Source: Pagrus major (Eukaryota; Chordata; Actinopteri; Spariformes; Sparidae). Taken from it: a stretch of 64,000 nucleotides of DNA. Under the pieces are notes generated by a model that ran no database searches, had not been told where the DNA came from, and worked only from the letters and a program-made list of their open reading frames with translations. Below, one piece after another: positions 1 to 64,000 of this stretch. Position 1 is the stretch's first letter. Every line of letters starts with the position of its first letter. The DNA lies in assembly GCF_040436345.1 (NCBI RefSeq), contig NC_133236.1, positions 13,384,443-13,448,442 of the forward strand, written 5' to 3'. A program made the translations under genes and the position numbers.

Positions 1-189
1 TGAACGTGGTTAGAGCCACTTCCAGAATGTGTTTACAGTAAACCAAAAAGATGTTGCAATACCGGATGCCGAGTGTGACACCACTTAGGGCCTTACTACA
101 CAATTACTTAACTTGTTTTCTGTGAGAATAGTTTGTAACTAAAGTTGGCCTGTAAAGACGGACTGGTGAGTAGATGAGTCTCCGTGTTC

Positions 190-380
190 GGTGTGATGAC
201 GTTTAATCTCTGTGACAACTTCTGAGGGCTCGTTTAGCCACTTGTTAGCAACCGCCGTTTTTATGACACAGAAGTGTTTTATAATTAAATTGTGGGGCAT
301 TCAGTGATGTATCCTGTGTCTGTGGTAACCACAGACCTAATTTCAGGCTTTTAACCAAAAACAATTAAAAAACCTAATTG
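190..380 (+). repeat. dispersed repeat, copy 1 of 3
   Basis: This segment shares an ordered series of words with 36590-36735 and, in reverse orientation, 43680-43850. They include a run 'attaaattgtggg' followed by 'gtggtaaccacagacc' and 'atttcagg'. The three copies are diverged and I cannot define their ends. It is probably an old transposon fragment of unknown class. Confidence 0.5.
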
Positions 381-2980
381 ACTCTGAGTCGAGGGAACTG
401 GATGTGCAAAAATGCTAACCGATTTCCAGGTTGTAGGACTACAAACAACACCACTCAATGAATGTAAGCATGGAAAAGACGGATCTTGCGGACGAGTACT
501 GTGACCTCATCAAGCTTTCCTGTAAACGAGGCAGTAGTGTTTCATCAGCTTTAGTTACCCAGTTCATCCTTCAGTTTCCATGGTTGACTGAGCCATCGAG
601 TGTGTTAAAAGGTCATTTCCGCAGCGATAAGATGAGACATGTAGCCACCACTGACACTGAAGCGCACCTCTCTCGTACCCTTATGTTCTGCTCTGCTGGT
701 CGTACTGTATGCATTTGTGTTTTCTCATGCGGACGGCTCAGATTTCATACAGCCCATGCCACTCTGTGTGATATGTTACTGTTTAGAGGAGACGGGAAGT
801 GACAGACATTTTCAAACTAACAGGAAATGCATAGTTGGGTTTCAATAACAGTGTTTGAACAGGAACACAAGTCTTTCTCCCCATCCCACACACACATATC
901 TTTGAAACTGATTTTGAACGGAAAAGCCGCCGTGTCACTGTTAACCAGTCGGGTAAGGTAATGTCACTTTATACTGTGTGTCCTGCTTTTCCTGTTCATA
1001 CCTTGAACTGATTGTGCAACAGCAGTCCCCATTTAACCTTTAAGATATTTGACAAGAGAACAAACTCAACGGTTGCTCGTCCTGAACACCCTTTGATTTG
1101 ATTTTGTTCCATGTTTATATCCTATCTTCTCCAACACTGAGAGAAGACGAGGAGGATAAAGCTGCGAAGGATGCATCCTAAAGCCTTTGGACCTGAATTA
1201 TTGTTTCTGCTGCTTCCTCTCCTCTGCTGAAAGAGATGAGATATGATGTTCAGATTACCTAAAAGCCGCCTGTCGTATCATAAATAACTGATTAAAAAGA
1301 CATGATTAAAGAGGATATGTGGTAGCTGTTCAGATTTCGTTCCTCGTCAGGGTTAATAAGTCTTTCCTTTTCGACTCCTTCCACATGTGGAGATACCTAA
1401 AGGACGACTTGCTCTAATCCACCCCAGCATGCACGGCCCAGGACCTCGTAAATACACGTCACTGATAAGGCCCAACAGACGCTGCACAAGGACTCACAAA
1501 AAGAGCAGAAAAACCTTTATGACCACCTTGATATTAGCCCTTTAAAACAGAAACAGGTTGTGGGTATCCACCTGGTTCCTATCGAGGATTGTTTATCAGT
1601 CTGAAGCAGACTCCTCTGCTCTTCCTCAAAGTGCGATGCCATGTTAATCCAAGGTTACGACCTAACTGCTCAAGAGTCGAGGGCAGAAGAGCAGCACATC
1701 TTGTAGTGATTTTACGAGTAGGTTTGGAGCAAAAGTAGATAAGAAACGATGGATTTCTTGATCCGATCAAGAGATTCAATTGTAGTCGCTAATGTTTAAA
1801 GGCCCTGGCTACCAGACAGTAGCAGGATAAAGGCCTTTACACACTGGGGGCATTTTTTTTAACTTGAATGTCAAATCTTTTTTGTTCTACTTTTACACAG
1901 AAAGCAAATATAAAAAAAATATACAATAATTTGGTTTCAGAATGAGGTATTTTCACACCACAAATGAAGGCATCAGCCAATTATGTTGTGCAAAATGGAC
2001 GTCACGGCGGAACCTGTTGATTGTTTATGTTTGCCGTGACCCTGTACTATATGACAAATGACACAAAATTATGAACACAATGTGACAAAAGTAATTTTGG
2101 ACGAGTAACCTTGATTGCTCTTTGCACAGACAGTATATGTGTTGGATTTTACCGATGGGAAATGAAGCTGTTATATCCATCTGGGCTCTCCACCAAACCA
2201 CTTTGATCAAAACAGTCGCAGAACGCAGAACAAAGGAGATGCTAGTCTACTGCTGCCTCGATCAGTTTGTAACTTTGGCACTACATTCCCTAAACCTTAC
2301 ATCTGTATTCCTACGCACAGGTACAGCTGTACCTGCCCAAAAATGTTCAAAATATGGCGTAAAAGGATATATATTTTTTAGGTGTGCCTTCTTTTAGGTG
2401 GCTAAAATACACCTTGCCGTCAATGCCGTTTAGCAGTACAATGCTCTGCTTCCCTGTCGGTGCTACGTGCTGCTTCTCCACACAGGAGAGCTGACGGGCA
2501 TCTACAGCAGGTGATACACAGACCAGGGATAAGTACCTCAAACAACCTCACATCAAAAGACCAGAACTATCACTTTAACCACAGAGGTGTAAGATCTGGG
2601 CATGGACTAATGATGTATTTTGTCATTTATTTTAGAGGACTTGTATCCAAAAAGGTTGGTAACCACACTCAAAGTAAGTCAAAAGTTTCAGTACAGGCGC
2701 AAAGTGGCAAAGAGGAAAGTCAGCTCATGAACACTACTAATGTCTACAAAAGATGTTCAGCAGGTTTGTTAAGAAAGACAGGTTGACAATGTTAAAGGCA
2801 CACCTTCTCATTTACATACAGATGGAGAGTGTGTCAGTGTGCTGGAATCATTCTGGTGTTGTGCACCTCTTAACTGCAGTGGTGGATCTTGTCTTTCCTT
2901 CAAAGGGCAGGTTTTCAGCTCCCACCTGTGAATGGAGCTCATTCAGAGAGAGAGGGTCGGTAATCCATCTGCTGTGGTAA

Positions 2981-3010
2981 CACACACACACAGACACACA
3001 CACACACACA
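2981..3010. repeat. (CA)n microsatellite
   Basis: About 30 bases of CA dinucleotide repeat with one interruption (CAGA). Confidence 0.9.
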
Positions 3011-3324
3011 ACCAGATGGTCTCTGGAGAACAGAGACATCCCATGTGTCCAGTTACAACATGAAAGCAACAGGGACGCAATTTAAGTACCCATCCATCCA
3101 CCACCCTCTTACAGATGGATGGGTGGCGGCGAGGAGAGGATGTATTAACAGAATTATTGTTCATACACACGTTTCTTTAAGAATAAGCTTTATTTGTTTT
3201 GTCTCACTGGGCAGACACTTTTCCATTTGATGCCCACAAGTTTTTTGTTGTGTAATTAGCATTACAGCCTCTCAGGACCACTAGCACGGTAACAGACTTT
3301 TGTAATTAGCTGAAAACATTAGTG

Positions 3325-4078
3325 ACATATTGGGAAGTACGCTCGTTTATTTTCTGTTATTAAGATGAGAAGATCAGTTCTACTCTTTATTTTGAATATC
3401 AAGTGTGGAGCTAGAACCAGGAGGCGATTAGCCTAGCTTAGCATAAAAACTGGAAGCAGTTGAGAAATACACGTACCAGCAACTTTAAAGCTCACAGATT
3501 AGCATGTTGTATCTCAACTTCATACAATTTGTATATTCTGTAACTTTTTCTTTTGGCAAACAACAGCTGGGCGCGGTAACTTTCTGGAGTCTTGTCAAGA
3601 AATTGCAACACAAGGGGACTCCGGCTAAAACCCACAAGTGGTCATTTTTACATTTCTGCATGTGTTCAAATTAAAAAAAGATGACACAGCGTATAAATTT
3701 GAGAGCTTAATGGCTACGTTATGCTCCTTTACTTAGGAAAATAGACACGCCTGTTTCAAACATTATAAATCTTGGCTACACTGCTAAAAACCCCCCTGCA
3801 ACTACCGGAGGAACTGTTCCGTTGGTCCTCGTCTGTAAGCTTTCAGAGAACATGCAGAAATATGGATGAAATTGATGCAAATGAACCTTTGGAGATGTTG
3901 GCTGTTGTCATAACTTTGGACAGAGCAGGCTAGCTGATTCCAGTCTTTATGCTAAGCTAAGCTAAATCCCTTGTGGTTCTTGCACTGTAATTAAAAGAGA
4001 AGACTGTCTCGATTGTCAAACCTAACACTCAGAAAGTGATGAAAAGTATTGCCCAAAATGTTGACGTCCTACTTTAAG
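3325..4078. mobile_element. MITE-like foldback element, diverged
   Basis: The left end reads 'acatattgggaagtacgc', then 'gatgagaagatcag' and 'ttagcctagcttagcataaa'. The right end is its approximate reverse complement, with 'ctttatgctaagctaagcta' and 'gcccaaaatgttgacgtcct' before 'actttaagg'. The same arms occur at 6998-7602 and 13312-13747. No coding capacity, so it is a non-autonomous DNA element. Boundaries are approximate. Confidence 0.65.
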
Positions 4079-5514
4079 GTCTGAAAGTGAAAGAAATATT
4101 AAAGCCTGAATCTAAAATCCTCTAGACCCCTCCACATGTGTTGATGTGGATTGCAAGGTTCAAACCTCAAATCTTAAACCTAAGGAAAAAAGGTTTGTAA
4201 ATGGAGAAAGCCCCTAATAATCATGTGAGCTTATACAGCAACAAGCTGCGAGCTGACTTTAGACTTTAGAGCTGTTTTAGAAAGACTCAGCAGATCAGCA
4301 AAAACAAGGTGAGGACACAGCAGCAGGTAAAAAGACAAACACTTCTCTCTCAGTGTTAATGTTAAGGTCAAAGTGTTAAAGGAACATGAAGTAAAAACCT
4401 CTCAGTCTGATGTTTCCATAGTGTACTTCCGTACTGCGAGAGTGACATTTACCAGAGAATCATGTTTTGATATTAAAGTGGGAGTATCAGCACGACCTGT
4501 TGCTATTTTGTTCCCAGGCAACATGCTTTTCTGAAAGCAACAGATGTGAGGTATTAGCATTTCAAAAAGGAAAGTAAATAAAGTGAAAGTGATATAGAAA
4601 ATAATCAGGCTTTCAGTTATTACATTGCTGAAACAAATATTAGACAGCAGACTGTTGAACATTTTAGAAAGGAGGAAGACTTTGAAGTTTGAAGAGTCAT
4701 TTTTGTCTGCAATGATGCAAAAAGTGAAAAATGTTCTTCCTGTTTCCCTACAGTCTTGCACCTCCACACCGCTGCTGAATCATCCTAGATAAAATCAGCT
4801 CCATAGCACAACAGCTTTTATTTTCTCTCAGGCTAAATGTGAGAACCCTGCTTTCATTTCTGAGAAACCTATCACGAAGCCCATCAAGATCAGATTTTTG
4901 AAGAATTTACATTTGCGTTGGCTCATGTCCACAGTGGGATTCTTTGCATAAACGTGTCGTCCTGTTTCCTGATCCACATCTAGTTTTGTCTGATCTGAAT
5001 GTGTCTGTTCATAACAGAAGATGTATATCAACGGCCGGCATAAAGGCTGCTGACAGATCCATGAAAGCATCAGGGAAGTGCTGTGGATTTCAGGTTAATC
5101 ACCTGCTGATCAGTTTTCTCTGAAAGTGAAATGAATTGCTTCACCACTTTATGCTAACATAAAATTTAGGGAGCACATTTTTTAAATTTCCTGTATTTGA
5201 TATGTATAAGCAGTTTACACACATTCAATAACTAGTTTTTAGTTGATGACAAAATTGATATTGTGGGTTGGAATCAAACCCAGCCGTAGTGCATGATGCA
5301 AAGGTTGTACCAGGTGAGCTCCTGGAGCGCTCATCAGTTGTGGTTTTAATGGCCTTTTAAGTTGTTTAACTATGTCCTGACGAACAGCATTTTATCAACC
5401 TGCCCACAACCTCACTCTAGGAAGTCAGTGCACCCAAGTCGCCAAGAAGTAGCTCGACAACACGACTTCCTCTTAAACCACAAACTGCTGTTATTACATT
5501 CCTGTTTGTATTTT

Positions 5515-5752
5515 GATCAATTAGTGAGCTTCAAAGGGTTCAAAGACAGCCAGGCTAGCTGTTTCCCTCTGATTCCAGTCTTTATGCTAAGCTAGGCTAA
5601 TCGCCTCCGGGCTCGAGCTTCATACTTGACACGAGGTGCACAGACATAAGAGTGGTATCAATCTTCTTATCTATCTCTGGCAAAGAAAGTACAGACACAC
5701 TAAAAATTTTGACAAATTACAGAACAAAAAATATGACATTTTGGGCATCAAA
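5515..5752. mobile_element. partial copy of the same foldback family (right half)
   Basis: It contains 'ccagtctttatgctaagcta', 'cacgaggtgcacagacataa', 'gagtggtatcaatcttctta' and 'atgacattttggg', in the order found in the right arm of the elements at 3325, 6998 and 13312. No matching left arm is seen, so the copy looks truncated. Confidence 0.55.
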
Positions 5753-6127
5753 CCCATTTTATTTCAACTTAATGCAGTTTAATCCAACACAGTTAGTGCA
5801 CATGCAAAGTATCATATTTAAATATATATTGTATGTTTGTACCAAGTGTCATATTTTAAAAGTTAAATATTTTAACATTTAGGTAATAAATTAACAAAAT
5901 TGAAACATTAATTAAAACACTGCCCACAATGAGTATACACTTTTTTAATAAAGCATAAAATACATGATAAGTTCGTAAAACTGCAATGTTCATGTTTGTA
6001 CTTTTCTTTTTTCCCAGAAAACATTTTTTAAAACAAAAATTCAGTGTAAGACACCAGAAAAAAAAATCACAATTGGACAAATTTCTTTATGTCTTTACCA
6101 TGAGAAAAATCCTAATACTTCTTTCAC

Positions 6128-6494
6128 TTAAAGGTATTATGTGTAGGATCGTCACTAAATATCTCACTACTAATAGAATAACATATGTGCTACACATTAT
6201 CGTCACATTGAACGGCTTAACAGAAGCAATTCTGATTACTTTCCCCCTTTTGCTTTTGAAGATTCAGCCAGCAGTAGTTGCCAATAAAGAAGCAAAAGTG
6301 ACCGACTTCCTCCAAAATCAAGTCCCTTTTCCAGGACTTGTGAGCAAATCAAGAATCACTACATGTTTAATGAAACACATGAATATTGAGCAAATCACCA
6401 GAGGTAATGTTTGAACTGTCACATCCGTGGTCCAAGTTATAATTTTAACAGTAACACACCTCTAATTAGAGAATACTACACATAGCACCTTTAA
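6128..6494. mobile_element. TTAA-bounded MITE
   Basis: TTAA lies at both edges. The left terminus 'aaaggtattatgtgtaggat' matches the reverse complement of the right terminus ('actacacatagcaccttt') with few mismatches. It is 367 bp long and has no transposase. TTAA target sites are typical of piggyBac-type elements, but the class is inferred. Confidence 0.7.
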
Positions 6495-6997
6495 AAACAT
6501 GTTCATGATTAACTGTTGTTCAGCTCATGATCATTTAAAATACAGTAAGAAATTGTCAAACAGTGCACAAACAGAAGAAAAACAAGAAACAATCACAGTT
6601 GAGGAAGCAACTACAGCATAGCCATGGGGGTACATCTATAAAAGTCTGGTACCAATGAATTAAGTATTCTGTCCCGGAGGACCACTGAGTTTTGACATTT
6701 CTGACATGTTGCTGAGAATTTGATATGTCAGCGTCTCAGAAGAAAGCAAACGGACACAAAATATTTTCTTCATGTGCCTGAGTGATGGAGGTAGAAATGT
6801 CCAATGCTGGGCTAATGGTTAATATCCAGCATAGGCAAGAGTGAATTATACCATTTACTTACCTCAAATATTTGTTATACTTATTAGAAGAAGCATATGG
6901 CTTACCAGTGGCACAGTCTGCAACCTCACTCTGGACTGTCAGAAGTGTGTTCACTTTTGTCGCTGATCGGCAGATTAGGCTTGTCGCGGTGGGAGAC

Positions 6998-7602
6998 TTA
7001 AAGGAATAGTTCAAGATTTTGGGAAATACGCTTATTTGCTAAGTTAAATGAGAAGATTGTTACCATTCTACAATAAATATGGAGTTACAGCCAGCAGCCA
7101 GTTAGCTTAGCTTAGCACACAGACTGGAAACGGAGGGAAACTGCTAGCCAAACATTAAGCTCACATTAGCACCCTATATTTTGTTACTCTGTACAAAAAC
7201 CGAAGTGTAAAGGAAGAATTTCATCTCTTCACCGGGGTTTTTTTGTATTTGGCCAGGACCAGTTTCCATGGCAACCGGGGAAGAATCCAGGAAGTTTCTG
7301 GTCCTGACCAAGAAATAGGTATGAAACCCCTGAAAATATTTATGTTTTTACACTTCAATTGATGGAGTTATGAAAAGAAACAGGATAAACGTGTTAATTA
7401 GTGAGCTTTACAGGTGCTGGTAGGTATATTTTGTTAACCTCTTCCTGTTTTAAGTCGTTATGCTAAGCTAAGTTAGCCAGCTGCTGACTGTAGCTTTATA
7501 TTTAGCATACAGACACAAGAGTGGGGTGTCTATCTTCCTGGCTAACTCTCAGGAAAAAAAGAAAATATGCTTATTTTCTAAAATGTCAAACTTTTCCTTT
7601 AA
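6998..7602. mobile_element. TTAA-bounded MITE, full length
   Basis: It starts TTAAAGGAATAGTTCAAG and ends in the inverted equivalent 'gtcaaacttttcctttaa'. Long imperfect inverted arms contain 'gttagcttagcttagca' on the left and 'atgctaagctaagttagc' on the right. This is the best-preserved member of the family also seen at 3325, 5515 and 13312. It is 605 bp long with no long ORF. Confidence 0.75.
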
Positions 7603-9670
7603 GTCCTCCAAGAGCACTGAAGAACAATCACCAGCGTTACCTACTGTTATATGGCTTCCTTCAGAGTAAAGTCAACACTATGTTTGGCTTTAAACTCAAA
7701 TTTGAGCAATTTACACAAAGAAAAACACACATAAAATTGAAACGAAACAAGATTATAAAATGTATCCGTTACATCTGAATAGCTTATAACAGTGGTTCTC
7801 AATCTGGGGTCCGGGGACCAAAAGGGGTCTTTGAGTGGGTCCCAAACTACAAGGAGGATTAGAGTATTATAACTTTTATCACATTTGGAAGTTGGAAGGA
7901 GAGAAACACGGTTGGCTGTTTTGACTGATTGTAATGTATAGTGATCCAAATTTGACCACTGACTGACTATGAAGACTTTTTTAAAAAAAATCTTCAAACT
8001 GAAAAATAATTAGAAAATAGATTCCGAGGGACAAAAGTATCCTCTCAAATTGTTGGTCTATGGCCTAATGTGCATCTTTTGTGTGGGTCCTTGGCATAAA
8101 ATGTTTGGAAACCCCTAAAATAGACTACAGGTCTGATAACAGATCAACAAGTTGACTTTGAGTTTTGACTCCGCAGGATAAACAAACATAAACACAGACC
8201 TCACAAAAATAAAAACTTCCATCATTTACCTAACGCTCATATAGAGACACGGGCTGAACCGGCTGAACCTGAAGTGCCTGTGTTTCTTTTGGCAACCAAA
8301 TTCTCTGAAACAATCGAGTTCAAAGCACAACATCGTTAGACGTTAGAGTTGATCCCTCCCACTTGCAGCTGCTATCTGTTTTTATAAATGTCACTTTTGT
8401 TTTCAATGTGTCAGTCATTAAGGCAACTGTACGCCCTCGGTGATGTTCACAAAACGCACTCCACTCTCAGATAACAGTTGGAGGAAACGTGTGGAGAAAT
8501 ATGCACTGGTGTTGGCTTGCTGGCTCATGCCACCCACAATGACAAGCCTATCAAAAAAGGCAAAGAAAAGCCTCGTGTTTTAATGATAACTTTCCTCAAA
8601 AAGAAAAAAAATTGCCGAAAGAGAAGTCACGTAGCAGTTCTCCAAATCTGACAGACACATAAAGTTACAGACTGACCTTCAGAGTAAAAATGGCTTTGTT
8701 TTGTCACATTTTACGTCGAGCCAAATCAGAAGCAGTCGGCCTCATTTCATCAAACTGAGATTTGTTTTGATTACACAGAGGAATTTCTTCTTCCATCAGC
8801 TTTGGAACGGTCATGGCTAATTATTCTCCAATACGTCCTTCCAAGACAGAAGTGACCATCATTATTTCTTACGATGGGTTCATCTCATACTAGATAAGAA
8901 CTGTGGAAAACTGTGAGCACCATTGGTAATCTTTCTAAGAGGTTGTCCATTAAACTTTTTATTTATTTGGATTTTATTCAACTGAAAGCTCAAGATTGGC
9001 ACAAGGATGGAAGTTGAGAAAATAGGGAGGGAATGAGGCCACTGATCTGATGAGGCTAAGGTGCCAAATAAATGACTTTCTGATTTAGTAATTAGTTGAA
9101 AATATATCTTTTAAAAGCCCTGTTTGTTATTGTTTATTTACTCTACATGTCTCATTGTCTAGTGGTCATTTCGTGGTTTTCCAAAGGTGCATTTTCACAT
9201 TTTTCCAAAGTGTCTTGATATTAAACTAGGACTGTAACTTTAGACACATCCTGTATGCATTTGAAATTTTGCATTCAAATGTAAGCTTCGTAGCAACAAT
9301 ACAACAGAGAGAATCTGATTTAATGTGCTATTAATCAGGTTTGGTTGCTCCTTTGAGAGAACATGAATCAATATAGCAAATTAGATTTATCTTTCAAACA
9401 AAATTAAAATAATTCAAGCAGTTCCAGCAAACTATACAATCCTACATCAGGGGATGATCTTTGAACAAAGTAGCTCCATGATTGGGCGTAGGGGGAGATC
9501 AATATGGCTTAAAGGTTCTGCATATATTACTATACAGTCTGGGTGGAAATTACTCCACAAATATTTGACTCAGTGTGTGAAATCAAAGATATTTAGTCTG
9601 GTTGATTCAAATTCTCTTGACTTTGTTTGTTTGTTTGTTTGTGCAGATAAGAATTATGTCTCTTCTAAGA

Positions 9671-10186
9671 CCCCTTTTCCACCAAAACAGCTCTGGTTCC
9701 TGAACTGGTGCTGTTCAAGATTTTTGGAACCTTGGTGCTATCTTAAGAACCAGCCTGCATTTCCAACTGTTTTGAGCAGAAACATTGTAATCAAGGATGT
9801 GTCATCAACAGAGGGCGTTGCTTAATGCACAACAACCTGTACACATGACATGACAAACACACTTTGGTTCACAAGGAACCCTGCTCTTTTTTGGGCCCAG
9901 CTGTAGGGCTGCATCAATTATTGATTGATCTACTGATTATTTTGTATGATTAATCATTTAGTCTATTAAACCATCTGTAGTAGTAAATACTGACATATAA
10001 AAAGCTAAAACCAGCGAATGTTGATATTTTTGCTTGCAACTACTTTTCTTTCAATCGACTAATTGATTAATTGAGTAATCGTTGCAGCTTTATCCAGCTG
10101 GGAACAAACTTTTCTGGTTCCAAACCAATTAAATATTGGTCAGAATACTCCAGAACAGAACTGGTTCAATGTTGGTGGAAAAGGGG
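9671..10186. mobile_element. hAT-like MITE (host of a nested insertion)
   Basis: The terminal inverted repeats are 'ccccttttccaccaa' (left, 9671) and 'ttggtggaaaagggg' (right, 10172-10186). Flanks 'cttctaaga' and 'cttctggga' resemble an 8-9 bp target duplication with two changes. The element is interrupted by a second element at 9904-10092. It has no transposase. The 123-codon ORF at 9454-9825 overlaps it and is not a gene. Confidence 0.7.
9904..10092. mobile_element. hAT-like MITE nested in another MITE
   Basis: Its left end is 'tagggctgcatcaattatt' and its right end 'gtaatcgttgcagcttta' is the approximate inverse. Target duplication: 'cccagctg' at 9896-9903 and 'tccagctg' at 10093-10100, an 8-bp copy with one mismatch, the length expected for hAT elements. 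It interrupts the element at 9671-10186, so it is the younger of the two. Confidence 0.75.
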
Positions 10187-11754
10187 CTTCTGGGAACTGC
10201 TGTAAGATTCAGTAGGAGGACATTAAAAACAAGGACAAAAACCCAAAAGACCAAAAAACACAAGGTTTTATGGACAAAAGAAGACAAATGTCGACATTTG
10301 ATTGTCAGTTATTCTTCTGGTTCCATAAGCCTTAAAGAATAAAAATAAATCCAGGACCGATGCTCGTATTCACCTCAAGTCAAATACATAAATGGTAAGT
10401 TGTTTTATGGGGACCAGAGTTTGTTCTTTTTTTAATTTTTTTTTTATTAAGACGGATTCATGATTTTAACATCTCAGTATGTTCAAAGTGTTATTAACAT
10501 TGCACTTAAAACTCTCACAAATAATACAGCACTTTTTCATTTCATTTGGTAGTCAAAAAACCCCACAAACTTATGCCGGCCGGTCTTTTTTTTAACAACT
10601 TAACCGTTAAATTTCACTCACTATATTTTGTCACATATATTTTAAAACTTCAACACTCTGCAGATGAAGTCAAGAGGAAGAGCTGAACTCTCACACTTGC
10701 GTAGCTGGAGATCTGCAGTGTAGTTCTCTTAATGTATAATGAGATGTATTGTTTGTTTGAAGTGAGTGGTAATTTTCTAAAAACAGCATTATATTTGCTG
10801 CAGGTCTTGCATATTTTCAAGAAAACTATAAGGTGGGGGAATGTCTTCCTTTTCACATATTAATTAGTAAATGAAGTACCAGCCCTTTATAATGAAAAAA
10901 ATACTACAATATTTTAAGAACAGTAAGAACTTTGTTGATTTTAAGCTGCAAGTGATTTTGAAATATAGTAATATAATAATAACATGCTGGTCGTCATCAC
11001 ATCCAGAGATCCACTCTGAATTTGGCCAACAGTTTGACTATTTGGACCTGAGATTTTGGCAAACTGCTGTTGAGATTCACTTTGTGAGATTAGGTTTGTG
11101 TGTTTATGACTTTAAAGTTTGACGACACAGAACCTCCTAAATGAATTATGATCGAAGGCAATCTTTATTAGATGGTTTAAGTTTGTAAATATGTTCCTAA
11201 ACCTGCATTAATGTGTTCACGATGTAACTTTAACATGTCTGTTATCATGTTTATTTAGTTATTTAGCCTTTATACTGTCTTCTACTGTTTTTTTTTTCCA
11301 GTTTGTCTCTACAAAGAAGAATTAGAACTAAATTAAAACTCCTCCCCATGTCAAATGGATTTCAGATTATTCACTGACAAACTCACTGCAGGATTGTGCT
11401 TGAGAACAACACCACACTTAAAACTAAAATCAGGCCCTCTGTGCAGTGGTACGTGTCTGCTTTTTCTGTGAAGTGACATTATACCTAATTCACATTTTTC
11501 CACTTTGCTTGTTGAATGAAAAGTCTACTGATGTGTCGACTGGTTTGACTTTATGAAGATTATCTAACTGAGTGAGTGTTGATTCCAGTGAGTGATTGTT
11601 TAGCCCGGGGGTAATATGATAAGTATTGCTTTAAAGGCTGTGGGTCAGAGAAATGAATTGAGGCATGCTTGAACAAGTGGTGGTTAAAACACATCTCGAT
11701 CGTTACAAGGCCCCACCATTGACTAGCATAGTTTTTGCATTACTGGATCATGGC

Positions 11755-12092
11755 TTAAAGGATTACTCCACTGTTTTGTTCTTTTACTGTAGCTCTATAT
11801 CTTAAATGGTTGAAGTGATGAGCAGTAGAAAAAGTGTATTGTCATATTGGATGCCCTGTGGCACATGTTGTCAGGCAAGTAGAAATGTTTGCATGAACTC
11901 CCGTGCAAATATTAGCATGCTAAAATGTTAGCAACCCAGGCTAACCACATGGCTGGTTGCAATGAGTACTGGGTGTTGTAGAAATGGTTGGAACAAGTTG
12001 GAATTTGACTGTAAGCAGCCAGCCAAGTGTATTCAAAATATTATTTTTCTTAAATGCAGGTAACATTCAAAAGCAGTGGAGTATTCCTTTAA
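11755..12092. mobile_element. TTAA-bounded MITE
   Basis: It begins TTAAAGGATTACTCCACTG and ends 'cagtggagtattcctttaa', a near-perfect terminal inverted repeat, with TTAA at each edge. It is 338 bp, with no coding capacity. The arm sequence differs from the elements at 6128, 6998 and 30666, so it is a distinct family with the same kind of ends. Confidence 0.75.
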
Positions 12093-12438
12093 TCAAGGGC
12101 AGGCAAATAAAATCAGTGATATGCAGCCATTTATAACAGATGGCACAATAAACGAAAAAGAAAATAAATCATCAAGAAAAGACAAAAGTGCCAGTGACAA
12201 CCGGCTATGGCAAAATTTGTTTGTAGGATTAAGACCACATATAATTCAAAAGGTAAACAGGACAAAACTTAAAGATACCTGTTGGCAACGAGACAAGGCG
12301 CCCACCTTTCATCATGTACCAATAAGCAAAAAGGCAATACAGGATGAAGAGCCATGAGGGGAGGAGTGGATGTGCTGGGCCAGTGTTTGATTGAATTTGG
12401 AATAAATGGTATAAATAGAGTTGGTTAATTAATACTAG

Positions 12439-12688
12439 TTACACGTTGGTGGAGATCTTGTACTTGGGAGACATGTTATTATGGAACCAGATGAAACTAA
12501 AAATGACGCCCATGGTTTTGGGTATACGCTCGTCGTAGGCAAACGTCATGGCCTCGTGCAGCGGGACTTTGACCACCTCGATGAGCTCTCCCTCCCGTGG
12601 CTCACCTCCGCCTGCGCTCACGCAGTTGTCGTCAGACACCTCGGCGTAAAACATGGTCTGCTTGGCGCCTGTTACACCAACGCCTGAC
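12439..12688 (-). CDS. nudt14: nudt14 coding exon 5 (terminal)
   Basis: The acceptor 'ccccctcacag' precedes GTCAGGCGTTGG. Encodes [20 protein letters not shown] through [12 protein letters not shown] and [14 protein letters not shown], ending STNV and TAA at 12441-12439. TxxxKQTMFY and EGELIEV are C-terminal Nudix-fold strands conserved in NUDT14. Confidence 0.93.
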
Positions 12689-15600
12689 CTGTGAGGGGGA
12701 AATAACAGACAATACATTTTTATGTATATCTTGAGATTATTCTTTAAGTTTAAAAATGTTCACACTGGGTCGAGCGAAACAACCTAATCTCAGTACAGAT
12801 GTAAAAGCAATACCTTCTTCTTTCCAGAATCTACATTTCTTTTTTCTCCTATATACAAAACACAAACATAGCAGCGTTTCAGCTCCCACTTCCATAAAGT
12901 AGGACACTAATAATGAAAACTGGTGTAGCAGAAACCAAAATATCTCGACTTTTAGACCCTATTATGGCTCAAGATCCTACACTACTCTTAATTAAACCTG
13001 ATAGTGTCTTTCTTTAGACCTTATCTTAGACCTGTCTGGTTAACACTCATGTTATTTTCAGATTTCTTGCTGTCAGTTTGTTTCAGTTTTGCTTGAAGCC
13101 CAACCTGAGATACTCAAGTGAAGTCACTTCAGTAATATTCTCAGACTTGCCCCATTAACAGAGAGCTGCTTTTAAAGAATTTTGTCTGAATAACATCCAA
13201 AATAATGGCTTAAATTAAGAAATATTTGAGCTAACGCAACCAGGATAAAAATCTGACTAAGCATTCACTATATAACCAAAACTGTGAATAGAAAAGCTAT
13301 GTAGTGCACCTTTAAATGAATAGTTCAACATTTTCAGGAAACCTTTTCAGCGTCCTGGCAAGAGTTCGATGAGAAGACTGATACCACTCTCAAGTCTGTG
13401 CACTTTGAATGGAGCTGGAGCCGGGAGGTGATTATCTTAGCTTAGCATAAAGACTAAAAACATGGAGAAACAGCTAGCCTGACTTGACATGTATTATCTC
13501 GGTTGTTTACACAAACAAAAATCTAAACTGAGTGGGGTACATTGTGTTGATTAGTAAGCCTTAGATATGTTTGAACTCCTAGTTTCCAGTCTTTATGCTA
13601 AACTAGGCTAACTACTTCCCGCCTCTAGCTTGATATGTACTTATTCATACACTAAGATATGAGCACAGTGTGGATCCTTTCAACTAACTCTTGGTAAGAA
13701 AAACAACAAATGAGCTCACTTCCCAAAATGTCAAACTATTCTTTTAAGGTTAACTTCTGAGTTTATAAATAATAGTTTGTGCTACAGGAATCCACTGTGT
13801 CTAATTAATTTAGATACGTGGTCCACATAATTTTTCAACTTTTCTAAAACTCTTTATTTCAACACTCTTTATGTATCAATCTGGCTGACAAGTTATCTGA
13901 TAAGCAAGTAATGTACTTTATATCTGACGAGTAAATTGCAGTTACCTGGTTTAAAAAATATGTTGTTGTAACCGTCTGATTTAACGCTTTTACTTGTGCC
14001 TGCCCAAAAAGATGAAACAACAACATACTGCTGTACCTAAACTTGATACAGATACATAGGAAAGCTGTAAAGCTCTGTCTTTGAATGGTGGTATTAAAAA
14101 GCATACATACACATCAGTTTTATTGAGGAAACTGTCTGAGCTTGGGTTGCCTACTATCACCACATGCTGTTCTGCTGTCAAATACACCCTCATACGGGTC
14201 ATGAGGGTTAAGATGATACCCATGTATTTAATGGAAGCAGCCCACACATAACAATGCTCATAGACAACACCAACAGAACCAGAGGAGGTGTTCAAGTCAA
14301 ATCAAAAGCACGGTTATGAGAGCTGTCAGTCACAGCTGTCCAGGTGCTGCTGTTTAATGTGGGACTGTTATTTTTTCCAGGAACTTTCAACTTCTGTCAC
14401 GTTATGGTGAGATAATAATATCTTGACAAAGATAGATTCTTTGTTCCTCTGATGCTTGCTTCAAGTTCACTTCCATAACCTCAGCATTTGTAGTTTCTTT
14501 TCTTTTCTCTCACGCTAAAAGTCTGTCTGTCACCAACCTTAGGTTACGTTTTTGATTCTTAAATACATTTCAACCAGTTATTTTCAAACTGATCTTATTA
14601 AAATGCATGATTTCCCTTTGGTCGCACCAGATTATTTGGTGGAGTATCATTGGAACAGTTTTTATAGAGGGTTTTCATGCTACCTGGAATCGGATTTCAG
14701 AAAAGTAAGAAGTCAAAGGAAAGAAACAAAGCTGCAAATGTAGGTTATTTCTGAGAGAACATAGCTCAAGGAGGTTCAGAAATTATAAATGAAAATGACA
14801 CAAAATAGGACAACAGGAAATTAATTGTTCAGGGGCAAGAAATCCAGAGGGCGTGACTAAAGCAGATATTAAAAGGACAATGAAAAGCATTGTCATAAAA
14901 CTTTGTGTTGGGAATGGACAGGTCTGTGACTGAAAAGTACATTTAAGCCTCTATTACATTTATGTATTACTACAGGTTCAGTACACACTATCAGCTAACC
15001 TGTAAGAAGTGATCCTCTTCAGTTTAGAGGCAGGCACATCATAGCCACACTCCTCCAGCACCTCCTGCCGGGCGATCTCCTCCAGGGAAAGGTCGGGTTT
15101 GTCCACCAGCCCGGCACAGAGCTCGTAGGTGACCCCCGCTGACACTGGGGGCCACTGAGAAGAGCTCTCCCCCTCCGAGGCCGACTGGCCCTCCTGAGAC
15201 TCGGCGGCGGGGGCGGCGGCTTCGGCTGCGCCCTCCTCGGTTTTTTCAGCAGACTGAGTCGGCTGCGACTTGTTCCTTTCCCACTCGCACATGTATACAG
15301 CTGGTGGTGGAACAGGAGAGAAAATATTGTTTTTACTATAACTGTTTTTAAAAGATTGTGATAAACTTACAATTAAGCATAAAGACAATGTAAGTTTTGC
15401 AGATATATTTAGATATGCACATTTACATACATTTTTCTGTACATTAAATTACAACAATGTGTGTACTTCCTTCATTGGCATGTATCTTTCACATTGTGAA
15501 GGACAATACAGATGTAGATATCTACGTTAGTTTTATTAGTATCTGTCCAGATTTTTGTTTTTTCATGTTTTTGCACACTAGTGCCAAAACAACTGATCCA

Positions 15601-18600
15601 ATAATTCATTAATCAAGTGAGAGAATGAATCTTTTGTTATCTTAAAACATGTCAAATATTCTCTGATTTCTACACCGCAACTGTGACGATTTGATTTACG
15701 AGGGGTGAGCGATCGACCAGGGACCACAATCGTCCAGTGTTTTAGCATGACTGGCCAATCAGCGCCAGATGTATCCATTTCTGTGCTGGTCACATTTACA
15801 CACATGCCGCCACCGCAACAGGACCACCAGCCTGAACAGAAAGAAAGACACTAAATATTGTATGTTTTTCCCCCAAAATATGTGCACTCGTTTCATTTTC
15901 AGGTCAGTGAGAGAGTCTTCACTGCGTATTGCCTTCATTTACAGTCACACCTTCTAAAGCATTTCTCCTCTCTGCTGCTAGTGTGTTTCTCTATGAGTCC
16001 AGACAGACAGAGCGGAGCAGAGACAGGGACCTGTCTGCGATCTGTTGCACATTGTACTGAGGGTTATGAAATTTACTTTGAGGATAAGAATCCATTGTCT
16101 GAACAAGAGCTGCAAACTTTTTATTCCAATCACAAATCAATTGCAGATAGTCCCAGAGTCCCAGATATACCAGTATTAATAGTAGTGTTTTGTCATGAAC
16201 ATGTAATTGAATTTTCCATTTAAAAAAAATCGGAAACAGATAAGACAATTGTAATTAGTGCATCTTTTATAAGTTCCAGGCCTAAGATAAAAGGAGATGA
16301 GTTAAACAGCTCTTTTCTGTTTCATGTAATTGAAAATTCATCACAGTCTGAGAAAATGGACAAATCCACAGTGTCCACAGTGACAATGGCTGACTCGTCC
16401 AACACCCGCCCTATTCACCTGATTTGCGCCTTCAAACTACTACCTCTACCCCAAGATAAAGAAGGAACTCAGTGGTCGCCATTTTGACGATGACGATGAC
16501 GTTCTTGCCGCTGTTGACAACTTTCTGGAGATCCGAGATTCAGACTTCCACAATTGATGGACTAAGAATGTTTTTGTGAAATGCAACTTACCATCTATGC
16601 CAATTCATTTCCTGGGTGAATATACTGAATTTTAATGGCCATGTGCTTAAGAATTTGCCTCTCAACATTTATTTTCTGATAGAAATAAGCTGACCGAAAT
16701 GCGGTGCACACCCTGTTTAAAAACAAATGTCATTCTAGGTTGTAGACAAACTGATTTCTTTCAGATAAAGAACTGATTTGTTTCCCAACGGCAATGAGAG
16801 AAAAGAGGAAATAAATATATCAATGCCCAGACTTCCTTGAATTTAGCACACTGCGGTGTGGAACAGTCCCTGGCGACTTCTAACAAAGGAGGTTAGGCTG
16901 CTTTGTAACGGGGCCTCTTGCAGTCTATTTATGAGTCTGCATTGTTACTAAGATCCAGGAGAATAAACAGGGATTGTAATGTACTGCTTTTTTAGTGAAA
17001 GTGCCCACAGGAAATACAACAATCTAGATCCAGCTTGGTGACAAGGAGAAAATGAGTGAAGTAGATTCCACGGTTGAAACAGTCTCATGGTTTGTGTGGT
17101 GAAAACTTACCTGGACGGAACTGCTTGACAAGGACAAAACAGTGTGAGGTGGTGTTGAAGATCAGCACTGATACACTAAAGAGAAAAGAGGGGGGAAAAA
17201 GTCAAGTTTAAATAAAATCAGACAACTTTTCCTGTTTCCCTACATCATATACGTATCTCTGTTCTGCTAATCTGCCAGCATATGAGACAATCTGGCTTGA
17301 GGAGGGCAGCCGGTCATGACTAGATCAGCTTTGAAAAAACACCACTTATCAAAATTAAGGGAGTACTTTGTGAGTGAGTCGACAAATTTTATAGGCTTGT
17401 AAATCTGAAACTCGTGACTCGTGTCGAGTCAGAATACCATGTCCTGCCTAGTTAATCTTTCTATTGGACAGTTCCTATTTGACAGTAAAAGTTGTCCAAA
17501 AACTAAAGCACAAATTCTTGGGTTGTCTGCATAGACAGCCACGTTCACGTTTGTTGATAAAATGACATTACACTAACCCTCGTGGCTACACAGATGCAGG
17601 CAGCATAAACTGGGTGTAAGATGTGGTTAAAAACTAGTCGAAAGGGACTAACTTCTAACAAAAAGGTTTCCTTGCGAGGCATCTGAATTTGCAAGATAAC
17701 GTGATCTCGCAAATCCATCTTGCCAGACTTCATCCTATGTGCATGTGGCCGAAACACAGTTGTTTGGACCAACCGTAACAACTCCTATGAAAAACTACTG
17801 GCGTCGACGTTTTTGCTGTGCATGCCCTTTTCCAAACAGTTTCTGAGGACATGTAACAAACCATTTGGCCGGACAAAAAGGGCAACACTCCAGCAGTGTA
17901 TGATAAATGTTTCATGCTAACCCATACTCTGTCAGCATCCCGTATCAAGATACACCACTATCTTATTTCTTAGCGACGCTACACAGTAACAGCAATTTTA
18001 TCACATTTGCTCCCTGGTTTGGCACATCTGGGCTACCATACCTTGGCAACAGTTGTCCAGGTACAGTATAACACATGTGCTGTAATTTTTAAGCAAAAGT
18101 AACCTATTACAGTATGTGATGACTTAATTTAGAGCTGCGTCATATGATAAAAAATTCATATTAACTCACACATCACATGTCTTACATCTGGAGAACAAGA
18201 TTTGCAGGCCATAGCAGCTCTGCGCTGTTTTGTCACACATTCTAACTTTTTTTCGATGGATTATGCAGCACTACATAAATCTAATTTAAATAAAATCTTA
18301 AACGTGTTGATGACTAAGTACTAAATCTAAATTGAAACCAAAACAGATACTAAAACTACCAAAAACAAGCGGGATGTGAAGATAAAATCAGGAAAGTGAG
18401 CATGATATGCTTAACCACAGGCACCCAGTGAATTGTACACACTCAGGTGGTTAAGTGTCTGTGAATGTGACCGACGCTGCCAGTGGAGACTTGAGTCCTG
18501 GGGTCTGTGTTGGGAAAGCGGATGTGTCGGAGGGAGCAGGAAGCCCTGCCCTGTCTTTCCCATGGTGAGAGGGAACCAGGACATTGGTATTGCAACTTGT

Positions 18601-21600
18601 TTCTCACTGTTGCTCCTGGTCTGAAACTGATTTAATACAGATATTTAAAGTGAATGTCTATTATGAACATCCAGGCTATGAAAAACCCAAACTGATATTA
18701 GTGATAGCTGCAAAATGGAAGAAGTCTTTAAGGGGAATATTACCACTGAAGTGTACAAGTATGGATAAGATAATGTGGCAGACTTGGTCCAAAAGTGGGA
18801 CACACAGGCCTGAGGCATGGAAGCTGTCCCCTGAGGCTAGTCTGGGTCTTGTAGTGCTGTTCCACACCATTACTGCTGTTCTACAGCTTCCCGCTGAAAA
18901 AAATGCTCTAATGGTTAAACCAAGAAGCAGGCTAAACGGACACTCAGGACTTTTCATGCACCGTTAAGCTTTCTCTGCGGGGATTCTGGCTTGACAGCGG
19001 GAAAAGTGGGTTATGGCAGACATACGAGGTGCAGGACTAAGGTGACTACCACTTGGGCTGCAGAGCTTTTGGGATGAAGCCATTAGGCCGTTGTCGTAAG
19101 AAGAATAAACTGGGTTATATGCTGTGTAATCAATCACATATCGGACACAACCAACAAGTCTAGACACACATTTTCTTTAAGTTCTTAAAACCTTTGCTGA
19201 TTGAGATGTCTTTGTATGCACCCCTTGTCCTCTTTCGTTTCACTTCAATCAAATACACACGAAAAAGATTTTTTTTTGTTGTTGTTAATTGTACTCATAA
19301 GACCTGAAAACATATTTTTAGAAGCTTTATTCAATTTTATGAACTGAATAAAAGAAATTGCTAGAACACAGTTAATTGAGCATCATTGCATCTTATTTAC
19401 TTTAATCATCTTTGAAAACTTTATTGGAGCCTGCCAGTGGGAAATTAAACTGCTTGTGTGACTGTGTTTACAAATTGATCCAAATGAATCCCAAAAGTGC
19501 ACCCTCGTTATGTATTAGCTGGCTGGGGATGCATAAGTACTCAGACATAATCAAATTCTTCAAAGCAAGTGAAAGACATGGATGTGAACAAAGACTCATG
19601 AGCAGAAAGTGCAAATGACTTCATCTTTCTGCAGCCAGCGGTCTCACAAACTTCTTGAACTAAAAATACTGGCTGCCATTAAAAGTCCTTTCCAGCAGTA
19701 AGCGAGCACCAGTACACAAACACTCCCATAAACACATAGGTGTCAAAATAAGAAAGCAATGGGAGTTTGTCCATCCAGTCTACATGTGTTTTGGTAGATT
19801 TGGAGTTAGTGAAGGATGTTCTTGACCCTTTCAGTCCCCTCCGACTTGATAGCCGTCGATGTCTGTGGCCTTAGTTTTTGCAGCTTGTCCTGCACCATTG
19901 GCACTAGTTGGCCTTTGTCAGCGTCTTTTTGGACCTTTTGCAGTGTGACACACAGACACAGGCGACTTGAGGCGATACAGGGGCAGGAATTAACGTGTCC
20001 ACCAGCATGCTGTGTTTCCATCACTGCTGATCTGAGCTGGAGCCAATAAATACCTGCAACTACTGCAGGGTTATTTAACCCAGGATTGAATGCTGATTGT
20101 ACTATTTCACACTGAAGACAAAAAACAGATGTTAGTGGGTGTTGGTGTTTGTTTTTTTCGTCCATTGTTAAAAGGTATGCAAGCTAAATTGTGGATACAA
20201 ATTTCCAAAATGAGAGAAGTACCTCACGCTCCTCACCCTAAACCCAAAGGTGACAAAGGTGGTCTTAGGCTTGAGAAGAAACTGGCATATAGTGGTTTGA
20301 GCACATGATTAGGATTCCTCTAGACGCCTCCACTGTGGAGTTATTCTGGGCACATCAATCCAGGAGGAGACCCAAAACATGCTGGAGAGATGAAATATCC
20401 CATCTGCCCTGCCAACACCTTGGAAATCCCAAGGAGCAGCAAGATAAGTGGTGGGAAATGGATAGATGATGTAAAACAGCAGTAACTCCATCTGAATGGC
20501 CACTGAGAGACCAACATCTTCAAGATACACCAAAAGAAACAAACAGCCAACTCATTTCATAAGTAATCTGTTTCAAAACCAAAAAAGAAGCCGCTCTCAA
20601 AAACCAGATTTTCGTTTTACTTCGCTTAAACATTTTACGCTTCATTACTAACAAATGTGTCTTCCACATTTTTCGCTAGTGCACCTGAAGTATGACAACA
20701 AGTGTCCTGCTGAGAAGAAAATGTCATGCACACTTGAACAAAATCGCAAAACAACCCTGGATTCGTTCAATACATGCTGAATGGGGGATAACACTTTGAC
20801 TGAATTTCCACCTGGGGGACGGCTGAATGTTCCCATGGGCTATCTTCTTTTGGAAATACAGGATTTTAAGTTTACTGCTTTTGTCTCAGTGGTACTATTT
20901 GTCACAGGGCCCTCTCTTTGGGGTCAGGAGTGGAGGAAAGAGGGTTTAAATGACCCAAAACTTACCTCAGGGCATTATGGTACCCTGGGCAAAACAGGGA
21001 ATAGGAACTGGGGGTTTGACACAAATGTGTGATATTTCTCTTACAGTGCCCCCTGTGAAGCTTGGACATTTATAACCATTGCCAAGTAGAATAACAGGGC
21101 GCCAGTTCCCAAGAAAAAAGTCTGTGTATGTGTGACTGTCCTCCCAGTATCTGGCATATTTTAGAGATGCAAGAGAATAATGGTATACACTTTTCAGACT
21201 GGATTTCAGTCAAAATTAACAAACAGCGAATTATCACATTTATATATTTTTACATTACTAAAAAAAGGAAAAAATAATAATAAAAATAAAAAATTGCTGC
21301 ATTTTTTTGGTCTGTTTTCATCTGTTTGTTTAGAAAGACACTACTGCCCTTGAAATCCAAACAAAAGTTGAATTGAAAAAATATCCTGCTATAAAAAAGA
21401 AAGGAGAGATGGGAAATATGGGCTATAAATATGGGTCAAGATTTGTGCAAATCAAGCTCCTTAGAACTCAAATCGGCAAAATCATCCTCGTTTGTTGATC
21501 CCTGGGAGCTACATCAGATTCAGATACTTAAGCAACAAGCTCTTCAGATTGCAAAATGTCTCCTGACATGAACATGCAGCTTTTTCTTTTTACATTTCAA

Positions 21601-24600
21601 AGCTATTTTATTGGCAGATATTCTCTGGAAGTGAAACGTTGGCTTTGCAAACCAGACTCCATTCTGTTTTAGGCCTATTCCACATAATTTCTTTTTAACC
21701 CTTTCTAAGATGCTTTTATGCTTCAACTTAATCTAAAAAAAAAAACATTTTTGACGGTTCATCAGCAAGCTGTACCATCTCTTTGTGCATGTGTGTAGAA
21801 TAAGTGGATAGGTTTCCATCCAACAGTAGAGAATAAAAGGTGTTTTACCTGTCATGAGTACGCATGAAGTCCCAGGATTTCTTTGTGCCATTCTGTGAAG
21901 GAACAAGACAAAATAAACAGAGTCAGTAAATACAACAGAGCAACACTATTTTAATCCTCGAACAATGTGATTTCATAACTGCATACATCAGAAGTGCGTC
22001 ATGATTTTGGGTTTTTGTTTCAGTTATTTTCTGTTCGATTTTGTAGGTTCTCTCCTCATGTGTCAGGCTTTGCTTCCCACTTCCTCTCTTTGTCTTTTCC
22101 CCACCTTTTTTCATGTTCACCTGTGTTTCATTCGTTAATTAGTCCCCGTATATTTAAGCCTGTAATTTCTACTTCCTCTTTGTTAGTTTGTCTGTTTTTG
22201 TCCTGGTGTCGGTTCGTCTATGTTTCCTGTGTTTGTGTCCTCTGTGTTTCAGCTTTTGTTCCCCATAGATTTCTGGTTTGTTCTTAGTTTTGTATTCTTA
22301 CTTTTTTCTTAGATTCACTTTTGCCCGCCCTTTTGTTGCCAGCCTTTTTTGCCTGCATTTAGATTTTTGAAATCCGGCTTTGGTAATAAAGCTTACCTTT
22401 GGTTTTATAACCTGCCTGCCTCTTTGCAAACCCTAACAGAAGTGTATACAAAAGGGTGCATTAGGTGTACCGTAACTTCACACTCTCATTGCTGCATGTA
22501 ACTTGTACAGCAGGACGTCAAATCACCTCTCATATTTTTCATTATATGATCACTGCAGATGCAATCAGCTGCCCTACAATAGATGCTCGCTCAGGCATGT
22601 AAAAATAATATCTCAAACCACACCCGACGAAAACATCTGCACGTACAAAGCAAAAGGCACTGTGCATGCACTGAACAAGAACACTTTATCAACTGTTGTT
22701 CAACAAAAAGTCTCTGAAAGAAACATGCAAACTTTGAACAACAACAAAAACTTTGCATAAGAAATAGTAATGTGTTTTCTTCTTCCCTTTGAATTATACA
22801 GTTGACGTCACTGTTGCTAATAGGTTAAACGGCCAAATTGAATACACAAATTACAGCAAACACTGGCAATAATATGGCAGTTTCTTGAAGTCAGAAATGA
22901 ACAGCTTAGGGCAAAATTTTAGGTACTTCCTGTGAATCAAACCTGGGAAAAATGTCTTATTATGCAGTTTTTTGTCTTGTTATTGTCCTCGTATTTATTG
23001 TTTTTATTTTCCAACCCCCATGGACTACTGTGGGTGGTTGGGAGTCTAATGCAGTAACTGTTTCTTCTGCATCCTGAGTCAGAAAATGATGCACAGTCCA
23101 CACTGTCATGGAGTATATAGAAAAAACAATGGCCTTTACAACCCGATGGAGTTGCTGGGAGAGATTTTTGATGACTAACTAACTAAATGTTTATATGACC
23201 TATGGTAACATCAACAGGATGTGCAGCTAAACACTCCTTCGGTAAATTTCCACCAGCGCAATTACAATCGAGCTGACGAGGCAGGTGTGTGACCGGCACA
23301 AAAGAGATCGCTGGAAACACTCTGGCATGCAGAGATTTTACATATGTGGGCAGTGACACACACGTTGTCTGATTGTTGTCTCATCCCTTTATAGTTAACA
23401 TAACAACGAGGTTAACACCCTGATAAACTTGTTCATTTTGAGGTTATTTTCATTCATACCAGGTGAAGCGAGCAAACATTTTTGCAGTTCAAGGTGTCAA
23501 AGTCCACTAATGTATAAACGTCTGCAGCTTTATTAAAGTAGTATATAACCTGTTGTGGTTCTAGTGGAAGCATGAACTCTGATAAATTCTCCGGTGATGT
23601 CTCTCAGTGGCTGAGTTGCATTGTGGGTAATGTAAGCAAAAGTTGTTTTTTTTTAAAACATGGCACCTACATTACCCACAATTCAACTTAGCCCACAGAG
23701 TGACATCACTGGAGGCAATTTATCAGATTACATGCAGCTTCCTCTGGAGCCGCAAAAGGCTTTATACTACTTTGTCACAATGCTGTAGTACTCCCCAAGA
23801 CCTGTAAACACACTTTAAAGTGCAAAATTGGTGGAGTTACCCTTTCAGACTAACAGCATTGACATCTACATCCGGTGAACTTGATAGCTGACCAACTGTA
23901 CGTCGTTTTGTGCGAGTCCTCGTTAGCATGACCCAGCACTAATTGGTCAATCATCCTAACCTTACTTACTTGCAGATATTTAACTAGGTCTGTGCACCAC
24001 AACGCAGCAGAGTTAAATGATAAGTCTGGCAGCTGAAAATAGTCCCAGACATATTACTCCTGTTAGAGTAACATGCACTACAAACTACAAATCACCAAAG
24101 ATGTGTGAATTAAACGGAAACATAAACTCAGCATCCACATTACAAGCTGCACAAATATGGTAAAGTCGGCCTACATTTTCTATGCCTGAGGAAATATGGC
24201 CTTGATTCAAATTTAGGCTACACCTCCTCTCCACCCACAAGCTCTTTCAGACACAGGGCTGACAGCCTCACTAGAACAGGCTTATTGCAGCTACAATAGA
24301 TGTGCCTTCTTGTGTGCGGGTGTGCTGATGCAGTTTCAGTACCACCCAAGAAAAGGGAGGAGGTGAAATGGCAAGCTAATTGCACTGATAGAATCAGAAA
24401 TAATAAAACTATTGTTGTAGCAACAAGATTTGAGTCGAGGTTTTTGCCACCGTGCCAAAGAGCTGCATTGTGCAACTTTAAGATTTATATCTACAGGGAG
24501 TAAACTCACACACCTTTGAATTGCAACACTATGGCCTCACAGTTACATCCCTCCCTGCAAAGACTGGAGAAAAAGCGGGAATTAGAGCACACTTTGTGTA

Positions 24601-27600
24601 AGTTTCAAAATGTTGGGTTAATTTAGTGTTTATTTTGTGTGGACCTCTCCTTCGAACAACAATAGCTCACCTGCACTTCATACGATTAAGTTGCAATTTG
24701 GTCTCGATATTATATTAAATCCTCAAAGACACAGACACAATAATAGCATATTACTGAAGAATGCACCACAAAGCTGTCTTACTGACTTATAAACAAAACC
24801 TTTTCTTTACTGTTCACCCATAAAAACTACCTTAAATCATACTTTCATCCCAGCTGCTGTTGTACGATAACGTTTGGGTTAAAAGAAAAAGCTTATAAAA
24901 AAAGGTTTCAACATCATCCCAACAAACGGTCAATCGACCGGTGCATGACCTAACAGGTCACAGCCGCAGGGCCTCAATGTGAAGCCAAGCTAGCATAATG
25001 CTGTTCATGCATCATTAACTATCATGTTGTGGTGTGAAATGAGAGCATGAAGCCGAAGTTTGTGTAGGTTTAGTTATGGTGCTGCTATGATATCGCCTTT
25101 ATATACTGTAACAGCAACTGAGTCAGGTCTATGATAGGGGCTCACTGTGTGCACATTTAAAGAGAGGTTGTCCTAATTCTTGACCTCAATAACTGACTTG
25201 AATCTTAATTGGCATCAGTTAAAGCACATGGATTTATCAGTGTAGTAAATTAATCTTTAGACAAATTTAATAATTGATTTAACCTTTGAAGTCACTCGTC
25301 AAGCAAAAATACAAAACATTCATGTTTCTCAGCAAGTGGTGGGTTAGGGTTAACGATTATTTTCACTATTGATTGATCTGTCGATTATTTTCTCAATTAA
25401 TTGATTAGTCATTTGGTTTATAAATGTCAGAAGATGCTGAATAAGGTCAATCATTGTTTCCTAAAGCCCACATACTCAAATTTTAACACTATCATTTTGA
25501 TTCATTAAAATATTTCATTTCTATACACATTATACATTTATTTTTTTCTGTGACTACTTGCTCATTTTAAAACATAGCATATCTGTAATGATCCAGGAGT
25601 AAAACAAAAAGATGAATTTACTTCACTTTACTTTTACAGCCATCTTCACCAGAACAACAGAAGTAGCCTTAGCTTAGAGCATAAACACAATGTACATGGG
25701 TACGTCCACTGTGTCTCAGAATCAAACTGGTTCAGTTTTAAGGACTGCAAAGCCTTGTTGAACAAAACCATTACAGGCGATAGGGCTGCACAATTAATCA
25801 AAATTGCAATATGTCCAAGTGCAAGATCCAAATCGCAAGAAGTTGCAGTTTTTTGATGAAGGTAAAATATGTGACCAAACAGGATTATAATGAAGTACTG
25901 TGTTGCTGCAGAGATGCTCTCACCTACAAATCTTGTTCTCAAGATGTAAGAAAATAGGTTTGTTTGGTACTGGCCCCAGCCAATGTCACAGATCATCATG
26001 ATCTTTTCAGTGAAAATGAAAATTATGATGCAAAAATGACCATTCCCACTAATCGTGAATCATATCGCAATCACCATATCTGTCAAAATAATTGTGATAT
26101 GATGATCAGACCATATCGCGCAGCCCTAACTAGTGATGATGATCTTGATAATTGTGTTTTAAGTTTCAGATCGACTTTTCTGCGCTGAGTCATAATTCTC
26201 CCAATCTGACAGTCGACTGCTTGTCTCTTTCTTTTATATAAAAGGATGTACAGGATGATGTACAAGAGATTCATTGTTACTGCCCATAAACCAACACTGC
26301 CTACTCAAACTGCAGTGATTTATACACTAAGCCTTTAAGACCTGAAGACAAAAGCGATAAGATTCCTCTTTTCTCTAGCTGTCAGCCATTAGTGAAACGG
26401 TGACACCATCCAAACTCCTCACTGTGGAGACGTGTCGTGAAAGATGCCTGCCCTGCAGACACTCACCAAGTGTAATTACTCCAACAAAAACCTGTCATGT
26501 CAACAAGCGTGTGCGAGTGTCTTACATGCCATCATTCCTGCTTGAGGCCAAGCCAGCCGCACCCCGCTCACTTTTCATCTGCGAAAGTAAAACTGGTGTG
26601 AAGACGTGTGTCTGTGATAAATCACCTGTCATGACCGAGGCGGTGACGCACTTCTCGTGGCTTGTTGCTTTGTATAGAGTGCTTATTGAATAATTTATGA
26701 GCCAAAGCATTTTTCCTTTCAACGCTCCTTTTACAGTTAAATTGTGGGATATTAGCATAGGTAAATGTTGCTTATTAACATTGATCTACACCAGATCTGT
26801 CAAAATCCAAGTTGGTACAAATGATGTCTTTATTTTTGTACTTGCTATTGCTGCACAGCGAACACTTACTGCACATTGAATTTTATTTGTAATGAAGCTT
26901 AAATAGCTAGGATACTTTACAGCAGTACCAAGCCTTATTTTTTGGGATATTCCATTGCCCCTTTTGTTGATATTCTTAAAGTAGTTGTTTAAGCAAATGA
27001 TTAGTCAATGAAAGGTGAGTTGTAAAGGTACAAACAATGCTGCAGCAATATTCAAAAGATAAATGTATGTTTTGTGGTTTGATGTTAGGGGAAAGAGCCG
27101 ATCCCCATAATTCATTAAAAAGCCCATAGGCTCTTGCCTGACCACAATAAATTGAGGTGTTTACTGACCATTAAGCTAGATTAGCTCAAGTGGCTTTACA
27201 GCAGCTTTTCTGAGGCCTTCCTCTCACAATAAAGCGACAGGGTTCACACTCTCACAGTCTGTTTTTTGCTCGAAATCGCATCACATAATCATGGCCAGTA
27301 AACGGCAGGAGCCACGTATAAATTCGTAATTCTTTCCTCATATAAGATGACGAAGACACTACCTGTTACCACATTATTACATTGAAGTGTGGGACATTTC
27401 TCTTTTATTTGATTGTCAGACTGAACGCCATCAGACCGTCACACCCCTGTCCTGTGCTCCTGTCTTACCCTTACACACAGACTCTGTTACTACCTCCGCT
27501 AGGTGGAACAAAACTGTCCATCCATTCTGCCTCTGCAACAAAGCTTAATTTTTAGAGTGAAAAAACCCAAACTTAGTGCGAGACTGGAAGGCCATAACAG

Positions 27601-28427
27601 GGAGAAAAAGATGCATCTCGGATGTAATGTGATATTGCTCTACAGCACAAACAAGAAGAGTTACAGGGCAACAAGGGAGCTACCAATTGCAGAGATTTCT
27701 GGTAACAGAAGCAGATGGTGAAGGTGTGAAAAGCTGATGATAAAAAATTCACTTCCAAGGAGGTCTTTTTATTTAGAAAACCTCAGCGATTTCAGGGAGG
27801 GAATGGAGGCAAATTCCTTTCCAACAGGGCGATGCAGGATTTAGAAAACATGGTCTTAATATTCAGAAAACAGCACAACCAACAACACCAGTAATATCAG
27901 TGAGCGACTCAGAGAAAGTAAAAAAGTATTCCAATTAATTCAGCAATGATTGATTACACTGATCAAACACTCAAAAGATGACACGTTTCCTCTCCAGAAA
28001 ATGCATTCTTTAAAACCACTCAGCGTGAATGCACCACACACACACACACACGCACACACACGCGCACACATTTCCTCTGTAGTGTCCTGTCACCACTCAC
28101 AGATGGTGGGGTTCCCCTCATTACTCGGGCCACTTGCTGAGAGAGGGGGGGCGGGGACAGCTTGAATGGCCCAGGGGAGACGGAGAATCATGGCCGACAT
28201 GGATTACGACAGAGAGATTAGCCCGTGGGGAGAGAGAGGGAGAGAGACATAGACGGAGACAGAAAGAGAGAGAGAGGAAGGGAAGCAGGAACAGGCTACA
28301 CAGGACCTTGAAATTAATGTGGTCCCTCTGGCTTTGGGCATCAGAAATGACAGACTCCTGTGTGAATGGCTATTGTAGGGAGGGATGTATGGTCTTGATC
28401 TTTTAGGTGCTTAAAGTCTAACAACCA

Positions 28428-28472
<45 letters not shown>

Positions 28473-31400
28473 GCACTGACTACACTGTAAAGCCGGCAGC
28501 TGCAGCAGAAAGAAAAAAAACTACCATCTTCAACTACAATAGCACTCTTTGAATCTCAACATGTGCTCTCCAGTTTTTTCTTCTGGGTTCAGCTTCAGTC
28601 TCTGTCTTCAACAAAGGCAGCGGGGCTATCACACACACATCACAACCAGCGAACTAATGATGAGCAGACTTTAAAAATGATAATGACAGGAGAATCTGCA
28701 CCTGCATGAACTGATGATGAAAGTGCAGCTCTGCAGCGTTAAAACAACCTGGCAAGTGGTTCCCATCCATGAGTGTCAAATCCAGTGTCAAGGACACACT
28801 CCCTTCAAGTACGCAGTCATGTGACCGTGTCCTCCAGTGAAATCCACAGAAAGCATCTAAACCTCAAATCAAATCAAGTCAGTTTACATGTAAATGTCCC
28901 TTCAGCGCAAACTGAGCAGGAATCGACCACAGCCTACATCTGTGTTAATCCAATCAATGCAGGCTTTAATTTTTCACAACATATTAGGGCTATTAAAGTA
29001 CTGAAGCAGTAGATTTATTATATTAAGTATTTTGATGAAATACATGAATGACTCTGTCTCAGGATTTTAATAATAAGGATATTAGATGATCCAATTAAAA
29101 TTAAATAAATGTAGTTAACTTTCCACTCATACGCAATAAATCATCATACTGCCCCGCCCTAAATCTAAGTTTTAAAACGTGCAGACAATCCTCTCTCCAC
29201 CTACACACACACGAGGACCATTGCACTGCCATTACTCCAGCTCAAGCCTTTAAACAACTATTCATGTGAGAAAATGTGTGTTTTAAGATCATAATGGATC
29301 TCATATTCACTGAAGGGGGCCACCGGGGCTGTAAGCTATACGAGATAAATAATTCCAGATGAATAATTCAAATCATTATAATGAATGAGTGGAAGGTAAT
29401 TATCCTGCTCTAAGTAGCAACCCGTGATTCAACGTAAGCACGAGGCAACAGAGATAAGAGGGGTTTCCCGGAGTCAACGAGGGACAATCACCTGCTTTGT
29501 AGAGAGAGGCGAGGGAGAGGAGACAAAACACCAGTAAACACTAATGACGAACAGAGCCTCTCACGCATGACATTATCTACTTTTTAGGGTGTGTGTCTGT
29601 GCGTGTGAATAGGCTTCGGTTAGTGACCAGTGGCTAAGCTGCAGATGTACTGATGAACATAAAAGGTTTGGGGAAGAGATGCTCCCTCGGTGTGATTGAA
29701 AAGCCTTTGTGGGGAGTCCCTGAGCAGCCCCTCCCGACTCGAGCTGCACAGGAGAGATGACGAGGATGAAAGGGAGGACAGGACAGAGAGGGAGTCCACC
29801 ATCATCTCCTTTGTTGTCCATCTGCTGTCTTAGCCGTTCTGCTATTCTCTTGACAAGCTTAACCCACACACCCCCCCTCTGCTGTCACAGGTGTGAACCC
29901 CAAATGGAAAAAGCTCCTCACTGCGCTCCCCTCTACATGAGTGCCTCGGTACTTCAGTTTGCTAATTAAATTGAAAGCAACATGACAAACGGGGACCTTC
30001 AAATCATAGATGAACACCAGTTGTAGTTTGCATTTGTTACATGTCCTTGTGCAACATATTTTTTGGTTAGGGCCTAGACGTACACGCTATTTCAGTGAAG
30101 GCTGACTGCATCACCTCGTGTCACCTGTGTCTCGGCCATAAAGCTGCACGTGAACACACCACAAAGACTTTAACCGATGGCCAGCTAGCTTGTACATTCT
30201 ACGCCTGCGTGAGAGGAAATACCTCGCCACACCACCAGGTAGCGGCAGTCTGTATTCGTCATTTGAAAAGGGAATCCGGAAGACTCTGGTAAAAACTTGC
30301 AAATGGCACTGGCAAAGAGGCGGAGGCGAAACATTCATGCACTGATTCACTTAGCTGAACAGCCAGTCAGCCTAATTTCTCTCACAGACGGGCTTTTCAG
30401 ACAATTCTACTGTTCGATCAACCAAAAAGCCGTCAACAAGGGCTGACTAGCGTCATCAGTGGGAGACACACCCCTACAACTAGGGCCACAGACACTCACC
30501 GACAGGCGGCCGATCGTCAGACGAAACATTCGTCATGCTATAGCAGCAATGCCAACCCTCAGAGGAGCTGCCATTGTTGTTTTCAAACAAACAGTTGCTT
30601 CTCTCACTTGTCATCACACCTAAACTACGCCTGCTGCCAGAAGTTCCTCAGAGGGCACTGATTTGTTAAAGGGGCACTGTGTAGTTTTCAGAAATTCAAA
30701 CTCAGAATTTTAATACAATATTAATGAGGTGATAATACAAACTCGTAAGTAAATAAACAAGCTGTTCTCAGAGGAAAATAAGGTCCCCAGAACACGTTGC
30801 GAAGCTAGAAAGGTGGCAGGGTCCGCCAAATATAAACAAAGTAAAACAGTATGAAAATGTGTTGCCCTTTAAGGTCAGTTTGTTTATTCAGTTTATCCAG
30901 TCATGAAAACAAAGAGAGTTTGTTTATTTAGTTTGTTTAGGCATAAAAAATCTGTCAATAACGATCTTTCTCTTCTGATTACAATTTCTTCCCCAAAACT
31001 ACATAGTGCTCCTTTAAACACCTGTGTTTTAGTCCACAAAGCACATCGCTTGTAGCCTAGCTAAAACAAATGATCTTGCAAATCCAGCTGCGTTGCAAGT
31101 TAATTTGTGAAATGGCCAGACTGAACAAAATAGCCTTCATCTTGCATGGGCTAATGACATGATCCATACTTAGACTAAGACTGAAGACTAGTACCATTAC
31201 AACCGTAGTAAACTCTCTAAAAAAAGTTGATCGACTTCATTCCCACTACAAGCAGACAATTTCGAAATCGAACGTGCCAGAAAACAGAGAACAGTAGAAA
31301 GCAGCATGAAGGCCAGTGACAGTGTTAAAGTGGTTACTTTTTATATTTTTTACGTCAGGTTCTCCTTTGAACAACGGCAACTTAACGATGACGCAACTTC

Positions 31401-33894
31401 AATGTACATCGTAGTTTTGCGCCAGAAAAGGGTGTCATGTTTCTATCACTAATGACCTGGCTCTAAGAAATACCGGTATTTAGCCTGGTAATGAATGCTG
31501 ATTGTACCCTTTCCCACTGAAGACAAAAGCCAGATGTTAGTAGATGTTAGTTGGGTTTTGCTGCCCAATGTGAAGGTGGGCGGGTGTAGGTTAAATGACA
31601 TCTGCTAATCAGTAAGTAAAGTAGGTGTCCATGCATTTGAGGCTTTAAGATTGAGTTTTACCTTAATACCTTTTCTGAAACCACTGTCACTATCCAGATT
31701 TCACACAACAGAAGAAGCCAGGAACAGAGAAAGTGCACAAATATTTTGAAACTAAAAATAAATTCATCCTGGACTGCAGCCTATGTTTGGGTGAGGAAGC
31801 ATTTCTCACTTTGCCGGAGACCATCAGGACACACAGTCATCACGCTTTGTTTTCTTTTAGCAGGAAGACCTTGAAAACATACATCTATTTTTTTAATCAT
31901 ACACCTAGCAAAATCAAGCATAGTAGTAGAGATTTTGAGTGATGCTTCAGGATCACAATCTCATGCTTTTCAATTACCTGTACGCAGTTAACAAGGTTGA
32001 GTGTTTGATGCATAATACAGAGGCAACTAATATGAGATAAATGTACAGTTGATGAGATGTCACTCACACACAATCCACTCTGCCAGCCCTGTTTGCCACC
32101 GTGACCTGGATAGGCAGCTATAAATGGATGGCTGGCGACTACACAAGCATCTTCAAGCCCTATAGAATAGACCGACAGGGTATGCTGGCATGAATGTGCC
32201 AAAGTAGATCTATACGACTACTGACTGTACATAATAAGCACTACAAAAACATAAAAGGGATGCAAGTCTCTTTTAGGTTTGAATGTTAAACGGTCATGAT
32301 TGATTTCTAACTAGAGTTAGCCAATATAACGATATACGTGTAATTTTCTCAATATTTATAAAATTAACTCCACTAACATGTCCATAATCCTACATATACA
32401 TTCTGTATGTGTCTATAAAATTCAGCCTGCCATAGTCTAATTCTCTGAAGTTTTGCGCGGTCTTTTACCTCAAGTCAGGTCAATAAATGTGCAAAATTTT
32501 CTTTTGGGGATGCAGGGAAGCCCCTGGACCCCCTGAGGGAAATACTGTGCACTTTTAATTCAGGCAAAAAAGGTGCGGTATCCAATTTAGAAGGAAGATA
32601 ACAATTTTTTGGTCACACTCAATGCCAAAACGTATCATGTGAGCCATGAAATATATTTCACAAATATACATCTTTCAGCATCAAATTATATCAAATTCGG
32701 CAAATCGTGTACCACAAATTTCTCAGACTTTCAAAGTTGTTGGTCCGACTTGAGGGGGCATTCACGTGTGTTTTCCCTTACGGAAATACAGTTTTCCTAT
32801 TATTCTGACACCACATGAATGCACTGTTAATTCAGACAAAAATGTGTGGGTTTGAAGGTGCAGTATCCAACATAGAAGGAAGATAAAAAAATTTTGGTCA
32901 CATTTAATGCCAACAAATGAACTGTATGGGGTTAAGATCATTACTGCTTGTGACCGTCTAATGCCACGATTTTAGTATTCTAACTATAACACAAATAATT
33001 TTGCTGGGACAAAACTTGGCAATAAGTGACAAATAACAAACAAAAGGTTGTAGCCCATCAGCATAAGCAGTTTGATTAGAACTATAGGACAAATAGACTT
33101 GCTCAATATGCATTTTAAATAATTTATGTAAATGACTGCAGCTGTCGTGAGCTGTTTACACATTCTCATCCTGCAGTGTTTCATGTTGTATGCTGGATCT
33201 CTTCTGTCATTGCATTGTGGGAACAACAGCCAGTTAAAGTAGGATTTCTAGCAGACAAGGCTCCACAATGTTCCTTATATAAACGGCCAATTTAGCTCCA
33301 TGTTAACCTGAAGTGTGAAGACCTCTGACCTACAGACTCTACACCACACTGACTGACTGCATTCACATGGCAGCCAATTTGACAGCTGAGATCAACAAGT
33401 CTCACCTGACCTGCTGTCCTGACGGGAAAACACCACGTAACACTGCTAAACCACGTTATCTTATCTGCACCTCCTTATACTAATATGAAGCATGTGCTAA
33501 CGAGATGCTCAACCAAAAAACCTCTTCAGCAAGCTAGCGTTAGCATGCTAGCTTATCTCTTAGGTGCCTCTGGTTCATGTCCAACACAGAGGCAACTGTT
33601 GAGCCGACGTGTGTAAAAAACGCAGCGAATACGGTTGTTCAGTCATCGTGTTTCAAGTATTATTTGTTATAATTGTTACCGTCTGTGTTTAAGGTCAGTT
33701 TAGCCTTCATGTTATGCTAGCCTAGCCTGCTAGCTGCAAAATGAATGGGGGGTTGGGCTAGCCTTCAGCATCCAGCATCCTCTATCACCGGTTATCACAC
33801 AGAAACACCTCACCTGGTTGTAGTGCACCCTGAACGGTTTCAGATAGTCGGACTCTGTGCACGGAGCGACTTCAATGTTGTTTATCTCTTCCAT
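12439..33894 (-). CDS. nudt14: NUDT14-type UDP-sugar (UDP-glucose) diphosphatase
   Basis: Coding exons (minus strand, 5' to 3'): 33894-33814, 21892-21849, 17175-17111, 15300-15000, 12688-12439; 741 nt, 246 residues plus stop. All junctions are GT-AG and keep frame. The start ATG at 33894 opens [18 protein letters not shown], then [26 protein letters not shown], the Nudix segment [20 protein letters not shown] plus EECGY, and [12 protein letters not shown], the order known for vertebrate NUDT14. This cytosolic Mg2+-dependent family hydrolyses UDP-glucose and ADP-ribose. Nudix consensus REUxEExGU appears as QEVLEECGY: the catalytic Glu residues are kept but Arg is replaced by Gln (I recall human as KE). 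The protein is somewhat longer than the human one I recall (222 aa), through an Ala/Glu/Ser-rich insert in exon 4. Introns are large (first one about 11.9 kb). Confidence 0.95.
13312..13747. mobile_element. TTAA-bounded MITE in nudt14 intron 4
   Basis: TTAA lies at both edges. The left arm has 'tgaatagttcaacatttt' and 'ttatcttagcttagcataaa'; the right arm has 'ccagtctttatgctaaacta' and 'aaaatgtcaaactattcttt'. Same family as 6998-7602, 436 bp, non-coding. Confidence 0.7.
15000..15300 (-). CDS. nudt14: nudt14 coding exon 4 (Nudix box, low-complexity insert)
   Basis: This exon is joined to exon 3 by a split Ala codon ([13 protein letters not shown]) and to exon 5 by a split Arg codon. Its first half encodes an acidic, Ala/Glu/Ser/Gln-rich stretch of about 45 residues and is GC-rich against AT-rich surroundings. 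The second half carries [15 protein letters not shown] and the Nudix helix. The acceptor follows 'ccaccaccag' and the donor is AG|GTTAGC. Confidence 0.93.
22000..22440 (+). mobile_element. probable solo LTR or LTR fragment
   Basis: The stretch is T/C-rich with 'cacctgtgtttcattcgtta', 'attagtccccgtatatttaa' plus 'gcctg' (a TATA-like box followed by a start region), then 'ggtaataaagc' (poly-A signal) and 'ctgcctgcctctttgcaaac'. This order of promoter-like box, T-rich leader, AATAAA and 'cctgcctctttg' end resembles the LTRs of fish Gypsy-type retrotransposons that I recall. No gag-pol frames flank it. It sits in nudt14 intron 1. Class is inferred. Confidence 0.45.
23530..23777. repeat. near-perfect foldback (hairpin) element in nudt14 intron 1
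   Basis: The two arms are inverted copies around a T9A4 centre near 23650. The left arm has 'taaagtagtatataacc' and 'gcattgtgggtaatgtaag'; the right arm has 'ctacattacccacaattcaa' and 'ggctttatactactttgtca'. Almost the whole 250 bp folds into one stem. No TTAA at the edges. Probably a non-autonomous DNA transposon. Confidence 0.7.
25781..26128. mobile_element. hAT-like MITE in nudt14 intron 1
   Basis: The left end is 'tagggctgcacaattaatca' and the right end 'ccatatcgcgcagcccta' is its approximate inverse. The flanks 'acaggcga' and 'actagtga' agree at five of eight positions, which would be a decayed 8-bp duplication. Related ends occur at 9904 and, truncated, at 48343. Confidence 0.6.
28037..28070. 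repeat. interrupted (CA)n tract
   Basis: CA repeat broken by CG dinucleotides. Confidence 0.85.
28227..28290. repeat. purine-rich GAGA tract
   Basis: About 64 bases almost entirely A and G (GAGAGA with GGAAG blocks). It generates a spurious 90-codon open frame. Confidence 0.8.
28429..28470. repeat. (CT)n(CA)n microsatellite
   Basis: A short CT run passes directly into about 30 bases of CA repeat. Confidence 0.9.
30666..31017. mobile_element. TTAA-bounded MITE in nudt14 intron 1
   Basis: It starts TTAAAGGGGCACTGTGTAG and ends 'ctacatagtgctcctttaa', a terminal inverted repeat of about 20 bp with two mismatches. TTAA at both edges. 352 bp, non-coding. Confidence 0.75.
32548..32920 (+). repeat. 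two diverged direct repeats, about 270 bp apart
   Basis: Copy one (32548-32640) and copy two (32819-32920) share 'ttaattcag.caaaaa', 'tatccaa', 'agaaggaagata', 'tttggtcaca' and 'aatgcca' in order. They look like remnants of a local duplication in nudt14 intron 1. Confidence 0.55.
33814..33894 (-). CDS. nudt14: nudt14 coding exon 1 (start)
   Basis: ATG at 33894-33892 encodes [20 protein letters not shown], continuing to FRVHYNQ, followed by the donor GTGAGG. This matches the NUDT14 N-terminus ([14 protein letters not shown] region). It is separated from exon 2 by about 11.9 kb of repeat-rich intron. The stretch just upstream (33895-34030) is the likely 5' untranslated and promoter region. Confidence 0.9.
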
Positions 33895-35027
33895 AGTTTC
33901 CACTTGGAGCTGGATTTGTGGCTCACCGATGGTTGTCTGTCACCGCACACTAACTGACAGCGAAGGAATGTCTACGGAAGCCGGGAGAGGACATGAGACG
34001 GAACTGCGAGGATGAGCCTGAGGTCTGAAAGGAACAATGTGATGAGAGGAGGGAGTTCATGTTATATATTTACACACAAATGTAAGCATTTAATGAAATA
34101 AAAGTACAGTAGGAGGATTGTTGAGAAGACTATAATATAAAAAGAAACTTCATTTGAAATAACAATGATTTATTGTTACAATAATATGAATATTAATAAT
34201 AAGAATATTAATATTAATAATAATAACAATAATAAGAAGAATACATTTTATTTATATGGCACATTTTATACAATAAATACTGATTATTGAATCTGATAAT
34301 CGGCCAGGCCGATAATCAGCCGATTCCTAGAATACAAACAAACATAAGTTACTTTTATTTTGATATTTAAGTAAATTTCATGTCAGATACATTAATACTT
34401 TTACTCAAGTATGACTTGTGGGTACTTTTTACAAGACTGTAAAAAAGGTGAGTTCTAAGGTGTTTCATAGAGGAGACGTCTCTGGTCCGGGCGTCTGGGA
34501 TCACTTTAGCTATACTATGTACTATACTATACAAGTTCTTTTGACAGGTACAGAGGATCAGAAAACTCTTGACTGAGTCACTTGTCAATCATTTGCATTC
34601 AGTTTCTCAGCAGTGTTCATGAGGTAAAATTCTTGTTTGAGATTTACCTGCTGAAGATTTGGGGTTTGATGGACAGTGTGTCAGATTCTTTGGTTTATCC
34701 ATCGTCCAAGTGTTTGAACTGGCACAAACATGCATGTGAGAAGGGATTTATTCATGTGATTGTGTTGCGAGTATCTTGGGAGTGAAAGGAAATTAGAAAG
34801 TTGACATGTTAATAGCTAACGAGGTCTCTGTGTCCTTTTGCCTTTTCAAAGTGAATCACAAACTACTACGGTATTATATATATGTAATTTATACATGCTT
34901 ATCCTGAGCCACACTCACGTTGGAGGAAAGGTTGGGTACACCATGGACATGTCTCCAGTCTATTAGCAGGCTGGCACATTTAGACAGTCATTCACACTCA
35001 CATTCACACCTACAGGGGAGGTTTAAG

Positions 35028-35028
<1 letters not shown>

Positions 35029-35086
<58 letters not shown>
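35029..35086. repeat. (CA)n microsatellite
   Basis: 58 bases of uninterrupted CA, likely polymorphic. Confidence 0.95.
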
Positions 35087-35088
<2 letters not shown>

Positions 35089-36589
35089 AAGATCAGGTGG
35101 ATTTTGCACCTAGAACTGTCTTGCTGTTAGTGCTAACCGCTGCACCGCCACCACTGTTTCCTGTGTGTAGAGTATTTAGTTTGGGGGACTAGTAGTAGTC
35201 CAGCTACAGCAGCACGTTTGAATCCTGCTGTGTCCTTAAAAAAGAGAAAATCTGCAATCTGGACATGATGATAAGGAATGAAGACAAGGACAATGCACCG
35301 ATGCTGCATCTCAATGTAGTTTTTTTTTGTTTTTAATGTTTCACTGGTTGGCTCAGGGCAACCACCAGTCACAGGTCAAATAAAGGTGATGTAACTGTTA
35401 CTAATTAGCCCAAAGGTGGAGTGCATTATTCATCAAGGGCAGTATGTTAAGTGTTTTTGTTTGTTATTCTGTGCTAGAACAAGCTGGATGTATTTTTTTT
35501 TTTTTATTAGTTTACTCTGCACCTTTTAAGTCAGTGCAACAAGATTTCAATATGCAAGTTTTTGAGCATTTAAATTGCATCTTCACACATTGTATATAAT
35601 GAATGCACAGAAAGTACAAACCCTTGAATTCTTGCGGTCTGCTTTTGTTGTTCAGTCCCATTTAACTCAACTTCAAGGATATGTAATATGTAAGATCTGG
35701 CCACCTGTCAAGTTCATACTTAAAACAAAAAGGGGGCAGCATATCACTAGAGTAACTAATAACTACTGCTAACTGTAGCTAGTTAGCTCGATTAGCCTAT
35801 TTGAATCTTAAGCAGTGTTTGTTTATAGGTTGCTTTCTTTTCTTTTCCAACTTTATTGAGTGAAGGATTGTGCGGCCTGAGATACTGGTGCTGTTGTGCA
35901 ATGACAGTGAATGTCGTATATTTGACCTCTAACGACTTGTCTAGCTGTTAGAGGTCAAATTAAAAGATTAAGTCGGGATTCACAGCATGTTGCAAACCTG
36001 TGTTTTTAATCTACCTTTAAATGCCCAGTAGCCCGCAGCATCATATTAGTTGAAACATGAAAAGAAGTCCAGCATCCTCACCGTGCTGAGTAATGAATAA
36101 GAAATGGGTGTGGGAGCTCTTTCTCACAAACCCTGCCTTGAAGGGTGAGGCTGCATGATGTCACCCCCTCACATCAATAACAGCTTTATAATGGAAAACA
36201 ATCTGCAGAGCTCCAATCTCGATGGGGCTGACTTCCTCCAACAAATGAGCCCCAGTCCACCGCCCACTACACAAGGACAGGACGTAACACTCTCTGCTAG
36301 CTGATTTACATCTAAATAAATACAGGCCCAGACGAAACAATGTGTGGACCCAAAAGAGGAACCGGCGTCTCTCCTCTGGGCACGTCCCATTTATATTGCC
36401 CAAACCAGCCAAGCTGCAGGGCACGATAAGACCGAGGGGACTGCCGAGATGAAGCATTGTACAGGAGTCACCCTGCCACAGTCAGAGAAACGAGCACAAA
36501 GAAACTGTGGCAGAAGAATGAAGGGATGAAGTAAGACCAAACCATGAAGAAGTGAAAATAAATAAGTGTACACCTGTTCTTAAAACAAG

Positions 36590-36735
36590 CAACTGCCGCT
36601 TTAAGCCGACACGTGAGCGCTTTGTGATTAAATTGTGGGAATTGTAATGATGTATTTTATGTCCTAGAACAAAACGTGTAAATATCTGAAGCCTGTGGTA
36701 ACCACAGACCTTATTTCAGGAATTTAGGTTTGAAG
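36590..36735 (+). repeat. dispersed repeat, copy 2 of 3
   Basis: Shares 'attaaattgtggg', 'atgatgtat', 'ctgtggtaaccacagacct' and 'atttcagg' with 190-380, in the same order and orientation. Confidence 0.5.
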
Positions 36736-38830
36736 TCTGCGTCTAGTGCCTGTTAGTAGCCCTCACATATCACCCTACCACTCTATCCCAACAAGAATCG
36801 GGACACCCTAACTCCAGGTGTGGTTGGGACGAGGGGTGTTTTGGGATTAAAGTTACAGGATAAAACAAAGCAACATTTTCATGTTACTTACTGGCTGAAG
36901 TTTATTGTTTTCTCTGTATATCTCTTCTTTGTGAACTTGGAAATGCATCTGAGCTTCTTCCAACTCAACACAGTCACCAGGAGACCTGTAAAACTCATTT
37001 CTTCCCTCACCCTGTATCCTCTCTTGGGCCTCATTGGAGCATCACCCACAAAAAGGCCTCCAAAAATCTTATCAGCTCCTCAGCCGGGATCTGAGGCACC
37101 CGTAACGTGTTAATCCCATCCTTCCACGAACACGGGGGTGCAGGGTCCTCGCAGTCACGACCAATTACTGTCTGCAGACGGCTGAGGCAGGCCAGACTTC
37201 ACTGGGCTTAGCTCAACGCCAAACCTGGAGCCTCCCGAAGCTGCCGAACCTTCTCTTCCTGTCTGTCTGTACAGTTCATCCCGCTTACTGACACTCACTC
37301 CATCAAATTATGTTCATCTTACTTTCATTTTTCTGCTCTTTTGTTCCATTACGTCATGAATTTTACCACAGTTCAACAGTTTTTAACCACATACTGTATA
37401 CTCCCTTATTTATTAGTGATCCAGTGATATATTTGTGAAATAATGATGATATTAACTGATATAAAATTGATATTTTTAGGTTGGGTGGACAGTATACAGG
37501 TTTTGGGGCTTTAAAATGGCCCATAACATGAACAAAAGCAGCCCAAAGGACCATTTGTTGTTGTGGAAACATTTTAATTTTAAAGGAAAAACTCTCCAGT
37601 GGTCTATCCATAGCATAGTTTATCAGCCGGGGTCAAGCAGGGATTTGGGCCAGCAACTCGGGGAATGCACTTAGCCAAGGTGGCTGCTGTACCTCTGTTA
37701 GCGGGCTCAGGGTGTGGGTCAAGATGGCCGGTATCCACCCCGTCCAGGAGTCTGGACGTCCAGCCGCCACTCGCCTTGCCCAGGAGACACTCCTGTATCC
37801 TCCCACGCGAGCTTGGATTTGAAAATAGCGGCATGTGTCAAAAGGGCGCTCGATAACGCAGCTCAGACATCATGTGGTGGAGGTGTGCGAGGAGCTGATG
37901 GAGGATCCAGGGTGAAGACAGGAAAACATGATGGTGACAGGACAGCGGTTATTAAGTTCCACATAAACTGATCAGGCAGGTTTTTGTTAAATATTCAATC
38001 CAAGTTTTAGTAAATGCTTTTGTGATGGACAAAAATGTGTGTACTGTACATTTTTCTTTACACTTCAAATCTAGGTTTCTATGTTGTGACATCGCTGTGC
38101 TCATGGTCCGGTTAGGTTTAGGCATTAAAACCACTTGGTAACTGTTAGGAAAAGATCATCTTTATCATTATAGCCAACAAGACATATGCCAAACGTCCAA
38201 CCGCGGTCCAAGTCACATCACTGGATGTCTTTAAGGACACCTGGGGACATCTCCAGATGTTTTTGTAGGGGACAAAACTGGCCCCTTTTCCACAGGAAGT
38301 CGGACCATCTCCATCTGTGATAAAAGCCCCCAAAACAGGTAGTTTAAGCCAAACCATGATTTTTCCAAACCTTAACAAAGTGGTTTTTGTGTGTAAACCT
38401 AAGCAGAGCATAAGAAAAGCATTGTGACAAGAGAGAAATAGACAATTCAACCTGAGGAAACATAACGTAGCAACATGAGGAAACGTTTTGTTTTAACGTA
38501 TCTGTTGTTTTGCAGAAATTAAAAATTATTCTGGCGATTAGGTGTCAATTTTTTAAAGTGTTAAACGTGTCAGTTTTGTGTTTAAAGCTTGTTGTGTTAC
38601 TGTAAAGTGTCCATAAAATGAATGAATTATCAGTTGACTGACTTAATTGAGACTTGACTCCCTAAGAACTTACTTGACTTGAGACTGAAAGCAACAAAAT
38701 TTAGGTTTTGATTTGGCAAAACCTGAGAACAATAAAAATACGTAAAACAAACAGCAACAGGCAGACTTTGAATGGCTACACATAGCATTTAAATTTAAGC
38801 TTGTGCTTTGAAATACTGCATAAAATACAG

Positions 38831-38833
<3 letters not shown>

Positions 38834-38896
<63 letters not shown>

Positions 38897-38922
38897 TATA
38901 TATAGATATATATATATATATA
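38834..38922. repeat. (TA)n microsatellite
   Basis: About 90 bases of TA with two GATA interruptions. It produces spurious Ile-Tyr ORFs on both strands and is likely highly variable and hard to assemble. Confidence 0.95.
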
Positions 38923-39921
38923 CCTATAGTAAAACAGGTTGGACGAGTGAGCTTCATCAGTCCTTCTCTCAGCCTGAAATAAATGAATCTGATCTGTGTT
39001 GAGCTCCTGTCTCGTCAGGAGAAAGCCCCTCCTCCTTTCTCAATGCCATTGTAATGGAAACTCTCTGTCAGGCCCTTATATTTTTAGGAAAAGCTATTAT
39101 TGTTCTGTTGTTGCTTGCGTGCCCCAGGATGTGTTCCCCCGAACAAGGTCAAAATTCCTGTTTTGTCGTCATTATTCTACCAGAGAATAGGCAACTCACC
39201 CACAATGCTCTCTGTTCGCTGGGGTTCCTGGTACTTGTTTGTCTTCCATGGATACAAATAGACCCGAAATGGCATTCGGCCGAAGCTGAGTGAAGCTATT
39301 GTGGCAGAGAATAGTTTGAATTCATACTAATGCAGCTGGAAGTTACGCTGAAGTCATTTTCTATAGGTGGACCAGGCGTCCAGAGGACATTAGTTCATCC
39401 TTGAAGCCTCTCAAGACCCAATTCTGAATATTATAGATAATATTTCAGATGCTTGTAGTTTTAGACATTTAACAAGGAGAATAAGAGATGACTTGTGCAT
39501 CTTGGTTTGATTTCTGAGAAAATACCTCCAGGATTACATTCACTCACAAACACAAAATAATAAATCCTACAACACAAAATATACGTTTAATCACATTAAC
39601 CCTCACTTTGTAATCTTGTATCCTACGAAGCGTGCTGCAGTAAATATATAAACATATAAAACTCCAGCACACCATCTTTTTTACAGCAAGTTTATTAATT
39701 AATTAATTAATTATTACTTCTGTTTGTTCCTGCTACAACTGGTTCCTCCAGGTCCACACAGCTGGATGGGTGATGTGTGAATTTGGTCTAAATTATGAAC
39801 GGTTAGTTTCAGAAAGTATCAGAAATGGTCAGACAGTTGCTGTTGGAGAGGTGCTGGGGGAGCGGGTTTCTGAAACTAGTCAGCCATCATACAAACAGTT
39901 CTGATGGAGGATACTGAGGCC

Positions 39922-40325
39922 TTAAAGGTCCAGTGTGTGGGATTAAGTGACATCTAAGGGTGAGGTTGCAGATTGCAAACAACTGAATTTCCCTCATCTC
40001 AGCCTCCCCTCGGTGGCTGCTAAAAACATGAGAAAAGCAATAGGCATTCCACAGAACCAGTGTTTGGTTTGTCCTTCCTGCTTGCTGTAGAAACATGGCG
40101 GTGCAACATGGCTGACCCAGGCCCCCAGGATGAGCACCAGGCTTTGAAGCTAGTTTACATAGTGGCCAAACCGTGTAATTACATCATCATGTGACGTACT
40201 CGGGCCCAACCAAGACTTTTTCGCATAAGCTCACATTGTGAAAGAAGCATCTGTGAAACGGTGGATACATTTTTTTTCATTCTAAGGTCATGAAAAGACA
40301 ACAATTTTTAATTTAAGGTGTGATA
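39922..40325. mobile_element. TTAA-started dispersed element, right end degraded
   Basis: It begins TTAAAGGTCCAGTGTGTGGG, followed by 'gtgacatctaagggtgaggt' and later 'acattgtgaaagaagcatct' and 'gaaacggtggatacattttt'. I recognise this as a very common fish repeat in form, but the expected inverted right end is not clear, so the copy is probably truncated. Confidence 0.55.
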
Positions 40326-43300
40326 TGTGTGTGATTACTCAAAGTCAATTTATATTTTCCATATTTCTTCAAGTTCTGCTCCCCTCTGACACACCCGTAA
40401 CACATTCAGTTAAACATATATGTTGTTTTGCAGTAATAAGATTTAAAACATTTTTAAGTAGACACCATAAATTTGAATTAAGCTTCAAATTTGAGAGACT
40501 TTTTAACAGGCTTTGGATGCTGTGTGACAGTCTCTCTCAATGGAACAGCAAAGGGATTAAGGGAACATTTAAATTAATACTTCTTTTGTACCTCCCTGCT
40601 AATGAGATGTAAATATGTCCCCACAAAAGTTAAAAAAAAAAAAAAAACCTCTGGGCTGGATGTTTCTGAGGCTGCTGGGACCACTGAGGCTTGATACTAT
40701 GGGACAGCTGCTGCGGCTCCTCCGTCCCCCTGCTGTGAGGGAGCCAGCCGGACCTATTGTCTTTTCCCAAGAATGACCAGAGAATGTGGCAACTCCTCGG
40801 GTCACATAGTCTTTACTTCTGTTTGTGTGTGTTGGTGACTGGGGTGAGGGGTAGGACGTGGCTGTGGCCCTGTCATTCACGTCTCTATAGGAGCACATGC
40901 CATCAGAGCTAATTACCTGCCTGGAAGGACCAATTAAGATCCCCTCTAATGCCCCCAAACAAGAGGGCTTACAGTAGAGTATGTGCAGTGATGAACATAC
41001 GTGCAGGACAGTCGCATGAACATCAACTCCAGACAGCTTCTTTTCTTATTCTCAGCTCAGACATATCTCTTATTGAAAGCTTTATGTTTAGTGAATGTAC
41101 AGTGGTGCCATAAGAGTAAATCCATTGTGTTTTGGCTTCAATAAGGCCTTTCCTCTGGACCTGCTGTAAAACCCAACACTTTGTTTGAACTGTGCTGCCT
41201 TTATCTTTTCTCTAACTGTATGAGAGAAGCTGTCGCAGCTGGACTCCAGCAGCACTGTGAGATAATTATGATAAGACATGGCCGAGTTGTTCTATGAACA
41301 AACATGGCCACCGAGGCCAGAGGAAGGGAAGAACAATGGAGGCGATTTACAGCAGACTGGAGGTGTCAGCAGTCCGTCATTACAGTTACAGCAACGGTTG
41401 TTAGTTTACTGCCAATGAGCTCTCTGTTGACCTTCTTTAAACAGTGCGCTGAAGAGCTTCTGCACGTTCAGATGATTAATTTCTTGCCCAAATATCTGGT
41501 ACAAATATTTGTTCATTGACCAGGTGAAAACCATCTTGACTCACTGCACTATGGAGCATTGGTACCTCACCATGTTTTCAGTCTTTCATTTCTTTCTAAT
41601 GCAACTTTTTCAACTAAATTTCTTTAGATAAAAAATAGTATATATAGTTAGAGGTCTGGCCAAGCACTGCCAATACTTATGCACTTGTTTTTCCTGCTGT
41701 TCTATACCATTTATGTACATTTTATTGCTTTATACTTAATTGCTTACTTTGCTGCTATTGTACTGTGTTTTTATTGCTTTACACATTATATTTACTTATT
41801 CACTATTTCCATATTGGAGCCTCTCAGACAAAGAATTTCACATGAGTGCAATTGTACAACGGGAGTGACAATAAACATCTTGAATCTTGAGATACAGTAT
41901 GATCAAATAACAGTGATCATTTCCACTCACCATTAAATGCAACATCACATGCGAAAGGTGCAATGAAACGCCTTTCTGAGTGACAAATGTGGCTGTTTAT
42001 TGGGGTTCAGATGAAGTTAGATGGCAGCATATTGTCAACACTCCAAATGTCTAATTCTGTAAAGAGGAACATTTGGCCTCGAGCAACCTGGTTGAAATCT
42101 GTTTATCCACGGATCCAAGAGCCGTATTTCACCTTAATAACCCCATCAGTGCCCTCCACTGACATCAGCAGGGAGGGAGGTTTAATGTGGCAAATGTGGT
42201 TTTGGAAGATGGAAAAGTGCTTTAAGGTTTGCCTTTGTATTAGAGTCACACATGACCACCTGCCAGATACACTGGTGCTTTATCCAAGAAAGAAAAGAAA
42301 GGGGGGGATGAAGAGCGCTTTCATTTCTTCTTGTAAGATTGTTTTCTATTTCTGATTCTAGATATAGAAACCTATGATAAGGAGTGTGAAATGTCAGACT
42401 GACTGTTGGCACTGTAGGTTTCTGCACCATGGATATGTTGCAACTTTAGTTTTCTTCATGATCAATTTTAAATTGTATGTCGTGACAACGCTGTGATGTT
42501 TTCAATGTGCAGCTACATAAAAACACTGATTACTGTTATTTCAAATGGTTTAATTAACTTTCAATCTTTTTCAAGCCCAATTATGTGAGATGTAAGTCTC
42601 ATTTTTCTATTGAGGTGACACTGAAATTACAGTGATTGCAAAAGATAAAGATAATTGCTACTATTATCATCATAGATCATTTTATGAGTCAGTTTGTAAA
42701 ATATGAATATTACCTGGGCGAGGCCACAGAAGAACATCACTGCATTTATTCAGTATGAAACCGTTGTCTGCATACCCAAGAGAGCTAACAAGAGATTAAA
42801 ATAGCCCAAAACCAAATTATATTTTCATTTATCAATTTTTCAGTCTAATAAGTTCATTAGTATTGAGCCTTTCTTACCAGACCAATAAAAAGGTGTCTTT
42901 AAAAATGACTCTTCCATATATTACCAAGCTATTTGCAAACAAACAAGTTACATAAATTCAATCGCAAACAGAAAATGAGACAGAAAATCACTTAACACGA
43001 ATTGAATTTACTCCAGTGGAATCAAAAACCTGATACCTATTTGTTTTGTTGCATTATAATCTAATGAATTCCATGTGTGAATAATGAAAAACCCTCTGAT
43101 GGATCGATTGAAATGAAATTGAGTTGACCTCCAGGCTGAGGTCAGAAGACCCAAATGCCGCTTCAGCCAAACTTAACCTCTGCCTGAACGCCCTGCGTGT
43201 CCTCTATCCGGCCTGACAGCAGCCGTTGTTTCTGGGGGAGGGAGGGAGGAACTCGTGTCCCCTGATGGCTCACTAGAGGGTGACGGTTTGGAAAGTCCAC

Positions 43301-43679
43301 TTTGACCTTTGACGTCGGGCCTTCAGGAGTGGACAGTCATTGCGCCCCCCTCCTCCACCCTCTCAGAGGCTCGTCTCTGGCTGGTTGACCTTTCAAATGA
43401 CCCCTGAACACTGTCCGTGTCAGTCATGTTTCGGCTGTTTGGCGTGTTTGACTTTGAACAGCAGCGAGATCTGCAGCTAAATACTAACATCAGGTTTATC
43501 TCAGTTCAAGACAAAAAAGACACAGATGAGATTTCTGTGTTTGATGCCGTGGTGCAGCTGCTCTCTGGTCACTGCTGTGTGGAAACTGGTGTTCATATTT
43601 GACCCGGTGTTCAAGGATGTAAAAAAAACCTTAAAAATAGACTAACATTTTTGAACTTCTGAAAGTCAGTGGGTTTTTT

Positions 43680-43850
43680 GAATGGGTTTTCAGTTAAATG
43701 CCTGAAATAAGGTTTGTGGTCATGCCACTAAATACCCCACATTTGAATGAAAAAGTGCTGACGTGTCCTGAAAAGCCGGTTCATAACAAGCAGCTAAATG
43801 AGACTACAGAGGTTGTCGGGGACATTAAACGTCATCATGACAAACACGGA
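43680..43850 (-). repeat. dispersed repeat, copy 3 of 3 (inverted)
   Basis: The reverse complement carries 'cttatttcaggcattt' and a preceding 'accacaaacc' that align with 190-380 and 36590-36735. Ends undefined. Confidence 0.4.
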
Positions 43851-45788
43851 GACTCATCTACTCACTAATCCGTCTTTACAGGCTTACTTTAACGTTACAA
43901 TTTATAGATCTATCAATTTATAGTAAAGTATGTACAGTATAGTGTAGTAAGACGCTTAGTGACACTGAAGTCATGCGACCATAGCCTATAGCCTAAAGTT
44001 AGCTTTTTACCTCTGGCAATTGCATATTTGCTTAAATAAATCACAATCTTCTTCTTGCTGAACAGAACGTGTAAGTATCATAAACTTGTGTTTACCTTGG
44101 AGCTTATTTTCCAATTCAAAAATCCCAGAGGCTTTTTGTCAAGGGAACCAGGGCGATGCTAACTTTCTGGTTAGCCTACATAAATATATCATCGCTATAC
44201 CACTCTATGATGGTCTGGAAAACCATGGAGGAAGTGTTTCACAAACACATAGGAGATCACGGAGGTTGAGTGGATTCGCATATGTACACAGAGCTATGTG
44301 GAAATGAGGTGTTATTCTTGCCAAACTATTCTCACTAATACTACTACAACTTTAAAATCTATAGCCTACATCCTGCTCTATAATTACCAATATGGTTCTC
44401 AATGTCAAGTTCAGGAACCCTCAAGGAGTCCGAAGATAAATCTATGGGGTGACATGATGATTAAAGACAATTATATTTTTTTAAAAAGACTTTTGTTTAA
44501 CTGGTGTTTGTATTATATTCCCCCTAATAAATATTGGATACTTCATGCCTCTAAAAAATCCTTCACATAAAACAATCTGAGAAGGAAGGAAACACTGCTC
44601 ACAACCCATATCCACACTGTGGTTATTTTCTATGACAAAGCTTCGTTTTAAAGAGGTCACAAGACAAAAACTCAGCAGGGATTACATTTACTTTTCAGAA
44701 AACAACTTGAAAGCTCCTGTCCTCCATTTAAAGTTAAACATTAGTACTAACTCTGCAATGAGAACTTAACTCGAGGATACATGTTTCACTCAGGATAGGA
44801 AGTGGGTTTTGGAATACATGATGTAGTTTACAGGCCCACAGCGCCCTCTAAAGCTAGAGGGCTTTAAGGCCAGTCTTAAAGTGCTTTAGTCTCAAGTTGA
44901 TGGATTTGTGTAAGTGATCTCAACACTAACACTTTATCTGCATTTTGATTTCACATTCTGTAAATTGATCTTGATTATTTACATATTATTAAAACTACAA
45001 TATGGATTGTGTGCATTAATAGTCATAGGAGACAAAGCACAAAGAAATGGATCATTTAAAAGCGAACAATGACAGAAAAAGAATCAAACAATTTTTTTAA
45101 ATGCAAAACTTTGAGTAGATTTATTTTACTTTTTTTTTCCTTCAGTGACAAAATTACAAAGCTTTTTTTTCTCAAAAAACAAAACACTATTAGAGGCTCA
45201 GAATAATTGAAATATATTTACATATGTTCAGCACTGCACAAAGCTACCACAGAACAAGTGACAGATATACAACCTCTTGATGAGGCTTGTCTCAAACACA
45301 GGAGCCATCTGATATACATATCAGGGACTCTACAAAAACAAAGCAAAAGCAGAACAAAGTAAAGTCAGTCCATGTTCACCATCTGGAGGTGACTCTGGAA
45401 ACTGCACAGAAATCCCTGCAGTCTGCACACCAGACCAATGAAAAAAAAAAACCTGGATTTATTCTTTGGAATGTTTCACACGATCCCTAAAAAAATATAA
45501 ATTAAATAACATTTTCTATCCAGATGACATAGATAACACAATTGAACATGACTTGAATAGCCTTGATTTGCGACGTAGCTGCAACAGAATATGACTGAAG
45601 TAGAAAGTGATCAGATTTCCTGTAGTTATTTATTGTACTTTGTTGGAAATCTAAATTATTTCTAACAAAATGCAAATTGTTAACAGGTGAAGCTTCATTA
45701 TAAGGACACAAAAATAAAGTGGATAAAACATCACTTAATGCTGAATGAGGAAGAAAAAACAGACTGAGAACATGTACACTATATTGTT

Positions 45789-45794
45789 TTTATT
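45789..45794 (-). terminator. knl1 poly-A signal AATAAA
   Basis: The minus strand reads AATAAA about 100 nt after the knl1 stop codon, at the distance expected for a short 3' untranslated region. Confidence 0.65.
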
Positions 45795-45894
45795 AAAAAA
45801 AATGGAAAAGTCATTTAATAGATTTTGAAGTTTTCTTAATTTTACAACATTTGTACAAAAGAGTTTGATTACGAACAAATCAACATTGCTGGTC

Positions 45895-48485
45895 TCAACA
45901 GAGCAGATTTTGATGAATCTTTTTGACGATCTTCGTCAATTGATTCTTGCCTGGACTGAATGATGCCACGATCTCCTCGATCTGTTGGATCCTGGAAATA
46001 CAAGAAAACATCCAGTATCACTGTTTTGTTACCGTTTGGTTTGGAAGTTTTTCTTCCATCTAGTGCTTAAATATTCCAGGTCATGATATCATTGTGCTGC
46101 CTCAACACTGTTGTTTAAGTGCTTTAAACTGGCAGTTCTCTCCTCCCAAAAAGGCAAGAAAGCACTGCTGTGCTCATTTTAAAAGGTGAAGTCGAGTGAA
46201 GCTTACGTTGTTGCTCCCATCATGTTTTTGAAGTTCTGCACTTGAAGGACACAGAGGTGGTCGGTCAAACTGACGGAGAAGATCACCTCAAACTTGGAGA
46301 GTTTCTTGAGACTGCTGAAGATGATGTGCACTCTAGAGGAAGAAAAAGAAGAATGTATATATAATGTAGCTTTGTTTTCTAATTTTTTTAAAATTACTTA
46401 ATTTATTAATGACAGATCATACACATTTTGTTTCTCCAATGTCCACGAATGACATCACTAACCATCATGTTAAGGTACAGTTTCTGTGGTTTTCCTTTTA
46501 ATGCAGAATTTGAGGCCACTTGGTCGGCCTTGAATGAAAAATATCCAGTCAACTGTGTCATGTTTGTTAAAAAGGGAAACAGGAACCTGGTGTTTTAAAT
46601 TAAGATGTGCTTGATGATATTATAACAATTTTGAATTTTGAATCCTTATTAATAAAAGGCTAAATTCAGTGTGTACAGGTATCAGACACTTAAATTTAAG
46701 GTTATTTTCACCAAAATGTAATACTGATTTTGGACAAATAATCTATTCATGCATTGCAGTTAGTATAAAGTTAAGTATAGTTTATGTGTTCCCATGCGGG
46801 GGTAGGTTTTATGAAGGAATTTAACTTAATCTATATTTTGCCAACAGGTAGGTACAAGCATAAAGTAAAAAGACTCAGTTAGGTTTAATGATTTGTAACA
46901 TTAGAAAAGTATGTGATGTGGCAATTAAGACATCACAAATTCACATTTAAGACTTTTAAGGCCCAATATTTTTCAAATTGAATTTAAAACATATTAACAC
47001 TTTAAAAGGACCTGCACACACCCTGTACATTATTTATACAGTTGCCTTAAAAATGGTTCTTTTCGAAGGAAAGAGTTCTTACTGAGTGTCCACACAGCTG
47101 AGGTCCAGAATATCGAGCCTTAGACCTCCCCACATGTTCAGCAGACGCAATTCTTCTCCCAGCAGACGACAGCGACTCACCACCAGGCCCACGTCATGGA
47201 GCAGCTGCGTACAATAGGAGACAAAACACTTTAATTGCAAATCCAGAGTATCTGGGTAAAAAAGTTATTCCCACCATGGCGGGAAAACAAATTGAGGATG
47301 TACAAGGATGAAAATTTTGTCTGTTTGCATTCCCTGGTGTAACATTCAGTATCTGGACTGGGTCTACTGACTTAAAGAACTTTAAATAAGGTAAGTACAA
47401 CATGCAGCTAATCATGTGTCAATCTCTTAATCAAGGATACAGATATCCAGTCACACCTACCTTTGGAACATGTCTGCTTGTCGGATACTTCTCCACCCAG
47501 TCAGCTTTTCCTTCGATGTACTGAGAGAGTAGCTTGTGAACAAGGCAGGCATGACCCTGTGACTTCTCATCTAGTTAGAAAACAAGATGTACAGCAGTCA
47601 TTATTAAAATTACAGTACTCAAGATATGCTGATGGATATATATGTACAGTTCATTCATTATATTACAAGATTTGAATCCCTTTTAAACTCAAACACACAA
47701 TATGCTTAACACAGATTCTGACAATTCTGACATAAACACAATATACTACTTTTTGAATTGTTTTTTTCCTCACCATCAAGTTGATATTTGAATGTGATGT
47801 TTGATATTTTCCTCTCAGACTGATTATCAGCTTCATTTCCTTCAAAAACAATCAGAAAGTAAAACATTATTTATTGAAAAAAGAGACATTATTTGTTAAA
47901 AAAGAAAAAAGAAAAAAGAATTTAATAACACAGATAAGTCTTTGGCATTTTAGACAGCATCCGAGGCACGTCCAGTACTGGTATCAGTATCAGAACCCTT
48001 GTTCTGACATAAGTGTGGCCAAAAGTGCAACATGGTTTAAATTTTCAGCCTTTAGACAGTAACAATTGTTTTTTCTTTTATTTGTCTGTGCAAGTTGATG
48101 CACATCTTAAAATCATGAGGATGTGGCATTTCTCCCAGTCTCTGTCACACAAACATGTTTTACATTACATCTGGAGAACAAGCTTTGTGCGCTAGAGCAT
48201 CTCTGCAGCACTACAAAATTTCATTAAAACACTGTTTTGTGACACATTTTACCTTTATAAAATAATTGCAGTTCTTGTAATTTGGATATTGCACTTAGTC
48301 ATATTGCGATTTTGATTATTTTGCGATTAACTGTGCAGCCCTACATCCCATGGTCTGTCAAAAAAAATAAATAAAATCAATTACCATTTGATTTTTCAAA
48401 CGCCAACTGTAGATGGAAGGTCTCATGGAGGAAAGTGTAGACTGTGCACTGGTCTTTCTTCTCTGCAAACTTCCATTCATTCACC
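45895..48485 (-). CDS. knl1: knl1 C-terminal RWD-type exons (24-29)
   Basis: Six exons encode VNEWKFAEKKDQCTVYTFLH, ISNITFKYQLDDEKSQGHAC, LLHDVGLVVSRCRLLGEELR, LRLDILDLSCVDTQVHIIFS, FEVIFSVSLTD and the final helix ending at TGA 45897-45895. The alternating strand and helix pattern and the final KIVKKIHQNLL resemble the human KNL1 end, which forms tandem RWD domains that bind the Mis12 complex and Zwint. Domain identity is by recalled homology. Confidence 0.88.
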
Positions 48486-51400
48486 CTGAGGTAAAACAAA
48501 AACAAAACAACAGCAATAAGGTTATCACTATTTTTGAGTACAAAAGCTATTTTTGTAAAGAATACTAATAAACAGTTAGGGGGATACAAAGGGACACAAA
48601 CTTTAAAATAGTCAAATGAAAGTGGACATGGTTCAGCATAAGCAGGTTTTGAAAATACGACTTTTGCCTTAAGATCTGAAAATTCATAAAAAACAAAAAC
48701 TTACAAATGCAGCCCAGTGATGTGGCTCTCAAGGTTCCTCGTCTCAGCTTTCAGCCTGTTCAGTTTATTTGAATTCTGCTTCGTCTGCATCTCCAGTTCG
48801 GTTATCTCTCTGCATCGGGAAAAAGAGAAAAGACTAAGAAACAAAAAGAAACTATTCTGTATTTATAGTGGCTAAACATGAAAAAGATACTTATTAATGT
48901 TCTCAACTCACCGGTCATTATTCACCAAAGCCTCAGTGACTTTCTGCATTTCTGTAAAAAAATAAATAACTAAATCAGTTCAAGTACATAGAAATAAAAA
49001 AATATAACAATTAAGTGGTATTACGAGTTACCTTCCTGAAGTGACTTCAGACTTGATTTGTTGTCGAAGTCTTTTTCTTCAACTGCAGCAACTTCTAAAG
49101 GAAGGAAAAACAGAGGTCTTACAGCCGTTTCACCTTCTGCTTTGCCTGTACCTTGTGACAATACATCCGCACCAACACAGCCCACAGCAGCTATACCTGT
49201 TTCTAATTCACGAATACAGTCATCCAAACTTTTTATCATCTCATCTGCTTCCTCAATTGGTCCTCTCAACCTCTGTTGCTCCTCCTGAAAAATATAAAAA
49301 ATGTCATTAACCATTTGTACTCTCAAAAGATCATAATGTTGTAATCGAGTATTTCTGTTTGAAGACTCTTACCAGATTTGCCTGCACAAGGTTTGAGTAC
49401 AGCACTTCCTTCATTTCATGTGACTGAGCTTTGCTCGTCTTTCTGAACAAGTTGTTTCTCTCTTTTAGTTTTGCACCAAAAGATTTGAGCTGTGAATTTA
49501 AAAACAAACACAATGAGGGTTAGGAGTAAACATCATATGCCCAACTGATGCTCTTCCTAATGCAATTTATGGTTAACCAGAAAAAGAGATATCTGTATTG
49601 TCCTTTAAGAGTTCAAACTGCCCATACACATTGCAGTTTGATAAATACATTGATCTTATAATACCTCTTTCTCTGAAGAATTTCTTATTTCTTCCCACAG
49701 AGGTCCATTGACAATTATCAGTGGTCTGTCTAGATCCCGCATTCGCTCCTTCAGCCTGAGAAGAGGTCAAAACAGGTCTTGAGTCAAAATATCTGAATTT
49801 CAGACAGTTTTTAGACTTACTTTAAACTTCTTACATCACTCTCTATGCCACTGTCAAATGACATGATGTTGTGTACATTACAAAGCTGTCAATCAAGGTT
49901 TACCCTGTAAATTATTACAAACTCATAGTGGGAATTTTCTGAGGTTTTAAGGACATTCAGGTTTAAACCTAAAATGAGCCATGAACACTTCTCATGGAAG
50001 AAAAATCACAATGTTAAAAGTAAAAACAAACAAACAGAAAGCACTCATAAATGTATACTTTGAAACATAAAGGTTTTGTGAAATCTGAAGCATACATACC
50101 CCTCCACCTTCTCTGTAAGGTTCAGGACATCTGCCTGATACACAACCTGTTTAGGACGGTTGATATGCCTTTCTTTTAATAAATCCATCGATGTCCGATC
50201 TGAGTCTGACAAAAACTGCAAAAACATAATAAAAAGTCACATCACTACATTTGGCTCTTGTTTTTTTTATATAGCTTTCTTTAAAAATATATATGACAAT
50301 ATACTTACTCTCCCAGGAAGGACACTCTGCCGAGGATTATGGATGACAAAGTCTATGTTGAAGAGTTTAAAGAACTCCAACACTGTGATGGTGCCATCAT
50401 CGACTTTCTGTAATCAAAACATTGAAGGCAATAAATAACTGATATGAAAAACAAAAATTAATATTTAAAAAATAAAATATGTAGACAATATACCCTCTGC
50501 ATATCACTGGCGTAGTCTTCCAGCTGGGATTCAAAAAGGCTTTGTTTGAAAGCTAAAAGATAAAAAAAATAATAACTGAATCAGAATAAAAACACAATTA
50601 CATCAGAAAAAACATCACAATATAAGGACCCTCATGATTCTCAAACTACATGAATCACAACTTACTTGATTCAAATGTAGCTTCACATTTGATTGTGGCC
50701 GTGTGACTGCTGTTGGAGTCATCTGTGGTCTGTGTGTTTATGCATGAAGCTGTAGTAATGTTACTGTCACACTCTACAGGATGAGACTGTAATCCCTGAA
50801 AACGAATTAAACAAAGAAAGAAACTAATGAAGAATGAGCTAATGAAGAATGTCTTCAGAAACACACAAAAAATATAACAAACTATAATATAATATACTGT
50901 AAATTCTCAAATCATAGTCAGTCAAGGAAAGAGAAGTGATTAACATATATATTTATTACCAGAGTTCCAATCCATTCAGAACAGCCATGTCATAATCACT
51001 AATCTGTGTTACTTTTGAATAATCTCAACTAATCAGGTCCAATCACATCTAATTTACTGTTTTTCTGTAAATTACATTACAAATTACAAAGTGCTTCCAG
51101 CTTCTTAGATGTGAATATTTTCTGATTTCTTTATTCTTCTAGCAGTTAACTGAATATTTCAGGTTGTGGACAATTTGAGGATGATATCTTGGGCTTTAAG
51201 AAACAATGATTAACATTTTTCACCATTTGCTGATATTTTATAGACCAAACGACTGATCGATTAATCTTAAAAAAATAAAATAATCACCAATGAAAATAAT
51301 TGTTAGCTGCGGTCCTAATAACATGACTATGTTTTTGTACTAATAGGATCAGTGCTACAGAAATATATATTTTCTAGAAAGTATCATGTAAAAGGCACAC

Positions 51401-54400
51401 ATGGTGGAAGTTTTTAGTCTGCATACAGGAATGTATAACAAGAGCACATCAGGAAATCTATTATTATCATGTGATAAATATACTAATAAAATAAGGAAGA
51501 TTATAATTTAAGGCATGTCTCTCATATAAACCTGGTTCTCTCTGTAGTCAAGGTAAATAAAGACTTTGATTTGAGAATTTGCAGTACTATAATCTGACCT
51601 ACCTGTTCGTAGTCAGTGGCAGTCTCAGTGGATCCTCTCATTCTCTTCTCAGCCTCCATATTATTTTCATCTTCTGGCAAAGGTCTCTTTTGGCCGTGGA
51701 CATCTCTCATAAACTCCTCTTCGAATACATTATCCTCTAAAGGCCCATCCATGTAGAACTCCCTGGAAGGACTCACTTTTTCCTGGGCTCTCCGAGGACT
51801 CCTTGTGTCCAGCATTTCTGACATATCTTCAATGCTACCAAGCTCTTCATCGTAAATGTCGCTCACATCACCGTCGAAGTTGTTCAGTTGATGAGTAACG
51901 TTGACAGTGACTGTCCTTGTATGTTCTCCAACTGAATTCACTTTGTTTGGATCGTCTGCCTTGCTTCTTTGGGGGAGTTTTGGCTTAAAGCCTCCCACTG
52001 AGAGTCTTGACATGAGTTGTTTAGTCTTCAAGTTGAACGGAGTTGTGGAAGCAGTAGAGGGTTGTTCTTCGTCCATAAGACATTGAGCTTGGGCATCTTC
52101 TTCAGTGTTTACTGAGCCCATTTCCAGTTCAGGCTCCATTACAGGTAGGGATTTAGTTTTGTCTTGGTCGTGTTCCAGCTGAGGCAAAGGTGCTGTGCAG
52201 CTTTCCATGGCAATAGTATCAGGAGCTGTGTTTATCATGTGGCTCAAACGCCTTATTTTAGAATGGAGATCGGCAAAACTCTTTCGTCTAGACTTCTGTG
52301 AAGGCACTGTATCGCTATCATCATCATGGTCAACAGCACTGGGTGAACAAGTTTGATCTGTAGTTTCAGGTTTCTTCCCGTTATCAGTTTCATTTAAGTC
52401 AAGAGAATCTGGATGAGTTGTGATTTCCACACCTTCTGGGCTGGATGATGCTCCATTTCTCTGTGGTGAAGTCATCTCTGTTTTATTCAAATGGTCAGAA
52501 TTAACAGACAAGTCCTGTGTGGAAGAAAGGCATTGAGGTGACTCATCTGTACATTTTTGTCCCATAATGTGGCCTGTTTGAGCTTCAGTCATAGCCATGC
52601 TCAGATCATCCCCTGTCATGGTTTTATCTACTGGACTCTCCAAGACAGCTGAAACAAAACCTGGAGCTTCAATTTCAGTATTGACATCAGACTTCTGTGT
52701 TTTAAGTTGGTCCAGGACGCCATTTGTGTCTTCAATTTCTTGAGGGGTCAGTGCAGCAGGGGCCACTGCTTTGGTGATCACAGGATTAGCCCAGGGGCCA
52801 CTCATCCTGGATAGGGAGTTCTTAAATCCTGGATCCAAAGTGTGAGCTGATGACGATCGGTTTCTACGTGGACGACAAGTCTCGCTCTCTCTTTTCTTCA
52901 CTGATAAAGAAAAATCCACGTTTTCATTGGCGGATAGAATGTTAGAATCTCGGTGTGGAACTGAACCGGACACTGAATTGCTGGCAATATTTACAGTGTG
53001 ACTTTGTGTCACATCCATAGCTGCATCATTTGCAGTGAACCTCACTGTTTTCTCTCCGCATGTAGGTAGAAAGTCCACATTTGTATGTGACTGTGGATTG
53101 AAATCAGTGGCAATGTTGACAGTGTGACTTCTGGTCACATCCATGGCTCCATCGTTTGCAGTGAACTGCACTGTCTTCTCTTGACAAGCAGGCAACGTGC
53201 TGCAATTGGGATGCAACTGTGGATCAAAGTCAGTGGCGATGTTGACAGTGTGACTTCTCGTCACATCCATGGCTGCATCGTTTGCAGTGAACCTCACTGT
53301 CTTCTCTCCACAAGCAGGTACAGGGTCCAGATTTTGATGTGACTGTGGGTTGAAATCAGTAACGATGTTTACAGTGTGACTTTGTGTCACATCCATTGCA
53401 GCATCATTTGCAGTGAACCTCACTGTCTTCTCTCCATAAGCAGGCAAAAAGTCCACATTTTGATGCGACTGTGGGTCAAAATCAGTGACGATGTTTACAG
53501 TGTGACTTTGTGTCACATCCATGGCTGCATCATTTGCACTGAATCTTACTGTCTTCTCTCCATAAGCGGGCACAAGGTCCACGTTTTGATGTGAGCGTGG
53601 GTCAAAATCAGTGATGATATTTACAGTGTGACTTTGTGTCACATCCATTGCAGCATCATTTGCAGTGAACCTCACTGTCTTCTCTCCACAGTCAGGTAGA
53701 AAGTCCAAATTTTTGTGTGAATGCAGTTCTAAACCAGTGGCAATGTTTACAGTGTGACTTCGTGTCACATCCATACATGCATCATCTGCAGAAAACCTGA
53801 CTGTTTTCTCTCTGCAGTCATCTTCAGCATCAAATTTGACCTGTGGACAGGGAAGAAACACAATCACTGGAAGTGTACAGTCATAGAAAACATCCATGTT
53901 AAGAAAGACATTTTAAATTAGCATTACTAATAAGTACTATTTCACCACATTAGAGCCACCAGAAAAATAAAGTATGCTACTTTTCTCTAAAAGAAATAAA
54001 TGCTGTGATTAAATCACTGTGATTCTGCATAACTTTACAAATGTGTTTATATCAGGAGAAACATAATGTAGCATGGTACATACCAAACACAGCTCTAAAA
54101 TTCTGTTTACTTTATTTTAAATAAACAGTTTTCAGTGCAGTTGGGTTGTATATTAATTAATACGATTACATGATGAAAAAAATTGAAGTAAAGTTTTAAG
54201 CTTACCTGATGTCTTTGTGACTTTGTCCTTAAGGATGGCTTCAATGAGGTTTCCAATGGAATTAATTCTGAAGACGTTATAAAACATTAGTTTTTAATTC
54301 TATCACATTATATCATATTACCAAAATAACAATATTTTTTTTTATCAAATGTTACGTTTGTGGTTCACTTTTTCATAATTGTCCGAAGGTCTCATTTTGG

Positions 54401-57400
54401 TTACTCTCACACCAGATTATTCCATCAACATTTGAGGCAAGAAACAAACAAACAAATAAATAAAATAAAAGTAAAACTGGAAGGTTTGTGGTTTCTATAC
54501 CTGTATGTTTAGATGATCCAAGTGCTTCACTGTTATTCGGTCCTGAAGTCATCTTTGCTGTGGGGTACATGTCTGTGGGAATAGACTGAAAAAGATCCTC
54601 TGAGCTAATGAGTCCTTCAATCCGGCCTGTCTGAGCCTCAGTCATATCCATGCTGACATCATTTTCAGGACAGATTGTACCCCCGTGAAACAGCTCTCCA
54701 AAGCTCCTGGTTGTATTCAGTGATTGATTTTCTTTACCAACATCAGTTTTAGGCTGTGACAGGAGGCTGTTTGTGTCGACAGTTCCCTTAGCGGATGCTG
54801 CAGCAGGAGGTACCATTCTGGCATTCACAGGATTACTACTGGTGGCACCTGTTTTGGAGAGACCTGAAAGGAAGCGTTGAAATCCTAGATCCAAACCATT
54901 TGCTGACGAGCTGGGCAGACCACAAGTCTCACGTTTTCTCTCCACCAGAGTTGAAGCATTGTCCACTTTTCCACTGATGCGATTTTGGTTTGGAGGAGCT
55001 AATGAACCACTGTCAATGTTCACCGTGTGACTCTGAGTCATGTCCATGAACTCATTACCTGCAGTGAACACTACTGTTTTCTCTATGCAGTCATCTTTTG
55101 TATCAAGGTTGACCTAAAAAGAGAAAAGACAGTACGTTATCCCATACTCATGGCAACATTAAAAAACAGTGCTAAACAGACCTTTCCATGCAGTCATTAG
55201 TTTTTGGAATGTCAATACCATACAAAGGATTATTGACAGACTTAAAACTTTGGCAAGATCAGAAATTAAGATGACACTTAGTTTTACAGGTCCCCAAATA
55301 ATTACCAAGTAACATATTTGAAATTACCCCCCAAATTAACACCATACTTAGTGCATTATGATTTGGTAATTACCACCTACTTACCATGAAATTTCTGTAC
55401 CTTTGTTAACAAAATAAATTCTAACAGCAAAGTAAACAAATTACAAAACTCACCTTGTGTCTTTGATGAGAAGCATGTAGAGAAGGATTCGTCAAGGATG
55501 TCGTACCTAAAATTGATAATTGAAATGTATTAAGATCCTATTTCAACTGTATTCAATTCAGTTGTGAAAATTAATAAAATGTTTTTAAAAAGTCATTGAA
55601 TTGACCTGATTTAGTTTATTCATTAATTAATTATTTGATTTAAAGTTCAATACCTTTAGGGTTGAATGATGCCAGCATTCCACTGCTCTGCTGTTGTTTG
55701 GACACTGCTGTCTGTGACGCTCTGCTGTCAGGGTGGGAGTACATTTCTTGCATGGGGAGATGACACTGAAAGGGACTGTCATCATCAGCAAAACTCCGAA
55801 TGCGGCCTGTCTGCGCTTCAGTCAAATCCATGTCATCCGTTGGACAGAGGGCACTTCCGTAAGATAATTCACCAATCTTCCTGGATGTGTTTAGCGACTT
55901 CTCCATCACAGCAGAAACAGACGTTGGGGCCTGATTCTCTTTATCCACATCAGATCGTTGTGTTTTAATCTGGGCCAGGGAGCTGTTTGTTTCTCTAGTG
56001 GTTGTTCCTGCAGGATTAACACTTGGGCCATTTGGTTTAAAGAGGCTGGCGAGGAAGTTTTCAAATCCAGCATCCAAACAAGGCACTGATGACGATATGT
56101 TTCTGTTCTCCGCACTCAAATCCATGTTTCTGCTAGTGGGAAGTGATACTAACCCACTTGTCATGTTCATAGTATGACTTAAGGTCATATCCATGGATCC
56201 ATCATTTGCAGAGAACATCACTGTTTTGTCTCTGCTAGTGGGTAAAATGTCAAAGTTTTGAAGGGAAATGTCTGCGAGTATGTCTGCATCATTGGCAATG
56301 TTTATAGTGTGACTTTGGGTCATGTCCATGAATGCATCATCAGTCGCAAACATCACTGTCTTCTCCCCAAAGTCATTCCCAATACCAAAGTTGACCTGGT
56401 GAAGATGAGTAGCTTTATGTTAATTAACAGTCACTGAATATCAGGTTTTCCACTGATGAACATTTTTATGACATATTATAACAATAACAAAGAAACTAAA
56501 CCATTTGGTGGCTGTGCAGTTGTAGGAAACAGCAAAGATAAAACAGCAAAGTAAAACAGACTTCCAGCTCACCGTATCCTTTTGTTGAGAAGCATGTAGA
56601 GGAGCGTTCAAAAGGGTTTCCATTCCTAAGTTTGAAGAGTTGAATTTAGTATCATCTTACACTGTGACAGACAACGCATGCACATAGTAACTTGGTTGTT
56701 TTCTATTTGAAAACTTAATATCCCTACCTGTAATTTGTTGAATCCCATCTTCAGTGACTGCCACCTGGACCCTTATGAAAGAAGACGATTTTCATGTTGT
56801 TAAGACGGAAAAAAATGACCAGTTTTGTGAGACTGTATTTTATACAATCTTAAGTCTAAGATTATATAAAATACAGCTGAATGTGTCGATCTTGAAAGGG
56901 TCAATTCACTTTACCTATTTTGCGTGGCTGCCGCTGCTGTGAAACAACACAGGACAAAATTACAAAGCTGCTTAAAGGAAATTACATTTTTAAAAATTCA
57001 TATACTTGTACATATAACATACTTACTTAAGGGTATTAAATCCTGTAAAGGACTTCGGGCAGGAGACACATTTTTCACATCGCTGTAAAGAGAAAATACA
57101 GATTATGTTGAAATGTCAGTGTCCTTGTGGAAAACTAAGCCTGACTTTTTTTTCTTCTAGTGTCTTACTTTGAGAACAGGAGAACATCGTTGGCAGGGGC
57201 AAAGCTGACTCTTCTTGAATTCCTCTTTTCCACTGGTTTGGCACACTCCACCTTAGTGGAAATAAAATTAACAAATAAAGTAAAACATACATGGATAAAC
57301 AATGGGGGAGAATTGATACTTATAAAACATATTATGGTTGGAGTGTCTCTGCCATTAAAACCAAAATCTCCACTTTAACATACAAACAAAGCAAAGAAAA

Positions 57401-57884
57401 AATGTTAAATCAAGCAATCCAATTACCACACGTTCCTGTTGCACTGGGTCAGGGAATACGATCGATTTCCGCGGTGCTTTTAAAATCTGAATGTGATAAA
57501 TTGCATAGAATAGTGTTCAGGCTAACAATCTGTTCACAAGAAAAGTAAAGAGCATATATATACTTTGTCCATAACATTATTTGCAGCACTAACCGAAGAA
57601 ATGCGCCGCTTGGAGAATCCACCACTTTCACTGTCAAACAAGACATGAAACACAGTATTATTCAGTTCTGGTGTATATGCATGTAGGATGCTTTTTTTTA
57701 ATAATTGTATACAATGCCAATACAGTCTCACCACATGTAAATGCTAATGCCAGGTGTACAGCTGGCTTTGAGGAAATGTTTAGACAGTTGCTTAGAGATT
57801 CAGGTACAAAGCACACATGACCCACTTTTTCCTCAATAACATAATTTTTACTCACTCATTCCTGGGAGGATCCAGAGGCTCCAT
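45895..57884 (-). CDS. knl1: KNL1 (CASC5/Spc105) kinetochore scaffold
   Basis: 29 coding exons, 5622 nt, 1873 residues. Minus strand: 57884-57856, 57630-57594, 57486-57427, 57251-57169, 57082-57027, 56936-56915, 56771-56728, 56625-56573, 56395-55654, 55506-55454, 55113-54501, 54267-54206, 53840-51603, 50795-50666, 50552-50494, 50407-50309, 50215-50100, 49755-49665, 49489-49373, 49284-49197, 49094-49032, 48951-48912, 48809-48705, 48485-48385, 47839-47774, 47570-47461, 47204-47083, 46332-46207, 45991-45895. Every junction keeps frame. Order: PP1-docking SSILK (residues 21-25) and RVSF (56-59); about 13 MELT-like motifs (130-1364); conserved DFVIHNPRQSVLPGR (to 1460); coiled coil (about 1460-1670); C-terminal RWD-type region ending KIVKKIHQNLLC. 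In the family, Mps1-phosphorylated MELT motifs recruit BUB3-BUB1, and the C-terminus binds the Mis12 complex. The start ATG has A at -3 and G at +4. Confidence 0.95.
48130..48343 (-). mobile_element. truncated hAT-like MITE in a knl1 intron
   Basis: The minus strand starts TAGGGCTGCACAGTTAATCG with repeated 'atcaaaatcgcaata', like the left end of the element at 25781. Internal words such as 'catctggagaacaag' recur near 18190. No matching second end is present. It lies in the intron between knl1 coding exons 24 and 25. Confidence 0.55.
48705..50215 (-). CDS. knl1: knl1 coiled-coil exons (17-23)
   Basis: Exons encode heptad-like, Leu/Lys/Glu-rich sequence: MDLLKERHINRP, VLNLTEKVEGLKERMRDLDR, LKSFGAKLKERNN, EEQQRLRGPIEEADEMIKSL, EMQKVTEALVNNDREITELE and LKAETRNLESHITGLHL. 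No transmembrane segment. This is the coiled coil known in KNL1 to sit between the motif arrays and the C-terminal domain and to bind Zwint. Confidence 0.85.
49095..49196 (-). other. knl1: 102-nt in-frame, stop-free intron of knl1
   Basis: Donor ACAG|GTATAG at 49197/49196 and acceptor CTTCCTTTAG|AAGTTG at 49095/49094 with a good pyrimidine tract. Length 102 is a multiple of three and no stop falls in the frame, so retention would add 34 residues (about GIAAVGC to FFLPL). The spliced form reads ELETEVAAVEEKD, which keeps the coiled-coil pattern and is the likelier product. Confidence 0.6.
52981..53840 (-). repeat. knl1: seven 126-bp coding repeats (42-residue MELT units)
   Basis: The word 'acatccat' (minus-strand ATGGATGT, encoding MDV) starts at 53011, 53137, 53263, 53389, 53515, 53641 and 53767, exactly 126 bases apart each time. 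A typical unit reads CGEKTVRFTANDAAMDVT followed by QSHTVNI or RSHTVNI, then a variable D/N-FDPQSHQN linker. All seven keep the Thr of MDVT and the SHT motif, and all stay in frame within one exon. Confidence 0.95.
56915..56936 (-). CDS. knl1: 22-nt knl1 microexon with NAGNAG acceptor
   Basis: This exon completes a Thr codon left by the previous exon and encodes TAAATQN plus two bases of an Arg codon. It is needed to bring exons 57082-57027 and 56771-56728 into one frame. The acceptor is 'tttcacagcag', so either AG could be used; the second choice removes three bases (one Ala). Confidence 0.75.
57169..57630 (-). CDS. knl1: knl1 PP1-docking exons (SILK and RVSF)
   Basis: Exon 57630-57594 ends GGFSKRRISS; exon 57486-57427 begins ILKAPRKSIVFPDP, so the SSILK motif is made only by splicing. 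Exon 57251-57169 carries EKRNSRRVSFAPANDV. In KNL1, SILK and RVSF bind protein phosphatase 1, and Aurora B phosphorylation of the Ser residues blocks it. Both motifs are intact here. Confidence 0.9.
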
Positions 57885-58405
57885 CTTCACCTGTAAACAA
57901 ATGAGAACAAGACTTGTTGATACAGTAAATTATTACATTTAAGTTGCTGAGACACTGCCATTTCAGTGACACATATGCAACATTTCCCTTACTTTTCACT
58001 GGCATGCCACAAGAATGACCATCTTTAGCTAGAGCATTAAATACATAACCAAACATATTGTGTTTTTGGTGGAAAAACATGTAACTCAGGCGAGACACAT
58101 GCTTTTCTGTACTAACGTTACAGCTCAGGGTTTTAACTTGATCCTGTATGCGGGATATTACGGTAACTACTCAGGGCGACGTTGGATTTCCCCTTTGTCA
58201 ACATACGCTACATATTTCACCCAAAAACGCCTTCACCAAAACCATTAACTGCAGAAAGCAAACACATGATTACCGATTTCTAGCAAAGACAAAATCATTG
58301 ATATTAATGCACTTTTTTTTTTAGCTAACGCTAACGTCCGTGTGCCATTCACAACATGAAGAAAACAACTAAACACCAAAGAAACATTACAGCACTTAAA
58401 ATTAC

Positions 58406-58570
58406 CTTGTTGTTGTTGATGTTAACTGATTCCTCGCGTTTTAAAACGTACACGGCTGTGTTATTACAGGTAAACTAAGTCAAAACTGTTTTCATGTCGT
58501 TTATTTTTGTCTGGGTCGATACGCGAACCTGCAAACAGCAGCTAACGTCAACGAGCCTCGATGCTAACGT
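58406..58570 (-). other. knl1: knl1 5' non-coding first exon
   Basis: A donor (ACAAG|GTAATT) at 58406/58405 and the acceptor 'tttacag' just before the ATG exon (57890) suggest one non-coding exon here. Its 5' end is not visible from sequence and is set only roughly. Confidence 0.55.
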
Positions 58571-58577
58571 CTAGAGT

Positions 58578-58850
58578 TTTGAATTTAGCCGCCTCCACGC
58601 ATGCGCAGTGGACTCTATACGATGGGCTTGTCTGTTTCCTCGATTCTTCTTGGGTTTTTTTCGGTAACTGTTGTAACCGTCATCAAAGATTGATAATATA
58701 AGAGTTAACTGAACATAATCAAGAAACAAAAATCTTCTGACGTCCAGAAATGGCGAAAACTTGTCGTATCTATACAGGAAATGACGTAACAAACCGGAAT
58801 TGACCACAGAGGGCGGGACGTTTTTGAATTCGTGCGGCTCAGTTGACTGT
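58578..58850. promoter_or_regulatory. knl1/knstrn bidirectional promoter region
   Basis: This lies between the knl1 first exon (leftward) and knstrn first exon (rightward). 'cgcatgcgcag' at about 58599-58608 resembles an NRF1 site. On the plus strand 'gggcgggacg' is followed by TTTGAA (58823-58828), a CDE/CHR-like arrangement facing knstrn. On the minus strand GGCGGC, four bases, then TTCAAA (58583-58578) gives a similar pair facing knl1. No TATA box is evident. CDE/CHR pairs bind DREAM/B-MYB in G2/M genes. Function is inferred. Confidence 0.55.
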
Positions 58851-58882
58851 TGACAAATCTCGTTTGTAACGTTTCCGTAAAG
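58851..58882 (+). other. knstrn: knstrn 5' non-coding exon (end)
   Basis: A donor GTAAAG|GTAGGC at 58882/58883 pairs with the acceptor 'cttcatacag' at 59230, which opens the ATG-bearing exon. The start of this exon is not determined; it may begin nearer 58830. Confidence 0.5.
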
Positions 58883-59260
58883 GTAGGCATTTGTTATGTT
58901 ATTAAACCATGTCAAGTATATAATCATATCTCAATTAACAGCTATTCTGAACACCTAACTTGGACCTCAGCTAAGCTAACGCCGCTTGTTTTGCTAGCTT
59001 TTGAAGCCTTTTTGTATTTGGAAAATCGCACCAAACTCCATTCAAAATCTATCAAATTTTACGTTCCGCGTAATAGCAAATAAATGGAACCAGTTATTGA
59101 ATATTTAGAACACATACAAGCAGAACATGATTAAAAAGATTTACCTAGTTGAATTATAGAGAAACAGTTTGTTCAGTGAGGATGTCCATGACTGACTAAA
59201 CGTGGTTAATTTAGTTATTTCTTCATACAGGTGCCTTTGTCATTCATTGCCGATACAGCA

Positions 59261-61768
59261 ATGTCTTCTAAAATACCAAGAGGTGAGAGTATTCCAGTGC
59301 ATTTCTGCACTTAGTTGGTGATTACTGTGTATTTTACTGAAATCAAACAAAGCGAATGTCTTATTAACAATCTTATCTGTTTTCCAGGTGTGCAGCTACC
59401 TGCAGAAACAAAGAAAACAGTTCATAAAGACACAGCAACTGTATCTGCAACGGCAAATGCTGCCCAAAAGTCAGACGGTATCCTTAAATCTCAAAAAGAA
59501 AATATGCCAAGGTGAGAAATTGCTAGTCAAACTTGTTGAGTATAAAACTGCATGTAACAAGTCAGAATAATGTGGTAAACATGCTGGATAGACCAACAAA
59601 CCCACCTAGGTTGCATGGTATTCCACACTACTCCTCTGCCATAGATGGACAAAGTTCAGGGGAAAACACAGCTGCTTTATAGTCTTGAACTGATCTACAG
59701 AAGACATGGGAGTCATTACTTAGAATTAAATACAAACTAAAGTAATCGAGTTCTCCATCCACAGACACCTGCATGCATTAGTGTCAGACATTTTCCTTTG
59801 TCTCTTGAGCATCCCTTTGGTGTAAAGCATCACAAACTCCCGATACCTGATACAGAGTCTCTGAATGATTGCTTTTACATCTATGAACTCAAATTTTTTT
59901 CACTTATGTCTTTCAGAAAAAATGTTGCTCCTAAAGTGCACAAGGGGTAAGTCATCATCAGTTTCTTTCCTGCGGATGTGAGACTACTCAGTTCATCCTC
60001 CACACTAGCCCACATACATTTTTTTAACTTTATGACTCATTACATAAAACATTTTGTTTTACATCCGTGTTGTATAACATTGCACATCCTGAACAAGAAA
60101 TGGTCTTCAGCCTTCACTTTATGTTGCTTTTTTCCATAGGATCTCCACCAGGTACGGACAACAGGCAGAGCTCAAGGAGCAAAATCAGCATTTGATTGCC
60201 ACCAATGAGGAGCTGCAGAAAAACCTCACAGACACACAGGTGCAGGAAGTACTTTTAATGAAGAACTTAGAAGATTGCACTATAACCAAGTGTTATTTTG
60301 TGTAATACATCGGTCAGGCTCCTGATGCATGTCACTTGTCTGTTGTCAACTACAATTGAACATAACTGATGTCCTTTTTCACTATATGCCATTAGAATCT
60401 GTGTTGCTTTGCTAAATTCCTGTTTATATTGCAGCAAAGAGTAGCTGAGTTGGAGCTGCAGTTCACTGACCTTGAAAAGGAGAACGTAGGGTTACAGAAA
60501 AACCTGAAGGACTGTCATGTTCTCCTAGTCGGAGCCAAAATAGACCCAGGTGAATATGTAACCCCATTTTTTGTTTTTCTAGGCCTAATGTATGCTCTGG
60601 GGCTCAGTAGAAAATAACAGAAGATCATTTTGATTCTAAGTTTTAGGAGAAAGAGTTGGAGAAGCTGCACGACAAAATGAAGATCAAAGAAAAGAAGTCA
60701 TGGTAAATATATATTTATTTTATTAGAGTTTACTTGATAATATAAGTAGAGTCGTGCTTTATTAGTCATTTGCTTTATCAGACTTCAAATCAAAACACAA
60801 CACATCAAACTCACAAATAACTATGAGGATGCACAATATGGATTACCGATAATAACCTGCCTGCGCTGGCCGATACTAATGAGATAACCTATAATTTCCT
60901 AAACTGTAGTATATGCACACCTAAGGGAAGAAATGCTCAGATGTAATGAGCGAAGAATGATAATTTAATATTCCATAAGATCTATTTTGTTAAAACTCAT
61001 AGACTTTCCCTTTGGTACCCTTGCAGAACATCTATTGTGTGTTATACTTGTTGTCTCTGTTTATTGGCCAATTGTGCATACCATCATTACTGTACTGAAA
61101 TGTGTAGATGCCGTGCTTGTTAAGTACATGAAAGCAATTTCTCTTCATATTATCGTCACTATATATCTGCTATAATTTCACTGATACTGCTAAATAGTGA
61201 ATAATTAAAATTTCCCAATATCGGCCCAATAAACATATTGTGCATGCCTGATAACTACAAACTGGAAAGCAGGTGAAATTACAGTACAAACACACAGATA
61301 CACATAATAATTTGTTCAAGAAATGTGAATAAATATTTATATATTTTTTATATAATTCAAATCTACTCTATACTTGTATTGTAACATACATGGTTACAGG
61401 ATTTCGGCTATCATAGGCGGTGCCATCTGGTAAACGCAATCCTCATCGTCTCTGTTTCAGAGTGTCTCCACAGACCTGCTGCATGAATTAAGAGCGTTTG
61501 GAGACGTTGCATCGCAGCAACGTGCTCAACTAGAGGTGAGTCAAACATGTTGAAAATGTCATTGAACAATGATGTAACCAATTGATTTGAGTGATCATTT
61601 GAGTGTATTTTAAATGTCGCTAATTTCACACACTTATAGAAAATCCAAACAACGATGACAGAACTCACGAAAGCACGGGAACATATGATGCAGGAGAGGG
61701 AGAACTTTTCCTTGGAGGCTGCTGAAATGGAAAAAGCTCTCAAGGAAGCAGAAGCTCTCTTGTTGTAA
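59261..61768 (+). CDS. knstrn: kinastrin / small kinetochore-associated protein (SKAP)
   Basis: Coding exons 59261-59282, 59388-59511, 59917-59946, 60140-60239, 60435-60549, 60647-60702, 61461-61535, 61640-61768; 651 nt, 216 residues plus TAA. All junctions are GT-AG and in frame. The N-terminal third is Thr/Ala/Lys-rich; from about residue 60 (STRYGQQAELKEQNQ, LQKNLTDTQQRVAELELQFT, ENVGLQKNLKDCHVLLVGAK) the protein is coiled coil to the end. KNSTRN localises to microtubule plus ends and kinetochores, works with astrin (SPAG5) and stabilises attachments. SKIP at residues 3-6 fits an SxIP EB1-binding motif. Shorter than the human protein I recall (about 316 aa). The family call rests on the coiled-coil pattern and on human KNL1 and KNSTRN being on the same chromosome arm. 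Confidence 0.85.
60825..61250. mobile_element. hAT-like MITE in knstrn intron
   Basis: Terminal repeats are 'gaggatgcacaatatgg' (left) and, inverted, 'caggcatgcacaatatg' (right). Target duplication 'ataactat' (60817-60824) and 'ataactac' (61251-61258), 8 bp with one mismatch. 426 bp, no transposase. It lies between coding exons 6 and 7. Confidence 0.75.
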
Positions 61769-61866
61769 AAATGGATAATAATTACACCGTGAAAAAAATG
61801 TGTATATTCATGCGTAATATGTCTTTTGTTTTTTTTTGTTTTTTTTTATGTTAGTTACTGAAACTG

Positions 61867-61872
61867 AATAAA
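61867..61872 (+). terminator. knstrn poly-A signal AATAAA
   Basis: AATAAA about 100 nt after the knstrn stop, followed by T/G-rich sequence ('cttggtgttcctgatc'). Confidence 0.7.
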
Positions 61873-62637
61873 CGATTCTTATTTCTTGGTGTTCCTGATC
61901 TCGACATATTTCACTAAAGCAAGCTCTTATGGGTCGAAGAGGATGTACCATATTTTAGCCACCTCTTTTACAATTACCCACATCCTGTTTGAGAGGAAAC
62001 TTACTGTTAAGAGTATATCCACAACTTAAGATACTTTGTATATACAGTCGGTTATATAAAGGTTTAAAGTCATTAACGTCATTAAACACACCTTTTTCTG
62101 ATTGCAACTGAATGAACTTATGCAAACAAAAAAAGCCTAAACTAAACATTTTTTCATACACACTAATAACTATCAATAAACATGTCAAGAAAGATATCCA
62201 TTAAAATATTATAGATCAGTACACTTTACAGTTTGTATCTGCTTGTAGTACGTGCTTCAAGTTTGCCATTTACCTTCAACAGTGGTGGAACATAAGTCAG
62301 TACATTTACTCAAGTACTGTACAAAGTAAAGTCCAATTTTAGGTACTTGTTCTTGAATATTCCCTTTTTACGCCTTATTGTGCTTCAACTCAATGACATT
62401 TTGAAAGCCAGTAATGTACGTTTTACTCCTCAACATTAGTTACCAGTTAATTTGCAGATTTAGATTAATGATACAAAATATCGATCAACTAATAAATTAT
62501 TATTTTAAATGAATTCTTAATTATAATCCAGTGACATGAAATGGACCATATTGCATAAAGAGCGATTCTACTTTCAGTAATTTAAGCAAAAGACCTGAGC
62601 ACTTCTTCCACTACTGTTTCTTTTGTCGTCCAAGGAT
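61873..62637. other. intergenic spacer between knstrn and the next gene
   Basis: AT-rich, no supportable coding sequence. It should contain the 3' untranslated sequence of the leftward-reading gene at 62638, but I see no clear poly-A signal. Confidence 0.5.
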
Positions 62638-62798
62638 TTATTTTTTCTTTGGCATGTTCATGTAGGGGTTGTCGAAGATGTCCAGGTTGGATTTCAGAGT
62701 GGTGGTGCTGCTGCTGCTGCTGGTGGTGTTTGAGTTTTTCCCACCCGCTACTTCCCCTGAGTGGCTGGTGTTGTAGTAGTAGATGAACAGGAAGAAAC
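62638..62798 (-). CDS. putative terminal exon of an unrecognised membrane protein
   Basis: The minus strand shows a good acceptor ('tctgcccggcag') followed by an open frame: GFFLFIYYYNTSHSGEVAGG, a Ser/Thr-rich run, then LDIFDNPYMNMPKKK and TAA at 62640-62638. The aromatic/hydrophobic start looks like the end of a transmembrane helix, followed by a short hydrophilic tail. I do not recognise the family. Upstream exons are not identified; most of the gene would lie beyond 64000 or in 62800-64000. Other frames through the same DNA are Gln/His-rich and less natural. Confidence 0.45.
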
Positions 62799-63489
62799 CT
62801 GCCGGGCAGAGAATGATGACCAGTCAATCAAATGTATTGTATTTTAGTTTATCTCTACACTTGTGGCTCATGTAGCAAATACAGTAGGTTGTCCATTCTT
62901 TTAATATACCGCTTTAGCGGGCCTGTGGGAGAAAAATACAAGATTGTCAATAAATGTCCAAATATTTCTCCATGTTTTAACCAAAGCTAAAGAAAAAGAG
63001 ACGGTGCAGAGGTCTAATTTGGGTCAAATAATTGGAACTTGTACTGTGATTGGTGTGGTGTAAACAAACTGGAGAAGAGTGGAGAATTTCTACTATGAAT
63101 GGGTAGTGCACTCAAATCACCCCCCACTCGTGGTTCCCATTTAAAATAAAGAAATCCCACTGACAAATATCTCAAAACATCAGCAGACAAAATCTGAACT
63201 AGATAGATAACAAACCTAAGGAAAATATTACTCTCTTCGGTACTGATGTGCAGATTGATACAGAAATATGGATCAATCTAAACACAAATATCTCTGTTCT
63301 AGGATCAATTTGCATATTAAAAGATTGATATCTAAGCTTAGTAATTTGGGGGTTAATGTGTATTTTACCATCAAGTCTAAATAAAACCCATTTGCCGGGA
63401 ACTACTTCTCCACCTCTCATATGCAAGCTTCGGCTTTATAAATGCATAAAGTGCCTATGGACAGAAAAGCACAGACTAAAAGTCACAGG

Positions 63490-63640
63490 GGCTGATTAAC
63501 TAACGAAACACAGTTGTACACAGGCAGGCAGGAAAAAGACAAAGACAGGAAATGGAAAGTAAAACGTGACACAAGGATAAAACCTACAAAATAAAACAGG
63601 AAACAACTAAACTGAAAACCATTGACAGTGGACAGTGTGC
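63490..63640 (-). mobile_element. fragment of an LTR-like repeat, minus orientation
   Basis: The minus strand carries 'cctgttttattttgtaggtt' and 'gtgtcacgttttactttcc', T-rich sequence of the style seen in 22000-22440. The fragment is short and its class is inferred. Confidence 0.35.
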
Positions 63641-63774
63641 TGATGTTCAAACAATGGGAGTTCCCCTTATTTTTGAAACCTTTGAATGCCGTCGACATCA
63701 TAAGTCTTATTGGTTGCTAGTTTGTGGGGAAAAAAATGTAGAAATGGCTGAGCTCTGTAATATACACCCCGTCT

Positions 63775-63920
63775 TAATGTTAGCTACATAGCTAGCGTTA
63801 GCAACAATAATGTTACCTAGTGTTAGCGATGTTAACATTAGCCAGCTAGCATATAAAACGTTAACATTTAAAGGCTATTGTAAGCAATGTATGCTAGCTA
63901 GCATTAGCAATGTTAGCTAT
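63775..63920. repeat. degenerate GCTAGC/GTTAGC-rich tract
   Basis: Many interspersed GTTAGC and GCTAGC words (for example 'catagctagcgttagcaaca', 'gtatgctagctagcattagc'). A cryptic simple repeat. A shorter patch of similar words occurs at 33530-33570. Confidence 0.6.
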
Positions 63921-64000
63921 TGCAACAAAGTAGCAACCACCTAAGGGTCTAGATGGTTCAAACAAACAGTGTTGTAACGTGAACGCAGTGGAAGGGGGCG

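Follow-up and report, generated by a model that had tools for sequence, protein, structure and literature searches.

The minus strand of the window, by which we mean the whole 64,000-nucleotide stretch of Pagrus major DNA analysed here, carries knl1, which encodes a kinetochore scaffold. The protein matches the Pfam MELT family over 10 stretches (PF19221, E 7.7e-116), a pattern list gives 10 TxxF-MELT-SHT units with the SHT, and the C-terminal RWD domain of KNL1/Spc105/Blinkin is present when the exon pieces are joined by eye (Knl1_RWD_C, PF18210, E 7.8e-25). Homology to human KNL1 reaches E 3e-33 (8ppr_K) for the tail of the third long exon plus later exons, and 3.5e-36 for a profile of short exon plus MELT (S+MELT). 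Near the N terminus, an open frame at 57168-57374 holds an RVSF PP1 site in the context NSRRVSFA, which aligns with the human NSRRVSFA within a domain of sub-significant score. A single 66-residue repeat query of the genome returned seven matches, all within this gene and none in a further knl1 copy; a pattern search of genome contigs for the knl1 of relatives gave 66 matches, 0 of which were confirmed.

Three consecutive pairs of a short (S) and a long (L) exon, here called modules 1 to 3 (M1 to M3), span 51603-56625 on the minus strand. The features are as follows, in the direction of transcription.

56728..56771, minus strand: exon U, upstream of the modules, exit phase 1; human KNL1 aligns across the U-S1 junction
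56626..56727, minus strand: intron u1 (U-S1), 102 nt; its final ~34 nt weakly resemble the end of u2
56573..56625, minus strand: S1, short exon of module 1, 53 nt, phase 1 to 0; human equivalent from residue 134 onward
56396..56572, minus strand: intron i1 (S1-L1), 177 nt; resembles i2 on the donor side
56527-56559: 14-base tandem repeat within i1
55654..56395, minus strand: L1, 742 nt, phase 0 to 1; two TxxF-MELT-SHT units, KI-like motif, KEN, MDLTEAQTG
56030..56083, minus strand: KI-like motif of L1, LDAGFENFLASLFK, with flanks; weak profile alignment to the human KI2 region
55934..55942, minus strand: KEN of L1, in the context KENQAP
55805..55831, minus strand: MDLTEAQTG of L1
55507..55653, minus strand: intron u2 (L1-S2), 147 nt; acceptor side similar to u1
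55454..55506, minus strand: S2, short exon of module 2, 53 nt, phase 1 to 0
55114..55453, minus strand: intron i2 (S2-L2), 340 nt
54501..55113, minus strand: L2, 613 nt, phase 0 to 1; one MELT unit, KI-like motif, KEN, MDMTEAQTG
54847..54900, minus strand: KI-like motif of L2, LDLGFQRFLSGLSK, with flanks
54727..54735, minus strand: KEN of L2
54625..54651, minus strand: MDMTEAQTG of L2
54268..54500, minus strand: intron u3 (L2-S3), 233 nt
54469..54500, minus strand: first 32 nt of u3, aligned to exonic L3 sequence at 52401-52432
54206..54267, minus strand: S3, short exon of module 3, 62 nt, phase 1 to 0
53841..54205, minus strand: intron i3 (S3-L3), 365 nt; similarity to i1 and i2 undetectable
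51603..53840, minus strand: L3, 2238 nt, phase 0 to 0; seven MELT units, decayed KI-like motif, MAMTEAQTG
52982..53812, minus strand: 126-bp tandem array within L3, 6.6 copies (TRF)
52791..52844, minus strand: decayed KI-like stretch of L3, LDPGFKNSLSRMSG, with flanks
52572..52598, minus strand: MAMTEAQTG of L3
52401..52432, minus strand: exonic L3 stretch aligned to the start of u3; its 5' end is a latent donor, AAG|GTGTGG

The original prediction placed three short/long pairs with common splice phases in this region. The pairs are present at exactly 51603-56625. All splice sites, those of the five introns between module exons as well as the flanking ones, are GT-AG, and the frame stays open across 1254 codons when the exons are joined. 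The common phases hold for all S exons and for L1 and L2, but not for L3, whose exit in phase 0 makes it the one module exon of six to break the pattern. The pairs S1+L1 (795 nt) and S2+L2 (666 nt) are both multiples of three and have phase 1 at both ends, so that the reading frame is kept by each added pair. S3 exceeds S1 and S2 by 9 nt. The short exons end, as had been claimed, in HASQQ (S1), HASHQ (S2) and (R)TKSQ (S3). Six-frame profiles found no fourth module in the window.

The exons of the modules are homologous. The similarity of S1 and S2 was reached in 1 of 5000 protein shuffles and in 0 of 5000 with codon-shuffled DNA; for S1 and S3 the counts were 217 and 39 of 5000, and for S2 and S3 they were 5 of 5000 with protein and a non-significant 549 of 5000 with codon-shuffled DNA. 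S3 against S1 and S2 summed gave 6/5000, and nothing significant came from the gene's other short exons, U and C2, in this comparison. The best DNA BLAST E values were 4.5e-18 (M1-M2), 8.3e-36 (M1-M3) and 9.8e-30 (M2-M3), leaving out two 100% rows from intron stretches common to two module queries. A profile of the three long exons recovers L1 to L3, by construction, at domain i-E values of 4e-98 to 1e-109; among stop-free stretches of at least 15 residues on both strands of the window, it finds nothing else better than E 6, and the S+MELT profile nothing else better than E 0.23. The modules appear to be ancient, since their tails are only 58-61% identical; at 4-fold sites, 14/32, 21/33 and 25/39 are identical between modules. 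No single order of duplication is claimed, as the segments disagree: order-informative sites favour M1+M2 in the S exon (17 vs 9 and 7) and M2+M3 in the tails (78 vs 66 and 54), and at the start of L they number 8 for M1+M2 and 14 for each of the other two pairings.

The long exons follow a common order, namely MELT unit(s), a KI-like motif (LDxGFxxFLxxL), KEN and MxxTEAQTG. The order that had been claimed for them is thus borne out in L1 to L3, except that KEN occurs in L1 and L2 only and the KI-like motif has decayed in L3. The KI-like pattern, defined post hoc from the sequence, occurred in 3 of 20000 shuffles of L1; KEN arose in 462 of 20000 and is weak alone. None of the three stretches fits the strict consensus KI[DN]xxxF[LI]xxLK given in PMC3267040. 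L1 has two MELT units, L2 one and L3 seven, and those of L3 form an array of near-identical units of 126 bp, each a 42-residue TxxF-MELT-SHT. This array looks separate from, and younger than, the copying of the modules. The KI-like motif and MxxTEAQTG in each L exon, the alignment of the L2 donor with exonic L3 (below) and the separate intra-exon array of L3 all go beyond the original prediction.

Human KNL1 aligns across U-S1-L1, and its residues 134-190 are the counterpart of S1 plus MELT1. A further profile, in which the L3 row starts from the last MELT unit, aligns weakly with human 165-249, ending in KI2 (domain i-E 0.012); here the start of KI2 was taken as 238, that is, K212 of isoform 2 shifted by 26 residues, and the alignment of the KI-like motif with KI2 needs a two-residue insertion. 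Together, the S1-L1 counterpart and the weak KI2 match suggest that each module resembles the human MELT1-KI unit. Single-sequence searches found no human counterparts of the L1 tail, the KI-like region or the middle of L3. The final 47 residues of L3 match human KNL1 starting at 1769, within a domain to which later exons contribute most; the tail is thus ancient coding sequence at least at its end. As described in PMC12102207 and PMC7614552, human KNL1 carries its MELT-reinforcing KI motifs next to MELT1, BUB1/BUBR1 bind strongly to the MELT1-KI1-KI2 unit, and the number and strength of MELTs govern the signal strength of an unattached kinetochore. The likeness of this human unit, treated also in PMC3267040, to the modules extends over the S peptide, TxxF, MELT and SHT, followed by a hydrophobic stretch F-x-x-F-[IL]-x-x-L. 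Unlike the human protein as these sources present it, where two KI motifs lie beside one MELT, the fish protein has one KI-like motif in each of three modules; the K-I residues are absent from this motif, whose length exceeds that of the human KI by two residues.

The introns give a mixed picture. At the donor side of the S-L introns, the similarity between i1 and i2 was matched by 0 of 191 control sites in both directions, and the alignment of S1+i1 with S2+i2 reaches ~40 nt into the intron, although the match overlaps the short 14-base repeat in i1. The acceptor sides upstream of S are less alike (u1 vs u2, 24/1411 and 48/1411 controls), and the acceptor sides of the S-L introns show no similarity between modules. 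All these controls were drawn from outside knl1. By the same flank test, the introns of module 3 match neither those of module 1 nor those of module 2. Full-length alignments of eight introns yielded 0 significant pairs of 28, the lowest p (0.072) being that of a module intron with another intron of the gene. Hence, the predicted duplication of exon pair plus intron is upheld by exon homology, exon order, the phases of five of the six exons and the M1-M2 intron flanks, and not by the introns of module 3.

The donor of L2 and the first 32 bases of u3 align with exonic L3 sequence. Only 1 of 774 donor-like controls equalled this extension of the L2-L3 exon alignment into u3, and in a separate test with anchored extension, none of 1500 controls taken outside knl1 did as well. 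After the GT of u3, 21 of 30 bases are identical to the L3 exon; of the 7758 GT sites in the window, only the u3 donor and the L3 site themselves reach even 19. Compared over their full lengths, u3 and the L3 tail show no significant similarity (p 0.16), nor does the L1 donor match the L3 exon significantly (406/774, 467/1500 and 379/1500 controls). L1 and L2 have the weakest donors among the six module exons, each agreeing with the consensus at 6/9 positions. L1, L2 and L3 align at a GGT, where the latent site of L3 matches 7/9 donor positions, and L3 continues for 276 residues past it. Judged from sequence similarity, this suggests that the splice donor of L2 derives from sequence that was once exonic, at the junction of a duplication. 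We discarded a match between u2 and the L3 tail (shuffle p 0.005), as it contains gaps, is AT-rich and lacks colinearity.

Given three old, diverged copies of a two-exon block, knl1 seemingly grew both by copying of exons with their intron and by repeats within an exon. In the ancestral gene, a single S exon would have preceded a single, very long L exon, which opened with MELT1 and the KI-like region and continued into a long disordered tail. A tandem genomic duplication would have taken in S, the intron after it and the beginning of L, and a further duplication, perhaps with unequal exchange between copies, would have led to three modules. The break may have fallen within L just past TEAQTG, in which case L3 retained the original tail and the truncated L1 and L2 came to use a once exonic GGT as splice donor. 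The 42-residue unit would later have expanded within L3 alone. The protein would now offer copies of a MELT plus KI-like unit that dock checkpoint proteins, possibly through TPR binding and with an effect on the checkpoint. By analogy with the strong BUB1/BUBR1 binding of human MELT1-KI1-KI2, two reinforced docking sites may be present in modules 1 and 2, and module 3 may represent an array rich in MELT whose KI-like motif has decayed. We regard this course of events as quite probable as a whole, from the exon-pair duplication with its in-exon break and the later L3 expansion to the docking function. More tentative is a joint reading in which up to three MELT plus KI-like checkpoint units arose by exon-pair duplication with an in-exon edge, the latent exonic GGT turned into a donor and the exon beyond it into intron, and the modules became skippable in frame. 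One gene could then yield proteins with one, two or three units.

The MELT repeats of human KNL1 lie largely in one very large exon, and the original prediction was that the fish architecture may be lineage-specific. The triplication could predate the fish-tetrapod split, tetrapods having lost the extra introns, so that the structure would be ancestral and no fish novelty. The great divergence of the modules at 4-fold sites agrees with this, as does human ~1076-1099, which lies ahead of an internal MELT, resembles S1 (24/5000 shuffles) and S2 (43/5000), and is aligned by the S+MELT profile from its S part (domain 12). This stretch, however, was chosen from three internal candidates and its match to S3 is not significant (280/5000); for the remaining two candidates, the six comparisons with the three S exons ranged from 105/5000 to 3827/5000. 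On the parts of human KNL1 compared, we consider so old a triplication rather unlikely. Somewhat less plausible still is that L3 lost a former donor, the L donor being ancestral to all modules and the coding sequence after the latent GGT being former intron. The alignment of L1-L3 at the GGT and the donor-like latent site fit that view, yet the last 47 residues of L3 have their human match; for the stretch directly after the latent site, searches found no human match.

That repeats arose inside one exon and introns were inserted later at matching places seems very improbable. Intra-exon growth is certain in L3 and the introns of module 3 are unlike the others, but insertions at identical positions and phases would be needed in every module, i1 and i2 are alike on the donor side, and a similar S exon precedes each L. 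It is hardly credible that the model is an artefact, with S2 and S3 wrongly called as exons or the L exons joined differently in the transcript. S2, S3 and the splicing of L are indeed predicted; nevertheless, skipping an S alone breaks the frame, the S exons are alike between modules in sequence and phase, and the human protein runs across U-S1-L1.

Tandem exon duplication typically involves a phase-symmetric unit, with homologous exons in order and some similarity of the flanking introns. The exon-pair duplication favoured here has these features, its symmetry being 1-1; unlike the usual case, one boundary may fall inside an exon, with a donor derived from exonic sequence. If true, it would illustrate how duplication can turn coding sequence into a splice donor. 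And if a lineage copied the reinforced unit as exon pairs, this would offer a natural test of KI-like motifs versus MELT number. Among titles and abstract openings in the literature, we found none on the exon structure of fish knl1, which is no claim of its absence from print. The evolution of MELT repeat arrays in KNL1/Spc105 was reportedly treated by Tromer, Snel and Kops in 2015. That work is cited on MELT arrays in PMC7292645. In contrast to such arrays, each module described here consists of two exons and their intron and includes motifs other than MELT; the array of near-identical units in L3 is repeat growth of that kind.

The gene on the minus strand of the window is identified from sequence as knl1, because its product contains ten MELT stretches (Pfam PF19221) and a Knl1_RWD_C domain, and because the tail of its third long exon together with the later exons matches human KNL1 (PDB 8ppr_K, 2342 residues) at E 3e-33. 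The region of interest consists of three modules (M1 to M3), each a short exon (S) followed by a long one (L).

Exons of the knl1 repeat region
56728-56771, minus strand, exon U, which precedes S1
56573-56625, minus strand, short exon S1
55654-56395, minus strand, long exon L1
55454-55506, minus strand, short exon S2
54501-55113, minus strand, long exon L2
54206-54267, minus strand, short exon S3
51603-53840, minus strand, long exon L3

All three short exons are entered in phase 1 and left in phase 0. L1 and L2 are entered in phase 0 and left in phase 1; L3 is left at phase 0, which is the one exception to the original prediction, otherwise right, of three short/long pairs with common phases and motif order. 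S1+L1 (795 nt) and S2+L2 (666 nt) are each divisible by three, and therefore a whole pair can be gained or skipped without a frame change, which adding or skipping only one of these four exons would cause. The predicted U-S1 and S1-L1 junctions are supported by an alignment of human KNL1 that spans both. With one repeat as query, a search of the whole genome (785.9 Mb, 25 contigs) returned seven matches, every one within this gene.

The long exons share a common order: MELT unit(s), SSS...LDxGFxx(F/S)Lxx(L/M), TN..L.Q.KT...DV, KEN (L1 and L2), MxxTEAQTG and a short end. TxxF-MELT-SHT units number two in L1, one in L2 and seven in L3, where they are spaced by exactly 42 residues (TRF period 126, 6.6 copies). 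DNA identity among the six L3 array units compared is 61 to 90%. Between modules it is 48 to 67% in the short exons, 70 to 75% at the start of the long exons and 58 to 61% in the tails, where 14/32, 21/33 and 25/39 four-fold sites are identical in the three module pairs. These identities make the exon-pair duplication old, with a more recent origin for much of the L3 array. In the alignment, every module is missing a stretch that the other two have, a different one each time, as expected if a fuller ancestral module had lost pieces independently. The KEN (55934-55942 in L1, 54727-54735 in L2, absent from L3) also turns up by chance in 462 of 20000 shuffled versions of L1; in KNL1 it might touch CDC20 or APC/C.

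In the human gene, most MELT repeats probably sit in a single large exon. S1 plus the first MELT aligns with human residues 134-190, and a profile built from all three long exons gives a weak alignment (domain i-E 0.012) to residues 165-249, from the first MELT through LDxGFxxFLxxL, setting this motif on human KI2. The BUBR1-binding form of KI2 is given in a passage of PMC3267040 as I-x-F-x-x-F-I-x-R-L; by comparison, L1 and L2 carry F-x-x-F-L-x-x-L after LDxG, whereas L3 has lost the second F, and none of the long-exon motifs matches the strict KI consensus. Of 20000 shuffled versions of L1, 3 contain the KI-like pattern, which was composed after viewing the sequence. Functionally, we infer a protein with two or three MELT + KI-like units. 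Human KNL1 at about 1076-1099, ahead of an internal MELT, looks S-like (S1 24/5000 shuffles, S2 43/5000, S3 280/5000), leaving room for an older common history in which the S peptide may belong to the repeat unit.

The original prediction held that the whole pair was triplicated in tandem with its intron, in a fish architecture perhaps specific to its lineage. Exon-pair duplication remains the best explanation of the modules, and the introns bear it out at the edges of M1 and M2, not in M3 and not at full length: none of the 28 full-length pairs from eight introns aligned significantly. Splice-site-anchored tests used control sites from the window outside 49000-57500. On the donor side of the introns within modules, M1 and M2 scored 24, which no control equalled (0/191, either side); M1 and M3 were equalled by 29/191 and 25/191, M2 and M3 by 49/191 and 34/191. 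On the acceptor side upstream of S, M1 and M2 were equalled by 24/1411 and 48/1411 controls, and neither resembled M3; upstream of L, the anchored test found no similarity between modules. S1 and S2 align continuously across their donors for about 40 intron bases, the M1 stretch overlapping a short 14-base repeat. From these tests, M1 and M2 appear to have intron sequence in common at the S-intron donor and S acceptor edges, and M3 does not. The segments disagree on the order of duplications: informative sites for M1+M2 number 17 against 9 and 7 in the short exons and 8 against 14 and 14 at the long-exon start, and in the tails M2+M3 has 78 against 66 and 54. The similarity of S3 to S1 and S2 is moderate (6/5000 for both together).

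L1, L2 and L3 align at one GGT; L1 and L2 use it as their splice donor, and in L3 (52432, minus strand) it is simply part of the coding sequence. The L2-L3 alignment runs 32 bases into u3, the intron between L2 and S3, with 21 of the 30 bases after GT identical (among 7758 GT sites in the window, even 19 are reached only by these two sites themselves), the anchored extension is matched by 0/1500 controls, and the exon alignment extended with u3 is equalled by 1/774 donor-like controls, although these figures are somewhat flattering since the site was spotted before testing. Compared with the entire L3 tail, the initial 60 bases of u3 give a significant p 0.004 and the complete intron a non-significant p 0.16. 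From the L1 donor, the match to L3 extends for some eight bases, without significance (406/774 controls).

The simplest reading is that a duplication starting in the intron before S and ending inside the long exon made a donor from exon; the break would have turned former exon into the start of a new intron. Conversely, L3 might have turned intron into coding sequence past the GGT, and the stretch directly after this site found no match in human KNL1 in our searches. However, L3 ends in 47 residues that align with human KNL1 from 1769, which makes this conversion seem less likely than an exon-derived donor. The modules represent a variation on the known growth of KNL1 repeats, with added interest in that the copied unit comprises MELT + KI-like and in the possible exon-derived donor. 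The latent L3 site, AAG/GTGTGG, agrees with 7/9 donor consensus positions, against 6/9 for each of the used L1 and L2 donors, and could serve as a predicted cryptic splice site. Read-through of the L2 donor would add 42 open codons of u3 before a stop (54376-54500).

Elsewhere in the window, a minus-strand frame at 14978-15388 weakly resembles the NUDIX domain (PF00293, E 0.014, below the Pfam cut-off) and may represent one exon of a gene for a nudix hydrolase.
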